A DNA stretch of 64,000 nucleotides from Bacteroidota bacterium (GTDB lineage: Bacteria > Bacteroidota > Bacteroidia > B-17B0 > Aurantibacillaceae). Position numbers and translations under genes: made by a program. The DNA lies in assembly GCA_030681615.1 (NCBI GenBank), contig JAUXSA010000001.1, positions 1-64,000 on the forward strand. Direction: 5' to 3'. Positions 1-64,000 of this stretch are shown piece by piece; position 1 is the stretch's first letter, and the number at the start of each line of letters is the position of its first letter. The notes beneath the pieces were generated by a model that had not been told where the DNA came from, searched no databases, and worked only from the letters and a program-made list of their open reading frames with translations.

Positions 1-1
1 T

Positions 2-637
2 AATGATAATATTGGATTTACAAATATATCCAGTGTTAAGGTTGCAATATCTTACCGCGTAAAAATTGACAGAAAAAGAAAGATCGCTTTTGGAATCATG
101 CCGGGTTACAGAAGAATGTTTTATGATTACAGAAAACTGAGAACAACAACTGCCGGTGACGGAACCTTTGATATAAACACTCCAACGGTTAATACTTTTA
201 TTTCGAGTGCGGGCGCTTTTTATTATTCTAAAAAAATGTATATCGGAATTTCTTCTCCTGAATTATTAAATTTAAACGGTACAAACCCATCAGTTGAATT
301 AAATTTCATTGCAGGTTATATTATAAAATTAAACGACCAGGTAGTGCTTAAGCCTTCTGTCCTGGTTCGTCAGCTTAAAAATTCGCCCATACAAATAGAT
401 ATAAATACTACCGCTTATTTTAATGAGGATATTGGTGTTGGTTTAGCTTACCGTAACCGCGATGCAATAGTTGCTTATTTTGATTGGGTACTTGATAGTA
501 ATAAAAGATTTAAAGTTGGCTATGCTTATGATTATTCAATTGGAGCGATCAGGAAATTTAATTCCGGTTCGCACGAGGTTATGTTAAATTATTTTTTTGG
601 TAAACTTTCACACGCACCATCTCCAAGATTTTTCTAA
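2..637 (+). CDS. PorP/SprF-family type IX secretion system membrane protein (C-terminal part, truncated by window start)
   Basis: Reading frame stays open upstream of the listed ATG at 98 to the window edge (NDNIGFTNISSVKVAISYRVKIDRKRKIAFGIMPGYRRMF...). Beta-barrel-like pattern typical of PorP/SprF, with C-term VMLNYFFGKLSHAPSPRFF. Confidence 0.8.
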   Translation, partial: NDNIGFTNISSVKVAISYRVKIDRKRKIAFGIMPGYRRMFYDYRKLRTTTAGDGTFDINTPTVNTFISSAGAFYYSKKMYIGISSPELLNLNGTNPSVELNFIAGYIIKLNDQVVLKPSVLVRQLKNSPIQIDINTTAYFNEDIGVGLAYRNRDAIVAYFDWVLDSNKRFKVGYAYDYSIGAIRKFNSGSHEVMLNYFFGKLSHAPSPRFF

Positions 638-3600
638 ATGAGCCCTCTGTCCGGATTTTGGAGTTTTTTATTTTATATGCTTGCAACAGTAAGCGTGTTC
701 TCTCAAAATAAATTTCTTTTTGATTCTGCGACCATTGAAATGAGATCATTAAATATCAATACAAAAGAATCGGAGTTTAGCCCTTTTATTATTGGCGATA
801 ATTTTTATTTTACTTCTTCAAAAGAAAGAAAGGTGGGCGTTACGCATATGGAAAAATCTACATACCATCAAATGTTGGATTTATACAAAGGCCGCCTTTC
901 AGATTCTGTTACCGTGAAGGATATAAGCGCACTAACAAACAAGATCAATAATTCAGTAAATCAGGGGTCTTGTTTTTTTGATACAGAAACTTCGCGCCTA
1001 TATTATTCGGGCGATGTGCCAGCACAAAGCCATTATAAAAAATATAAGTTGGCTATCTTTTCGAGTGAGTTTAAAGATAATCAATTTTTGTATCCTAAAA
1101 TTGAATTGATCCTGGCCGATACTTTTTCGGCAGCGCACCCAATGTTATATAAGGGCCGGCTTTATTTTTCTTCTAACCTTGCTGGTGGAAAAGGAAAAAC
1201 GGATATCTATTATGCAGAGAAACTGAATAACGAATGGGTAAATATAAAGAACTGTGCTTTTTTAAATACACCCGAAAACGAATACTTTCCATACGTAATT
1301 AATAATGAAGAAATTTATTTTTCGAGTAACCGACCCGGCGGTTATGGCAAATTGGATATTTACAAATGCACAACTATCGATTCAACCTATTTGATACAAA
1401 ATTTAGGAAACCCCGTAAATACAAAATTCGATGATTTTGGTGTTTATATTGATAGTTTACAGGAAGGTGGCTATTTTTCATCCAACCGTAAAAAGGATCA
1501 GGATGATATTTATTTTTTCAAACAAACCTGGCCGGTTTTTAAGAATTGTAAAGAGCCTATTGTAGAAGATTACTGTTATAATTTAACGGAAGAAAGTACT
1601 TTGGATTCAGATTCGCTCAAAGGTTATTATTACCAATGGTCCTTCGGCGATGGCACAACAGAAAAAGGTCTTACAGTGAGACACTGCTTTCCGGGCCCGG
1701 CAAGTTATTTAATTAACTTAAATATTATTGATTCAGTTACAAAAGCGGTCTTTATGAGCCAGGCAACTTTTGATCTGAAAGTGGATTCAATCGTTCAATT
1801 AAAAATAAATTGCCTCGATACAGTTTTGCAAAATAAAAAATTTAATATCAATACCGATTGGACCTATTTACCTGACAATAAAATTAACGGATATTATTTT
1901 GAAATAGACGGTAAAAGAATGCGTGGTAGATCTCACGACCAGGTTTTTGCAGAGAAGGGCAGGCATAAAGTATTGCTGGGCGTTTCAACATTTAACTCTG
2001 TAACCAAACAAAAAGAATTATTATGTACAACCAAAGAGATAGTTTGTGTTGACTCAGCAACATGGTTGGCGGTTGAGAAGCGACTGATAGAAAAAGAACT
2101 TGAGAAATTTGCGTACAAAAAGTTTCCGGGGGATTCTGCATTGCTCTCTAATATGAATTATGCTGATGAGGAAATGAAGTTCAATAAAAAAGGAATTAAT
2201 GGCGCAATGGCTGCTGCTGAAATAAAAAAGGTTGTTGATGAAAAGCTTGCAGGTAAGGCCAGTAAAAATGACAGTATATTTGATAATATAGCATCAAATA
2301 ATAAAAATAGTAATACCACAAATACAAATAATACAAAATCAACAACAGATTCGTTAGATAATGCTTATAAAGGTGTAGTTGGCACAAAATACATTAAGCC
2401 GGTGATGGATACGCTAATGAATATTAAAGAAGAAGATGATGTTAGTTTTAAAGTGAATTTAGGAACGAGTAAAACTGCAAAAGATACTACTTTATTAAAT
2501 GCTAAAGGCATAACAGGTATACAAGAAAAAAAGGTGGGCGATGAGTATCAATATACGTACGGTAACGAGAAAAAAATAAAGGACATAGAAAAATATTACG
2601 ATAAAACGATAAAAGCGGGGATAGAAGATGCCGTTGTTGTTGCGTATAAAAATGATTCTATAATAGGTACACAGAAAAAAAACATTAACCCTGTTGATTT
2701 TGATGAAGTAAAAACGAAAACAGATAGTGCGCGAATTGCTGAGAACATAGCAGCTAAAAATGCATTACAAAATAACGCTGCTAATTTAAATTCCATTCAA
2801 TTAAGGGCTAAAGCCAACACATTAATTGCTGAGGCAAGTGAAAAAGATCTTAAGTCTACAAGTATAAAAAATGACGCTACAACAAAAACCGGAGCAGAAA
2901 AAGACAGTTTAATTACAGTGTCAAATAAACTGGAAACAAAATCACAATCTCAAAAAATAGAAGCTGCCACTTTATTCCAAAAAGCCAATAGTCTCGATTA
3001 TCAGAATAATAGCGCTACAATAAAAGAACAACTTACTAAACTGAAAATAACCGATCCATCAATGGCACAGAATCTGGTTGCAAAGAATACAGAAATAAGC
3101 AATTTAAAAGCTGAAGCAGAAAAGCTTAAAAAAGAAGCTAACCTATTATCGAATAATTTGGACAAGATAACCGCTTTAAGCAAGGTGGAACAAAAAGAAG
3201 CAGAAGTTTTATTAAAACAAGATCAGTTAATAAGCGAATTGAAAGAAGCTAATGCAAATAATATTGCATCAAACACTAACAATAATACCGCTAATTTAAA
3301 TGCTATTCAATTAAGGACAAAGGCCAATACTTTAATTGCTGAGGCTGGCGAAAAAGATCTTAAATCTACAAGTGTAAAAAATGATGCTTCTACAAAGTCC
3401 GGAACAGAAAAAGACAGTTTAATTACGTTGGCAAATAATTTAGAAACAAAATCGCAATCTCAAAAAATTGAAGCCGCTACTTTATTCCAAAAAGCCAATA
3501 GTCTCGATTATCAGAACAATAGCGTTGCAATAAAAGAACAACTTACTAAACTGAAAAAAACTAATCCAGCACTGGCCCAGGATCTTGTTGCTAAAAACAC

Positions 3601-4954
3601 AGAAATAAGCAATTTAAAAGCTGAAGCAGAAAAACTAAAAAAAGAGGCTAATCTGTTGCCGAATAATTTAGATAAAATGGCAGCTTTAAATAAGGTTGAG
3701 CAAAAAGAAGCAGAAGTATTATTAAAACAAGATCAGTTAATAAGCGAATTAAAAGAAGCAAATACTAAAAATAACATTGCTACAACAACTAAAAATAACA
3801 ACACAAATAACGAGAATAATGCGAATGTAGCGAACAACACCAACAGTTCAAACAACAATACTTCAGGTAATAATTCAACTAACACTAACGAAAACAATAG
3901 TAGCAATTCTTCAACAAACAATCATACCAGTAATACTTCAAACGCAAATAACTCAACCGCATCTAACAATACAGCAAATAATAATTCCTCAACAAATAAT
4001 AATTCCTCAACAAGTAATAATTCATCATCAAAAGAAGACGACTTTGATGAATATGGTTTTATTCCAACCACCGACATTCAAAAAACCAATATGGAATTTT
4101 TAGAAGATTTTGGTGACCTGGAAGTAGAAGATCTCGAGTTTAAAGTTCAGGTAGGAGTTTTCAAAAAAAGAACAACATATCATTTTCCAAAACTGAGAGG
4201 ATTAGGTAAAGTAAGCAACGAGCGCTTAAAAGATGGAAGTACGCGTATGACTATGGGCGGCTCATATAAAACCCTGCGACAGGCATTCAGGCATAACAAA
4301 AAAATTGTGAGGGCAGGGCAAAAAGATGCATTTGTTTCTGTTTATTATAAAGGCAAACGAATTGGTATCGAAAATTTAAAACGCAAAGGCGTTTTAGTTA
4401 AAACACAAGTAGTAACAGATACAGTTTCACAGAGCAAATTGACAATAAACGCCTCTAACCTTACCGAATATGCTGAAATGGGAAGCAATGATATTTCTGA
4501 TTATACGCCAACAGAAACTGATCACGTAGTAAATGATGCTACTACTACCACTGCAACTGCAAATGAAACCGAATCGGAAGAAAATTTTGTTTTTGTGCCA
4601 AGAACCAATATTCAGAAAAAGACCATGTTCTATGCCGAAAAATATGGAAATATTGCAGCCGACGGTCTTGAATTTAAAGTTCAGATCGCTATATTTAAGT
4701 ACAGAAACAGTTATTCGTTCCCAAAACTTAAGAATTTAGGAAAAATTGAAACCGAAATTGCAGATGAAGGCGGTACCAGGATGACAATTGGGGGAGTATT
4801 CAAAACTCTTAACGAGGCTTTTGAATTTAATAAAAAGGTTGTAAAAGCCGGTCAAACAGACTCATTTGTTTCCGTTTATTACCAGGGCAAACGAATTTAT
4901 ATAGAAAACCTTGAGAAAAAAGGCATTTTTACCACAAATACCAAAGGCGAGTAA
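638..4954 (+). CDS. Large secreted/envelope protein: PD40-like propeller, PKD-like domain, duplicated coiled-coil unit, Asn/Ser/Thr linker, two SPOR-like C-terminal repeats
   Basis: ATG immediately follows the PorP stop. PD40-like motifs (YFSSNRPGGYGKLDIY), PKD-like YYQWSFGDGTTEKGLTVRHCFPGPASYLINL, 170-aa tandem repeat, and two related C-terminal modules (LEFKVQVGVFKKR... / LEFKVQIAIFKYR...). Confidence 0.75.
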   Translation: MSPLSGFWSFLFYMLATVSVFSQNKFLFDSATIEMRSLNINTKESEFSPFIIGDNFYFTSSKERKVGVTHMEKSTYHQMLDLYKGRLSDSVTVKDISALTNKINNSVNQGSCFFDTETSRLYYSGDVPAQSHYKKYKLAIFSSEFKDNQFLYPKIELILADTFSAAHPMLYKGRLYFSSNLAGGKGKTDIYYAEKLNNEWVNIKNCAFLNTPENEYFPYVINNEEIYFSSNRPGGYGKLDIYKCTTIDSTYLIQNLGNPVNTKFDDFGVYIDSLQEGGYFSSNRKKDQDDIYFFKQTWPVFKNCKEPIVEDYCYNLTEESTLDSDSLKGYYYQWSFGDGTTEKGLTVRHCFPGPASYLINLNIIDSVTKAVFMSQATFDLKVDSIVQLKINCLDTVLQNKKFNINTDWTYLPDNKINGYYFEIDGKRMRGRSHDQVFAEKGRHKVLLGVSTFNSVTKQKELLCTTKEIVCVDSATWLAVEKRLIEKELEKFAYKKFPGDSALLSNMNYADEEMKFNKKGINGAMAAAEIKKVVDEKLAGKASKNDSIFDNIASNNKNSNTTNTNNTKSTTDSLDNAYKGVVGTKYIKPVMDTLMNIKEEDDVSFKVNLGTSKTAKDTTLLNAKGITGIQEKKVGDEYQYTYGNEKKIKDIEKYYDKTIKAGIEDAVVVAYKNDSIIGTQKKNINPVDFDEVKTKTDSARIAENIAAKNALQNNAANLNSIQLRAKANTLIAEASEKDLKSTSIKNDATTKTGAEKDSLITVSNKLETKSQSQKIEAATLFQKANSLDYQNNSATIKEQLTKLKITDPSMAQNLVAKNTEISNLKAEAEKLKKEANLLSNNLDKITALSKVEQKEAEVLLKQDQLISELKEANANNIASNTNNNTANLNAIQLRTKANTLIAEAGEKDLKSTSVKNDASTKSGTEKDSLITLANNLETKSQSQKIEAATLFQKANSLDYQNNSVAIKEQLTKLKKTNPALAQDLVAKNTEISNLKAEAEKLKKEANLLPNNLDKMAALNKVEQKEAEVLLKQDQLISELKEANTKNNIATTTKNNNTNNENNANVANNTNSSNNNTSGNNSTNTNENNSSNSSTNNHTSNTSNANNSTASNNTANNNSSTNNNSSTSNNSSSKEDDFDEYGFIPTTDIQKTNMEFLEDFGDLEVEDLEFKVQVGVFKKRTTYHFPKLRGLGKVSNERLKDGSTRMTMGGSYKTLRQAFRHNKKIVRAGQKDAFVSVYYKGKRIGIENLKRKGVLVKTQVVTDTVSQSKLTINASNLTEYAEMGSNDISDYTPTETDHVVNDATTTTATANETESEENFVFVPRTNIQKKTMFYAEKYGNIAADGLEFKVQIAIFKYRNSYSFPKLKNLGKIETEIADEGGTRMTIGGVFKTLNEAFEFNKKVVKAGQTDSFVSVYYQGKRIYIENLEKKGIFTTNTKGE
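2781..3800 (+). repeat. Intragenic tandem duplication, period 510 bp (170 codons)
   Basis: ctaatttaaa at 2781 recurs at 3291; gatcagttaataagcgaatt recurs 510 bp apart. Proteins NLNSIQLRAKANTLIAEASEKDLKSTS.. and NLNAIQLRTKANTLIAEAGEKDLKSTS.. are nearly identical. Confidence 0.9.
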
Positions 4955-5069
4955 ATGCCGAATATTCGACTAAAATACCTTCCAATGGGTACGAAGAAAA
5001 GCTAAAAAATATTTTTTTTATTTAGTTATTTACGTTTCTTTGTTAAAGCTAAATTAATTGAATTTTATT

Positions 5070-6029
5070 ATGAAACTATTCTCCCGCATTTTACTGTTAT
5101 TGGTGGTATTTAACAATTCATCTTTTGCCCAACAAATGCCTTCTCCGGACGAAAATATCCCTTTTTTGGTAACATTTAGCAAATCATCAGATAAGACCTG
5201 GGGAGATGATGATAATATCCAGATCTATTTCTTCTCCATACCACAGGACATTAAAACCCCTTTTTATATCAGGATCTTTGATGCCGATAATGGTGGAAAA
5301 TATGATGAGAACAGAAATGGATTTAATTCAAAAACTAAATTCAGTGTTTATGGTGGTAAAGGCGCACACAGCAATCCCGCTTCAAAAGAAAAAGATCCAA
5401 AAGGTAATTACAACAGCGGCATTTTATTAAACACAAAAACTTTTGGTGAAGATGCAGCTTATGACGATAAATGGTTCAACTTTGGCCCTATCAATCCAAC
5501 TGAAGGAGAACTGCAACCTGAAATGGGTTATGTTTTTAAATTGGTTGTTGAAGGAAGTGAAGGCGATGATGGTAACTTATACCGGTTAAGTCTTTCAAGT
5601 TCAAAAGATGATAATATAAAAGTAGAAGGCGGTAATATTTTAACGTACGAGTATTGTTTTAGAACCTCAGATAATTCAGGCTCTGTGTCGCATTTATATC
5701 CTTTCGTTACAAAAGGGATCATCTCGGTAACAATTGATGTATTTGATTATGATGATGAAGGGCTAATAAGAATAATATCTGTTTCAAAAAAGGGCGAGAA
5801 TACAAAATTAGAAAAGAAAGAAAATCGTGAGATATCAAAGCATACAATTTCGAGCGATGAAATTAATACCTCGCTCGACGTTCAATTTATTAAGAACAAG
5901 GCGTCAAAAAATAATAATATAACTGTTTCTATTACTAATCAGGTTGGAGAATCGTTGGCGTTTTATACTGTACCCATTGGAGGGGTCCCAAAGTATAAAT
6001 ATGTCATAAAGGTAAACAAGGCTAAATAA
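5070..6029 (+). CDS. Secreted hypothetical protein
   Basis: The listed ORF starts at TTG 5058. ATG at 5070 gives a clean signal peptide MKLFSRILLLLVVFNNSSFAQQ. Confidence 0.65.
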   Translation: MKLFSRILLLLVVFNNSSFAQQMPSPDENIPFLVTFSKSSDKTWGDDDNIQIYFFSIPQDIKTPFYIRIFDADNGGKYDENRNGFNSKTKFSVYGGKGAHSNPASKEKDPKGNYNSGILLNTKTFGEDAAYDDKWFNFGPINPTEGELQPEMGYVFKLVVEGSEGDDGNLYRLSLSSSKDDNIKVEGGNILTYEYCFRTSDNSGSVSHLYPFVTKGIISVTIDVFDYDDEGLIRIISVSKKGENTKLEKKENREISKHTISSDEINTSLDVQFIKNKASKNNNITVSITNQVGESLAFYTVPIGGVPKYKYVIKVNKAK

Positions 6030-6130
6030 TAATTAAGACATATTTTATTATACCAAACAACCAAAATAAAAGTTTAAACCCTTTTTTTACTTCAAGAATT
6101 ATTGGATCAATATTTGGTTTAAAAACAAAC

Positions 6131-9100
6131 CTGTTTATACCTAAAAAAATAGTTTTTCTTTTTATTTGTTTGTATGGCCTTGAAACTTTTTCTCAGGTAT
6201 ATTCTTTTAAAAATTTTACTGAGGACGATGGCCTTTCTCAATCTTTTATTTACGATATAGTTCAGGATAGCAGGGGTTTTTTAGTAGTTGCAACCGGTGA
6301 TGGCCTGTCTACTTATGGGGGACATGGTTTTAAGGTTTTTAAAACAGCCAGCGGTCTTGCTGAAATTGGTATTTCAGCATTATATAAGGATAGCAAAAAT
6401 AAAATATGGTTGGGCCACTTTGAGGGCGGCGTAAGTTATGTAATGCCTTCAGGCAGGATCGGCAAAGTTAATTTTAAAGAGCCATTAAGCGCAAAATTGA
6501 TCCAGATATTAGAGATCAGTCCTAATAATTATATTTTTTTAAAAAAGAATATTGGTATTGTATTATACAATTCGGCAACCGGTGCTGTAGACAACATCCA
6601 GGATGAAAATTTTATGGAGACCATTTCCATTCTTGCAAATAAAGAAGAATTATTTTTATTAAAACCGGATGGTGTTTATTCAATAAAGATTAAAGACCTG
6701 TTAGCCAAAAAGTATCAGATTGAACAAAAAATAAAATTAAAAGAGGGAGCCTGTATGCAATACAGTGTTGCAAAAGATAATCTTTTAGTTGCCGATAACA
6801 GCCTTGGTATGCTAACATATAGAGCTGACGAAAATCTTTCTGCTCTTGATACTTTTAAATTACCGAGACCAAATGGATCAATTTTTACGAAAATAATTGC
6901 AGATAGATTCTCGAATATATATGCTTCAACAACAGATGATGGCTTCTTTAAAATAAATCCTTCCTCAAAATTAATTAAAACCTATACTATAAAAAATGGA
7001 TTAAACTCAAATGCCATCCAAAGTTTGTTTATAGATAGGGAAGATAATTTATGGGTTGGTACTTATGGTTATGGTTTACAGCAATTAAATAACGAGATGT
7101 ATAGTTATCGTTTCATTAAAGATAATGAAGGCATAAGATTACCAATCAATTCAATTGTAAGGTTAAATGGTAAAAATGCTGTGGCAACGGATAAAGGAAT
7201 GGGTTATATTAACGAGGATAAAGTTGATTTTGCTCCAAACCCTCAATTGATCAATAAAAAATTCAAGAACTTGATGTTGTATAACAATAATTTCATTTTT
7301 TCAACAGTTGATGGCGAACTTTTTAAAAGCGATACATTATTTAAAACAGTAACCAAGATCCCTTTATTTACTACAAATCAAAAACTGGTCATCAACTCAT
7401 TAAATTCCGATCTAAACAATATTTACGCCTGTACATCGGCTGGTTTATATGTAATTGATCCAACTAATTTTCAATATACTGTTCTAAATACCGAAACCGG
7501 ATTATTACATAATAACGTAAAATTTGTTTTTATAGATTCTAAAAAACATATGTGGATTTGTTCGCAAGGAACGCCGATCTATTATGTAGATAATTTAAAG
7601 GATATTAAAATGTTTGATAATGTAGAAGGGTTAAAACTCTTTAACATTCAAACCATTTGCGAAGATAAAAATAAGAATGTCTGGATATCATCTTTAGGCG
7701 ATGGCGTTTTTAAATTTAACGGAAGAAAGTTCGACAACTTCACTGTTGCTGACGGCTTAAAATCAGCATACAGTTACGGCATTGTTGCAGATTATAAGAA
7801 TGGTATTTGGGTAACACATGCAAATGCAATTTCGTATAAAAATAATAATAAGAAGAACTTTAACAGAGTCGGCGGAAATTCCGATCTGCTCCAAAATAAT
7901 TTTATGGAGAATTCTACTTTTTACGACAAAAAGGAAAATGAGATCTTTTTTGGAACTTCAGAAGGAATTGTAAGGATAAATACTTCCAAACAACGCTTCA
8001 ACGAAATAGAACCTGTTTTAAATATTTTAAACATTACAATTAATGGCGATAGAGTAGAAAGCTTAAACGATACTGTCCTTAAATATAGTTCTTACGACTT
8101 TTCGTTCGAATTTATTGGCGTTTGTTTATCAGAACCGTTAAATGTTAAGTACAGATACAAACTTAAATTGGAAGGCGCAGAGGATAATTGGGAGATAATT
8201 ACCAGCGAAACAAGAAAACTGAATTTTCCTAAGCTAAAGAACGGCGATTATACATTTATGATATATGCCGCCAATAATGATGGCTTATGGAATTCAGAAC
8301 CACTTCAATATAGATTTAAAATTGATAAACCTTTTTGGCAAAAGTGGTGGTTCATCATTACCAGCATTTGCGGTTTAAGTTTTGCCATATTTATTGGAAT
8401 TAAAATAAGAACAAAAAAATTAATTCAAAATCAAAAAGAATTACAACATAAGATCGATCTTCAAACCATTGAGATACGCACGGAAAAAGAACATATCTCA
8501 AAAATGGCAGAAGAGCTTAAAGTGCTTCACGATGACCTGAAGGACAGTATTAATTATGCAAAAAACATTCAAAGTAGTATCATACCAACACTAGATGGAC
8601 GCCTTGGCCCTGTGGATGTTTTTGAGCACTTCCAGCCGAAAGATGTTGTAGGTGGTGATTTCTTTGGATTTTATATTTTACCTGATAATAATAAAATTGT
8701 TTTTCTTGCAGATTGCACCGGACATGGTGTGCCGGGTGGATTTTTAACAGTAATCGCCAAAGCATTATTAGATAAGATCGTTCTTGAAATGAAGATCTAT
8801 CACCCAAAAGATATTATCTATAAATTAAACTCCGAGTTTAGGATGTTCTTTGGTGGTAATTCAACGGATGAGAATGTAAGATACGAAGGATTGGTTATTT
8901 CGTTCTGTCATATTGATTATACTAATAAAATGGTAGACATTTGTGTGGCCGGAAATCCTTTCTATTACTCAACAGATAATAGCGCTGTTATAAGCTATAA
9001 AGGCAGCAGAAGTTCTGTAGGTTACGAAGAAAATATGGGCGAGCTTAATGTACTGCAGATCCCGATCGAAAGCGGCCTTAGATTATATATGTTCTCTGAT

Positions 9101-9292
9101 GGACTCCAGGATCAATTTGGCGGCACTGACGCAAAACGCTTTTCTTCTAAAAAAGTTGCCGGTGCCTTAAACAAATCAAAACTCTTAAGTGTTAAAGAAC
9201 AAGGGTATCTTGTTTTGTATGAGTGGAATGATTGGAAAGGGGAATCAGAACAGGTTGACGACGTATCGTTGATCATCATGAAATTTGAATAA
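6131..9292 (+). CDS. Sensor-like protein: Reg_prop/two-component-regulator propeller, Y_Y_Y domain, TM segment, coiled coil and SpoIIE/PP2C-type phosphatase
   Basis: Propeller repeats (IWLGHFEGGVSY, NLWVGTYGYGLQQL, NVWISSLGDGVFKF), Y_Y_Y-like region, TM WWFIITSICGLSFAIFIGI, phosphatase motifs VGGDFF, DCTGHGVPGGF, FSDGLQDQFGG. Start uncertain: the listed start (6170) is TTG; CTG at 6131 would retain the signal peptide. Confidence 0.8.
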   Translation: MFIPKKIVFLFICLYGLETFSQVYSFKNFTEDDGLSQSFIYDIVQDSRGFLVVATGDGLSTYGGHGFKVFKTASGLAEIGISALYKDSKNKIWLGHFEGGVSYVMPSGRIGKVNFKEPLSAKLIQILEISPNNYIFLKKNIGIVLYNSATGAVDNIQDENFMETISILANKEELFLLKPDGVYSIKIKDLLAKKYQIEQKIKLKEGACMQYSVAKDNLLVADNSLGMLTYRADENLSALDTFKLPRPNGSIFTKIIADRFSNIYASTTDDGFFKINPSSKLIKTYTIKNGLNSNAIQSLFIDREDNLWVGTYGYGLQQLNNEMYSYRFIKDNEGIRLPINSIVRLNGKNAVATDKGMGYINEDKVDFAPNPQLINKKFKNLMLYNNNFIFSTVDGELFKSDTLFKTVTKIPLFTTNQKLVINSLNSDLNNIYACTSAGLYVIDPTNFQYTVLNTETGLLHNNVKFVFIDSKKHMWICSQGTPIYYVDNLKDIKMFDNVEGLKLFNIQTICEDKNKNVWISSLGDGVFKFNGRKFDNFTVADGLKSAYSYGIVADYKNGIWVTHANAISYKNNNKKNFNRVGGNSDLLQNNFMENSTFYDKKENEIFFGTSEGIVRINTSKQRFNEIEPVLNILNITINGDRVESLNDTVLKYSSYDFSFEFIGVCLSEPLNVKYRYKLKLEGAEDNWEIITSETRKLNFPKLKNGDYTFMIYAANNDGLWNSEPLQYRFKIDKPFWQKWWFIITSICGLSFAIFIGIKIRTKKLIQNQKELQHKIDLQTIEIRTEKEHISKMAEELKVLHDDLKDSINYAKNIQSSIIPTLDGRLGPVDVFEHFQPKDVVGGDFFGFYILPDNNKIVFLADCTGHGVPGGFLTVIAKALLDKIVLEMKIYHPKDIIYKLNSEFRMFFGGNSTDENVRYEGLVISFCHIDYTNKMVDICVAGNPFYYSTDNSAVISYKGSRSSVGYEENMGELNVLQIPIESGLRLYMFSDGLQDQFGGTDAKRFSSKKVAGALNKSKLLSVKEQGYLVLYEWNDWKGESEQVDDVSLIIMKFE

Positions 9293-9304
9293 TAAAAGAA
9301 TATT

Positions 9305-10816
9305 GTGCCAATTATAAACTCTATAGCAAGCTGGCTTATGAAAAAGCGCATGCACCAGATCGAACTGTTCATCAAATACCCGGTGGATGTACAGTATGAG
9401 TGGATGTTATCTTTGCTTAACAGCGGCGCAAACACAGAGTATGGTAAAACGCACAAATTCTCGGATGTAAAAAACTACAACCAGTTTAAAGAACAAATTC
9501 CTATTAGTGATTACGAATCTTTAAAACCACTCATTGATCGCACGCGCAGAGGTGAACAAAATCTTATTTGGAATTCAGAAATAAAATGGTTTGCAAAAAG
9601 TAGTGGCACCACCGATAAAAGTAAATTTTTACCTGTAAGCAAAGAGAGCCTGGACGGCTGTCATTATAATGCCGGCCGCGATATGATCACTTTGCACTGT
9701 TACAATAATCCCGAAACACAACTATTTACCGGTAAAAATTTAGCGCTTGGCGGAAGTTTTAAAGAAGATGTTTTTGGCGAACATCATTCTTTTCATGGGG
9801 ATGTTAGCGCCATCATCATTCAGAATTTACCTGCCTGGGCCGATTTTTTCAGGGCACCCGATATCAGCATTGCTTTAATGGATGAGTGGGAAAGTAAACT
9901 TGAAAAAATGGCTATAAGCATGATGGATGAGAATGTTGTTAGTTTAGCCGGTGTGCCAAGCTGGATGATGGTTTTATTAAAACGGATCTTAGAAAAAAAG
10001 AATGTAAAAACTATAAATGAAGTTTGGCCAAATCTGGAAGTTTATTTTCATGGCGGTGTAAGTTTTACACCATATAAAGAACAATTTGTAAAATTATTTG
10101 ATAATAAGAAAGTGAATTTTTTACAACTGTACAATGCTTCAGAAGGTTTTTTTGGAATACAGGATCAGTTAAAAAGCGACGAGCTTTTGCTGATGCTCGA
10201 TTATGGTATCTTTTATGAATTTATAGAATTACCCGATTGGCTGAATAACAATTTTACAAGAGTAATAAACCTTGAAGATGTAAAAGCGAATATTGATTAT
10301 GCTATGATAATTACTACCAACGCCGGTTTATGGCGCTATCAGGTAGGAGATGTTATTCGTTTTACAAGTACCAATCCTTATCGTTTTAAGATCTCGGGCA
10401 GAACCAAGCAATACATAAATGTTTTTGGTGAGGAATTAATGGTTCACAATACCGAACAAGCAATTGCCCTTGCCTGCGAAAAAACACATGCCCTGGTTAG
10501 AGACTATACAGTGGCGCCGGTTTTTATGGAAAAAAATTCGGGCGCTCATGAGTGGTTAATAGAATTTGAGAAAGAACCGAACAATTTTGAGTTCTTTGTT
10601 GCGTTATTAGATGAGTCGTTAAAAAAACAAAACAGCGATTATGAAGCCAAACGGTATAATAACTTTGTTTTGCATTTTCCTGAGGTTAAAAAAATGCCAC
10701 AGAATGCTTTTTATAAATGGCTTAAGGCCAATAATAAGTTGGGTGGACAATACAAAGTGCCTCGTTTAAGCAACGATCGCAAATTGATAGAGGAAATATT
10801 AAAAATAAATGAATAA
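9305..10816 (+). CDS. GH3 auxin-responsive promoter family protein (acyl-adenylate-forming-like)
   Basis: NTEYGKTHKF, WFAKSSGTTDKSKFLPVS (ATP-binding SSGTT motif), YNASEGFFGIQ, WRYQVGDVIRF. GTG start. Confidence 0.8.
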   Translation: MPIINSIASWLMKKRMHQIELFIKYPVDVQYEWMLSLLNSGANTEYGKTHKFSDVKNYNQFKEQIPISDYESLKPLIDRTRRGEQNLIWNSEIKWFAKSSGTTDKSKFLPVSKESLDGCHYNAGRDMITLHCYNNPETQLFTGKNLALGGSFKEDVFGEHHSFHGDVSAIIIQNLPAWADFFRAPDISIALMDEWESKLEKMAISMMDENVVSLAGVPSWMMVLLKRILEKKNVKTINEVWPNLEVYFHGGVSFTPYKEQFVKLFDNKKVNFLQLYNASEGFFGIQDQLKSDELLLMLDYGIFYEFIELPDWLNNNFTRVINLEDVKANIDYAMIITTNAGLWRYQVGDVIRFTSTNPYRFKISGRTKQYINVFGEELMVHNTEQAIALACEKTHALVRDYTVAPVFMEKNSGAHEWLIEFEKEPNNFEFFVALLDESLKKQNSDYEAKRYNNFVLHFPEVKKMPQNAFYKWLKANNKLGGQYKVPRLSNDRKLIEEILKINE

Positions 10817-11615
10817 AAAAATAAATATAAAGGCCTTGCTTTTTATAGTAACGCTGTGTTTTTCTTTTTCATTTATGAAGCAGGACAGTCCAAAAAAAAT
10901 AGCTATTAAAACAAAGTTGGATTATTTTGCTACTGATAATTTAGGCAATTTATATACAGTTAAAGAAAACGAGCTAATTAAATATTTATTAAGCGGAAAA
11001 TTATTTGCAAGATATAGTAATTTAAAATTAGGTAATATAAGTACGGTCGACGCAACAAATCCTTTAAAATTACTTTTGTATTACCGCGATTTTCAACAGA
11101 TAATTTTTTTGGATAACCAGCTTACCAATAATAGCGAACCGATCTCTTTAGAGAAATTAGGTTATGAGCAAACCGACCTTGTTTGCGCCAGCGCTAATAA
11201 TAGTTTTTGGATCTATAATAAACAAAATAATGAGTTAGTGCGTTTTAATGAAGCCTCAAAACAAATTGCTGCTACTGGTAATTTAAAACAAGTGTTGCAA
11301 GCCGAATTAAAACCCAATTTTATGATCGAGCATAATGGCTTCTTGTTTTTAAATTCGCCCGAAACCGGCATTTTTGTATTTGATATTTTTGGCACTTTTA
11401 ATAAAATAATCTCGCTAAAGAACCTTAAGCGCTTTGATGTGAGCGATGAAATTATTTACTTTCAAAAAGACAGCCTTTTTTGCAGCTATAACTACCGTTT
11501 ATTTGAAGAGGTTTGTAAAAATAATTGTAAGGCAGATCAAATAAATTATGCTAAGAACAGGCTTTACAAATCCTACGGCGATTCTTTAGTTATTGAGCCT
11601 TTAACCCCAAATTAG
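10809..11615 (+). CDS. Hypothetical secreted protein
   Basis: Overlaps the GH3 gene end by 8 bp. Hydrophobic N-terminus INIKALLFIVTLCFSFSFMKQ. Confidence 0.6.
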   Translation: MNKKINIKALLFIVTLCFSFSFMKQDSPKKIAIKTKLDYFATDNLGNLYTVKENELIKYLLSGKLFARYSNLKLGNISTVDATNPLKLLLYYRDFQQIIFLDNQLTNNSEPISLEKLGYEQTDLVCASANNSFWIYNKQNNELVRFNEASKQIAATGNLKQVLQAELKPNFMIEHNGFLFLNSPETGIFVFDIFGTFNKIISLKNLKRFDVSDEIIYFQKDSLFCSYNYRLFEEVCKNNCKADQINYAKNRLYKSYGDSLVIEPLTPN

Positions 11616-11650
11616 CAACGATTTTAATGTGTGGATATGATAAATTAAAG

Positions 11651-11658
11651 TATATTTG
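11651..11658 (+). promoter_or_regulatory. Possible Bacteroidota -7 box TATATTTG upstream of the GH16-like gene
   Basis: TAnnTTTG match 17 nt before the ATG at 11675. No convincing -33 element seen. Confidence 0.25.
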
Positions 11659-11674
11659 ATTTTCAAAATTCACA

Positions 11675-13699
11675 ATGCGTTTTTCCTTAAAGGTATATAG
11701 TGTTTTTCTTTTTATTGGAAGTTTACTGGTAGGTTGCAAGCGATCAGATTTTGACGTTACAGGCTTTAAACCATTTGACAATTATAATATCAAAAAGAAC
11801 GACTCTACTTACTTAATTTCTACAGATCTTGAAAACTCAGTTCTTTACGGAGTCGAAATTCCTACAATAAAACAACTTCCAAACGGAAAATTTGCTTTTG
11901 AGTTTTCAATAAAGAATAACGGCTCGCCGCAGCAATTTTTTTACAAATTATATTATCAGAATGAGTCTTACAAATGGGAAAACGGCGACTCGCTGGATAC
12001 CGAAAATTTTTATGGCAGTTGGGAGTTGGCCGAAATGGAATACAAGGTCACCCCAATGATCGAAAAAGAATTTGCCGTTAAGGATAGCTTTAAAATAATT
12101 GGTAACCCCCGCGATGAACAACTATATTATGGGGCCGATCCTGAAAGAACATTTATAAGTGATAGCTTGTTGACCAAGTTTTACGCAAAAATTAATTCAG
12201 AAAGCGATTGGGTTGAAAGTGTAAAACAAAAAGCTGTTGCCAATAAGATCAGCGTGCAAGAACAATCTTATTTAGAAGCGCTTTGGTCTATCGAAAATAG
12301 CTTTCAAACAGACTCTGCCTATAATAACCGCTACAAACGTAATCCCCGAATGGGTAATTATAAATTTTTGTTAGTGGTGTGTAATGGATTAGGTCTTTCA
12401 AAAATTCCTGATGAAGTTAAAAGTGTTGGAAAGAAAAACCCCGAAGGAAAATTTGTTAATCCTTTTACGTATTTTTTGGTGAATGAAGGCAAAAATTTAG
12501 AAGGCACAAAAGTAATGCTTGCTAAAGAGCAGTTGGCAGTAAATGCAAAACTGGATCTTGGTTCGGGTTTATTTGTAGATAAATTAAAGATCAACAGTTC
12601 AAAATTTAATACCGCCGAAATTAATTCAAATTGTAATACATCCGAAACACTAAGGCATAAAGCGCACTTCTCTCAATATTTTCACCACATTAATAAAACT
12701 ATTGAATTTGTAAACGTGAAAGAAATAAGAGATGTGATCGCAGAAAATTTTACGCGTGAGCAGTACAAAGATCTTATTAGTTCATATGGACAAAGCAAAA
12801 ATTTTGTTCACACCTATAGCAACGCAACAGATTGTCCTTGTAAAACTGTGAACTCTGACAGCAGCGCAAAAGCCATCACTATTTTTAACCCGGGCAATAA
12901 ACCTAACGAGTTTAAAAAAGAACATGTTGGTGTTATTTCGCGAATTGGTTTTACTTATGGCAAATGGTGCGCTAAAATAAAATTCCCAAAAATAATTTCT
13001 AAGGATAATGTTTGGAATGGTTTAACCACTGCTTTCTGGCTTATATTTCAATCGGATGCAAAATGGAATATGCGCCGTATTTGTAAATCAGATTATGGTT
13101 ACATTCCAAAACAATTCCCAGATGATGAAGGATCGGTAAAGGAAGCAAGGCCACAGGTAACTTATTCTGAAATTGATTTTGAGATCTTAAAAGAATCTAA
13201 GTACTGGACCCAATCCGCTTATAATAATGGAGACAATTATCCTAAAGAAGATGCAGCAAACAATAATGATCTTACAATTTGCTGTACCAATTGGGATATG
13301 GGATGCCAACAACCAAAAAACTATGTGATAGGTGCCAAAAAAATAATGGTAGAAGGCAAAGAGATAGAATTTTGCAGGTGGAATTATTTTAATAAACTGG
13401 TTACTTCAAAAGTTGCTGCGCCACACGCCGAAGTATTTAATGATGACTTTTATTATTTTGAAATTGACTGGCAGCCGCAACGCATAATATGGCGTATAGG
13501 AAAAGATAAAAATAATTTAAAAGAGATCTGTCGTATGGATAATACTATGACAACCATACCAAATAATCAAATGCTGATGGTAATGTCGCAGGAGTTTCAT
13601 TACCAGGAATGGTGGCCAACGGCACCTTTTATGCAAAATTACACACCCTTTCCTAAGAACGATCTAATAGGTAAATTACTGGAGGTAGAAATTCGTTAA
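11675..13699 (+). CDS. Glycoside hydrolase family 16-like lipoprotein
   Basis: Lipobox FLFIGSLLVGC; GH16-type ExDxxE motif in YSEIDFEILKE; FYYFEIDWQPQRIIWRI. Confidence 0.7.
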   Translation: MRFSLKVYSVFLFIGSLLVGCKRSDFDVTGFKPFDNYNIKKNDSTYLISTDLENSVLYGVEIPTIKQLPNGKFAFEFSIKNNGSPQQFFYKLYYQNESYKWENGDSLDTENFYGSWELAEMEYKVTPMIEKEFAVKDSFKIIGNPRDEQLYYGADPERTFISDSLLTKFYAKINSESDWVESVKQKAVANKISVQEQSYLEALWSIENSFQTDSAYNNRYKRNPRMGNYKFLLVVCNGLGLSKIPDEVKSVGKKNPEGKFVNPFTYFLVNEGKNLEGTKVMLAKEQLAVNAKLDLGSGLFVDKLKINSSKFNTAEINSNCNTSETLRHKAHFSQYFHHINKTIEFVNVKEIRDVIAENFTREQYKDLISSYGQSKNFVHTYSNATDCPCKTVNSDSSAKAITIFNPGNKPNEFKKEHVGVISRIGFTYGKWCAKIKFPKIISKDNVWNGLTTAFWLIFQSDAKWNMRRICKSDYGYIPKQFPDDEGSVKEARPQVTYSEIDFEILKESKYWTQSAYNNGDNYPKEDAANNNDLTICCTNWDMGCQQPKNYVIGAKKIMVEGKEIEFCRWNYFNKLVTSKVAAPHAEVFNDDFYYFEIDWQPQRIIWRIGKDKNNLKEICRMDNTMTTIPNNQMLMVMSQEFHYQEWWPTAPFMQNYTPFPKNDLIGKLLEVEIR

Positions 13700-15126
13700 T
13701 GGTATTTAGCAGCATCATATTTTTACTTTATTTTTTCCCGGTTGTATTTATACTTTATTTTTTGCTGCACAATAAAGTAAAGAATGCATTCTTATTAATT
13801 GTAAGTATTTTATTTTACATGTGGGGTGCGCCAAAATTTATTTTCGCCATACTTCTTACAACCTGTATCGATTTCTTTTTGGTGAATACGATGCACAATT
13901 CAAGTTCAGAGAAAAAAAGGAAAATATTTTTAGTGCTATCGTTGAGCTTAAATGTAGGCATGTTGTTCTATTTTAAATACTGTAACTTTTTTATTGATAA
14001 CGCTAACGCTATTTTAGGTGTATTTACAACAAAACAAATTCATTGGGCAGATATTGTTTTACCAATTGGTATTTCGTTTTACACTTTTGAAAGTTTGACC
14101 TACGTATTAGATGTTTACAGGCGCGTGCACAAGCCACTTAATAATTTCTGGGATTACCAGTTGTATATTATTTTATTCCCAAAATTAATTGCCGGACCAA
14201 TTATTCGTTATCACGAACTATCAGACCAAATACAAGGACGCATAGGAAAAGAAACTATTGATGGTGTGCTTACAGGCTTTTACCGTTTTATTATTGGCTT
14301 AAGTAAAAAGGTTTTAATTGCCAATACCATGGCTGCTTTTGCTGATCAGATCTTTAATACAAAAATTGCAGAACTAAATACACCGATGGCATGGCTGGGA
14401 ATGTTAGCGTATACATTTCAAATTTATTTTGACTTTAGCGGCTACAGCGATATGGCAATTGGGATGGGAAAAATGCTGGGCTTTAAATTTCCAGAGAATT
14501 TTAATAACCCTTACACCTCTTTAAGCATTACCGAATTTTGGCGCAGGTGGCATATAACATTGGGAGCCTGGATGAAAAATTATCTTTACATTCCTTTAGG
14601 TGGAAACCAGGTAAATTCTAAAATGAAATTATTTTTTAATTTATGGCTGGTGTTCTTAATATCGGGTTTTTGGCATGGTGCGGCGTGGACCTTTATTTTT
14701 TGGGGTATTTACCATGGTTTGTTATTGATCGCTGAGCGTTTATTTTTATTAAAAGTGTATGCTAAACTTCCAAAATTCATTCCGTTAATTATTACATTTT
14801 TATTAGTGGCTGTTGGCTGGGTGTTTTTTAGAGCAGAGAGTTTTAAAGATGCAGCTTTGTTTGTGAAGAAATTGATCTCGTTTAATTTTAGCTCTAACTA
14901 TATTTATCTTAATGGTGAGCTGATCTTCTATTTTATCCTGGCTTGTTTATTCTCTTTTATAACCTTAAGTCCTTTTGGGAAAAAGTTGCAGAACCGTGTT
15001 TATTTTTCAAACTATTCGCAAGTTGGTTATGTTGTAGCCACACTTTGCAGCATTACATTGTTTTATTATTGTGTGGCCTCAATTTCATCAAGCACCTTTA
15101 ACCCATTTATTTATTTTAGATTTTAA
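13699..15126 (+). CDS. MBOAT family O-acyltransferase (AlgI-like)
   Basis: Multi-TM; LPIGISFYTFESLTYVLDVYRR, FPKLIAGPIIRYHEL, YFDFSGYSDMAIGMGKMLGFKFPENFNNPY, SITEFWRRWHITLGAWMKNYLYIPLGGN, SGFWHGAAWTFIFWGIYHG. Confidence 0.95.
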   Translation: MVFSSIIFLLYFFPVVFILYFLLHNKVKNAFLLIVSILFYMWGAPKFIFAILLTTCIDFFLVNTMHNSSSEKKRKIFLVLSLSLNVGMLFYFKYCNFFIDNANAILGVFTTKQIHWADIVLPIGISFYTFESLTYVLDVYRRVHKPLNNFWDYQLYIILFPKLIAGPIIRYHELSDQIQGRIGKETIDGVLTGFYRFIIGLSKKVLIANTMAAFADQIFNTKIAELNTPMAWLGMLAYTFQIYFDFSGYSDMAIGMGKMLGFKFPENFNNPYTSLSITEFWRRWHITLGAWMKNYLYIPLGGNQVNSKMKLFFNLWLVFLISGFWHGAAWTFIFWGIYHGLLLIAERLFLLKVYAKLPKFIPLIITFLLVAVGWVFFRAESFKDAALFVKKLISFNFSSNYIYLNGELIFYFILACLFSFITLSPFGKKLQNRVYFSNYSQVGYVVATLCSITLFYYCVASISSSTFNPFIYFRF

Positions 15127-16553
15127 TGCAGGTAATATTTAAATATATATTAGGTTTTATAATAGCAATTGCGTTATTACTGCCCATGCTGCAATCTAAC
15201 TTTGGCTTTTTTGAAGAGGAGCCATTGGAAGGAATTACCATTGCACAAAAACCTGAATTTAAAAAGGCTAATTACTGGAGCAGTAACTGGCAGGAAAATT
15301 ATACCGCCTATTTAAATGATAATTTTGGTTTTAGGCCATGGTTAATTCGTTTTTACAACCAGGTTCAGTTTGATGTTTTTAAAACTACCAAAGCACCTGG
15401 AGTTGTTATAGGCAAAAATGGCGAATTATTTATTGAATCTTATATTGACGATCATATCGGAAAAAATTTTCTTGGCTCATCAAAAATAAATGAGCAGGCC
15501 ATAAAAATAAAAGCAGTGCAGGATTCTTTAAAAGCAAGAGGAAAAGATCTGATAGTGGTGTTTGCTCCCGGCAAGGCATCGTATTATCCTGAGCTGATAC
15601 CAGATAGATATGTTGACAAGAAAAAAGACAGTACCAATTATAAATCATACGCAAGTGCATTTGCGCAAAAGGGTGTGAATTTTATCGACCTTAATAAATG
15701 GTTCTTTGAAAGTAAAAATAAATTAAAGCATAAAGTGTATCCAAAATATGGCACACATTGGAATCATTATGGGATGTGTTTAGGGCTTGATACTATTTTA
15801 AAATATATTGAGAAAAAAAGAAATATTGACATGCCTGATTTTGATTATTCTATTGTGAATTATAACACCAAATTAAAAGGAAATGATTTTGATATAGGTG
15901 TTTTAATGAATTTAATGATCCCTTTAGAGACAGACCCTAATCCTTACCCGATCTATAAATACAAAACCAATGATAAGAAAGTAAAACCCGATGTGTTGGT
16001 GGTGGGTGATAGTTATTGGTGGTGCCAGGTGGGCGATGATCTGCCGATACATTTTTTCAGGGAAGATGAATACTGGTTCTATAACAAAACACAATTGATC
16101 CGGAACGGAAAACAAAAGGAAATAAAAGCCCTAAATTTAAGTGCCGCTTTAGCTCAAAGAGATGTTGTATTATTAATTGCAACCGAGGCTACCTATTACA
16201 TGTTCCCCTATGGTTTTGCCGACGATGCTTATAAATTGTATTGTAAGGATAATAGCAAGCGCATGAACGAGATCATTACAGACATGAAAAAGAATAATAG
16301 TTGGTATCAAAGTATTGTAACAAAAGCCGAAGAAAATAAGGTAACACTTGAAACACAACTTAAATTAGATGCCGAGTTTATTTTAGCTTCTGAAATCATC
16401 AATCCAAAAGAGACCGTTGAGCAAATTATTGAAAGAATAAAAGCCGACGCCAGCTGGATGAAAACGATCAAGAAAAAGGCCGAAGACAAGAACATTACCA
16501 TGGAGCAACAGATCAAAGAAGATGCCCAATGGACCTTTGATAACAGTAAATAG
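15126..16553 (+). CDS. AlgX/AlgJ-like SGNH-fold O-acetylation protein
   Basis: VLVVGDSYWW and GTHWNHYGM motifs; overlaps the MBOAT stop by 1 nt; two C-terminal helical repeats. Confidence 0.85.
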   Translation: MQVIFKYILGFIIAIALLLPMLQSNFGFFEEEPLEGITIAQKPEFKKANYWSSNWQENYTAYLNDNFGFRPWLIRFYNQVQFDVFKTTKAPGVVIGKNGELFIESYIDDHIGKNFLGSSKINEQAIKIKAVQDSLKARGKDLIVVFAPGKASYYPELIPDRYVDKKKDSTNYKSYASAFAQKGVNFIDLNKWFFESKNKLKHKVYPKYGTHWNHYGMCLGLDTILKYIEKKRNIDMPDFDYSIVNYNTKLKGNDFDIGVLMNLMIPLETDPNPYPIYKYKTNDKKVKPDVLVVGDSYWWCQVGDDLPIHFFREDEYWFYNKTQLIRNGKQKEIKALNLSAALAQRDVVLLIATEATYYMFPYGFADDAYKLYCKDNSKRMNEIITDMKKNNSWYQSIVTKAEENKVTLETQLKLDAEFILASEIINPKETVEQIIERIKADASWMKTIKKKAEDKNITMEQQIKEDAQWTFDNSK

Positions 16554-16627
16554 GGCTTAAAGTCGGGAACCCTCTCCCCACCAACACTATTTAACATTTA
16601 TACCTTCCAAAAAAACCGCTGCTTTGC

Positions 16628-16635
16628 TATATTTG
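16628..16635 (+). promoter_or_regulatory. Possible Bacteroidota -7 box (TATATTTG) upstream of the DUF4175 gene
   Basis: gctatatttgtg about 70 bp upstream of ATG 16708. -33 element not evident. Confidence 0.3.
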
Positions 16636-16707
16636 TGTAACACATTATGTGGTTTGTGGTTATTAATAGGTTTTATGGAAATAGCCAAAAAAAGCATCTC
16701 AATATAA

Positions 16708-19700
16708 ATGCAGAACTCAGAGAACATACTTATTCAAAAACTAGACGAATTTATCCGTCGCTACTATAAAAATCAATTAATTAAAGGCACTTTATATTCG
16801 AGTGGTATTTTATTGGCCGCATTTTTATCGGTAATTTTTTTAGAATATTTTGGAGAGTTCAATACCCTTGTTCGTGGTGTATTGTTTTTCGGTTTTTTAT
16901 CTTCTACACTTTTTGTATTGGCAAAATATATTGTCACCCCTTTACTTAAGTTAAATAAAATTGGTAACGTTATTTCTTACGACCAGGCAGCCGGTATTAT
17001 TGGTAACCATTTTACTAATGTGCAGGATAAATTATTGAACGTTTTGCAATTGCAAAACAATAAACTTTTATCAGGCTCAGACGAATTACTGTTGGCGGGC
17101 ATCAATCAAAAGATAAACGAACTTAAGCCTGTTCCTTTTACAACCGCAGTTGATATTAACAAAAACAAAAAGTATTTAAAATTCGTTTTACCACTTTTAA
17201 TATTAACTACTGGTGTTTGTATCATCTGGCCACAAATAATTACTAAAAGCACACAGCGTTTAGTTCACTATCAAACCTATTACGAAAAGGAAATGCCTTT
17301 TCAGTTTACTATTCAAAATAAAAATTTGCAAGCCTTACAAACGCAGGATTACGATCTTGAAGTAAAAGTTTCTGGCGAGCAATTGCCAAACGAAGTTTTT
17401 ATAAATATCAACGGCATCGATTACAAACTCGAAAAACAAAATAACACTTCTTTTAAATATACTTTTTCAAACCTACAGTCAAACACTACTTTTCAATTAG
17501 ATGCAGCCGGTTTTACTTCTAAAGAATATGAGTTAAAGGTTTTACCAAAACCAACTTTAATGCAATTTAACCTGCAGTTAATTTATCCGGCTTACTTAAA
17601 TAAACCAAACGAGAATATTGCTAATACTGGCGACCTTCAAATTCCACAAGGCACAAAAGTTAACTGGGTTTTTAATACAAAAAATACCGATGAGCTTCAG
17701 ATAAGGTTTAGCGATAGTTTAGCTTCGCCACAAAAAAATAATGCCAATCAATTTCAGTTCTCGCGCAAATTTATTCAAAGCAATAGTTACACCATTAAAG
17801 CAATTAATCAATTTGTATTAAATGCTTCCGATTCGGTTAACTACAGCGTGAATGTTGTGCCCGATCAATATCCAACTATTGATGTGAACGAAAAACTGGA
17901 TTCATTAAATCCTAAGAACATTTATTTTAGCGGACAAATAAAAGACGATTATGGCTTTAACCGCTTAACGTTTCATTATAAAAAATCAGGAACTGATACA
18001 GCTGGAAAAGCTACCGAAACAAATGGAAGTTTCCCTATTACAGTAAATAAAGGTCAGGTAGCACAACCTTATTTTTATTTTTTAGATGCGGCGCAATTTA
18101 ATCTACAGCCCGGAGATAAAATTGAATACTTCTTCGAAGTGTTTGACAATGACGGGGTAAACGGCGCCAAATCTGCTAAAACGCAGTTAATGGTGTTTAA
18201 AGCGCCAACCCAGGATGAGATAAACGAGAATACCGAAAAGAATAATACCGAGATAAAAAAAGATCTTGAAGAGAGCATTAAAAAAGCACAACAGCTTCAA
18301 AAAGAAGTGAACGAACTTTCTAAAAAAATAAACGATAAAAAACAATTAGGTTACGAAGAGAAAAAGAAACTGGAAGATCTTTTGAAGAAACAACAGGAAC
18401 TTCAAAATAAAATAGAAGAATTAAAACAAGAGAATCAACAAAATAATCAACAACAGAACGAGTTCTCAAAAACGGATGAATCCATCATGGAAAAACAAAA
18501 ACAATTAGAACAATTGTTTGAAAATGTGATGACACCCGAAATGAAAAAATTATTTGACGAACTAAATAAAATGTTAGAGAAGTTGGATAAAAATGAAGTG
18601 CAGCAAAAATTAGAGGAAATGAAGCTCTCTAATAAAGACATTGAAAAAGAACTGGACCGTAACCTGGAAGCCTTTAAGCAGCTTGAGGTGGAGAAAAAAA
18701 TGCAGGATGTTATTGATAAACTGGACGAGCTTAAAAAGAAAGAAGACGAGCTGAATAAAGAAACGGAGAATAAAAAAGACGATAAGAGTCAGGACAACAA
18801 GACGCAAGACAAAAACGAAAAGAATAAGGACGATAAAAAAGCCGACGCTAAAGAATTAGAAAAAAAGCAGGATGATATTGCTAAACAATTTGAAGAACTT
18901 AAAAAAGATCTGAAAGAACTGGAACAAAAAAATAAAGAGTTGGAACAACCGAACGCTTTGCCTAAAACTGAAGAAAAGCAAAATGAGATAAGTAAGGAAA
19001 TGAAAAACAGTTCTGAGCAATTAAGCAAGAACAGTAAAAAGGATGCCGGCAAATCTCAGAAAAAGGCGAGCGAAAAAATGGAAGAGATGAAAGAGGAGAT
19101 GGAAAGCGCTATGATGGAAAGTGAAGAAAAGCAAGAGTCTGAAAATGCTGAAGCGCTTCGTCAAATTTTAGAGAACCTGGTTAACTTATCGTTTGCGCAG
19201 GAAGAACTAATTAAACAATTACCAAAAACGCGCATCGATAATCCACAATATGTTGCCATTCCAAAACAACAAAATAAATTGAAGGATGATAGCAAGATCA
19301 TTGAAGATAGTTTATTAGCATTAAGTAAACGTGCCCCGCAAATTAGCGCAATAGTTAATCGTGAAATTAGCGCCATTAATCTTAACATGAATAAAACGGT
19401 GCAAGCCCTTGCTGATAGAAATACCGGCGAAGGAACCATGCGCATGCAAACCACCATGACCTCGGTAAATAACCTGGCCCTTTTGTTAAATGAATCGTTG
19501 GAGCAAATGCAAAAGCAAATGAAGCAAAAGCAACAGCAAAAAGGTGGTAGCGGTAAGTGTAAAAAACCGGGTGCGGGTCAGGGCGCAAAACCTTCGGATA
19601 AGCCAAGTATGCAAAGCATGAAAAAATTGCAGGAGCAGTTGAACGAGCAAATGAAAGCAATGAAAGAGGCGATGGAAAAAGGTCAGAAACCTGGAGAAAA

Positions 19701-20187
19701 ACCTGGAGATAAAAAAGGTCAGAAGCCGGGGCAAGGACAAAATGGTAATAGTGGCATGATGATGCCTGGAAATAGCGAACAATTGGCTAAAATGGCTGCG
19801 CAACAAGAAGCTTTAAGGAGACAAATGCAGCAAATGATGGATAAATTGAAGAATAAGGGTAAAAATCCGGGGGGCGAGATAGCGGATATGATGGAGCAAA
19901 CCGAAAAAGACCTTGTAAATAAGCATCTTACGAATGAAACCATGAAACGCCAGCAGGATATCCTCAGTAAATTGCTCGAAAGTGAGAAAGCGGAGCGTGA
20001 AAGAGAGCAGGATGAACAGAGGAAAAGTAATGAAGCAAAAAATCAAATTTTAAGCAACCCTAATCAATTTTTAGAGTATAAAAGACTAAAAGAAAAAGAA
20101 ATGGAGTTGTTAAATACCGTCCCACCTAGTTTAACGCCCTATTACAAGGAAAAAGTAAATAACTATTTTAATAGCGTAAACAAGTGA
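16708..20187 (+). CDS. DUF4175 family membrane protein with long coiled coil
   Basis: Two N-terminal TM segments, DQAAGIIGNHFTNVQDKLLNVLQLQ region, beta domain, then a long E/K/Q-rich coiled coil. Confidence 0.8.
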   Translation: MQNSENILIQKLDEFIRRYYKNQLIKGTLYSSGILLAAFLSVIFLEYFGEFNTLVRGVLFFGFLSSTLFVLAKYIVTPLLKLNKIGNVISYDQAAGIIGNHFTNVQDKLLNVLQLQNNKLLSGSDELLLAGINQKINELKPVPFTTAVDINKNKKYLKFVLPLLILTTGVCIIWPQIITKSTQRLVHYQTYYEKEMPFQFTIQNKNLQALQTQDYDLEVKVSGEQLPNEVFININGIDYKLEKQNNTSFKYTFSNLQSNTTFQLDAAGFTSKEYELKVLPKPTLMQFNLQLIYPAYLNKPNENIANTGDLQIPQGTKVNWVFNTKNTDELQIRFSDSLASPQKNNANQFQFSRKFIQSNSYTIKAINQFVLNASDSVNYSVNVVPDQYPTIDVNEKLDSLNPKNIYFSGQIKDDYGFNRLTFHYKKSGTDTAGKATETNGSFPITVNKGQVAQPYFYFLDAAQFNLQPGDKIEYFFEVFDNDGVNGAKSAKTQLMVFKAPTQDEINENTEKNNTEIKKDLEESIKKAQQLQKEVNELSKKINDKKQLGYEEKKKLEDLLKKQQELQNKIEELKQENQQNNQQQNEFSKTDESIMEKQKQLEQLFENVMTPEMKKLFDELNKMLEKLDKNEVQQKLEEMKLSNKDIEKELDRNLEAFKQLEVEKKMQDVIDKLDELKKKEDELNKETENKKDDKSQDNKTQDKNEKNKDDKKADAKELEKKQDDIAKQFEELKKDLKELEQKNKELEQPNALPKTEEKQNEISKEMKNSSEQLSKNSKKDAGKSQKKASEKMEEMKEEMESAMMESEEKQESENAEALRQILENLVNLSFAQEELIKQLPKTRIDNPQYVAIPKQQNKLKDDSKIIEDSLLALSKRAPQISAIVNREISAINLNMNKTVQALADRNTGEGTMRMQTTMTSVNNLALLLNESLEQMQKQMKQKQQQKGGSGKCKKPGAGQGAKPSDKPSMQSMKKLQEQLNEQMKAMKEAMEKGQKPGEKPGDKKGQKPGQGQNGNSGMMMPGNSEQLAKMAAQQEALRRQMQQMMDKLKNKGKNPGGEIADMMEQTEKDLVNKHLTNETMKRQQDILSKLLESEKAEREREQDEQRKSNEAKNQILSNPNQFLEYKRLKEKEMELLNTVPPSLTPYYKEKVNNYFNSVNK

Positions 20188-20594
20188 TGATCCCAGCGAG
20201 GAACGAGACCTTGAAAATAAATTCGAGGCCGGAGCATTTAAGATTAGTAGAGCGTTTGATAGACGATGTGTGCCAGGTTTTTAACGTGCACGAAGACTGT
20301 TATGGTAATATCTTAATAGCCGTTACCGAAGCCGTAAACAATGCCATTTACCATGGCAACAAAAATAACCCCGATAAATTTGTGAATATAGGTTTTCAGA
20401 ATTCTGATAAACAATTAATTTTTTCAGTTACTGATGAAGGGCAAGGTTTTGATTTTTTAGGTCTGCCCGATCCAACTGATCCAGCCAATATTGATAAACC
20501 AAGCGGCCGCGGTGTTTTTTTAATGAAAAACCTCGCCGATTCTATCCAATTTGAGCAAAACGGCAAGACCGTAAAATTGGCCTTTAATAATTAA
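20184..20594 (+). CDS. RsbW-like anti-sigma factor / serine kinase (HATPase_c_2)
   Basis: ALTEAVNNAIYHGN-type N-box (AVTEAVNNAIYHGNKNN), DEGQGFD, GRGVFLMKNLAD. ATGA overlap with the DUF4175 gene. Confidence 0.9.
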   Translation: MMIPARNETLKINSRPEHLRLVERLIDDVCQVFNVHEDCYGNILIAVTEAVNNAIYHGNKNNPDKFVNIGFQNSDKQLIFSVTDEGQGFDFLGLPDPTDPANIDKPSGRGVFLMKNLADSIQFEQNGKTVKLAFNN

Positions 20595-20601
20595 AGGTTT
20601 T

Positions 20602-20785
20602 ATATTTCGTCCCTACGGGACTTAATTATTTCTAAATTTTCTTTCTATAATATCTGACTCCTACGGAGTCTTTTTTGTTTTATTTATTTTCCGTCGTTAT
20701 GTTTAAATGTTGTTGTCCCGTAGGGACAAAATATGGTAGAAAAAACGAACCCAAAAATAAAACAAGTCTCGTAGGGACGAAATAT
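20602..20785. repeat. REP/BIME-like composite extragenic palindrome (TCCCTACGGGA family)
   Basis: Perfect 15-bp inverted repeat atatttcgtccctac (20602-20616) / gtagggacgaaatat (20771-20785). Four short palindromes: 20609-20621, 20656-20670, 20715-20727, 20766-20778. Confidence 0.85.
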
Positions 20786-21094
20786 CTCATGCCAAAATTT
20801 TCCTTTCATTAATACAACATCATTTTTTTTGAAATTTATTTTTTGGAACAACCCTATATTTGTTAAGTACTGTGAAAATAAGCCTTCCGGCCATAGCACA
20901 AAATTTTCTTCATGTAAAATGGTGACTTCTTCATTTTCTTTCTTTACCATTTTCATTTTTAATTGATTGATAATCAAACGGTTTTTATGTGCGCAACATC
21001 CCTACATCTTTTCGCAACGTCCCATAACATGTTTTTTTTGCTTTGGACAGACATTTGTACCCATAAACCCAAACCAATTAAAAACAAATAAAAA

Positions 21095-22402
21095 ATGAAA
21101 ACAACAATTAAAAACGGACTACTACTTTTAGTAATTGTACTAGTTACCATGCTTTCGGGCTGTAAGAAAAAAGACAACAAAACAAACGAACCTGAACCAA
21201 CAACGCCAACCACTCCGGCACCTACTGCGCGGCTGGTTATTGACAATGGTGCACGTTCAATGCCTGTTGGTAACAACATTGCTTATTCGGCTAAATTAGT
21301 TAAGACCGACGGAACAATTCTAACACTTTCAAGCGGTGTTACATGGACCTCTTCAAATGCAAATGCGGGTTCTTTTTCAGGCGGCATATTTACTGCAAGC
21401 GCAGGAGAAATAACCGTTATTAAAGCAAGTTATACTTTGGACGGCGTAACTTATACCGCTGAAGTACCTTTATTGATAGAAATACCAAACACCAGCATTT
21501 TTGCTGTATTGCCATCTGCCATTATTTACCAGGCAGGCACAGAAACCATCCAATTAGAAACTGTTTACATAGGTAGTGGTTCTGCCAGTTATGTTTTTTC
21601 GTCTGATAATACTGGTGTTGCATCGGTTTCATCAACAGGTGTTGTTTCTTTTCATGCTGCAGGCAATGCGGTAATAAATGTAGCGGCAACTATTAACGGA
21701 CAAACAAGCAACGTTAAAGTTCCTGTTTTAGTAGTTGGTGCTCCTGCAGTTGTTTTACCAATTGCAAAAGTAGTTGTTACGCCAAAAAATATGGAAATGT
21801 TTAAAAGCGAAACACAACAGTACATTGCAAAAGCTTATGATTCTAACGGTAATGATGTAAGTGCTAATTATACTTTTAACTGGTCGGTAAGTCCAAAAGA
21901 TGCAGATTTTCCAACGCCGGTTTCAATTAGTTCTACAGGTTTGGTAACTGCAAATAATCTTGGCGGTGCTTATGTTACTGCAGTTGCAGCAGGCATTAAT
22001 GGCCAGGCAGAATTAACGGTTAATCCTGATACAGTAATTATGGTGACACCTTTTTACGTTTCGTTGGGAGGCTTTGATCCTATTACCTTTCAGCCAAACC
22101 CTACTAGTCAAAACTTAACCGCAACAACTTACAAGATCGACAGAAATGCTTACAAAGCCGGCCAGGCTAATTTCTTAACGCAGATCACAAATCCTTCAAA
22201 CCTTACGTGGACATTGCCTTTAACAGGTATTCCGGTAATTGATAGTTTTTATGATATAGTTGATCTAAGTAACCAGACTTCATCAGGCGCAACCGTAACT
22301 AAAAAATCAAGTGTTACCGGTGCCGGCTCTACCTTTGTTGTTGCTCATGTTCCGGGTACAGGTGTTGAACCTGGAATTTCAGCAATAACAGTTATGCCAT
22401 AA
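21095..22402 (+). CDS. Lipoprotein with bacterial Ig-like (BIG2-type) domains
   Basis: Lipobox LLVIVLVTMLSGCKKK; repeated VTWTSSNANAGSFSGGIFTA / YVFSSDNTGVASVSSTGVVSFHAAGNAVI patterns. Confidence 0.8.
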   Translation: MKTTIKNGLLLLVIVLVTMLSGCKKKDNKTNEPEPTTPTTPAPTARLVIDNGARSMPVGNNIAYSAKLVKTDGTILTLSSGVTWTSSNANAGSFSGGIFTASAGEITVIKASYTLDGVTYTAEVPLLIEIPNTSIFAVLPSAIIYQAGTETIQLETVYIGSGSASYVFSSDNTGVASVSSTGVVSFHAAGNAVINVAATINGQTSNVKVPVLVVGAPAVVLPIAKVVVTPKNMEMFKSETQQYIAKAYDSNGNDVSANYTFNWSVSPKDADFPTPVSISSTGLVTANNLGGAYVTAVAAGINGQAELTVNPDTVIMVTPFYVSLGGFDPITFQPNPTSQNLTATTYKIDRNAYKAGQANFLTQITNPSNLTWTLPLTGIPVIDSFYDIVDLSNQTSSGATVTKKSSVTGAGSTFVVAHVPGTGVEPGISAITVMP

Positions 22403-22413
22403 ATAATGGGTAG

Positions 22414-22468
22414 CAGGAAGTGAAAAAGCGTTGGCGTTTTTTTTGTACGGCGCCAACGTTTCTTCCTG
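22414..22468 (+). terminator. Long hairpin downstream of the Ig-like lipoprotein gene (possible terminator)
   Basis: caggaag...gcgttggcg / cgccaacg..cttcctg arms with T-run in the loop. Confidence 0.5.
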
Positions 22469-22510
22469 TGCCAGCTCAAGAATATTTTTTTAAAGTTTGT
22501 TTAATTAAAA

Positions 22511-22538
22511 CACGGAGTTCAAAAGACTCCGTGTTTTT
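22511..22538 (+). terminator. Rho-independent terminator
   Basis: cacggagt-tcaaaag-actccgtg followed by tttttt. Confidence 0.85.
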
Positions 22539-22624
22539 TATTTGGGCTTTTAATTGTGAAAAAAACAGAAAATCCCCTTTTCCGCTTTATAAAACAGATC
22601 TTTGGTAGTATATTTATACTTACT

Positions 22625-22656
22625 ATTCCCCTTTTTAAACGGGGTAGGGTGATTAA
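22625..22656. repeat. Short C/G-run inverted repeat (CCCCTTTTT..GGGGTAGGGT family)
   Basis: attccccctttttaaacggggtagggtgatt-like unit, resembling the units at 31341 and 31406. Confidence 0.5.
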
Positions 22657-22661
22657 TTAAC

Positions 22662-24500
22662 ATGATTTTTTTTCAAAGAATTATTTTCGCAATTATAATT
22701 GTACTTTTTGTACAAACCAATGCGTTTGCCCAAAAACCAACAAATAATGCCGATAAATTAGCTCTGCAATATTTCGAGAAAAAAGAATATGAAAAAGCCA
22801 ACGAATATTTTGAGGAACTCTACGATAGAAACTCTGAAGCCTGGTATATTTATTATTATAAAAGTTTAATGGGCGCCAAAGATCTTTCACGAGCAGAAAA
22901 GATCACCAAAAAACAACTAAAACAAAATAAGAATAATGTTTACCTCTACGTTTATTTGGGAAGGATCTACAAATTACAAAACGAAGAGAAGAAAGAAAAA
23001 GAAGCCTACGAAAAAGCGTTGAAAGAATTATTAGCTGTACAGCCTTTTATTCAAACGTTGGCAAATGCGTTTGTAGAAGATGGTTTGTATGATTACGCTA
23101 TTGAAACTTATAACAAAGGAAGAAAAATCACACCTGACTATCCTTACTTTTACGAGCGCGCCGATGTTTACAAACAAAAGAACGATCTTAAATCAATGAT
23201 AAACGAATACCTTGATGCATTGGAGTTTAGGGATACAGAGATAGGTTCGGTACAAGGCAATTTGCAGAATTCTTTAGGTTATGATGATGCCGAAGGTGGA
23301 ATCAACAACCCTTTATTAAAACAGGAATTGCAAAAACGTATTCAGAAAAGTCCGGATAAAATTATTTTATCTGAGTTCTTGATCTTCATCCAGAAACAAC
23401 AAAAAGATTTTGAAGGCGCATTTGTACAATCAAGAGCATTAGATAAACGTTTGAGAGAAGATGGTCACCGCATTTTTGAGCTGGCTAAAATTTGCACCTC
23501 TAACCAACAATGGGAAACCGCCAAACGTTGTTACGATTACATTATAGAAAAAGGCACAAACAATTTGTATTACGACGCTGCTGTTATTGACGGAATGAAC
23601 GTGGAATATTTAGCCGTTACTTTAAAACAACAACCAACGCGCGAAGAATTATTAGCATTGGAGCAAAAGTTGGCTTCAGCAAACGAAAAATACAAGAGCA
23701 CTTCGTTGAACGCACAAATAGTAAAGAACCTGGCTTCTTTAAAAGCATTTTATTTAAATAAAGGCGGTGATGCTATTTTATTATTACAGAATTTTATTGA
23801 GCAACCCGGTATGGACAACATGGCCAAAGCAGATTTTAAAATTTTGTTAGGCGATACGTACATTCTTACCGGCGAAATTTGGGAAGCGTCTTTATTATAC
23901 TCGCAGGTAGAAAAGGATTTTAAATACGAGGCTATTGGGCAAGAAGCAAAATTCCGCAATGCTAAATTAAGTTTTTATGCCGGCGATTTTGCCTGGGCAA
24001 AAACACAAGCAGATGTTTTGAAGGGTGCTACCACAAAATTAATTGCGAACGATGCGTTGAATTTATCGCTGATAATTACTGATGCCATTGGTGTTGATAC
24101 AAATGATGTGCCCTTAAGATTATTTGCAAGTGCCGAGTTAATGTCGGTGCAACATAAATACAACGAGGCTATTGCGCGTATGGATAGCATTAATCTATTA
24201 TTCAGCACCAATACTTTGGGCGATGATATTAATTATAGCAAAGCACAAATTTACATGTCGTTAGGAAAGTATGCTGAGGCAGAAGCTATGTATAAAAATA
24301 TTTTGGAATATTACGGCACCGAATTATATGGCGATGATGCGCAATTTAAATTAGCCGAATTGTACGAAAAAAATCTTAACGATAAAGAAAAAGCAAAAGC
24401 ATCTTACCAGGATGTATTGACCAAATATCCTGGCAGCATTTATACAGTAGAGGCTCGCAAACGTTTTAGGGAACTAAGAGGGGATAATTTGAATAATTAA
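22662..24500 (+). CDS. Tetratricopeptide repeat protein (secreted)
   Basis: Signal peptide IIFAIIIVLFVQTNAFAQ; multiple TPR units (YLYVYLGRIYKLQNEEKKEKEAYEKAL, AQIYMSLGKYAEAEAMYKNIL). Confidence 0.85.
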   Translation: MIFFQRIIFAIIIVLFVQTNAFAQKPTNNADKLALQYFEKKEYEKANEYFEELYDRNSEAWYIYYYKSLMGAKDLSRAEKITKKQLKQNKNNVYLYVYLGRIYKLQNEEKKEKEAYEKALKELLAVQPFIQTLANAFVEDGLYDYAIETYNKGRKITPDYPYFYERADVYKQKNDLKSMINEYLDALEFRDTEIGSVQGNLQNSLGYDDAEGGINNPLLKQELQKRIQKSPDKIILSEFLIFIQKQQKDFEGAFVQSRALDKRLREDGHRIFELAKICTSNQQWETAKRCYDYIIEKGTNNLYYDAAVIDGMNVEYLAVTLKQQPTREELLALEQKLASANEKYKSTSLNAQIVKNLASLKAFYLNKGGDAILLLQNFIEQPGMDNMAKADFKILLGDTYILTGEIWEASLLYSQVEKDFKYEAIGQEAKFRNAKLSFYAGDFAWAKTQADVLKGATTKLIANDALNLSLIITDAIGVDTNDVPLRLFASAELMSVQHKYNEAIARMDSINLLFSTNTLGDDINYSKAQIYMSLGKYAEAEAMYKNILEYYGTELYGDDAQFKLAELYEKNLNDKEKAKASYQDVLTKYPGSIYTVEARKRFRELRGDNLNN

Positions 24501-24542
24501 TTTATTTTTTAAACTAACGATATTTAGGTCATTTAATGCCGT

Positions 24543-26672
24543 ATGAATCGTTGTGTTTTTATTTTTCTAATAGTCTCATCTGTTTTAAGATCACAAACAG
24601 ATAGCTTACAAAAAGCTTTGCTAAGGTGGGAAGCAAAACCTAATTATCAAAAAGATACAAATTATATTTTAAACCTTAATTTGCTTGCAGAGGCTCTTTG
24701 GAAAAAAGAGCAATTGAACGATGCCGCTATTTACTCTAAAAGAGCATTAGCATTAGCAAAGCCACTTAATTATTTATTAGGTATTAGTAATGCTTACAAT
24801 AGCACCGGTATTATTTACTGGTACAAAGGGCAATTCGATTCTGCCATTTATTCTTTTGAAAGCGCACTTCCTATTTTTATTAAAATAAACAATAAAAAAG
24901 GTGTTGCCAGCAGCTTAAACAATATTGGTATGCTAAGTGCTATGAAAGGCGATTTTCCAAATGCACTCTCGTATTTTTTTAAAGCATTAAAGATACATGA
25001 AGAAAATAATAATTTAGGCGGACAATCCGGTTGTTGCAACAACATTGGCATTATTTATAAAGACCTTAAAGAATATGATAAATCGTTGGTATATTATCAT
25101 AAGTCAATTGAAATAGATACAAAACAAAAGAACACACTTGGCGTTAGCAATACACTTATTAACCTGGGTGTGATCTACGATCTTAAAGGGATGCCGGATT
25201 CGGCTATGATCCAGTATCAGCGGTCACTCGGTCTGCATAAGCAATTAAATGCTACAACTGGCTTAAGTACCCTTTACATTAATATTGCAAAGATTTACCT
25301 TGCAAGAAAAGATTACGGCAAAGCAGAAGATAATTTTAAAGCAGCTATTGAAAATTCAAAGATCAATGATGAAAGATCTAAGGCGGCGGAGGGTTATGCA
25401 CAATTGGGAGCGCTTTACGTTATTACTAATAAATTAGGTCCTTGCCTTGAGAATTTGAAAAGAGCAGAGGCGCTTGCGAATGAGTTGGATGCAACACTAA
25501 TTAAAAAAGAAGTTGCAAAAGCGTTTTGGGAGTATTATAAAAAAACAAACAACCCAGTCTTGGCTTTAAAATATATGGAAGCTTATGCCAACATAAAGGA
25601 TTCCTTATACTCCGCTGATGTACGTGAATCGGCACTTACAACACAGTTGCAATATGAGTTCGAGAAAAAACAATTAATAGACTCAATGAAGTATGAAAAA
25701 ATTACTGCTAAAAAAGACATTGAATTAGCAGATCAAAAAGTGGTGCTTGCAAAAGAAAGAACAACAAAATATTTACTTTTTGCGGGCCTTGCTTTCTTAT
25801 TAATAATTGCCTTTGTTGCCTTTAAAGCTTACGCAAATAAAAAAGCCGCTAATAAAGAAATATCTGCTCAAAAAGAATTGATCCAGGCGCAAAAAGGCAT
25901 AGTAGAGGAAAAGCAAAAAGAGATTCTTGATAGTATAAATTATGCAAGACGATTGCAAAATGCCATATTGCCTTCGGACAAAACTTTAAGTAGTTACATC
26001 TCTAAACATTTTGTGCTTTACAAACCAAAAGATATTGTTGCAGGAGATTTTTATTGGGCAGAGTCGGTTAATGGCATAACATTTATTGCTGCGGCAGATT
26101 GCACAGGCCATGGTGTGCCGGGAGCTATGGTTAGCGTGGTTTGTCATAATGCATTAAACAGAGCTTTACTTGAATTTGGTTTACGCGAGCCGGGCAAGAT
26201 CTTAGATAAAACGCGTGAACTGGTAGAAGAAACATTTAGTAAAAGTGATAGTGATGTAAAAGATGGAATGGACATTTCTTTATGCAGCATTAAAACAAAT
26301 GCCGATAAAAAAGTAACAGTAAAATGGGCCGGTGCTAATAATTCATTATGGTATTTTTCGGATTCGTTATTTCACGAAATTAAAGCACACAAACAAGCAA
26401 TAGGTAAAACGGAAAGCGCGACGGATTTCCCTACGCATGAATTACAATTGAAAGAGGGCGATAGTTTATACTTGTACACAGACGGTTTTGCTGATCAGTT
26501 TGGAGGGTCAAGAGGAAAAAAATTCAAATCAAAAAAATTGCAGGAAACTATTTCTGAATTAATAGCTAAACCTGTGGCTGAACAAAAAAACAAACTGGCC
26601 AATACTTTTGAAAGCTGGAAAGGTACATTAGAACAGATAGATGATGTAACAATTATCGGCATCGTTTTATAA
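24543..26672 (+). CDS. TPR + TM + SpoIIE/PP2C-type phosphatase
   Basis: TPRs (ASSLNNIGMLSAMKGDFPNALSYFFKAL), TM region, VAGDFYW, DCTGHGVPGAMVSVV, YLYTDGFADQFGG. Confidence 0.85.
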   Translation: MNRCVFIFLIVSSVLRSQTDSLQKALLRWEAKPNYQKDTNYILNLNLLAEALWKKEQLNDAAIYSKRALALAKPLNYLLGISNAYNSTGIIYWYKGQFDSAIYSFESALPIFIKINNKKGVASSLNNIGMLSAMKGDFPNALSYFFKALKIHEENNNLGGQSGCCNNIGIIYKDLKEYDKSLVYYHKSIEIDTKQKNTLGVSNTLINLGVIYDLKGMPDSAMIQYQRSLGLHKQLNATTGLSTLYINIAKIYLARKDYGKAEDNFKAAIENSKINDERSKAAEGYAQLGALYVITNKLGPCLENLKRAEALANELDATLIKKEVAKAFWEYYKKTNNPVLALKYMEAYANIKDSLYSADVRESALTTQLQYEFEKKQLIDSMKYEKITAKKDIELADQKVVLAKERTTKYLLFAGLAFLLIIAFVAFKAYANKKAANKEISAQKELIQAQKGIVEEKQKEILDSINYARRLQNAILPSDKTLSSYISKHFVLYKPKDIVAGDFYWAESVNGITFIAAADCTGHGVPGAMVSVVCHNALNRALLEFGLREPGKILDKTRELVEETFSKSDSDVKDGMDISLCSIKTNADKKVTVKWAGANNSLWYFSDSLFHEIKAHKQAIGKTESATDFPTHELQLKEGDSLYLYTDGFADQFGGSRGKKFKSKKLQETISELIAKPVAEQKNKLANTFESWKGTLEQIDDVTIIGIVL

Positions 26673-26673
26673 A

Positions 26674-27741
26674 TTAGTGCCGGATACTTGCATTTAAAGC
26701 CGCAAGAAGGGCATTCGCTTTTAGCAAACATTCATCGTATTCTTTTTCAGGTTCGCATAAATAAGTAATGGCGCTTCCAACGGCAATGGATAAACGTTTT
26801 GTTTTTTGGTTGTAAAAAATGCTGCGGATGTTTACAGCTAAAGTATAATTTTCTTTCTCGTCAATAATGCCCATAGCACCTGAGTAATTTTTTCGTTCAA
26901 AGTCCTCAAACTCATCTATTAGTTGCATGGCCCGTAGTTTGGGCGCTCCCGTCATACTGGCCATTGGGAAGGTAGCTTCTATAATATTTTCGAAACTTGT
27001 ATTTTCTTTTAATTCGCAACTAACAGTGCTCACCATTTGATGAACCGTTTCAAATGTTTCAATGTTGTATAATTTATTTACATGCACAGTTCCTTTTTTT
27101 GCTACCTGCGAAAGATCGTTGCGCGCTACATCAACAGCCATAACATTTTCGGTACGTTCTTTTAAATTATTGTATAAATTATTTTTTAATGTTTCGTCTT
27201 CTTCCTTTGTCTGCCCGCGTTTGGCCGTACCTTTAATAGGTTTGGTATAAAGCATGTTATCTTCTTTTTTTAAAAATAATTCCGGGCTTGCGCTGATGAT
27301 AAACTCATCATCTAATTTTACCAACGAAGCATAAGGCGCTTTGCTGATCCCATTCAATTTTATAAAAACAGAAAGAGGATCTATCTCAACGTCATCTGCA
27401 AAAAATTCAATACAATAATTTATCTCGTAAATATTGCCTTGTTGTATGTGTTCTTTTAAATCAATTAAATTTTGAATGTATTTTTCCTTAGAAGTTTTCG
27501 AGTTTAATATAATTGGTTTTTGTTGCGCATTAGTTTCAGGTAATTCTATCTCGGTCTTTTTTAACATTTCGTAAAATAATGGCTGAGGTTTTCTTATTTG
27601 GGGGTTTAGATAAGGTAATAAAACGAACGAATGGGCTTTAAACTCTATAGACGGAACGAGGCCATAAAGACTGAAAAAGCTATCGTTTTTGCCCATTTTG
27701 CTTAATAAAAAGCAGCTTAAAGTGTTAAAAGGAGAGTTCAC
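26674..27741 (-). CDS. pabB: Chorismate-binding enzyme, aminodeoxychorismate synthase component I-like
   Basis: KPIKGTAKRGQTKEEDETL, ENVMAVDVARNDLSQVAKKGTV, ATFPMASMTGAPKLRAMQLIDEFE, YSGAMGIIDEKENY. GTG start. Confidence 0.8.
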   Translation of the reverse strand: MNSPFNTLSCFLLSKMGKNDSFFSLYGLVPSIEFKAHSFVLLPYLNPQIRKPQPLFYEMLKKTEIELPETNAQQKPIILNSKTSKEKYIQNLIDLKEHIQQGNIYEINYCIEFFADDVEIDPLSVFIKLNGISKAPYASLVKLDDEFIISASPELFLKKEDNMLYTKPIKGTAKRGQTKEEDETLKNNLYNNLKERTENVMAVDVARNDLSQVAKKGTVHVNKLYNIETFETVHQMVSTVSCELKENTSFENIIEATFPMASMTGAPKLRAMQLIDEFEDFERKNYSGAMGIIDEKENYTLAVNIRSIFYNQKTKRLSIAVGSAITYLCEPEKEYDECLLKANALLAALNASIRH

Positions 27742-27863
27742 GCATTAAAATTAGCTATTTATTGAGTGAAAAACTCAATTTTTTTAGTGGACAATTTCGT
27801 ATTTATACCTAATTTCATTAACTTCAAGGGTAATATTTAATAAAGGCGTAAGCAGAAAACCAT

Positions 27864-30074
27864 ATGAATAAAAGTTTTGTTTTATTATTATTAATTTTCT
27901 TTGATCTCTGTGTTTTTGCACAAAGCACTTCTATGGTGGCCACTACACCAAACTATACATCATTTGCCATCCCGTCTCAAACTATTATTACTTCACAGCT
28001 TAATAGCGAAACTCCTATAGCTTATCATAGCAATCCTGATTATGGCGTTTTGCCTTTAAATGCGCCCTGCGACGAATGCGTAGAGCTGATCAATAAAAGA
28101 ACAGATTACGCAAGAGAATTTGTTGAGGGAACGAAAGTGTATAGTCAAACAGGTTATAATAAAATTAACTATGTTGATAGTAACGGGTATTACCGCGAGA
28201 TCAATTATTATCTTTACCCAACAAGCCAGACCGATGTTTATGCTTCTTTAAAGCAACCGGTGCCAACATATGTAGATGCAGGAAATAAAAAGCTGGTGAT
28301 CAATTATGATGGCAACCGTTTTGAGTTTGCCAGAAATTTAAAATTGATCTTCCAGGATTCTTTAGGGTTTAAATCAATATTGGCGCTTGCTAACTGGAGC
28401 CAGGTAAATGTTGGAAAAGAGGGCGTTTTTGTAACCAATATTTTTCCGGATATAGATTTTGAGGCCAGGGTAATGGAGGGAAGTTTTAAAACATCATTTA
28501 TTATTAAGATGGCGCAAGCAATTCCTTCAAAGGGTTGGTTAATTGTTTCAGATGATCTTAACGAAAATTTTACACCTTCATATAATTATTCAAGTGCGCC
28601 GGATGTGGACGGAAAAGTTAATGGCAATCTTTTTATTAATGCGCCAAACAATAAAAACTTTGCAGTTCTACAAGGTATTATTGCCGGAAGCAAACGCGGG
28701 AATTATCACCCTCTTTACTACCGTATGATCTCAAATACATTGGAGTTAATGTCAAACTCAACCTGGTTAAATGATACGGCAACCAAATATCCTGTTTCAA
28801 TAGATCCGGTAGTAACAAATGCTAATACACTGGCACAGGCTGCTATTACAGGCTCTGGTTTAAATAATGCGGGATCATTTGTTGGTTCTTGTTCTTACAA
28901 TTTAACGGTTGCAAGGCCACCTAATTGCACAATAAATGGAGTTAACTGGTCATTTAATTACATTGCGCAAAACGGCGCGGCAAGAAATGAAGGCGCTGTA
29001 GATTTTTTGCATGGCGCTTGCAGAAGCCCCGCGGGTGCTGGCTTTTTTTGGTTTTGTAATGTTGTAACTGCAGGGCAGTGTAATGGTGTAAATGTATCTA
29101 CTGGAACAGATCTTACTTCTTGTATATCTCCAATAGCAGCTTGTTCAGGAAATCTAACTTTTACAATGCGTTTTTATGATAGATTTGCAGGTGCTACATG
29201 CTCTAATTTTTTTATTGGTGCGAATTCGGCTTGGACGATGACCTTGCTAGGAAATAATCTACAAACATTAGGAAATACTGCAACAGGTAATGGAAGTACT
29301 ACGCAGGCAGCAACTTGTTATGCAAACACAACGATGAATCCGGCCGCATCAAATGGTGTTCCGGGTTATACTTATTTGTGGAGCAGTGGACAAACTTCTT
29401 CTACATTAAATTACATGCCTACCGCCCCAGGCAGTACTGTTTTTACCTGCAATGTAACAGATGCTTGCGGGATAACAAGAGTAGCTACTTTTACAATTAC
29501 CAACAATTGTGTTTTACCAATAGAACTGAAAGATTATACAGCAACGTATACCGGTAATTATACAAACATTAACTGGACAACCATTTCAGAAAAAAATTCA
29601 GAATATTTTACGATCGAAAGATCTGTAAATGGAACAGATTATGTTTTGCTTGAAAAAATTACCGCTGCCGGCTCAAGTAATTCGCAAAAAGATTATAATG
29701 TAAAAGATCATTCTCCAAATAAAAAAGGTATAAATTATTACAGATTAAAACAATTTGATATTGGCGGCATAGAAAAATACAGCAAAATAATTACGATGGA
29801 AATTATTGAAGAATCGCTGGAAGTTTTGCTGATCCCAAACCCAGCAGCTAATGATCTTGATGTTGAATTATCTGATAATTTTATTGGCAAAACAGTTACT
29901 ATTCAGCTGTATGATATTATGGGTAAAAAACATATCCTTAAGCAAAACATTCCTATTACCAGCGAAACAAAAACAACGCGTTTAAATATTGGTGAGCTTC
30001 CACCGGGTACTTATTTTATAAATGTAATTACCGAAGATCTTACGATCTATAAGAACAAGTTGATCAAATTTTAA
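27864..30074 (+). CDS. Secreted protein with T9SS type A C-terminal sorting domain
   Basis: Signal peptide; C-term LIPNPAANDLDVELSDNFIGKTVTIQLYDIMGKK...GELPPGTYFINVITEDLTIYKNKLIKF. Confidence 0.85.
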   Translation: MNKSFVLLLLIFFDLCVFAQSTSMVATTPNYTSFAIPSQTIITSQLNSETPIAYHSNPDYGVLPLNAPCDECVELINKRTDYAREFVEGTKVYSQTGYNKINYVDSNGYYREINYYLYPTSQTDVYASLKQPVPTYVDAGNKKLVINYDGNRFEFARNLKLIFQDSLGFKSILALANWSQVNVGKEGVFVTNIFPDIDFEARVMEGSFKTSFIIKMAQAIPSKGWLIVSDDLNENFTPSYNYSSAPDVDGKVNGNLFINAPNNKNFAVLQGIIAGSKRGNYHPLYYRMISNTLELMSNSTWLNDTATKYPVSIDPVVTNANTLAQAAITGSGLNNAGSFVGSCSYNLTVARPPNCTINGVNWSFNYIAQNGAARNEGAVDFLHGACRSPAGAGFFWFCNVVTAGQCNGVNVSTGTDLTSCISPIAACSGNLTFTMRFYDRFAGATCSNFFIGANSAWTMTLLGNNLQTLGNTATGNGSTTQAATCYANTTMNPAASNGVPGYTYLWSSGQTSSTLNYMPTAPGSTVFTCNVTDACGITRVATFTITNNCVLPIELKDYTATYTGNYTNINWTTISEKNSEYFTIERSVNGTDYVLLEKITAAGSSNSQKDYNVKDHSPNKKGINYYRLKQFDIGGIEKYSKIITMEIIEESLEVLLIPNPAANDLDVELSDNFIGKTVTIQLYDIMGKKHILKQNIPITSETKTTRLNIGELPPGTYFINVITEDLTIYKNKLIKF

Positions 30075-30715
30075 ATTTTGCCTATCCACTTATAATTTAA
30101 AAATCCGCGTTTGATGTGGTAATTATTACTTAGTTTTTTAAAACTATAATTCTCATAAATCAATTCAACCTGGCCCTGGGTTAAAGATAAAGCGGCATTA
30201 AGATCAATTCCTGCTTTTTGAATGTACCAACTTTGGCACATTAAATTAGTAGTTTTTTCATCGTTGCTAATACTTTGTTCTAAAATAGAAGCTTTGAGAT
30301 TAACCGATTCAAAGGCTGCATTAGCGTGTGGATGTTCAAGTCCAAGTAAATGCCCTAATTCATGTGGGATTGTTCTTTTATTGTTTCCTGAAATAATAGA
30401 CTCAATATGTTTTGGATTTAATTTGATAAGTAAACCTTTAAAATCTGCCTCTGCAGCATTATCATTAGTGATGTAAGGGCTTACGGCAATTACCATTTTA
30501 TTATAAAGCGAGCGAAGATGATATTTATATAAAGGCTTTACATTAACGGTTGTCACTAATTCAAGCTCGCCAAATTTACCTTTATAAACACTTTCTATTT
30601 GTTTTTTTATTGCAGCGGCAAGAATAAAAAGATTTAATGTTTGGTTCGATCTGTTAATGAGAAAAATCTCAAGATCGATCTGAATACGATTCTCTTTTTT
30701 ATTGATAGTAAGCAT
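30071..30715 (-). CDS. Putative metzincin-type zinc metalloprotease
   Basis: HELGHLLGLEH matches HExxHxxGxxH; downstream NLMCQS resembles a Met-turn. No obvious signal peptide. Confidence 0.65.
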   Translation of the reverse strand: MLTINKKENRIQIDLEIFLINRSNQTLNLFILAAAIKKQIESVYKGKFGELELVTTVNVKPLYKYHLRSLYNKMVIAVSPYITNDNAAEADFKGLLIKLNPKHIESIISGNNKRTIPHELGHLLGLEHPHANAAFESVNLKASILEQSISNDEKTTNLMCQSWYIQKAGIDLNAALSLTQGQVELIYENYSFKKLSNNYHIKRGFLNYKWIGKI

Positions 30716-30753
30716 TTCGTATAAAATTAAAAAATAAGCAGTAATTTTATACT

Positions 30754-31329
30754 ATGCATATTGGTTTATTTTTTGGCTCCTTTAATCCTGTTCACATTGG
30801 TCATTTGGCTATTGCAGATTATATGATCAATTATACAGATATGCAACAGATCTGGTTCATGGTGAGTCCGCAAAACCCTTTAAAAAATAAAAATCAATTA
30901 TTAGATCAAAACAACCGTTTGCATTTGGTTAACCTGGCGCTTGATTTTCATCCCACTATTAAAGCAAGTAATTTTGAATTCGATCTGCCACAGCCATCTT
31001 ACACCATTAATACCCTGGTTCGTTTAAAAGAAAAATATCCTGAGCACCAATTCAGTTTAATTATGGGACAGGATAATTTACAGTCCTTTAGTAAATGGAA
31101 AAATTACGAAGAGATCTTAAAACGACATCACATTTACGTTTATCCGCGTCCCGGTTGTACAGCAAGTGAATTCGATACGCATCCGCATGTTCATTTTACA
31201 GAGGCGCCGGTAATGGATATCTCTTCTACGTTTATTCGTAAAGCTATAAAAGAAAAAAAAGACATTCGATTTTTCTTGCACCCAAAAGTTTGGGAAGAAG
31301 TTGATAGCATGGGTTTTTATAAAAAGTGA
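30754..31329 (+). CDS. nadD: Nicotinate-nucleotide adenylyltransferase
   Basis: GLFFGSFNPVHIGHLAIADY, MGQDNLQSFSKWKNYEEIL, DISSTFIRKAIKEKKDIRFFLHPKV. Confidence 0.95.
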   Translation: MHIGLFFGSFNPVHIGHLAIADYMINYTDMQQIWFMVSPQNPLKNKNQLLDQNNRLHLVNLALDFHPTIKASNFEFDLPQPSYTINTLVRLKEKYPEHQFSLIMGQDNLQSFSKWKNYEEILKRHHIYVYPRPGCTASEFDTHPHVHFTEAPVMDISSTFIRKAIKEKKDIRFFLHPKVWEEVDSMGFYKK

Positions 31330-31340
31330 TTACTGGTTCT

Positions 31341-31440
31341 ATTCCCCCTTTGCAAAAGGGGTTAGGGGTATTGATTTTCTGAACTTTTATTTTGCTAAAG
31401 CGCAAAATCCCCCTTGGAGAAGGGGGCAGGGGGGGATTGA
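31341..31440. repeat. Two tandem C/G-run palindromic repeats (CCCCCTTTgcAAAAGGGG..)
   Basis: attccccctttgcaaaaggggttaggggtattgat (31341-31375) and aatcccccttggagaagggggcaggggggattga (31407-31440). Confidence 0.75.
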
Positions 31441-31443
31441 ATT

Positions 31444-32592
31444 TTACAGTTTATCCGCAAACTCCGTTATCAACTTAAACACATCCACATAATCCGTCAG
31501 TGGTAATGTTTTTGCCACATCAAACACATCGTGGTAAGCTTTTATGCCGCCCATGGTATAAATAAAAAAACAAGGCACGCCTGCCTCCGAAAACCAATAA
31601 TGATCGCTATTGGAGGCCTTACCGCGTTTTTTAATTTCTTTAACAAGATTTTTTTCTTTATTTATTTTATCGAGTACGTTAAATTGTTTTTCAAACGTGT
31701 GACCATTCACTACCATAATGCCGTCATCCCCCGTGCCTAAAAGATCGAGGTTAACTAAGAATTTAATTTTTGTAAGATCTAACACTTTACTGTCAACAAA
31801 ATAATGCGAGCCTATTAATCCTGCTTCTTCACCGGCAAAGAAAATAAATACTGTTTTATATTTTGGTGGATTTTTTTGGTACTGCTTTACAAGGTTCAGC
31901 AATACACTCACGCCGCTGGCGTTATCATTGGCGCCGGGAAAATAAGTTGCTTTGCCCATGCCACCCAAATGATCGTAATGTGCAGAAAACACCGTCACTG
32001 TATCGTTATTTATTTTACCGGGAATGAACGCGCAAATGTTTTTATTGATGTATTTGGTAAGCACTTTGCTTTCAATATTTACTTCAACATTTTTTATTTC
32101 TGCCGGCGCACATTCATTTAACAGGTCAATACTACAACCTGCAACCGAATTGGTTGCAACGCTATAGGTTAATTTTTTTTTGATCTTTATATTTATAGGA
32201 AGTGCCATATTGTTGGCAATATAAGTAACGCTATCTTTTTTAAATACCGTGTATTTGCCTTTTACAGTGCCGCTTTCGGGGTTAATAATATAATCGATGC
32301 CAGGTTTTAAAAGTTTATTATTTATTTTAACGATTACTTTATCCGGAAAAGTATTTACATTAAAATCAAACCATTGAAAATAGCCGGTGGAAAAAAATGG
32401 TTCTGCTTTGTTTGCTTTTAATTCTGCCGCAATATATTTTGCGGCTACATCTAAACCATTGTTTAAATAACCGCGGCCAAAACATTTTTTAGATGTTAAA
32501 CATTTTATTACCTCTCTTGCGTATACTGTGTCCTGCGAGAAGGAAGAAGAGAAATGTATTAAAAAAACGAAAGTGAGAAATAAGGAACGCAT
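31444..32592 (-). CDS. M28 family zinc peptidase
   Basis: VFSAHYDHLGG, GANDNASGVSVLLNL, FIFFAGEEAGLIGSHYF; signal peptide. Confidence 0.9.
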   Translation of the reverse strand: MRSLFLTFVFLIHFSSSFSQDTVYAREVIKCLTSKKCFGRGYLNNGLDVAAKYIAAELKANKAEPFFSTGYFQWFDFNVNTFPDKVIVKINNKLLKPGIDYIINPESGTVKGKYTVFKKDSVTYIANNMALPINIKIKKKLTYSVATNSVAGCSIDLLNECAPAEIKNVEVNIESKVLTKYINKNICAFIPGKINNDTVTVFSAHYDHLGGMGKATYFPGANDNASGVSVLLNLVKQYQKNPPKYKTVFIFFAGEEAGLIGSHYFVDSKVLDLTKIKFLVNLDLLGTGDDGIMVVNGHTFEKQFNVLDKINKEKNLVKEIKKRGKASNSDHYWFSEAGVPCFFIYTMGGIKAYHDVFDVAKTLPLTDYVDVFKLITEFADKL

Positions 32593-33158
32593 TAATTAAA
32601 ACGTTTTTTTATGAGAGAAAAAAAGTAAGAAGCAACTTCAGAGTTGTCTTTCCACTCGTATAATGCTTTTAAGCTATTCAGGTAAATTTCAGTATCGCGC
32701 CACGTTTTTAAGGCGTTTAACTGTTCAATAGCAATGTTGTATTCTGAATTATTTTGCTTGAACAATTCATTAATAAAACGAAATTTATCATTTATACCAA
32801 CCGCAATATCCGTTAAATTTTTTTGAGTTTCTTCTTCTGTTTTTACTGCTGGTATGACAAGATCCGGCCTTTCTTCGTGAATAATTACTTTAATTTCTTT
32901 GGCCAGTTCTTCAATTTTTTCTTTAGGTAATTCCTTCTCACTCACTTTTGCATGGATGCTAAAACTGGGCGAGATCTCTTTATTGGCTTTGTTATACTTA
33001 TAAACCGCTAAATTTTCCTGTATAAGATTTAACTGTTGTTGCAGTTTTTCGCAGCTTTTTACCGAAGGTTGTATCGTTTCATCAATAAATAACTCCAGCG
33101 TAGGGGCCAGGTCGTTGATCTGTGATTGAATTTTATGTAATACCTTCTCTAACGACAT
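32592..33158 (-). CDS. Conserved hypothetical protein
   Basis: Long ORF in the gap upstream of the M28 gene; helical composition. Confidence 0.6.
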   Translation of the reverse strand: MSLEKVLHKIQSQINDLAPTLELFIDETIQPSVKSCEKLQQQLNLIQENLAVYKYNKANKEISPSFSIHAKVSEKELPKEKIEELAKEIKVIIHEERPDLVIPAVKTEEETQKNLTDIAVGINDKFRFINELFKQNNSEYNIAIEQLNALKTWRDTEIYLNSLKALYEWKDNSEVASYFFSLIKKRFN

Positions 33159-33247
33159 CTTTTGTGAATAATTATATTATTAAATATAATTTGATTTTGC
33201 CACATCTTACACTACTTTTAAGTTTTGTTTTTAACGCCTTTTAAACA

Positions 33248-33823
33248 ATGTTTTTAGAAAATAATAATAACGAGCGCAAGCGTGGATGGATAGAAGTTAT
33301 CGTAGGATCTATGTTCTCGGGTAAAACTGAAGAATTAATAAGGCGTTTAAAGCGGGCACAGTTCGCCAAACAAAAAGTAGAGATCTTTAAACCCACTGTT
33401 GATACACGTTACGACGAGTTTAAAGTGGTAAGCCACCAGGGTATTGAGATCATGAGCACACCTGTTCCTTCAAGCGCCAATATTTTATTATTAGCCACAG
33501 ATGTAGATGTGGTGGGCATTGATGAGGCACAATTCTTTGACAATGAACTTCCCTATGTTTGTAACCAGCTGGCAGATAGAGGTATCAGGGTTATTGTTGC
33601 GGGTTTAGACCTCGATTACACAGGTAAGCCTTTCGGGCCTATTCCAAATTTAATGTCAACGGCAGAATATGTTACAAAAGTACATGCCATTTGCATGCAA
33701 TGTGGTAATTTAGCTTATGTAAGTCATCGTAAAACAAACGAAGAAAGTTTGGTTCTGTTGGGCGAAACAGATAGTTACGAACCGTTATGCAGGAATTGTT
33801 TCAATAAGAATTTTAAAAAGTAA
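33248..33823 (+). CDS. tdk: Thymidine kinase
   Basis: [65 protein letters not shown]. Confidence 0.97.
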
Positions 33824-33832
33824 ACGCATCAT

Positions 33833-36280
33833 ATGTACAACCTGCAACAAATAGCAGAGATCACAACTTCTAAATTTATTGGCGGCACTAATAATAAGAT
33901 CAGTATTTTTTTAAATGATAGCCGTGCATTACAATCGCCGGTAGATACTTTATTTATTGCATTAAAGACCGGACGCAATAACGGACATAATTATATTGCC
34001 GATCTTATTGAAAAAGGAGTAAAGTCGTTTTTAATACAGGAAAATGAATTTGATATTTCTAAATATAAAAATGCAGACGTTTCTTTTGTAGTTTCACAAG
34101 ATCCATTAAAAGCTATTCAAAAGTTGGCGGCATTTCATCGCAAACAGTTTACTATTCCTGTAATTGGTATTACTGGGAGTAACGGCAAAACAGTTGTAAA
34201 AGAATGGTTGTACCAGCTGTTAAAAAATAATTTTTCTATTTGTCGCAGTCCAAAAAGTTATAACTCACAGATTGGTGTTCCTTTAAGCGTTTTAAATTTA
34301 AACCATACGCACACACTGGCAATTTTTGAAGCAGGTATTTCTTTACCTAACGAAATGGATGCTTTGGTAGAAATTATACAACCAACCATTGGTGTGTTTA
34401 CTTCTATAGGCTCTGCTCACGATGAAGGCTTTGAAAGCAGAGAACAAAAAATAAATGAAAAATTAAAATTAATTGCGCATTGCGATAAAAAGATCATAAA
34501 CGGTTTACATAAAGAGCAGTTGCAGGCAGAAATTTTAAGTAAGACTATTCTTGTTTCTGAATTTGATGATGCCGATCTTAAAATTTCTTTTAAAGACGAT
34601 ACGTTAGAATTAAAAAGTTCAACCGCATCTCACCAGTTCAAAATTCCATTTTCTGATAAAGCATCAATCTTAAATGCTTCTACCTGTGCGGCAACATTAA
34701 TGCAGTTAGGTTTTAAAGAAGCTGATATTGCGCAGCGTTTGGCTTTATTGCAACCTGTTGCGTTGCGTTTGGAAATTAAAACAGGAATAAACAATGCTTT
34801 AATTATTAATGATTATTATAATTCAGATATTGATTCTATAAAAATTGCGTTGAATTATTTATCGCAACAAAACCGCCGTGTACGTAAGATCGTTATTGTG
34901 TCTGATCTTGAGCAGTCGGGTATTTCGGCACACACGCTTTATAAACAACTGGCCGAACTTTTTGCGCAAAACAAAATAGATCTTGTAGTTGGTATTGGCA
35001 AAGAGATCTCAAACCACAAACCTTTATTTAAAGCCAATTCTCTTTTCTTTTTTGATACACAGAGTTTTATTAATCAATTTAACTTAATTAATTACCAGTT
35101 TAGCGAAGCGAGTATACTTTTAAAAGGCGCGCGCAGTTTTGGTTTCGAGAATATCAGTCGTGTGCTTCAATTAAAAAGTCACGATACCGTTTTTGAGATC
35201 AACTTAAATAAATTAATTAATAACGTTAATTATTACCGCTCGCTAATTGCGCCCAATGTAAAATTAATGTGCATGGTAAAAGCCATGGGCTATGGCAGCG
35301 GCGGCGCAGAGATCGCAAAAACATTGCAACACATTGGCGTTAATTACCTGGCAGTGGCTTATGCGGACGAAGGAGTAGAGTTGAGGCAATCGCAAATTAC
35401 CTTGCCAATAATGGTAATGAGTCCGGAGGAAGATGCGTTGGAAGATATTATTAATTACCAGTTAGAACCGGAGATCTATAGTTTTAAAGTACTGCACGCA
35501 TTCATAAAAAAACTGGATGCGCTAGGAATAACAGACCCATACCCTGTGCATTTAAAGATAGACACCGGCATGCACCGTTTGGGTTTTGAAGAAAACGATC
35601 TTGAAAAATTAGTTTCAGAATTAAAGAATTTCCCGCAGCTAAAAGTGCGCTCTGTATTTTCTCACTTGGTGGGCACTGATAATTCAAATTTGGATGATTT
35701 TACAAATGAGCAGATGCGCATGTTTGAAAAAGTATCTTCTGCTATTGAATTGGTTTTAGGTTACTCTGTTTTAAAACATATTTGTAACTCAGGCGGCATT
35801 ACACGTTTTAAGAATGCGCATTACGATATGGTGCGCCTTGGCATTGGTATGTATGGCATTGGCGTTAACAGCGCAGAACAAGCGCAGTTAGAAAATGTGG
35901 GCAGTTTAATTACCCGCATTAGTCAAATAAAAAATGTTTCGGCATCACAAACCGTTGGTTATAACCGCAATGGTAAATTAGATAAAGACACAAAAATAGC
36001 AACCATACCTATTGGTTATGCAGACGGTTTTAGCAGAGCTTTGGGAAATGGTAAACACGGTGTTTATATTGCCGGTAAATTTTGCACGACCATTGGTAAC
36101 ATTTGTATGGACATGTGCATGGTGGATGTTACAGATATTAATTGCCAGGAAGGCGATGAAGTAATTATTTTTGAGAACGCCGAACAAATAAATGCCATGG
36201 CCTCAGCATTAAATTCTATTTCTTATGAAGTGCTTACGAATGTTTCGGCGCGGGTGAAGCGCGTTTATGTGCAGGAGTAA
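33833..36280 (+). CDS. Bifunctional UDP-N-acetylmuramoyl-tripeptide:D-Ala-D-Ala ligase / alanine racemase
   Basis: MurF-like GITGSNGKTVVKEWLYQLL; alanine racemase half with MCMVKAMGYGSGGAEIAKTL, KIDTGMHRLGF, GNICMDMCMVDVT. Confidence 0.95.
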   Translation: MYNLQQIAEITTSKFIGGTNNKISIFLNDSRALQSPVDTLFIALKTGRNNGHNYIADLIEKGVKSFLIQENEFDISKYKNADVSFVVSQDPLKAIQKLAAFHRKQFTIPVIGITGSNGKTVVKEWLYQLLKNNFSICRSPKSYNSQIGVPLSVLNLNHTHTLAIFEAGISLPNEMDALVEIIQPTIGVFTSIGSAHDEGFESREQKINEKLKLIAHCDKKIINGLHKEQLQAEILSKTILVSEFDDADLKISFKDDTLELKSSTASHQFKIPFSDKASILNASTCAATLMQLGFKEADIAQRLALLQPVALRLEIKTGINNALIINDYYNSDIDSIKIALNYLSQQNRRVRKIVIVSDLEQSGISAHTLYKQLAELFAQNKIDLVVGIGKEISNHKPLFKANSLFFFDTQSFINQFNLINYQFSEASILLKGARSFGFENISRVLQLKSHDTVFEINLNKLINNVNYYRSLIAPNVKLMCMVKAMGYGSGGAEIAKTLQHIGVNYLAVAYADEGVELRQSQITLPIMVMSPEEDALEDIINYQLEPEIYSFKVLHAFIKKLDALGITDPYPVHLKIDTGMHRLGFEENDLEKLVSELKNFPQLKVRSVFSHLVGTDNSNLDDFTNEQMRMFEKVSSAIELVLGYSVLKHICNSGGITRFKNAHYDMVRLGIGMYGIGVNSAEQAQLENVGSLITRISQIKNVSASQTVGYNRNGKLDKDTKIATIPIGYADGFSRALGNGKHGVYIAGKFCTTIGNICMDMCMVDVTDINCQEGDEVIIFENAEQINAMASALNSISYEVLTNVSARVKRVYVQE

Positions 36281-36289
36281 TTATCCTGA

Positions 36290-36634
36290 TCAAGCTTTTC
36301 TAACAAATTCAGATTTTAGCGCCATTGCTCCAAAGCCCTCTATCTTGCAATCAATATTATGATCGCCATCCGTTAAACGTATATTTTTAACTTTTGTTCC
36401 TGCTTTTACAGATTTGGGAGCGCCTTTTACCGGCAGGTCCTTAATAACTACTACCGAATCTCCATCGTGTAGTTCGTTTCCATTGCTATCTACTATTTTT
36501 TTTGTGATTTCCCCTGATTCAGCAACTGCCTCTTCAGGATTCCATTCATAAAAACATTCAGGGCAGGTAACTAAAGACCCGGTAGAATAAGTGTATTCAC
36601 ATTTGCATTTCGGACAAGCAGGATATTCATTCAT
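36290..36634 (-). CDS. yjdM: YjdM/PhnA-like zinc ribbon protein
   Basis: [27 protein letters not shown]...[26 protein letters not shown]. Confidence 0.9.
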
Positions 36635-36711
36635 TTTAAAAAAATAATTGGTTCACGAAAGTATAAATTTTCTTTAAATAAAAGCAATTTTCTTTTTTTA
36701 ATTCGGGCGAT

Positions 36712-36765
36712 CAAGTCTTTACCAGTGTTTTGGAAAGGGTGAAGCGGGTTTACGTGCAGGAGTAG
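36712..36765 (+). pseudogene. Fossil 3' end of an alr/murF-alr gene
   Basis: caagtctttaccagtgttttggaaagggtgaagcgggtttacgtgcaggagtag encodes QVFTSVLERVKRVYVQE*, against EVLTNVSARVKRVYVQE* at the genuine gene end (36227-36280). Confidence 0.75.
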
Positions 36766-36786
36766 TTTTTCTGCATTAATTTGCTG

Positions 36787-36968
36787 CTAACGTTTGGCGG
36801 CTAGGCGCAAGGGCGCTTATGAAACATCCTTTTTCTATCCGCCGAAATGTTTATTAAATGTACAAATGTTTATTAGCAAAGCCAAACGTAAATAAATATC
36901 TGCGTAGCAGGCAAAAGATTGGCTTTGCGATCTACCGGTCCGCCCGCCTTGCACTTAGCCGCTGTTAG
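36787..36968. repeat. Imperfect palindrome, attC-like site 1
   Basis: Left arm ctaacgtttggcggctaggcgcaagg (36787-36812); right arm ccgccttgcacttagccgctgttag (36944-36968); inner perfect 10-bp IR gcaaagccaa (36876-36885) / ttggctttgc (36919-36928). Confidence 0.65.
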
Positions 36969-37168
36969 TAGTAGGTTGCGTAAACAGCCGGACGCGCCTG
37001 GTCGTCGGGTTGTGGTTGCGCGTCTGCTTATAAAAACAATTTTTGAAACGGTCGTTTGTGCTTCGTGAATCTGGGCTGCAGCTTTTGAGTCAGAACTTTT
37101 TTTGCGAAAATACTCTCTGTGGTTAGACTACTATTTGTATTAGCTTATTTAATTTCGTATTTTTAATT

Positions 37169-37882
37169 ATGATTTTAAACGAAGTGTATCATTATTTCGA
37201 CACGTCCTGCGAGCCAAAGATTATTGGCGTCAGAAATGGTATTTATCAAGCCGAGTTCAACGAATCGTGTTTTGTGCCTAAAGCGAAGTATGATGAGTAC
37301 TATGATGCTGCCATCAAAAAGAACGCTAAGCAAAAAGCAAACATAAAAAAGTTTATCAAAGGAATTCGCAGACTCGACTTATTAAAAAGCGCTAAGCTTA
37401 CTGACTTCCTTCAGCCTTGCCCTCACATTCCCAGTGTTAACTTTTTGGTTAGTGAATCTCTAAAGGCGATTTTTGAAGAACATAAATTAGGAAATAGTTT
37501 TTTACAACCAACTGTTGTTCGAAGTCTTAAAACAGGTGAGAAACATCATTACAGTTTTTTTTACCATAATAGCATCAAGTTTGACGACATAATTTTTGAG
37601 AGCAGCGAAATCTATCAGCGAACAGTCTTTGCAAAAAATGGTAAACTACAAACGCGAGACAAATTATATCCCATTCGCAACCGGGCGCATTATGACGAAC
37701 TGAGCGAAAAGTTTTTTCTGCCACCTTTTTCAAAAATTTGCGTTGATTCGAAGTATAAGCAATTTGACTATATTGAAGTATATACTTACAAGTTCGTATC
37801 ACAGAGGCTTAAAGAAAAGCTAATTGCAGGTGGAATGACTGGTATAGAATTTGGTACGCGTGTTCAACTCGTATTTGATTAG
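37169..37882 (+). CDS. Orphan 237-aa protein, possibly immunity-like (Imm11/DUF1629-like C-terminus)
   Basis: Single long ORF between two palindromes; C-term VSQRLKEKLIAGGMTGIEFGTRVQLVFD resembles the end of Imm11-type proteins. Assignment tentative. Confidence 0.55.
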   Translation: MILNEVYHYFDTSCEPKIIGVRNGIYQAEFNESCFVPKAKYDEYYDAAIKKNAKQKANIKKFIKGIRRLDLLKSAKLTDFLQPCPHIPSVNFLVSESLKAIFEEHKLGNSFLQPTVVRSLKTGEKHHYSFFYHNSIKFDDIIFESSEIYQRTVFAKNGKLQTRDKLYPIRNRAHYDELSEKFFLPPFSKICVDSKYKQFDYIEVYTYKFVSQRLKEKLIAGGMTGIEFGTRVQLVFD

Positions 37883-38038
37883 GAATTATTAAAAGGAAAT
37901 AAACTCAACGCCTTAAAGCCGTTTGAAATCAAACGTTACACATCTTCATTGTTCAATTTTTCACAATGTGAAGTTAGTCCACTTAAAAGTTTTTATCTAC
38001 CGAGATCTTATCAACTGAGAATTGTCCGCGACTTACTA

Positions 38039-38117
38039 CTAACTCCCTTATACCCGCTATAAATATGCGCCCATCCTGCAATTTTCGCAAGATTGGCGCT
38101 ACTATGTAGCGGTTATT
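38039..38117. repeat. Imperfect palindrome, attC-like site 2
   Basis: ctaac...ccgctataaatatgcgcccatcctgca-attttc-gcaagattggcgctactatgtagcgg-ttatt. Hairpin arms pair imperfectly over about 27 nt. Confidence 0.65.
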
Positions 38118-38162
38118 AAATGTATCGCTATTTTTATAAATAATCAAGTGGCTATGTTATAT

Positions 38163-38600
38163 TTAATTAGCAATCACAGAGATCTCCACATGCGCACCTT
38201 TTGGTAATGCTTTTACTTCTACTGTTTCGCGGGCAGGAGGGTTTAATTTAAAATAGCTTTTATATACGTCATTTACTTTTGCAAAATTTTTAATATCGGT
38301 TAAATAGATGGTTGCTTTAGAAACATCATCCAGGCTCATACCGGCTGCTTCTACTATAGCTTTAATATTATTAAGGGCCTGGGTGCTTTCGTTCTCTATA
38401 GATGTAGTATCAAATGTGCCGTCGGGTTTTAAACCAACCTGTCCGGATACATATAAAGTACCGCCGGTTTTTATTGCCTGGCTGTAAGGGCCAATGGGCG
38501 AAGGCGCCAGCTTGGTTAAAATAACTTCTTTCCGGTCTTTACTTGTAAATGCAAATACTAAAACAATTGCAGCACAAGCGATACTAATTTTTTTTAACAT
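38163..38600 (-). CDS. RidA/YjgF family protein with N-terminal export signal
   Basis: MLKKISIACAAIVLVFAFTS signal; APSPIGPYSQAIKTGGTLYVSGQVGL, NPPARETVEVKALPKGAHVEISVIA. Confidence 0.9.
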   Translation of the reverse strand: MLKKISIACAAIVLVFAFTSKDRKEVILTKLAPSPIGPYSQAIKTGGTLYVSGQVGLKPDGTFDTTSIENESTQALNNIKAIVEAAGMSLDDVSKATIYLTDIKNFAKVNDVYKSYFKLNPPARETVEVKALPKGAHVEISVIAN

Positions 38601-38605
38601 GTAAT

Positions 38606-39916
38606 TTATTTTTGTGGAGTAGGTGCTTCCATCTTTGAGATCTCGGTTAAACCTTTTATCAATACGTCAAGATCCTCTGTGTTTGTATAAACATTGGGCG
38701 CAATTCTGATGCCGTTCACTTTTTCAAGGATCATAGATACAGAATGAACTTTGTGTTTCTCAAATAACTTGGCTTCTATTTGTTGCGCCTGCCAGCCTTC
38801 AAAACCAATGGTTGCCACTGCGCAGGAGAATTCCGGTTTCATAGACGTGTAAAAATTTGCTTTTGGTAATTTATGGCATTTGGTTGCCCAATAATCTTTT
38901 AAATAACGCAAACGCGCTTCTTTACGTTTGCCGCCAATTAAATTATGAAAATCAACCGCAGTACCAATTGCCATTTCTGATGCAAAAGAACGCGTACCAA
39001 TACTTTCAAATTTTTTCATGTCGCTGCCATCCGGATCAACCGATGAAAGTAAAGCCCATACATTTTTGATCTTATCTTTTTTAATATACATTAATCCGCT
39101 GCCAAAAGGCGCGCATAACCATTTGTGTAAAGAGGTAGCTAAATAATCGGCACCTGTCTCTTCAAATTTCATATCTATTTGCCCGAAAGAATGCGCGGCA
39201 TCTACTATCACTTCGCAACCCTTGCTGTGCGCCATATCGGCAATAGCTTTTACAGGAACAAAATTTCCTGTCCAGTTCATCATGTGGGTAATGTGAACGA
39301 TCTTTGTTTTTGGGGTAATAGCTTTTTCGTATAATTTTACAATGGTCGCCACATCATCGGTTGGCTGAGGAATAGTTATCCAGTTCAATTTTACCTTATC
39401 GCGTTTTTCTCTTTGCTTCCAGGCATTCATCATGTTAGGATAATCAAACGTACTTAACACCACTTCATCACCAGCTTTTAAATTCAAACCAAAAATTACA
39501 TTGTTCAAGCCTTCAGTTGCATTTCTGTTAATGGCCAATTCTTCCGGTAAAACACCGCAAAGGGTTGCTAATTTTTCGCGCAGGGCTTCTCTTCCCTGGT
39601 CTAAGATGCGCCACATATAGTAACTTGGCGCTTCGTTAGAGTATTGATAAAAACGAATGTGTGCATCCTGCACTATTTTTGGTTGAGGACTAACGCCACC
39701 ATTATTTAAATTAATTATGTTTGGCGAAACAGTATAACTCTGACGGATCCATCCCCAAAAATCTTCATTCTCTGCAGCGGCATCAAAACTCATATTCTCG
39801 AGTTTATTTAAATGTTTATCTAACTGTTTTGCAAATGGCAGATCAATAGAAGAAAAAAGGTCGAGTGCAGTAAGTGAACCTGCGGTGGCAAACAAAAAAT
39901 TACGGCGATCCATCAT
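38606..39916 (-). CDS. Aminotransferase class V-fold PLP-dependent enzyme with Tat-like signal
   Basis: MMDRRNFLFATAGSLTALDLF; DEVVLSTFDYPNMMNAW, VIVDAAHSFGQIDMKFEETGADYLATSLHKWLCAPFGSGLMYI. Confidence 0.9.
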   Translation of the reverse strand: MMDRRNFLFATAGSLTALDLFSSIDLPFAKQLDKHLNKLENMSFDAAAENEDFWGWIRQSYTVSPNIINLNNGGVSPQPKIVQDAHIRFYQYSNEAPSYYMWRILDQGREALREKLATLCGVLPEELAINRNATEGLNNVIFGLNLKAGDEVVLSTFDYPNMMNAWKQREKRDKVKLNWITIPQPTDDVATIVKLYEKAITPKTKIVHITHMMNWTGNFVPVKAIADMAHSKGCEVIVDAAHSFGQIDMKFEETGADYLATSLHKWLCAPFGSGLMYIKKDKIKNVWALLSSVDPDGSDMKKFESIGTRSFASEMAIGTAVDFHNLIGGKRKEARLRYLKDYWATKCHKLPKANFYTSMKPEFSCAVATIGFEGWQAQQIEAKLFEKHKVHSVSMILEKVNGIRIAPNVYTNTEDLDVLIKGLTEISKMEAPTPQK

Positions 39917-39989
39917 GGAGATTATATTTTTATTAAAGGTAAAAAAGGAAAGTTAAAAAGCAATGGAATAGTTATGCTAATTTAATTTT

Positions 39990-40370
39990 TTATCCTTTTA
40001 ACAACTTGGGAAACCTTAAATTGCAGGTTTTGTAGGCCCAGTAGATCAAAACAAACTGTAAGGGCAGACGCACAATTGCAGTTATGAATTTAATGTTTAA
40101 CGAGATCCATGTATCCTGTATCATTTTTATATGTACCGGTATAAAAACGATGAGCATTAAAATAATTAACATGGCCGCCGGTTTTTGAAATTTCTTAATT
40201 AAAAGCGCTATTCCTAAAATAATTTCAATGGCGCCGCTTAAGTATATCATCATTAAATGAGAGGGAATATAATCTGGCATGATCTTTAAATAAAAAGTGG
40301 GGTTTATAAAATGATAAATGCCTGCAGAGATATACAGAAGGCTCATTAAAATAAGGGAAATTCTTTTCAT
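39990..40370 (-). CDS. DoxX/MauE-like small membrane protein
   Basis: 126 aa with four TM-like segments; SAGIYHFINPTFYLKIMPDYIPSHLMMIYLSGAIEIILGIALLI. Confidence 0.75.
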   Translation of the reverse strand: MKRISLILMSLLYISAGIYHFINPTFYLKIMPDYIPSHLMMIYLSGAIEIILGIALLIKKFQKPAAMLIILMLIVFIPVHIKMIQDTWISLNIKFITAIVRLPLQFVLIYWAYKTCNLRFPKLLKG

Positions 40371-40384
40371 TAGTTTTGTTTAAA

Positions 40385-40498
40385 TGTCAGTTCGAGTGAT
40401 TTTTGTCTGCCTCTTACAAAAATTGTATCGAGAACGACTTACGAAATGCGTCTCGATACAGATTTGAAAAAGAGGCGCAAATCTTACTCGACGTGACA
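40385..40498. repeat. About 114-bp extragenic palindrome (TTCGAGTG...TCGAGA family)
   Basis: Outer arms tgtcagttcgagtgattttt / ...atcttactcgacgtgaca; inner perfect 10-bp IR tgtatcgaga (40424) / tctcgataca (40451). Confidence 0.85.
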
Positions 40499-40511
40499 TA
40501 ATTTATTTAAT

Positions 40512-41252
40512 TTAAAACCTAAAACCTAATTGCAACGCTAAATGCATACTGCTGATGTTAAGAGAGCTTGCTGCATATTTTTCTTCAAAATAATATTGAG
40601 AAAAGCCGTAACGGAAATTAAACTCTGCAAAAAAATTGCTTCTTGAGCCAGAGATCGCATTTTTCTGAAAGCCGAGCGTGGCGCTCACAAAAGAATTTAA
40701 ATGACTATTAATAAAAGGCGTTTTAAATCTAAGATCTACAATATCTTCTTTTACTTTATTTCCGTTTTGCGAAACCGTTAAATTACCCGGCAATAAATAC
40801 CGGAAATGATAACCGATCATTACATACGGACTAAAGACAGCGTTATTCTCACGCTTAAAAGAATATTTAACCTGTAACGGGATTCCTATTTCGTTTATAA
40901 TAAGCGAATAATTGTAAGGAAATGTTTTATCGTACAATTGTAAGCTATCCGGTTTAAAATAATACGATTTAAAATTTACACCATGAAAAAAATATTCAGC
41001 ACCAAAGAAGAAAAATGTTTTAAAAGTTTTATCCAGTTTTACTTCTTTTTTAAATGAGACCATGGCACTCATTTTTTGCGTTGGGCTTTTTGCGTGGTTG
41101 GGATTAATAGTGTAAATACCCAACACAGGACCAAAACCAAATCGAATGCCTGCGCCCGGATTGCGTTTCTGGGCAGAGCATACGTTTGAGAACACTAAAA
41201 GAAAAAGAAGCGCTATCGAAAAAAAAACGTTTGTATTTGTTTTTTTTATCAT
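40512..41252 (-). CDS. Outer-membrane beta-barrel protein (PorT-like)
   Basis: Signal peptide; barrel pattern ending MHLALQLGFRF. Confidence 0.65.
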   Translation of the reverse strand: MIKKTNTNVFFSIALLFLLVFSNVCSAQKRNPGAGIRFGFGPVLGIYTINPNHAKSPTQKMSAMVSFKKEVKLDKTFKTFFFFGAEYFFHGVNFKSYYFKPDSLQLYDKTFPYNYSLIINEIGIPLQVKYSFKRENNAVFSPYVMIGYHFRYLLPGNLTVSQNGNKVKEDIVDLRFKTPFINSHLNSFVSATLGFQKNAISGSRSNFFAEFNFRYGFSQYYFEEKYAASSLNISSMHLALQLGFRF

Positions 41253-41255
41253 TAA

Positions 41256-42008
41256 TTAATTTCGAATTACATTAGTTGCTGTTGCCTGCACCGTTGGCAT
41301 TATTATAATATCGTTTATGTTTACGTGTGGCGGACGATGAGCTACCCAGTAAATTGTTTCTGCAATATCTTCAGGTTTTAAAGGTTGCAAACCCGCGTAC
41401 ACTTTTTTTGCTTTATCCTCGTCACCATCAAAACGTACAATGCTAAATTCTGTTTCCACCATACCGGGATTAATGGCCGTTACTTTTATATTATGTGCCA
41501 ACAGATCAATGCGCATGCTTTTGCTTAAAGCATCTACTGCGTGTTTAGTAGCGCAGTAAACATTTCCATTAGCGTAAACTTCTTTGCCCGCAATAGAACC
41601 AATATTAATAATATGTCCTTTTTTATTTTCGATCATTAAGTTAGAAATCGCGCGTGAGATATATAATAAACCTTTTACGTTCGTATCTATCATGCGTTCC
41701 CAATGATCGATGTTGCCACTTTGTATGGCGCTTAATCCTGCAGCTAAGCCTGCATTATTTACCAACACATCAATTTTTTTATTTTCGGCAGATAATTTTG
41801 CGATGGCATTTTCAACTTCACTTAACTCACGAATATCAAAACAAAGCGTGGTCACTTTAATTTTGTTGTTTGTTTCTAATTGTGTTTTTAATTCTTTTAA
41901 ACGATCTTCTCTTCTGCCTGTAATAATAAGATCATGTCCATTCTTCGCGAACAGTTCTGCGGTACTTTTTCCTATGCCTGAAGTGGCGCCTGTAATTAAA
42001 ACTAACAT
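41256..42008 (-). CDS. SDR family NAD(P)-dependent oxidoreductase
   Basis: LITGATSGIGKSTAELFAKNG, LVNNAGLAAG, YCATKHAVDALSKSMR, INPGMVETEF. Confidence 0.95.
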   Translation of the reverse strand: MLVLITGATSGIGKSTAELFAKNGHDLIITGRREDRLKELKTQLETNNKIKVTTLCFDIRELSEVENAIAKLSAENKKIDVLVNNAGLAAGLSAIQSGNIDHWERMIDTNVKGLLYISRAISNLMIENKKGHIINIGSIAGKEVYANGNVYCATKHAVDALSKSMRIDLLAHNIKVTAINPGMVETEFSIVRFDGDEDKAKKVYAGLQPLKPEDIAETIYWVAHRPPHVNINDIIIMPTVQATATNVIRN

Positions 42009-42009
42009 A

Positions 42010-43647
42010 TTATTTTTTTTCCTGTGCTAATTTACTTTTACGATAACCGTATAAGAAATAAACGCCTAAACCAATTAATAACCAAACAGAGAACATCATC
42101 CAGTTTGTCCAGCCCATACCTGTAAGCAGGTAACAGCAAGACAATAATCCCAAAACCGGTATCAACGAATAATTTTTAAGGAAAGCTGCTATGGCAATAA
42201 TAACCCATACAAAATAAAAAATGATCATTGGAAAATTTAATGTTGTGTTCTCAGCATTTGAGTAAATAGAATTTGGATAGTATTTAAATATTAAACCAAG
42301 AGAAAGAATAGTAATGGCAGGAACGATCCATTTAGAATTAATATAAGGCATTTTAAATTTCCCTTTTTCTTTAACCGCTTCGTTGCGGGGCAACATTAAA
42401 ACACCACCACACACCAATACAAAAGCGAACAACGTTCCTATACTTGTAAAATCCAACACAAATTTTGGAGTCACAAAAAAGATAGGAATACCAACTACTA
42501 AGCCTGTGATAAGCGTTGAGAAAGCCGGTGTTTTATATTTTGGATGGATCTCTGCAAATTTTTTCGGTAACAATCCGTCCCTGCTCATGGCCATCCAAAT
42601 ACGTGGTTGTCCCATTTGAAATACAAGAATAACACTGGTCATCGCAACAACAGCTGCAATTGATACAATAAACAACATCCATTTAATACCTTTGAGAGCA
42701 AAAACTTCAGCCAATGGATCAGAAACATTTAAAGCAGTGTAAGAAACCATTCCAGTTAAAACCAAAGCCAGGATAATAAATACGATCGTACAAATAATTA
42801 AAGAATAGATCATACCGCGCGGTAGGTCGCGCTGTGGATTTTTACATTCTTCTGCTAACGTAGAAACGGCGTCAAAACCTATATAAGCAAAGAACACACC
42901 TGATACACCTGCCATTACACCATTAAATTGATTCGGCATAAAAGGAGACCAGTTATCAATATCAATATACATGGCGCCAACAATAATTACCAAAAGGATG
43001 ATGGCCAGTTTAATGATCACCATAATGTTACTGGCGTTGCGTGATTCTTTAGTGCCAATATATACCAACCATGTTACTAAAATATTTATCATTACGGCAG
43101 GCAAATCAAAGATGATCTTCAACCCAAATATATCCGGTGCAGAGCTCCATGCCGCAGATAATTTTCCTGCGGTTCCATCTAAAAAGGCCTGGTGAGAATC
43201 AGAATAATTTGTAGAAAGCCATGCCGGAAGATTTATTCCAAAACCTTCTAACAGATTTACGAAATAACCACTCCATGAAAAGGCAACATAAATATTTCCA
43301 ATAGAATATTCCATCAGCAAAGCCCAGCCAATGATCCAGGCGGCTAATTCTCCAAACGAAACGTAAGCATAAGTATAAGCACTTCCTGATGCGGGAACGC
43401 GTGTTGCAAATTCCGCATAACACATGGCTGTAAAACCGCAGGCAACAGCACAAATAATAAATAAAAAGATAACTGCCGGCCCGCCGGTAAAACAAGCAGA
43501 GCCAATGCTGCTAAAGCTTCCTGCACCAATAATTGCCGCGATACCAAAAAAAGTTAAGTCTCTCACGGATAATACACGACTCAATCCGGTACCATGACTT
43601 TCTGCATCTGTAATAGCTGAAACTGATTTTTTTCTGAATAAACTCAT
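42010..43647 (-). CDS. APC family amino acid permease
   Basis: 12+ TM segments; LTFFGIAAIIGAGSFSSIGSA, YIGFDAVSTLAEECKNPQRDLPRG. Confidence 0.9.
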   Translation of the reverse strand: MSLFRKKSVSAITDAESHGTGLSRVLSVRDLTFFGIAAIIGAGSFSSIGSACFTGGPAVIFLFIICAVACGFTAMCYAEFATRVPASGSAYTYAYVSFGELAAWIIGWALLMEYSIGNIYVAFSWSGYFVNLLEGFGINLPAWLSTNYSDSHQAFLDGTAGKLSAAWSSAPDIFGLKIIFDLPAVMINILVTWLVYIGTKESRNASNIMVIIKLAIILLVIIVGAMYIDIDNWSPFMPNQFNGVMAGVSGVFFAYIGFDAVSTLAEECKNPQRDLPRGMIYSLIICTIVFIILALVLTGMVSYTALNVSDPLAEVFALKGIKWMLFIVSIAAVVAMTSVILVFQMGQPRIWMAMSRDGLLPKKFAEIHPKYKTPAFSTLITGLVVGIPIFFVTPKFVLDFTSIGTLFAFVLVCGGVLMLPRNEAVKEKGKFKMPYINSKWIVPAITILSLGLIFKYYPNSIYSNAENTTLNFPMIIFYFVWVIIAIAAFLKNYSLIPVLGLLSCCYLLTGMGWTNWMMFSVWLLIGLGVYFLYGYRKSKLAQEKK

Positions 43648-43695
43648 TATGTATTTTTGCCTTTTTGTAACGCTACTAAATATACAAAGTAAATT

Positions 43696-45198
43696 TTAAT
43701 TGGAGATTGGCTCTTGCTTGTTTTTCCCAACAGGCAGGTAATAAAGGGCCGCCAGCAGTATAAAAACCACCGCCGGCGAGCGATATCTGAATATTGCCCC
43801 ACTATTTGGGGTTGTGAGGCCAATAAGCAAACATAACAATAATGCAAAAAGAAGAAAAGTTATGGCTGGGAAATTATCTTTTTTGTTTTGGATAAAGCCG
43901 ATCATTATAATGATGAGGGAGAAAATAATAAACAGATTTTCTAAAGAGGCTAAATGTTGCATTAAACTTTTCGAATTAAAAAAGAGCGGGTAAAACAAAC
44001 TATAATAAAAAGAAGAGATGCTAAGACCGAATAAATTTTGTGAAGGGATAAAAATATTTGAACCGCTTTTTGGTAATTGGTAAACTAATTTATATTGTGT
44101 GATGGTATCTATATTTGCAGAAGAAAATAAAGTATCCTCTTGGTGCGTATGCTCCCAATAAATATAAGGCACATTTTTTTTGATCGTAAAAAGACTATCG
44201 TTAGCACCAATTTTATTTACAAGAGTAGAATCAAATTCTAATCTTACAAATTTTTTATCGTCCAGTAAAAAGATACCGCCTTTAGAGGCATCTGCAAATA
44301 CATGTTGGTGTTTGATAGCCGCATCAAGCAAAGATCTGTTCTTGAATACTAAGGAGAAACAATTTAATAGAACCAAAAAAATAGTCAATGCAGAAATAAG
44401 GGCGATGGGTTTGAATCTTATTTTTTTTGAATGGGAGAACCAAAAGAATAAAGAAAATAAAGCTGCTGCAAAGAATAATAAATAAGGTTTTAATAATAAG
44501 GAGATAAAAACGAGAAGCAATACAGAAAGAAGAGTTTTTAAAGTATAACCTTCTGTAATTAATTTTTTTAGTGAATAAAGCAGGCAGCCAAAAATAAAAA
44601 TGACCAATCCTTCTTTTAAAAGCGCGCCTGTATAAAACCATAAAGCCGGCAGCAAACAAAGTATAAGTAAAACAAAAATTTCTTTGCCTTTAAAATAGTC
44701 TTTAATGGTTTTGTATAAATACGTAATTCCTACAAAACTTAAAAAGCAGCTAAACAACGCGTGAACATAATACGAGTTAAAAGAAATAAAATGTAATAAG
44801 GAATGGATACGGATAACAACACGGTTATCATTATATAAATAATCTTTTAAGCGCCCATTATCCCATTGAAATGTATTTACAATGTACTTATCGTAAAGCA
44901 CAGTTCCCTGACTTTCATTGTGCAAACCAAACAATAATTTGACGTATTCAATTGGATCTGCCTTTGCAAAGTCGTTCATTATTTTTGAATCAGAATAAAA
45001 TTTACCGGCGTCAAATTTTTCCAACCCGCCATATAATTTTTTGTAAACCAGGTAAAAAACAGGAATAGCAATTATTTTTAATATGAATAAAAAAGTAAAA
45101 GTTTTTGAATTGATATTGTTGTCTTTAAACACCCCAAAAAAACGGTTCTTATATATTAAAAACAGGGTGATTAAAATATATATACTAAAGACTATCAA
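43696..45198 (-). CDS. Polytopic membrane protein of unknown function
   Basis: 500 aa, about 10 TM segments with a soluble loop; polymerase/GT39-like topology but no decisive motif. Confidence 0.65.
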   Translation of the reverse strand: MIVFSIYILITLFLIYKNRFFGVFKDNNINSKTFTFLFILKIIAIPVFYLVYKKLYGGLEKFDAGKFYSDSKIMNDFAKADPIEYVKLLFGLHNESQGTVLYDKYIVNTFQWDNGRLKDYLYNDNRVVIRIHSLLHFISFNSYYVHALFSCFLSFVGITYLYKTIKDYFKGKEIFVLLILCLLPALWFYTGALLKEGLVIFIFGCLLYSLKKLITEGYTLKTLLSVLLLVFISLLLKPYLLFFAAALFSLFFWFSHSKKIRFKPIALISALTIFLVLLNCFSLVFKNRSLLDAAIKHQHVFADASKGGIFLLDDKKFVRLEFDSTLVNKIGANDSLFTIKKNVPYIYWEHTHQEDTLFSSANIDTITQYKLVYQLPKSGSNIFIPSQNLFGLSISSFYYSLFYPLFFNSKSLMQHLASLENLFIIFSLIIIMIGFIQNKKDNFPAITFLLFALLLCLLIGLTTPNSGAIFRYRSPAVVFILLAALYYLPVGKNKQEPISN

Positions 45199-45633
45199 TT
45201 AATATTTGTCGAAGAATTTAATTTCCATAATTCTTTCCGGCATGGCGAGCGCAGTAAATCCAAATTGTTTATACAAACCCTGGGCATCTTTCGTTGCGAG
45301 CATCATACGACGCAAGCCCTGGAGATCAGGATGCGCCATAATAAATTGCATCAATTGTTTTGATAAACCTTTTCCTCTGTATGCTTCTAAAATAAATACA
45401 TCGGCCAGGTAGCCAAATGTTGCGCCATCGGTTACAACACGCGCGTAACCAATTTGTTTATCTTTTAAATAAACGCCAAAACAAATACTGCCCTCAATAC
45501 TTTTTTTTACGAGCTCTATTGGCATATTTTGTGCCCAATAACTTTCTTTACTTAGATAATTATGAATAACATCTAATTGTAATTTAGTTTTATCGCTGCT
45601 AAATAAATGATCGTTTATAATTGTTTCGTACAT
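45199..45633 (-). CDS. GNAT family N-acetyltransferase
   Basis: FGYLADVFILEAYRGKGLSKQLMQFIMAHP...GLYKQFGFTAL. Confidence 0.92.
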   Translation of the reverse strand: MYETIINDHLFSSDKTKLQLDVIHNYLSKESYWAQNMPIELVKKSIEGSICFGVYLKDKQIGYARVVTDGATFGYLADVFILEAYRGKGLSKQLMQFIMAHPDLQGLRRMMLATKDAQGLYKQFGFTALAMPERIMEIKFFDKY

Positions 45634-45637
45634 GGTG

Positions 45638-46498
45638 TTATAAATTATCTACAACAACTAAATATTTATTTTTGGGATCAAAAGTAAAGCGGGTTATTTT
45701 TTTAATGCCAAAGCTCGAAAGATCAAAAAGTATTAGCCAGTCTTTTTTTAGTTCGTCGTAACGTAATAATTTATTGCCTTCTGATTTTACAAGACCGTGT
45801 TGGTAGTGCCAAATGGCATCTTCGTTTGTAGAAAGATATTCGGCATATTTTTCGGCTTTATGAAAAACAAAATCGTATTTATAGAATGTAACTTTTACAG
45901 AATCTTTTACGCCGTAAATAAAAGTATGCCTGTTAATTTTTTTAAAGGCGCGAATAGGATCATTCCCCAGCCATTTATCTTCGCCTGTACTTTTTACATA
46001 ATAGCGCAAAGAGTGAGGGCTGGTTAATTTGTAATACAAAACAGTGTCTGAATTTAAAAAAGTATAATAACCAACTGAATCTACCTCAAACTTTTTCTCA
46101 CTAACACCTGTTAAAGAATTTATAAAATGAATGCGCTGGGCACTATCACTTTCTACAACAACAGCGTTTAAATATTTACCATCAGCTGAAAGTACCGGTG
46201 AATATTCACTTTCTTTTGTTTTAGTGAGCTGTGTTATTTTTTCACTTGCAAGATCGTAAATGTAAAAGTCTGACTGGTTATCTTCGCGAATACTGACGTA
46301 ATAAATTTTTTTGCCTTCATTACTAAACGAAGGCTGATTATCATAACCGGTGCGATTAGTAATGTTTTTTGGAGCGGTAAGTTTTAATTCTGTTTTTGTT
46401 TTTTCTAATTTAAACAACCACACATCGGTATTTGGAAGCTGCGCTCTTAAAAGACAAGACGCAAGAACAAAAACAAGTATGTTATACTTTTTGTTCAT
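45638..46498 (-). CDS. TolB/PD40-like propeller protein (secreted)
   Basis: NQPSFSNEGKKIYYVSIREDNQSDFYIYDLASEKITQLTKTKESEYSPVLSADGKYL. Confidence 0.75.
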   Translation of the reverse strand: MNKKYNILVFVLASCLLRAQLPNTDVWLFKLEKTKTELKLTAPKNITNRTGYDNQPSFSNEGKKIYYVSIREDNQSDFYIYDLASEKITQLTKTKESEYSPVLSADGKYLNAVVVESDSAQRIHFINSLTGVSEKKFEVDSVGYYTFLNSDTVLYYKLTSPHSLRYYVKSTGEDKWLGNDPIRAFKKINRHTFIYGVKDSVKVTFYKYDFVFHKAEKYAEYLSTNEDAIWHYQHGLVKSEGNKLLRYDELKKDWLILFDLSSFGIKKITRFTFDPKNKYLVVVDNL

Positions 46499-47060
46499 CC
46501 AGTTTTAAAAAATGTTTATTCATGATGCGATAAACAAGCCAGCCAAAAAATATACTTACCACCATTCCTGTGCCCACGTCTATAGGATAATGTACACCTA
46601 AATACATTCTACTATACACCACTATTAATGGGTAAGTAAAAATAAAGATCCTGTATTTTTTTGGGATCCAATGCACGCATAAAAAAATAAAAGTTATTAA
46701 GCCGAAGGTATTAGAAGAGTGTCCTGAAAAGAAAGTGAACTTTCCTCCGCGATAATCGTGCACTACATGAATTTGATCTTTAATTTCTAAATTGTGAGTG
46801 GGGCGGTAACGTTCTACCAAATGTTTTACGCTGTTCGAAGAAAGGTCTGCACATGCAAAAACAATTGCGCAGCCAACTAAAAACTCAATAGCTTTTCTTA
46901 AATAGTATTTTCTGTAAAATGCATAACCCACGGCAAGACAAATAATAACGGTTGGCCAGGTGTAACTGAAGAACCACATTATTTCATCAAGTAAAGGATC
47001 GTGCATGGAGTTTATCTTTAACAATAAACGCCTGTCAAACATTTTTAATGATTCAAACAT
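46482..47060 (-). CDS. PAP2 family phosphatase
   Basis: VKHLVERYRPTH, TFFSGHSSNTFGLITF, VVYSRMYLGVHYPIDV. Confidence 0.92.
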   Translation of the reverse strand: MFESLKMFDRRLLLKINSMHDPLLDEIMWFFSYTWPTVIICLAVGYAFYRKYYLRKAIEFLVGCAIVFACADLSSNSVKHLVERYRPTHNLEIKDQIHVVHDYRGGKFTFFSGHSSNTFGLITFIFLCVHWIPKKYRIFIFTYPLIVVYSRMYLGVHYPIDVGTGMVVSIFFGWLVYRIMNKHFLKLDEQKV

Positions 47061-47236
47061 GCTTAAAAGTAAGAAAAATATTTATACTGAGAGCCCGGTT
47101 AAATTTTATTTATTTGAAATTTTATATCTTATTTTTGAGCGAAAAGAGGCAAATTTTCCAGAGATAATTGGTTATTGTCTCGAAAAATTTAACGAATTTG
47201 TAGCCAAAAAGTAAAAAATTTAAAAGTTTACAAATA

Positions 47237-48577
47237 ATGCGAGCTAGGTTTTTTAATTTCAAAATTATATTTTTTACATGCTGTTTTTTTTATTTTTTAG
47301 AAAGTCATGCTCAGTTGTATGAACCTATTATTGTAAATAATATCACGCAAAAAAAAACAGGATATTACTTTTTAACCCTATATAAAATAAATTTTATTGA
47401 AAAAAAATTAAATTCTTTAAACCAACAGTGTATTTTAAATACATTAGGAGAAATCGTTTTTTTTAGAAAAACAATATTTGGCTCAGATTTTAAGATACAT
47501 CCAAATGGATTAATAAGCTATTGGCATGGAAATGGATTTTATTTATTGAATAAAGAATTAGAAATTATTGATTCGGTTTCGTGTGTTAATGGTATTTCAA
47601 CAGATTCGCATGATTTTAAAATATTACCTAATGGTCATTATTTACTATGTGGAAAAGAAAGTGAAATAAAAGATTTAAGTAATGTACATTTATATACTGA
47701 AAAACATTTACCCGGAAGTAAAAGATCTATTGTAGAATATGATGTAATACAAGAATTAGATAAAAATAAAAATTTGGTATTTGAATGGAAAACCAAACCT
47801 TATTTTGATATAGCCTACATTAACACAGTTTATTTAACAGATACAGCCAAAATAGATCTTACTCATTTTAACTCTATTGATGCAGACTCAAAGGGCAATA
47901 TCTTAGTGTCTTTTAGACGCTTTGATGAATTAATGAAGATTGATAGAAAAACAGGAAATATCATTTGGCGTATGGGTGGAAAATATAATCAAATAAAAAT
48001 TTTAAATGATAGTATTCCTTTTTTAGGGCAACATGACGCTCAATTTACTGGAGAGAATACTATTTCTCTTTTTGATAATGGTTATAGTTTAGATTCATTA
48101 AAACACAATGCAAGAGGATTAGAATATGAAATTGATGATGTAAATAAAACAGCAAAACTAATATGGAGCTATTCAAATAAAAATAAAATAGTAAGTATTG
48201 CAACAGGTAGTTTTAAAAAACATAAAAATGAAACCGCTTTAATTAGTTATGGTAAAACTAATAAAGAAGCTATTAACATTACTTGCGAAATGCTTAACAA
48301 TAAATCTCAAATAATACAAACAATTAGCTTTAAAGATACTTTAGGAACTTATAGAGCATATTTTTACACTAAATTACCTTTTAAATTAAAACAAGAATCC
48401 ATTGTAATTTCAAAAAAAGACAGTTTATACTTATTAAGCACTAAACAAAAGTATAAATACTATTTATGGAGTACGGGAGAAACAACAGCAGAAATCTCTG
48501 TTTTTTCAATTAATAAAAATCATGTATTCGTTTCTAATGATGGAATTAATTATACTAGGTCGCAGACACTAAAATAG
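47237..48577 (+). CDS. Arylsulfotransferase (ASST)-like secreted protein
   Basis: GNIIWRMGGKYNQIKI...GQHDAQFTGENTISLFDNGYS; HDFKILPNGHYLLCG; C-terminal YYLWSTGETTAEISV Ig-like segment. Confidence 0.75.
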   Translation: MRARFFNFKIIFFTCCFFYFLESHAQLYEPIIVNNITQKKTGYYFLTLYKINFIEKKLNSLNQQCILNTLGEIVFFRKTIFGSDFKIHPNGLISYWHGNGFYLLNKELEIIDSVSCVNGISTDSHDFKILPNGHYLLCGKESEIKDLSNVHLYTEKHLPGSKRSIVEYDVIQELDKNKNLVFEWKTKPYFDIAYINTVYLTDTAKIDLTHFNSIDADSKGNILVSFRRFDELMKIDRKTGNIIWRMGGKYNQIKILNDSIPFLGQHDAQFTGENTISLFDNGYSLDSLKHNARGLEYEIDDVNKTAKLIWSYSNKNKIVSIATGSFKKHKNETALISYGKTNKEAINITCEMLNNKSQIIQTISFKDTLGTYRAYFYTKLPFKLKQESIVISKKDSLYLLSTKQKYKYYLWSTGETTAEISVFSINKNHVFVSNDGINYTRSQTLK

Positions 48578-48607
48578 TATTTAAATTATATAGAAGCTGT
48601 TTAAAAT

Positions 48608-50020
48608 TTATTTCGAAGAGCTACAAGCTTGCGAAACTATTTCGGAATCTACTCCGGCAACTTTACTAATAGCGCCAAAACCACCATTAACGTTGGTCAT
48701 GTTCTTGTATCCATTTGCTTTTAAGATAGAAATAGCTATCATGCTTCTGTATCCACCTGCGCAATGTATCATGTATGGATGGTTCTTATCTTTAGAATCT
48801 ATCCAATCAAAAATAAAATCAAGTGGTTTGTTTTCGACATTAATTAAATGTGCCGAATCAAACTCTCCGGGTTTTCTAACATCAATAGTTTCAATTCCTT
48901 TTTTGTAACTTTTGGAATAAAATTCTTCTGCATCAACAGTAGCAACTTTTTCTGTTTTTTTACCCGCCGCTTTCCAGGCATCCATGCCACCTTTAAGGTA
49001 ACCAATACAATTATCATAACCCACGCGCGATAAACGCATAACGGTTTCTTCTTCACGGCCTTTTGGTGCAACTATTAAAATTGGAAAATTAATATCACGT
49101 ATTAATGTACCTACCCATGGTGCGAATTGTCCATCCAAACCTATAAATAGAGAGTCAGGAATGTTGGCTTCAGCATATTCATCTGCTTTCCTAACATCTA
49201 AAACAATCGGTTTTAAATTTTGCATCAACTCTTCAAACTCATTTACAGATAAGCCATGTGAACCATCTTTTAATACGTCGGAATAATTCTTATATCCTTT
49301 TTTATTTAAGAAAGCGTTTTTTTGAAAGTACTGTGGTGCTGGTAAAATGCCGGTGGTTAGTTCTTTAATAAAATCTTCTTTAGAAATATTTTGTAACGCG
49401 TAATTTATTTTCTTTTGGTTGCCCAATGTGTCAAACGTTTCTTTGCTCATATTTTTGCCACATGCAGAACCAGCGCCATGAGCTGGATACACAATTACAT
49501 CATCGGGCAAAGGCATTATTTTATTTCTTAAACTTTCGTAAAGCATGCCGGCAAGATCCTCTTGGGTAAGATCAGATTTAATGGCAAGATCGGGCCTGCC
49601 CACATCACCAATAAATAAAGTATCGCCGGTAAAAATAGCAACCGGTTTTTTATTTTCGTTCAGTAATAAATACGTTGTAGATTCTAAAGTATGACCGGGT
49701 GTGTGCAACGTTTTTAAAGTTAGGCCACCAACTTTAAACTCTTCATTATCCTTTGCAATATGGCTTTTATAATCTGTTTGTGCGTTGGGTCCAAACACAA
49801 TGGTTGCACCGGTAGCCTTTGCCAGGTCAACATGCCCGCTTACAAAATCGGCATGAAAATGAGTTTCAAAAATATATTTTAAGGCATCTTTATTTTGTTT
49901 TAAAAGATCGAGGTAAGGTTGTGTTTCACGCAAAGGGTCAATAATTACAGCTTCGCCATTATGCGAAATATAATACGCGCCTTGTGCCAAACAGTTAGTG
50001 TACAATTGTTCTACCTTCAT
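48608..50020 (-). CDS. MBL-fold metallohydrolase with two rhodanese domains (persulfide dioxygenase/GloB-like)
   Basis: THFHADFVSGHVDLAKATGA, TLHTPGHTLESTTYLL, FTGDTLFIGDVGRPDL, then rhodanese LDVRKADEYAEANIPDS and IDVRKPGEFDSAHL...MIHCAGGYRSMIA. Confidence 0.93.
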   Translation of the reverse strand: MKVEQLYTNCLAQGAYYISHNGEAVIIDPLRETQPYLDLLKQNKDALKYIFETHFHADFVSGHVDLAKATGATIVFGPNAQTDYKSHIAKDNEEFKVGGLTLKTLHTPGHTLESTTYLLLNENKKPVAIFTGDTLFIGDVGRPDLAIKSDLTQEDLAGMLYESLRNKIMPLPDDVIVYPAHGAGSACGKNMSKETFDTLGNQKKINYALQNISKEDFIKELTTGILPAPQYFQKNAFLNKKGYKNYSDVLKDGSHGLSVNEFEELMQNLKPIVLDVRKADEYAEANIPDSLFIGLDGQFAPWVGTLIRDINFPILIVAPKGREEETVMRLSRVGYDNCIGYLKGGMDAWKAAGKKTEKVATVDAEEFYSKSYKKGIETIDVRKPGEFDSAHLINVENKPLDFIFDWIDSKDKNHPYMIHCAGGYRSMIAISILKANGYKNMTNVNGGFGAISKVAGVDSEIVSQACSSSK

Positions 50021-50107
50021 GGTAACAAAATTACAATTAAATGCCTTTAAAGGAATATATTTTATAAATAGAATATCGTTAAATTTGTAAAATAAGAAAC
50101 AAAAAAC

Positions 50108-50530
50108 ATGTCAAATTCTGAAAAAATAGAATCATCAAAAGCACCCGAGCCTGTTGGATTGTATCCACATGCCCGCAAGATCGGTAACTTACTTTTTTTA
50201 AGTGGTGTGGGGCCGCGCGAAAAGGGAACAAAAAAAATTCCGGGTGTAGAGTTAGATGAAAACGGTTTAATTGTAAGTTATGATATTGAGGCGCAATGCC
50301 ATAGCGTTTTTAGAAATATAAAATACATTTTGGAAGACTCTGGTAGTAGTTGGGATAAAATTGTGGATGTAACGGTTTTCTTAACCAATATGAAAGATGA
50401 TTTTCCGATCTATAATCGAATTTGGGCTGAATATTTTAAAGAAAATCCGCCCTGCAGAACAACTATCGAGATCAATAAACTACCAACGCCAATTGCTATA
50501 GAATTAAAAGTAATAGCTTTAACTGATTAA
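50108..50530 (+). CDS. RidA family protein (2-aminomuconate deaminase-like subgroup)
   Basis: PVGLYPHARKIGNLLFLSGVGPREKGT..., NPPCRTTIEINKLPTPIAIELKVIA. Confidence 0.9.
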   Translation: MSNSEKIESSKAPEPVGLYPHARKIGNLLFLSGVGPREKGTKKIPGVELDENGLIVSYDIEAQCHSVFRNIKYILEDSGSSWDKIVDVTVFLTNMKDDFPIYNRIWAEYFKENPPCRTTIEINKLPTPIAIELKVIALTD

Positions 50531-50686
50531 AAATCAATTTCTTATAGAGTAATTAAAACAATTTTAAATTGATTGTTTCTTAAACAATTCCTGTTAACAT
50601 TTGTTAGTGAGTAATATGCCTAATTTGGTGACACAATTAGTGCGATTTATCGAATAATTTTCATAATTTAGTTAAAAATTACTCCA

Positions 50687-51517
50687 ATGCTAATTCACTC
50701 AAACCAATCCATTTTAATTCCTATAGATTTTTCGAAGCAATCTCTGGTTGCTGTTAAACAAGCTTACAATTTGGCAAAGTTTACAAAGTCTAAAATAATT
50801 TTAATGCATGTTTCAACAAAAAGTATAGACGAAAATAAGGCGGAGTTAGAAGAATTGGCTGCCTCTACAAGGGCTGCCTCGGGACTTGAAGTTGAGACAT
50901 TAAGTTTAAAAGGTGATGTTTATGAATTAACCGATAAAAAAGCTGAAGAATTAAAGTGTTCATTAATTGTTATTGGGTTAGATTCGCACGTAAGGTTTAG
51001 AAGTTTTATGGGCGGAAGCAACGTAAGTAAATTCATTAAAAACGCACCCTGCCCTGTAATTACCATAAGATCAGCAGAGAACAGGGATGGTTGTAAAAAT
51101 ATTATCATGCCTTTCGATCTTAGTCCTGAAAGCCGCGAGAAGGTTTCGATCGCCGTTCAGTTAGCTAATTTTTATGGTGCCGATATTCGCATTGTTTCTG
51201 TTTTTCATCCAAACGATGATAAGTATGAGAATAAATTACTTCCATATTTACAACAGGTGAAAAAATTCATTAAAGAAAAAGGGATTAATTGTACTAATAA
51301 ATCTGTACCAAGCACTAAAGTGGCGGAAGCAATTGTTGAGTATGCCAACAAGAACGAAGGTGATCTTATTGTTCAGATGAATCAAAAAGACCTGAGTATT
51401 GGTGATATGTTTAGTGGAACCGCAGGCGAAAAAGTAGTAGAGATCAGCAACTTGCCTGTTATCACGATCAATCCTATGAAACGTGAAAGTATGAGTCACT
51501 TTGGTAGTGGAATGTAA
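50687..51517 (+). CDS. Universal stress protein with two Usp domains
   Basis: ILIPIDFSKQSLVAVKQAYNLA, VIGLDSHVRFRSFMGGSNVSKFIKNAPCPVITIR; second domain IIMPFDLSPESREKVSIAVQLA. Confidence 0.9.
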   Translation: MLIHSNQSILIPIDFSKQSLVAVKQAYNLAKFTKSKIILMHVSTKSIDENKAELEELAASTRAASGLEVETLSLKGDVYELTDKKAEELKCSLIVIGLDSHVRFRSFMGGSNVSKFIKNAPCPVITIRSAENRDGCKNIIMPFDLSPESREKVSIAVQLANFYGADIRIVSVFHPNDDKYENKLLPYLQQVKKFIKEKGINCTNKSVPSTKVAEAIVEYANKNEGDLIVQMNQKDLSIGDMFSGTAGEKVVEISNLPVITINPMKRESMSHFGSGM

Positions 51518-51635
51518 TTAGAACACCCCTAAAAATTCGTTTTTTCATTGTTGAACTGCATTTTAATCCTGATAGCTATCTGGCTGGTGTCCGCCTAAAA
51601 AATTAAATCTTTAGAAATGTTCCGTGGTGTAAATT

Positions 51636-52409
51636 TTATGATTTTACAGTCTTTACGGGTTTTGCCGTTGGTTTTGTTTTTAAAGGTCTGAAGAAATACG
51701 TCAACCTTAACCCTGCAAAATTTCCATTGGTTTTAAAGTCGTGTGAGTAGGTCATGCCATCAATAGTATAATTTACAGTTGACGTTGCTAACTGCCTTAA
51801 ACCGGCATTGAACAATAAACTTGCATTTAAAATACTCCCTCTTTTAAATACTTTTTCGCGTGCTACCGAAAAACGCAGCATGCTATAACCACCGCCACCG
51901 GTAGAAGACACAGAGTTTAAATAATTGGAATTCGTAGTGCCATCATTAGCAACCTGGAAACTTTTGGTTACCGTTTGAGCACCAACAAAATTTTGCGAGA
52001 ACCCCCCACCAATAAGCCATTTAGCGTTCTTGCAGTTTGGGTTAAATTTATAATAGATCATTAAAGGAAGATCTAATGCTGTAAACTCGCTCTTTAAACC
52101 TGAAAAATGAGATTTTGGACTGTATAAAGAGTAATTCTCTGCTAACGCATATTGAAAGCCAAAAGTGTTAAAACCAATGCCAAATGTGCCCATCCAGTGT
52201 GGATTTAGGTCGTAACGTACATTAAAATTAATAGCAGCCGCATCAAATTTGTTTTGATGAAAACGGGCATTTGCATTCGACATTCCACCGGCAAATTCAG
52301 CGCGGGTGCCTTGAAAACCCCATTGGATGCCAAACCTCCATGTATCTGTTTCTTGTGAAAAACCAGTTAAAGCTAAACAGGTTAATACAGATAAGAGTAT
52401 TTTTTTCAT
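51636..52409 (-). CDS. Outer-membrane beta-barrel protein
   Basis: Signal peptide LLSVLTCLALTGFSQ; PorT-like barrel pattern FGIGFNTFGFQY... FAGLRLTYFF. Confidence 0.7.
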   Translation of the reverse strand: MKKILLSVLTCLALTGFSQETDTWRFGIQWGFQGTRAEFAGGMSNANARFHQNKFDAAAINFNVRYDLNPHWMGTFGIGFNTFGFQYALAENYSLYSPKSHFSGLKSEFTALDLPLMIYYKFNPNCKNAKWLIGGGFSQNFVGAQTVTKSFQVANDGTTNSNYLNSVSSTGGGGYSMLRFSVAREKVFKRGSILNASLLFNAGLRQLATSTVNYTIDGMTYSHDFKTNGNFAGLRLTYFFRPLKTKPTAKPVKTVKS

Positions 52410-52566
52410 GCCATTTATTTTAATTAAAGTTATAATTTTTAAAATACAAATAAAAATATTTGCCGTTTTTTGACTGTTTTTTAACGTTATGGTTTAACCC
52501 TAATCAGAGTTTTTTTGTTAAATTCGCTCTCCTTTTTAAAAAGGAACTTAGCCTCTAAAAATATAA

Positions 52567-55500
52567 ATGAAAAAATATCCGGAATATAAAAAATTAGACC
52601 TCTCGCAGATCTCAAAAGATATTTTACAGTTTTGGGAAAAAGACAAGACTTTTGAAAAATCTATCTCTACACGCGACGAAAGTAAACCCTGGGTTTTTTA
52701 CGAAGGCCCGCCAAGCGCAAATGGCATGCCTGGCATTCATCACGTTATGGCCCGTGCTATTAAAGATATTTTTTGCCGTTTTAAAACATTACAAGGTTAC
52801 CAGGTTAAACGTAAAGCCGGTTGGGATACACATGGGTTGCCAATAGAATTAGGAGTAGAAAAATCTTTAGGCATTACCAAAGAAGATATTGGTAACGAAA
52901 AAAGTAAAAAATATATTTCGGTTGAAGATTACAACAAAGCTTGTCGCAAAGAAGTAATGAAGTATACCGATAAGTGGGAAGACGTTACAGCTAAGATGGG
53001 TTATTGGGTAGATATGAGCGACCCTTATATCACTTACGAAAATAAATATATTGAAAGCGTTTGGTGGTTGCTGCCAAATCTATCTAAAAAAGATCTTTTA
53101 TACAAAGGTTTCACTATACAACCATATTCGCCAGCAGCGGGAACAGGATTAAGTTCACATGAATTAAATCAACCGGGTTGTTATAGGGATGTGAAGGATA
53201 GGACAGCTACTGTGCAGTTCAAAGTTAGCAGTCAGCAGTCAGCACTTAGCAAACTGCCAACTGCAGACGGCCCACTATACTTTCTGGCATGGACTACAAC
53301 ACCATGGACCTTACCATCTAACACTGCTTTAGCCGTTGGAAAAGATATTGAGTACGTTTTTGTAAAAAGCTTTAATCCTTTTAGCGGTACACCACAAACC
53401 GTTATATTGGCAAAAGACCTTTTAAATAAATATTTTTCTGAAAAACATACCGATCTTAAATTTGAAGATTATAAACCAGGAGACAAAAATATTCCGTTTA
53501 AAATTGTTGGACATGCTAAAGGCTCAGATCTTGCAGGCATTTCTTACGAACAACTTTTGCCTTTTATGCAGCCTACAGATGGCGATGCTTTTAAAGTATT
53601 AGTTGGCGATTTCGTTACAACTACAGATGGTACAGGTATCGTTCACATTGCGCCAAGTTTTGGCGCAGATGACTTTCGTGTTGCGAAACAAAACGCTGTT
53701 GGCTCATTAACTTTAGTTGATAGGCGCGGTAAATTTTTACCCGAAGTGCAGGATGGTGTTTTTCTCTACGGTGAAGAGTTTGTAAAAGAAGCTTATTTAA
53801 ACGATGTTGAAAAACAAGCGGAATTTGAAAAGCAGAAAAAAATATTAGAAGCTGCCGGAAAAATAAAAGAACTTAAAGTTTATTTAAGTGTTGACGAACG
53901 TATTGTTTTAAAATTACAGGAAGAAGGCAAACTCTTTAAAAAAGAAACCTACGAACACAGTTACCCGCATTGCTGGCGTACGGATAAACCCGTTCTGTAT
54001 TATCCATTAGATAGTTGGTTCATTAAATCTACGGCCATGAAAGACCGTATGATAGAACTAAACAAGACCATTAACTGGAAACCGGAAGCTACTGGCACCG
54101 GGCGTTTTGGTAATTGGTTAGAGAATTTAAATGATTGGAATTTATCACGTTCCCGCTTTTGGGGTATTCCAATTCCTATTTGGACAAGCGAAGATGGAAC
54201 CGAACAAATTGTAATTGGCAGCGCCGAAGAATTAAAAAAAGAAATTGATAATGCTGTTGCAAAAGGCATTATGCAAACTAATCCATTAGCAAAATTTGTT
54301 CCCGGAAATTTCAGTAAAGAAAATTACGATACGTTCGATCTGCATAAACCTTATGCCGATACAATTTATTTAGAGAAGAACGGAAAAAAATTACAGCGCG
54401 AACCTGATCTTATTGATGTTTGGTTTGATAGCGGTGCTATGCCATACGCGCAGGTGCATTATCCTTTCGAGAATAAAGAACTTATTGATAACAAAAAATA
54501 TTTCCCGGCAGATTTTATTGCCGAAGGGGTTGATCAAACCCGTGGCTGGTTCTTTACATTGCATGCTATTGCTGTAATGAATTTTGATTCGGTAGCATAC
54601 AAAAATGTTGTATCTAACGGTTTGGTGCTTGACAAGAACGGTAATAAAATGAGTAAGCGTTTAGGTAACGCTGTTGATCCATTTGAGACTTTAGAAAAAT
54701 ATGGTGCCGATGCTACACGTTGGTATATGATCGCAAATGCAGCGCCATGGGATAATTTAAAATTTGATCTTGAAGGTATTGGCGAAGTGCAACGTAAGTT
54801 ATTTGGTACACTTTACAATACTTATGGCTTCTTCTCTTTATATTCTAATGTAGATGGATTTGTTGTTGATGAAAAGAACCAAACGCCAATTGAAAGTAGG
54901 ATTGAATTAGACAGATGGATCATTTCAAGATTACAATCGTTGGTTGAAGATGTTACTTTGTATTATAACGAGTATGAGCCCCATCGCGCAGCACGTGCTA
55001 TTGAAGAATTTGTAGATGAGCACCTAAGCAATTGGTACGTACGTTTAAGTCGCCGCCGTTTTTGGCGTGGCGAGATGAGCAGCGATAAAATTGCGGCTTA
55101 CGAAACACTACACACCTGCTTAACAACTGTATCGCAGTTGATGAGTCCTATTGCACCATTCTTTGCAGATTGGATGTATCAGAATTTAACCATCAATGAT
55201 CAATCCGTTCATCTAACAAAATTAGTTGAGGTTAAAAAACAACACCAGGATAAATCTTTAGAAGAGCGAATGGAATTAGCGCAAAAGATCTCTTCAATGG
55301 TTTTATCTATCCGTAAAAAAGAAAATTTAAAAGTTCGTCAGCCATTGCAACGTATACAGATCCCAATTTTGGATAAAGCTTTCCAGAATAAAATTGAAGC
55401 GGTGAAAGATCTGATCTTAAGCGAAGTAAATGTAAAAGAAATTGATTTTGTAAATGAAAGTCAAACACAGATCGTAAAGAACCTGAAGCTTAATTTTAAA

Positions 55501-56007
55501 ACACTTGGAAAAAAATGCGGGCAAAATATGAAAGCCGTTCAGGCATTTGCAAATGATAATGGTGCAAAAATTATTTCAGGTATAGAAAAAACAGGCGCTT
55601 TTACAATTGAACTTAATGGCATAAACATTGTTTTAGAAGGAGAAGACGTTGAAATTATACCGGTTGATATTCCGGGGTGGAAAGTTGCCAATAATGGCCC
55701 TTTAACCGTAGCCCTTGATGTTAATTTGTCTGAAGAATTAAAGAACGAAGGATTGGCTCGCGAGGTGGTTAATCGCATTCAGAATATGAGGAAAGACGCT
55801 GGTTTTGAGGTGACTGACAAGATTTTGGTCAAAATTCAGCAAAATTCCGAGTTAGATAATGCTATTAAAAACAATTTGAGTTATATTTGTTCTGAAACTC
55901 TAACGAACGACCTGCAATTGGTGCAAAATTTGTCTGCCGCCAATGCCAGTAAAATTGAAGTAGACGAGCTTATTACAACACTAATCTCCATTGAAAAGTT
56001 AAATTAA
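52567..56007 (+). CDS. ileS: Isoleucyl-tRNA synthetase
   Basis: GIHHVMAR (HIGH), LAWTTTPWTLPSNTALAVG, GWDTHGLPIELGVEK, KMSKRLGN (KMSKS). Confidence 0.98.
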   Translation: MKKYPEYKKLDLSQISKDILQFWEKDKTFEKSISTRDESKPWVFYEGPPSANGMPGIHHVMARAIKDIFCRFKTLQGYQVKRKAGWDTHGLPIELGVEKSLGITKEDIGNEKSKKYISVEDYNKACRKEVMKYTDKWEDVTAKMGYWVDMSDPYITYENKYIESVWWLLPNLSKKDLLYKGFTIQPYSPAAGTGLSSHELNQPGCYRDVKDRTATVQFKVSSQQSALSKLPTADGPLYFLAWTTTPWTLPSNTALAVGKDIEYVFVKSFNPFSGTPQTVILAKDLLNKYFSEKHTDLKFEDYKPGDKNIPFKIVGHAKGSDLAGISYEQLLPFMQPTDGDAFKVLVGDFVTTTDGTGIVHIAPSFGADDFRVAKQNAVGSLTLVDRRGKFLPEVQDGVFLYGEEFVKEAYLNDVEKQAEFEKQKKILEAAGKIKELKVYLSVDERIVLKLQEEGKLFKKETYEHSYPHCWRTDKPVLYYPLDSWFIKSTAMKDRMIELNKTINWKPEATGTGRFGNWLENLNDWNLSRSRFWGIPIPIWTSEDGTEQIVIGSAEELKKEIDNAVAKGIMQTNPLAKFVPGNFSKENYDTFDLHKPYADTIYLEKNGKKLQREPDLIDVWFDSGAMPYAQVHYPFENKELIDNKKYFPADFIAEGVDQTRGWFFTLHAIAVMNFDSVAYKNVVSNGLVLDKNGNKMSKRLGNAVDPFETLEKYGADATRWYMIANAAPWDNLKFDLEGIGEVQRKLFGTLYNTYGFFSLYSNVDGFVVDEKNQTPIESRIELDRWIISRLQSLVEDVTLYYNEYEPHRAARAIEEFVDEHLSNWYVRLSRRRFWRGEMSSDKIAAYETLHTCLTTVSQLMSPIAPFFADWMYQNLTINDQSVHLTKLVEVKKQHQDKSLEERMELAQKISSMVLSIRKKENLKVRQPLQRIQIPILDKAFQNKIEAVKDLILSEVNVKEIDFVNESQTQIVKNLKLNFKTLGKKCGQNMKAVQAFANDNGAKIISGIEKTGAFTIELNGINIVLEGEDVEIIPVDIPGWKVANNGPLTVALDVNLSEELKNEGLAREVVNRIQNMRKDAGFEVTDKILVKIQQNSELDNAIKNNLSYICSETLTNDLQLVQNLSAANASKIEVDELITTLISIEKLN
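53223..53271 (+). repeat. Heptad-type repeat embedded in frame in ileS
   Basis: agttagc-agtcagc-agtcagc-acttagc followed by aaactgcc-aactgc-agacggc; encodes VSSQQSALSKLPTADG. Confidence 0.75.
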
Positions 56008-56018
56008 AATTAATTACT

Positions 56019-57101
56019 ATGGCTAAAAAGAAAGACAGTAAAAAGGATAAAAAGGCCAAACCTGTTGCAAAACCTGCTAAAAAAGCAAGCAAACCCGCTC
56101 CTAAAAAGGCGGCAAAACCTGCTAAAAAAAATACGCCAAAACCTGCTAAAAAAGCAGCTAAACCTGTTGCAAAAAAAGTGGTTAAGCCTGCAAAAGTTGT
56201 TGCAAAAAAAGTAGCTAAACCTGTTGAAAAAAAGAAAGAAATAAAACCCGTACTAAAAACAAAACCTGTGTTGAAAGAAGTGCCGAAAGAAAAAAAAGCA
56301 AGTGGAAAACCAATTGAAGCGATAGCTAAAAAAGGAAAAGATAAAAAAGCCGGAAAAGTTAAAGGCAAAAAGAAAGGTAAAGGAGGAGATGATGACGATG
56401 ACGATATTCCTGATGAAGAAGAAGATGATTCTGATGTTGAAGTAAAAGATGATTACGAAAAACCAGAGGATGATGATGCTGCAGTTCTTGAAGGAGGATT
56501 GGATGAGGCCGGGTTAGTTGATCTTGAGGGTGGTCCCGCAGAGATTGATGAAGATGATGACGAGGTGCCTGAAAAACGTGGCCGTGGCCGCAGAAAGAAA
56601 AACGATGGCCGTTCTAGCGGAAATAGTATGGAAGCATATATCCGTAACAGACCTTTGCAAATTGATATTAATAAACCATTGATTAAAAAAAGCAAAGAAG
56701 AAATTCCTAAGCCTTTTGTAAATACAAAAGATAATCGCACACGTTATTCGGATAAAGAATTGACTGAGTTCAAAGAATTGATCTTATCAAAATTAAAAGA
56801 AGCGCAAACCGATTACGATCTTTTAAAACAAACATTAAGTAACGAAGATAATCATGGTACCGATGATACATCGCCAACATTTAAATTATTGGAAGACGGA
56901 AGTGATGTAATGAGCAAGGAAGAAACCGCGCAATTAGCATCCCGCCAGGAAAAATATATTGTTAACTTAAAAAATGCTTTAGTACGAATTGAAAACAAAA
57001 CGTATGGTATTTGCAGGGTTACCGGCAAACTAATACCTAAAGAGCGTTTACGTTCGGTGCCACACGCTACATTGGGCATTGATGCTAAGTTAAGCCAGTA
57101 A
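56019..57101 (+). CDS. DksA/TraR-like protein with histone-H1-like Lys/Ala/Pro tail and acidic linker
   Basis: N-term KPAKKASKPAPKKAAKPAKK; acidic GGDDDDDDIPDEEEDDSD; C-term YGICRVTGKLIPKERLRSVPHATLGIDAKL. Confidence 0.85.
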   Translation: MAKKKDSKKDKKAKPVAKPAKKASKPAPKKAAKPAKKNTPKPAKKAAKPVAKKVVKPAKVVAKKVAKPVEKKKEIKPVLKTKPVLKEVPKEKKASGKPIEAIAKKGKDKKAGKVKGKKKGKGGDDDDDDIPDEEEDDSDVEVKDDYEKPEDDDAAVLEGGLDEAGLVDLEGGPAEIDEDDDEVPEKRGRGRRKKNDGRSSGNSMEAYIRNRPLQIDINKPLIKKSKEEIPKPFVNTKDNRTRYSDKELTEFKELILSKLKEAQTDYDLLKQTLSNEDNHGTDDTSPTFKLLEDGSDVMSKEETAQLASRQEKYIVNLKNALVRIENKTYGICRVTGKLIPKERLRSVPHATLGIDAKLSQ

Positions 57102-57118
57102 TTTTTATTGAATTTTTT

Positions 57119-57149
57119 AAAGGCCGTCTTATAAAAGGACGGCCTTTTT
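57119..57149 (+). terminator. Rho-independent terminator
   Basis: aaaggccgtc-ttataaaag-gacggcctttttaa. Confidence 0.9.
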
Positions 57150-57241
57150 AATTTATAATTCTTTCACAATCAATATAATTTCTCATCATTAATAAACTGT
57201 AAAAAAGAGTATCTTTATACCTTTAAAAATACTTCAGCTTA

Positions 57242-57955
57242 ATGCTCAAAAAATTTAAAATTCCTTTAATAACTATTTTCTCTGTTCTGTTCATCGATCA
57301 GTTCATTAAAATTTATATCAAATTAAATTATCCATTAGGTGAAGTTGGAAAATTGGCCGATTGGTGCGTGATACATTTTACCGAAAATCCAGGGATGGCT
57401 TTTGGTTTTGAATTTGGTGGTGATTTTGGAAAACTTGCTTTAAGTGTATTCAGGATCCTGGCTTGCATTGCTGGTGTTTTTTATATCAGACACATTACAC
57501 AAAAGAAAGAGCATTGGGGTTTTGTATTTTCGGTATCATTAATATTAGCTGGTGCTATGGGGAATATTTTAGATAGCGCTTTTTACGGATTGATCTTTGA
57601 TAAGGGAACAATGTTCAATACAGAGTTCAATGAATATTTACCTTACGATGGCATTGCCAATTTTACAGGTAGTGGTTATGCGCCAACTATGTATGGCTGT
57701 GTGGTAGATATGTTTTATTTTCCGATAGTTAACGGACATTTTCCTTCCTGGTTCCCGATCTGGGGAGGCGAAGATTTTCAATTCTTTAGACCAATTTTTA
57801 ATTTTGCGGATGCCGCCATTTCAGGAGGTGTAATTATTATTATTCTTTTCCAAAAAAAATTCTCTAAAACATCAGAAACTATTGAATCGGAAAACGCGAC
57901 TGCTCCTGATCAGGAAAATAAGTCAGACGCAACACTTAACACCAATTCAAATTAG
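57242..57955 (+). CDS. lspA: Signal peptidase II
   Basis: FTENPGMAFGF, AGAMGNILDSAFYG, VVDMFYFPI, PIFNFADAAISGGV. Confidence 0.95.
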   Translation: MLKKFKIPLITIFSVLFIDQFIKIYIKLNYPLGEVGKLADWCVIHFTENPGMAFGFEFGGDFGKLALSVFRILACIAGVFYIRHITQKKEHWGFVFSVSLILAGAMGNILDSAFYGLIFDKGTMFNTEFNEYLPYDGIANFTGSGYAPTMYGCVVDMFYFPIVNGHFPSWFPIWGGEDFQFFRPIFNFADAAISGGVIIIILFQKKFSKTSETIESENATAPDQENKSDATLNTNSN

Positions 57956-57969
57956 TTGTTGTAAATAAG

Positions 57970-58980
57970 ATGAAAGAAGCAATACTCCTTATTAATCTTG
58001 GAACACCCGATGCGCCTACACCGGGCAAGGTGGGTAAATATTTAACTCAATTTTTAAACGACAGGCGCGTCATCGATATTAATCCGGTAGGTAGATTTAT
58101 TTTAGTGAATTTAATAATCGTTCCTTTTAGAAGTTTTAAGTCTTCTAAATTGTATCAACAAATATGGACAAAAGAAGGCTCTCCACTTTTGACCAATAGC
58201 ATTGTTCTAAAAGAAAAAGTACAAAAAGACGTTGGCGATAAATATATTGTTGAATTAGCCATGCGCTATCAAACACCATCTATTAAAAACGCATTAGAAA
58301 ACATCAGGCAACAACGTCCGTCTAAAATTCACATTCTGCCATTGTATCCTCAATATGCCAGTTCAAGCACAGGCAGTACTATTGAAGAGGTATTAAAGCA
58401 AATTAAAGGCTGGGAAGTAATTCCGAGTTTAAATATTGTAAGTAAATTTTACGATCAGCAAACATTTATTGATGCGCTTTTGGTGGAAGGAAAAAAACAT
58501 AACATTGCCGACTTCGATCATGTTGTTTTTTCTTATCATGGTTTACCAGAGCGACAAATATTAAAAGCCTCTGCACATTATGGTGGAAATACTTGCCAAA
58601 TGGGAGGCTGCTGTAACAGCATTACAAAAAACAATCAATATTGTTATCGCGCTAATTGTTTTGAAACAACCAGGCAATTAGTAAAAGCATTAAATATTCC
58701 TGAAGGAAAATACACCAGCAGTTTTCAAAGCAGGTTAGATCAAAAATGGTTGAAACCTTTTAGCGATAAGGTAATTGAAGAACTCGCGAAAAAAGGAAGT
58801 AAAAAGATCCTGGTTTTTTCACCAGCTTTTGTGGCCGATTGTTTAGAGACCATTTATGAAATTGGCACCGAATACAACGAGATCTTTAAAGAACATGGTG
58901 GCGAAAAAGTGACCCTTGTTAATAGTTTAAATACTAACGAGGTTTGGGTAAAAGCCATAAAACAGATCGTTTCCAATTAA
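57970..58980 (+). CDS. hemH: Ferrochelatase
   Basis: LLINLGTPDAPTPGKVGKYL, LPLYPQYASSSTGS, VVFSYHGLPERQ, FSPAFVADCLETIYEIG. Confidence 0.97.
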   Translation: MKEAILLINLGTPDAPTPGKVGKYLTQFLNDRRVIDINPVGRFILVNLIIVPFRSFKSSKLYQQIWTKEGSPLLTNSIVLKEKVQKDVGDKYIVELAMRYQTPSIKNALENIRQQRPSKIHILPLYPQYASSSTGSTIEEVLKQIKGWEVIPSLNIVSKFYDQQTFIDALLVEGKKHNIADFDHVVFSYHGLPERQILKASAHYGGNTCQMGGCCNSITKNNQYCYRANCFETTRQLVKALNIPEGKYTSSFQSRLDQKWLKPFSDKVIEELAKKGSKKILVFSPAFVADCLETIYEIGTEYNEIFKEHGGEKVTLVNSLNTNEVWVKAIKQIVSN

Positions 58981-59090
58981 CCGCCTAAGTTTTATTAAAT
59001 TGATAATCAGTTAGTTGTAAAATATTTTACGATCTAATTATGGTTTATATTATAAACTAGTTTACATTTGTTTCATAAAACATTAATAAA

Positions 59091-59696
59091 ATGAAAACAA
59101 CATTAGAAAACGATTTAAATGAGAATATGAATCCTGAAGAAAGTCTTCACATAATTAATACAATGATTAATACTGCAAAAAATAAATTAGCCGATGATGG
59201 CTTCCATTTAATTTTTTGGGGATGGTTAGTTACCTTTTGTGCATTAACACACTATGTAATTTTAAAATTAAATATCCAGGGCGGCGAATGGGTTTGGATG
59301 CTGATGCCTTTAGGTGGAATTGTTTCGGGAATATACGGATACAAACAAGGTAAAACACAAAAAGTAAGAACGCATATCGATTCCTATATTAGTTATGTGT
59401 GGATCGGTTTTATTATTGCATTGTTTCTTACTTTATCTTTTGGTTATGCTCATGGAATAAAAGCAACATACTTTTTCTTAATGTTATTATACGGTATGGC
59501 TACTTTTATTACCGGTGGTATTTTAAATTTTAAGCCTTTGATCTACGGCAGTCTTTTTTCTTTTGCATTCGCTATTGTTTCGGTTTTTGTAGGAGAAGCA
59601 GATCAGTTCTTATGCATCTCGGCAGCTTTAATATTAAGCTACATTATTCCGGGACATATGTTACGTTCAAAATTCAAATCGCAGCAACATGCTTAA
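59091..59696 (+). CDS. Hypothetical membrane protein
   Basis: 201 aa with several TM segments; overlaps the downstream regulator start by 8 bp. Confidence 0.75.
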   Translation: MKTTLENDLNENMNPEESLHIINTMINTAKNKLADDGFHLIFWGWLVTFCALTHYVILKLNIQGGEWVWMLMPLGGIVSGIYGYKQGKTQKVRTHIDSYISYVWIGFIIALFLTLSFGYAHGIKATYFFLMLLYGMATFITGGILNFKPLIYGSLFSFAFAIVSVFVGEADQFLCISAALILSYIIPGHMLRSKFKSQQHA

Positions 59697-59979
59697 AGAT
59701 TTAGATCCCATATTGCATTCGCAGTTGCGGTTGGCAATTGTTTCTCTTTTGGTAGGAGTTAAAGAAGCAGAATTTACTTACCTGAAAGAGCAAACTAATT
59801 CAACGGCCGGTAACTTAAGTGTACAGATCCAGAAATTAAAAGAAGCAGGTTACATTGAAATAGAAAAAAAATTCAAAGACAATTATCCCCAAACTATTTG
59901 CAAAATAACTAAAGTAGGAATTAAAGCATTTGAAGACTATGTAGAAGTTATACAAAACTATTTAAAGCCAAAAAAATAA
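59689..59979 (+). CDS. Winged-helix transcriptional regulator
   Basis: LHSQLRLAIVSLLVGVKEAEFTYLKEQTNSTAGNLSVQIQKLKEAGYIEIEKKF. Confidence 0.88.
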   Translation: MLKDLDPILHSQLRLAIVSLLVGVKEAEFTYLKEQTNSTAGNLSVQIQKLKEAGYIEIEKKFKDNYPQTICKITKVGIKAFEDYVEVIQNYLKPKK

Positions 59980-59999
59980 ATCATTATAAAATAAAAACA

Positions 60000-60284
60000 A
60001 TGGAAAATATACAAACAGACAAAGAAAGAATGTTATGGAAACAAGCCAAAAAAAGAGTGGGCTTTAGAAACCATCTCCTCTCGTATTTATTAGTAAATAC
60101 CATGTTATGGGTAATGTGGTTTGTTAACGGTCGCGAAATGGAAGAAGGATTACCGTGGCCAATATTCTGTACACTCGGTTGGGGTTTTGGACTTTTATGG
60201 CACTTTATGGGCGCGTTTGTTTTTAACAATAAATTAAGCCAGGTAGAAAAAGAGTTTGAGAAGTTAAAAGCAAAGAATAATTAA
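60000..60284 (+). CDS. 2TM domain-containing protein
   Basis: KKRVGFRNHLLSYLLVNTMLWVMWF...PWPIFCTLGWGFGLLWHFMGAFVF. Confidence 0.8.
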   Translation: MENIQTDKERMLWKQAKKRVGFRNHLLSYLLVNTMLWVMWFVNGREMEEGLPWPIFCTLGWGFGLLWHFMGAFVFNNKLSQVEKEFEKLKAKNN

Positions 60285-61543
60285 TTACCGGCAATTGGTT
60301 TTTCGTCAATTGAGCGGGTATCTAAGGCATCCCGCAAACCGTTACCAACCAACATAAAGGCAAGTACTAATATCATAATAGCAATACCTGGAATAAAAGC
60401 CAGGTACGCTTTATCCATTAAAATATAACCATGATGTGCGTTGGTCATTTCGCCCCATGAAGGTACAGGTGGTTGGGCGCCAATACCTAAAAAGCTTAAG
60501 CCGGCCTCGGTTAAAATAGCGCTTGCAAAATTACTTGCCGCCATTACAACAACAGGGCCCATTACGTTAGGTAAAATATGGCGTAAAATAATGCGCATAT
60601 TTCTAAACCCTAAAGCTCTTCCCGCTTCAACAAATTCTTTTTCGCGGATACTTAAAATTTGTCCGCGAACAATACGCGCAACATCTACCCACATGGTTAA
60701 ACCAACGGCAATAAATACTTGCAAAATACCTTTTCCTAAAACTAACGTAATAGCAATAACCAATAATAGAGTTGGAATACTCCACACCACATTAATTAAC
60801 CACATAATGGCCGAATCTGTTTTGCCCCTGTAGTAACCGGCAATGGCTCCTAATAAAATTCCAATAAAAATTGAGATGATAACAGATACTAAACCAACAC
60901 TTAAACTAATGCGTGTTCCTATTAACAATCTGCTTAAAAGATCGCGACCTAAAAGATCGGTGCCTAACATGTAAGATTTTTTAATGATGTTATCTTTTTT
61001 GATGGTCTCTTGCAATTCACTAATTGATTTTGTGATCTGTGTAGGATTATCAATTTCGTAAAAAGACAATTGGTTCTTTAATGAGTCGTAAACTATTGGC
61101 GATCTTGAATCAATTGCATAAACAACATCGGCAACATTAAATGTTGAAAACGTTGCGCCCTTATTATCTTTGTTTCCGGTAAATTCTTCAACAACAATTT
61201 CTTTTCCTTTAAATTTATAATCGTGAATGGTGTAATGCGAGAATGTTTCATTTTTACCAAATATCATGGTGTGAAAAATATTCTGGTCCAACTTTTCTTC
61301 ATTCTTTAGAACAGCAAGCATTTCAACACTAAAGCCTGGCTCTTTTATATGAAGTTCTGGTTTTTGATCATTTGCATACGGTGTTTTATCGGGGGTAATT
61401 AAATATCCCAAAATAGAAATAAGGCAAGCAATTCCAATTACCCATAAACCAAGCAACGATAGCTTGTTACGTTTAAATCTGCGCCAGGTTTGAACGCTTA
61501 ACGATTCCGACTCAAAATTTATAGACTTCTTCCTGAAAAACAC
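60281..61543 (-). CDS. Peptide-type ABC transporter permease (DppC/OppC-like)
   Basis: YMLGTDLLGRDLLSRLLIGTRISLSVGLVSV, EFVEAGRALGFRNMRIILRHILPNV, EAGLSFLGIGAQPPVPSWGEM. Confidence 0.93.
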   Translation of the reverse strand: MFFRKKSINFESESLSVQTWRRFKRNKLSLLGLWVIGIACLISILGYLITPDKTPYANDQKPELHIKEPGFSVEMLAVLKNEEKLDQNIFHTMIFGKNETFSHYTIHDYKFKGKEIVVEEFTGNKDNKGATFSTFNVADVVYAIDSRSPIVYDSLKNQLSFYEIDNPTQITKSISELQETIKKDNIIKKSYMLGTDLLGRDLLSRLLIGTRISLSVGLVSVIISIFIGILLGAIAGYYRGKTDSAIMWLINVVWSIPTLLLVIAITLVLGKGILQVFIAVGLTMWVDVARIVRGQILSIREKEFVEAGRALGFRNMRIILRHILPNVMGPVVVMAASNFASAILTEAGLSFLGIGAQPPVPSWGEMTNAHHGYILMDKAYLAFIPGIAIMILVLAFMLVGNGLRDALDTRSIDEKPIAGN

Positions 61544-61546
61544 AAA

Positions 61547-62659
61547 TTATAATTTCCATTTTGGTTTTATAAAAACCGAGGCTATTGCAACAACACAGGC
61601 ATACAAGGGGTATACACAACCCACAGGTAAGCCAAACCAACCCAAGCCTTTGTTTTTAACAAAACGTGATGCTAAAAATAGCAACAAAAAGTCAATAATC
61701 AACTTAAAAAGCACGAAAAATAAGATAAATCCCCCGTTTTGCGGGACAAAAAAGCAATAAAACAGACAAAACAACCACAATAAGTTTATGGCAAAACTTA
61801 AGAGGGCAAGCACTAAATTAAGTACATTTTTGTTGTTTTTGAATTTAGAGGCCCATCTTATTTTTTGATTTATTAATTGCCTGAACGAAAATGATGGATA
61901 AGTGAATACAATTGCCTGTTCTGATTTTAAATAATTAATTTTTGAACCCTCAATTTTTTTAATATCCTCTAAAAATAAAATATCATCACCCGATTCAACG
62001 TTAATATGCGATGCATACCCATTTACTTTTTCGAAAATAGTTTTTGTAAAAATTATATTAGCACCGTTGCATAAAAACGGCCGGTTAAAATAAGCACTTC
62101 CACAATTTAAAACTGTTAACACATTATTTTCTATTGCCTGCAATGCCCATAAAATTCCAAAATTATTTGCAATTACAATTGGTGCAATAATAAGATCGGC
62201 AGAAGTTGTTTTATAAAAATCAGAAATATTCTGTAACCACAGTGTTGAGGTTGTAAATGTATCCGCATCACGCAAAACTAATAATTCTGAATTTGCTTGT
62301 GAAATTGCATAGGTGATACTTTGTTTTTTTCCTTTTTGATGTGGATTGGTAATTATTTTATAATTAATGTTTGCGTTCTTTAAAACAGATTCAGCCTGAT
62401 ACACGGTGCTATCGGTACTTGCATCGTTGATTAAAATAAGCTGCACTTGCGTAAGATCATAATCCTGTTTTAGAATAGTGTTTAAACATCTGGCAATTGT
62501 TTTCTCTTCGTTGCGCGCACAAATAATAATGGTTAGCGGAGTAGTGCTTTCGTAAGTCGATGTGAAATATTGTGTTTTAATAAAACCAAAGGCAAACCAG
62601 GCCATTACGCAGGCGTATACAAGCAAACAACTAAATACTATGTACGAAAGCAAGATCAC
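61547..62659 (-). CDS. Glycosyltransferase family 2
   Basis: TIIICARNEEKTIARCLNTILKQDYDLTQVQLILINDASTDST, LVLRDADTFT; C-terminal TM segments. Confidence 0.9.
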   Translation of the reverse strand: MILLSYIVFSCLLVYACVMAWFAFGFIKTQYFTSTYESTTPLTIIICARNEEKTIARCLNTILKQDYDLTQVQLILINDASTDSTVYQAESVLKNANINYKIITNPHQKGKKQSITYAISQANSELLVLRDADTFTTSTLWLQNISDFYKTTSADLIIAPIVIANNFGILWALQAIENNVLTVLNCGSAYFNRPFLCNGANIIFTKTIFEKVNGYASHINVESGDDILFLEDIKKIEGSKINYLKSEQAIVFTYPSFSFRQLINQKIRWASKFKNNKNVLNLVLALLSFAINLLWLFCLFYCFFVPQNGGFILFFVLFKLIIDFLLLFLASRFVKNKGLGWFGLPVGCVYPLYACVVAIASVFIKPKWKL

Positions 62660-63627
62660 TTTTTACCAAATAATTTAAAATCAAAATTTTGTTTTAATAA
62701 AATGCTGTAGCCATAAATACTTGGTACAATAATATTAATTAACCAGATCAAAACCGAAGCTAATGCTAATGCCGAATCGGATATTCCCGAACCATGAAAA
62801 ACTATTAATGCAATGGCAGCCCTTATGGGACCTTCTAATACACTGATCATAGGAATAGTTGTGGTTACCAAATAATAAAGTGCTATACCTGTAAAGATAG
62901 AAAAATTAAAATTAGTTGGATGGAACAAATAAAGCAGCAAAATAAATTGAAATGAGAACACAAGATATCTTATTAAAGAAAGACCAAATAATTGAATTAA
63001 TTTTTTTATTGTGAAACGGTATTTAAAATCATCTAATGCTTGTTGTTTGTTTAGTTTTTTGGTGATGAAGTTTAAGATCAGATCGATCTTAATAAGGCAA
63101 AAAATAAACACACCAAAGATCAAAATAGCAATAGTACTTGTAGTGTATGCTAACCAGATATTTTCATTATTAAATTGGTTTAACTGAATTAATAAAGCTG
63201 CTAACCCAAACAAATAAGTGATACATAACTGGAACATACCATTAATAAAATGGAGCGCAGTAATTTTTGGACGATTCTCTATTTTAAAAAAAATTATTTT
63301 TGCCAAAAATTCCGTGGCTCTTCCGGGTGCTAAATTTCCTAAACAAACACCAGCGTAAACAGAATGCATGGCTGTTTTAAAACTTATTTTTTCTACCGGT
63401 TCTGTTATTAATTGCCATTTGTAAGATTCAATTCCCCAGTTTATTGGAATAAGTAATAAACAAACACTAAAACATAACAGACCTTTTGATGAAAGTATCA
63501 GGTCGGCTAAGAGGTCTAATTTTTCAGGAGTGAGATCGCTTTTTAAACGTAGATAAATGATAAAAAAACTTCCGAGGCCAATCAGCACTTTAATAATGGT
63601 GGAAATTATTTTTTTTCGCTCTTGCAA
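62656..63627 (-). CDS. Lysylphosphatidylglycerol synthase TM region / flippase-like membrane protein
   Basis: Polytopic; [48 protein letters not shown]. Confidence 0.8.
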
Positions 63628-63650
63628 ATTACGCTAAATTTACATTTTTA

Positions 63651-64000
63651 ATGCCAGTTAACGATAGAATTATATTAGGAATTGACCCCGGAACAGTAGT
63701 AATGGGCTATGGCCTTATTCATATACAGAATAATGTAGTAAAGCCTATTGGCATTGGTGTAATTAAACTCGATAAATTTGATGATCACACCGTTCGTTTA
63801 AAAATGATCTTTGAACGAACAGTTGCAATTATTGAAGAATACAAACCTGATGAGTTGGCCATTGAAGCACCTTTTTTTGGTAAGAACGTTCAATCGATGT
63901 TAAAGCTGGGTAGGGCACAGGGGGTTGCTATTGCAGCGGCACTAAGTAAAAATATTCCTATAACAGAATACTCTCCCAAAAAAATAAAAATGAGTATTAC
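63651..64000 (+). CDS. ruvC: Holliday junction endonuclease RuvC (5' part, truncated by window end)
   Basis: Manual translation [26 protein letters not shown]...[45 protein letters not shown]. Not in the ORF track. Confidence 0.95.

What the first reader, a model, noticed from the sequence alone, without database searches (positions are those of the whole stretch)
36781..38121. attC-like gene cassette: orphan ORF between two CTAAC...GTTA palindromes with no integrase in view
Seen directly: a 182-bp imperfect palindrome (tgctgCTAACgtttggcggctaggcgcaagg ... ccgccttgcacttagccgctGTTAGtagta), then one + strand ORF, then a 79-bp imperfect palindrome (tactaCTAACtcccttatacccgctataaatatgcgccc...ggcgctactatgtagcgGTTATT). 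Both sites have CTAAC at the left edge and GTTA at the right edge. The gene lies between them in the orientation expected for an integron cassette (G^TT-site, gene, next site). GTTAGTAGTA (36964-36973) and TACTACTAAC (38034-38043) flank the ORF as a perfect 10-bp inverted pair. Site 1 also holds an inner IR (gcaaagccaa/ttggctttgc) and a 12-bp direct repeat (aaatgtttatta). The R'/R'' boxes only partly match the canonical GTTRRRY/RYYYAAC consensus, and site 1 is long. This may therefore be a divergent or integrase-remote cassette system, or another single-strand-recombined element.
Basis: partly seen in the sequence, partly recalled or inferred. Interest (0 to 1): 0.78.

Follow-up and report, generated by a model that had tools for sequence, protein, structure and literature searches.

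The report
Integron-like gene cassettes without IntI
The stretch is a captured gene cassette of an integron-like system that is widespread in the Bacteroidia, with its own landing site and hairpin recombination sites and a recombinase family that lacks the part defining integron integrases; here the recombinase gene itself is gone except for its last few codons.

Summary
Palindrome 1 (36788-36967) is one of about 14 copies in this genome of an attC-like family that forms cassette arrays across Bacteroidia. In 46 of 64 neighbouring site pairs the cassette's first 5 nt after GTTA are the exact reverse complement of its end (mean 4.25/5; shuffled 1.92), the integron signature; the longest ORF is sense in 49 of 51 complete cassettes.

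Arrays lie directly downstream of a 360-390-aa tyrosine recombinase that is not IntI (no IntI insert, below the IntI cut-off, separate clade) and occurs in 166 of 296 Bacteroidia genomes. An attI-like hairpin ending (G)GTATAAnnnA|GTTA follows its stop by about 80-114 nt (25 of 35 loci; background 2%).

Palindrome 2 is not attC but this attI, the only exact match in the genome, preceded at the right spacing by an 18-bp relic of the recombinase's last codons. So the window holds attI + one 1,252-bp cassette + attC-like site, with the recombinase lost. Hairpin-site recombination is inferred, not shown. No earlier description was found in the papers searched.

The parts
   Evidence: 163 bits with covariance model R1; geometry spacer 1 / spacer 5 found by an independent detector; ends
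36791..38043 (-). the cassette (1,252 bp from the G of the attI GTTA to the attC crossover); start GTTAGTAGTAAG, end CTACTACTAAC + attC
   Evidence: 10-bp complementary ends; same rule holds in 46 of 64 neighbouring pairs elsewhere
37169..37882 (+). 237-aa ORF, antisense within the cassette, no known relatives
   Evidence: no match in Pfam, NCBIfam, PHROGs or genome contigs
   Evidence: only exact motif match in the genome; same motif about 80-114 nt past recombinase stops in 25 of 35 loci; fold
38134..38151 (-). 18-bp relic of the 3' end of the recombinase gene (CCACTTGATTATTTATAA; one base off CCATTTGATTATTTATAA), stop 90 nt before the attI GTTA

Best explanation
The window holds a one-cassette, recombinase-less remnant of an integron-like system of Bacteroidia. 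In intact loci the order is: tyrosine recombinase gene, attI-like hairpin about 100 nt past its stop, then an array of mostly single-ORF cassettes in the same direction, each ending in an attC-like hairpin site. Shown: the cassette is the modular unit (its two ends are complementary, and each site is a join of two cassettes), arrays abut the recombinase, and attI has a fixed place. Inferred: the recombinase cuts next to GTT, excises cassettes as circles in which the complementary ends rebuild a whole attC-like hairpin, and inserts them at attI, probably through one folded strand as IntI does. In the window the recombinase gene was lost apart from its last codons, leaving attI, one cassette and its site.
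For: Recurrence of sites in own genome and relatives; arm pairing 81.5% vs 52.6% shuffled at spacers 1 and 5; cassette-end complementarity 4.25/5 vs 1.92 shuffled, max 2.47 of 2,000; longest ORF sense in 49 of 51 complete cassettes; recombinase beside arrays in the genus and in distant families; 87 sites downstream on the recombinase's strand vs 3 upstream and 5 antisense in 45 GTDB loci, with 36 of 48 pairs matching at 4 or 5 of 5; attI motif at a fixed distance; site 2 is that motif and the recombinase 3' relic lies at the right spacing.
Against: No recombination was observed. The own genome lacks the recombinase, so the link is by relatives. The window's ORF is antisense, unlike 49 of 51 cassettes. 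Use of a single strand is only inferred. The relic is short (18 bp).
Confidence: 0.87

Rival explanations
1. Ordinary IntI integron cassettes (CALIN-like) with diverged attC sites, moved by a canonical IntI; the neighbouring recombinase is incidental.
For: Same cassette logic; one genome of the family has a true IntI.
Against: No IntI in the genus; 1 of 89 family genomes. Of 96 IntI-positive genomes in the phylum only one is in this class, while the new family is in 166 of 296. 87 of 95 detected sites lie downstream of the new recombinase on its strand. 0 of 112 sites meet both R-box consensuses.
Confidence: 0.06
2. The window locus is a dead fossil: attI, cassette and site are inert leftovers with no enzyme left in the cell.
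For: No recombinase in the genome at E <= 1e-60; relic of its 3' end; relatives show no insertion at this place.
Against: Cassette ends are still a perfect 10-bp pair and site 1 scores among the best in the genome, so loss is recent or an enzyme acts in trans; the assembly is 97.8% complete in 199 contigs and recombinases in relatives often sit at contig ends. Compatible with the main explanation; it concerns only whether this copy is live.
Confidence: 0.5
3. The palindromes are a dispersed repeat (MITE-like, terminator or REP element) that happens to flank accessory genes.
For: Dispersed copies and hairpins.
Against: The two sides of one site are unrelated (1.83/5) while the two ends of one cassette match (4.25/5): a repeat copied as a unit would show the opposite. 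Fixed strand and place relative to the recombinase.
Confidence: 0.03

Closest known systems
Integrons (IntI / attI / attC), e.g. class 1 and Vibrio chromosomal integrons
   Same: Recombinase gene, adjacent attI, array of mostly single-ORF sense cassettes, imperfect-palindrome sites with unpaired spacer, cassette ends complementary, conserved GTT next to the inferred crossover.
   Different: Recombinase lacks the IntI insert and carries about 95 extra N-terminal residues; attI-like site lies past the recombinase stop and the gene points at the array (divergent in class 1, own knowledge); sites 70-250 nt with spacers 1 and 5 and no canonical R boxes; attI is itself a hairpin with a GTATAA motif.
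XerA / XerC / XerD tyrosine recombinases
   Same: Same catalytic fold; closest solved structures are XerA 5hxy and IntI4 2a3v.
   Different: Separate clade from the Xer proteins of the same genomes, below NCBIfam cut-offs, extra N-terminal domain, linked to cassette arrays.
CALIN (attC clusters lacking IntI)
   Same: Cassette sites without an integrase beside them in the own genome.
   Different: Only one attC-like site in the window, sites not canonical attC, and an attI-like site is present.

Membership tests
Integron (IntI type) | Integrase of the IntI family with the IntI-specific insert around patch III | tested here: not met
   No IntI in own genome; linked recombinase scores 187-206 bits vs cut-off 265 and aligns to IntI4 in two pieces with the insert unmatched; separate clade
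Integron (IntI type) | attC sites with R boxes RYYYAAC and GTTRRRY | tested here: not met
   5 and 7 of 112 sites meet one, 0 meet both
Integron (IntI type) | Imperfect palindromic sites: paired arms and an unpaired spacer | tested here: met
   81.5% vs 52.6% arm pairing, spacers 1 and 5; spacing differs from known attC
Integron (IntI type) | Cassette as the unit: start after GTT complementary to its end | tested here: met
   repeated (36 of 48 pairs)
Integron (IntI type) | attI beside the integrase gene | tested here: met
   in relatives; in the window attI is present but only a relic of the gene
Integron (IntI type) | Cassettes of one ORF in the array direction | tested here: met
   49 of 51; the window's own ORF is an exception
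Integron (IntI type) | Recombination of the folded bottom strand, set by extrahelical bases | tested here: inconclusive
   Conserved A.C mismatch at stem position 14 and asymmetric spacers, but no experiment
Integron (IntI type) | Cassette promoter Pc at attI | not tested
   -
CALIN | At least two attC sites less than 4 kb apart and no IntI nearby | tested here: not met
   One attC-like site in the window, and not canonical attC

The most novel reading that the evidence does not exclude
A second lineage of hairpin-based cassette capture: a non-IntI tyrosine recombinase whose extra N-terminal domain (weakly similar in predicted fold to the SMARCAL1 HARP domain and the XPB N-terminal half) reads folded sites in place of the IntI insert, giving Bacteroidia their own integrons while IntI serves other classes of the phylum.
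Probability: 0.35. Interest if true: 0.93.

Novelty: new variant of a known kind. Interest (0 to 1): 0.86.

Why it matters
Integrons are reported as nearly absent from Bacteroidetes (IntegronFinder 2.0, PMC9024848: In0 only, then one complete integron in Salinibacter). Here more than half of the Bacteroidia genomes sampled carry a recombinase of this family and many carry cassette arrays that IntI-based searches would be expected to miss. That is a large unseen pool of mobile genes in a major phylum, and a natural test of whether the IntI insert is really needed to use hairpin sites. Cultured carriers exist, so it can be tested directly.

Tried and rejected
IntI in own genome and genus: none. 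Rfam on the locus: only a chance match. Homologues of the 237-aa ORF: none. The simple pattern CTAACGT..GTTAG in own genome is at control level, so a short palindrome alone is uninformative. A single fold of site 1 is not significant by itself. Site 2 as an attC: rejected, since the covariance model misses it and it matches attI. Vertically inherited locus: relatives have no attI or cassette between alr and the L-PSP gene. IntegronFinder and HattCI could not be run. N-terminal domain: Pfam gives nothing above cut-off and the fold match to HARP/XPB is weak (best E 0.15), so it stays a lead.

Full report
OBSERVATION. BLAST of palindrome 1 against the own genome gave four further copies at 67-75% identity, and a second copy beside one of them on the same contig. 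A covariance model built from six copies finds 14 copies at E <= 1e-5 in the genome and copies in 30 of 41 genomes searched (own included), up to 37 in one genome and often in tandem.

ORIENTATION AND SITE ANATOMY. On 112 sites with clear ends, arms pair in 81.5% of positions at spacers 1 and 5, against 52.6% with arms shuffled among sites (maximum 59.4% in 1,000 shuffles). Sites measure 70-250 nt with peaks near 125 and 160-190, and carry a conserved A.C mismatch at stem position 14. None of the 112 meets both canonical R-box consensuses.

THE CASSETTE IS THE UNIT. If these are cassettes, the bases after GTTA at a cassette's start must be complementary to the bases before TAAC at its end, because they meet in the excised circle. 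Of 64 neighbouring site pairs 46 match at 5 of 5 bases; the mean is 4.25 against 1.92 for shuffled partners (maximum 2.47 in 2,000) and 1.83 for the two sides of one and the same site. Among 51 complete cassettes the longest ORF is sense in 49, antisense in one, absent in one; median length 948 bp. A cassette gene of another species' array has a 76% identical relative beside sites in this genome (contig 62), and one gene occurs in two different arrays of a third genome.

THE RECOMBINASE. Own genome and genus lack IntI. Array-bearing relatives carry a 360-390-aa tyrosine recombinase beside arrays. Its catalytic residues are invariant (R231, H321, R324, H347, Y356), it scores below the NCBIfam cut-offs for XerA, IntI, XerC and XerD, lacks the IntI insert and has about 95 extra N-terminal residues. 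In a quick tree of 73 proteins, 37 of 38 family members group together (SH-aLRT 99), apart from 21 IntI (100) and 14 Xer proteins (99); one long-branched member (G021 contig 2) is unplaced, and the tool warns of long branches. The family occurs in 166 of 296 Bacteroidia genomes and 32 of 41 of the genus. Canonical IntI occurs in 96 of 348 genomes of the phylum, only one of them in this class.

ARRAYS ABUT THE RECOMBINASE. In distant families sites lie downstream of the recombinase on its strand. In 45 loci from the GTDB collection, which include cultured Flavobacterium species and Algoriphagus, 87 sites lie downstream on the same strand, 3 upstream on it and 5 antisense; 36 of 48 neighbouring pairs match at 4 or 5 of 5. 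F. terrisoli PT-3 shows 11 sites in a row. A few of these loci come from genomes seen before (L264 is G016), so the set is not wholly independent. Not every locus has sites: 24 of 30 with more than 3 kb downstream do.

attI. Searching upstream of the first site for the matching cassette start led to a hairpin followed by (G)GTATAAnnnA|GTTA, mostly 80-114 nt past the recombinase stop. A motif test finds it in 25 of 35 recombinase loci against 2.1% of control windows. The motif was defined on some of these loci, with a slightly wider window, finds it in 35 of 45. In the genus the exact motif occurs 39 times and its reversed control 6 times; some of the 39 are plainly chance matches inside genes.

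THE WINDOW. Upstream, at 38134-38151, CCACTTGATTATTTATAA differs by one base from the last codons of intact recombinases (..SPFDYL stop), and the 90 nt from that stop to the attI GTTA fit the intact spacing. The cassette is then 36791-38043 minus, ending in site 1. Its 237-aa ORF is on the opposite strand and has no relatives found. In relatives with the same alr / L-PSP neighbourhood there is no attI or cassette, and in one the two genes nearly touch, so the insertion appears specific to this lineage. Orphan attI plus cassette-like loci occur in relatives too.

MECHANISM. Shown: modular cassettes, hairpin sites, array at the recombinase, attI at a fixed place. Inferred: excision as circles, insertion at attI, use of one folded strand. 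The attC facts used for comparison (R boxes, unpaired central spacer, extrahelical bases, length 57-142 nt) are from PMC2727003; the IntI-specific domain is from PMC9668308 and PMC8138268.

NOVELTY. IntegronFinder 2.0 reports only In0 in Bacteroidetes earlier and then one complete integron in Salinibacter (PMC9024848). Eight searches of the open-access library found no description of this system; most subscription papers and all bioRxiv preprints are outside that library. I rate it a new variant of a known kind: it works like an integron, but two defining features of IntI integrons were tested and not met. The N-terminal domain's likeness to HARP/XPB domains is weak and is offered only as a lead.

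Noticed in passing
window 36225-36288 and 36710-36773: The 3' end of the murF-alr gene is repeated (78% identical) beyond the PhnA/YjdM-like gene (36290-36634, minus); a relative (G016) carries the same gene with a more decayed second copy. Looks like an older insertion with a replaced gene end, separate from the cassette.
   Followed up: partly
L202, L222, L221, L230, L225, L228, L229: Copies of the attI hairpin without any recombinase beside them, each followed by a cassette-like start. In L229 the identity to the recombinase-linked copy L219 begins in the last codons of the recombinase, much as in the window. How attI spreads without the gene is unexplained.
   Followed up: partly
L081-L084 (G021 contig 2): A diverged, long-branched recombinase (356 aa) is transcribed away from a long array of about 20 sites, with a putative attI 160 nt from it: a second layout of the same system.
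   Followed up: partly
L098 (G043 contig 26): The one true IntI of the family sits in a genome that also carries a broken member of the new recombinase family (contig 2, stop codon inside).
   Followed up: no
L090 7005-7280 (recombinase residues 1-92): N-terminal domain with motif RWS.T...W..P; the best fold matches are XPB and SMARCAL1 HARP domains, all at E above 0.1.
   Followed up: partly
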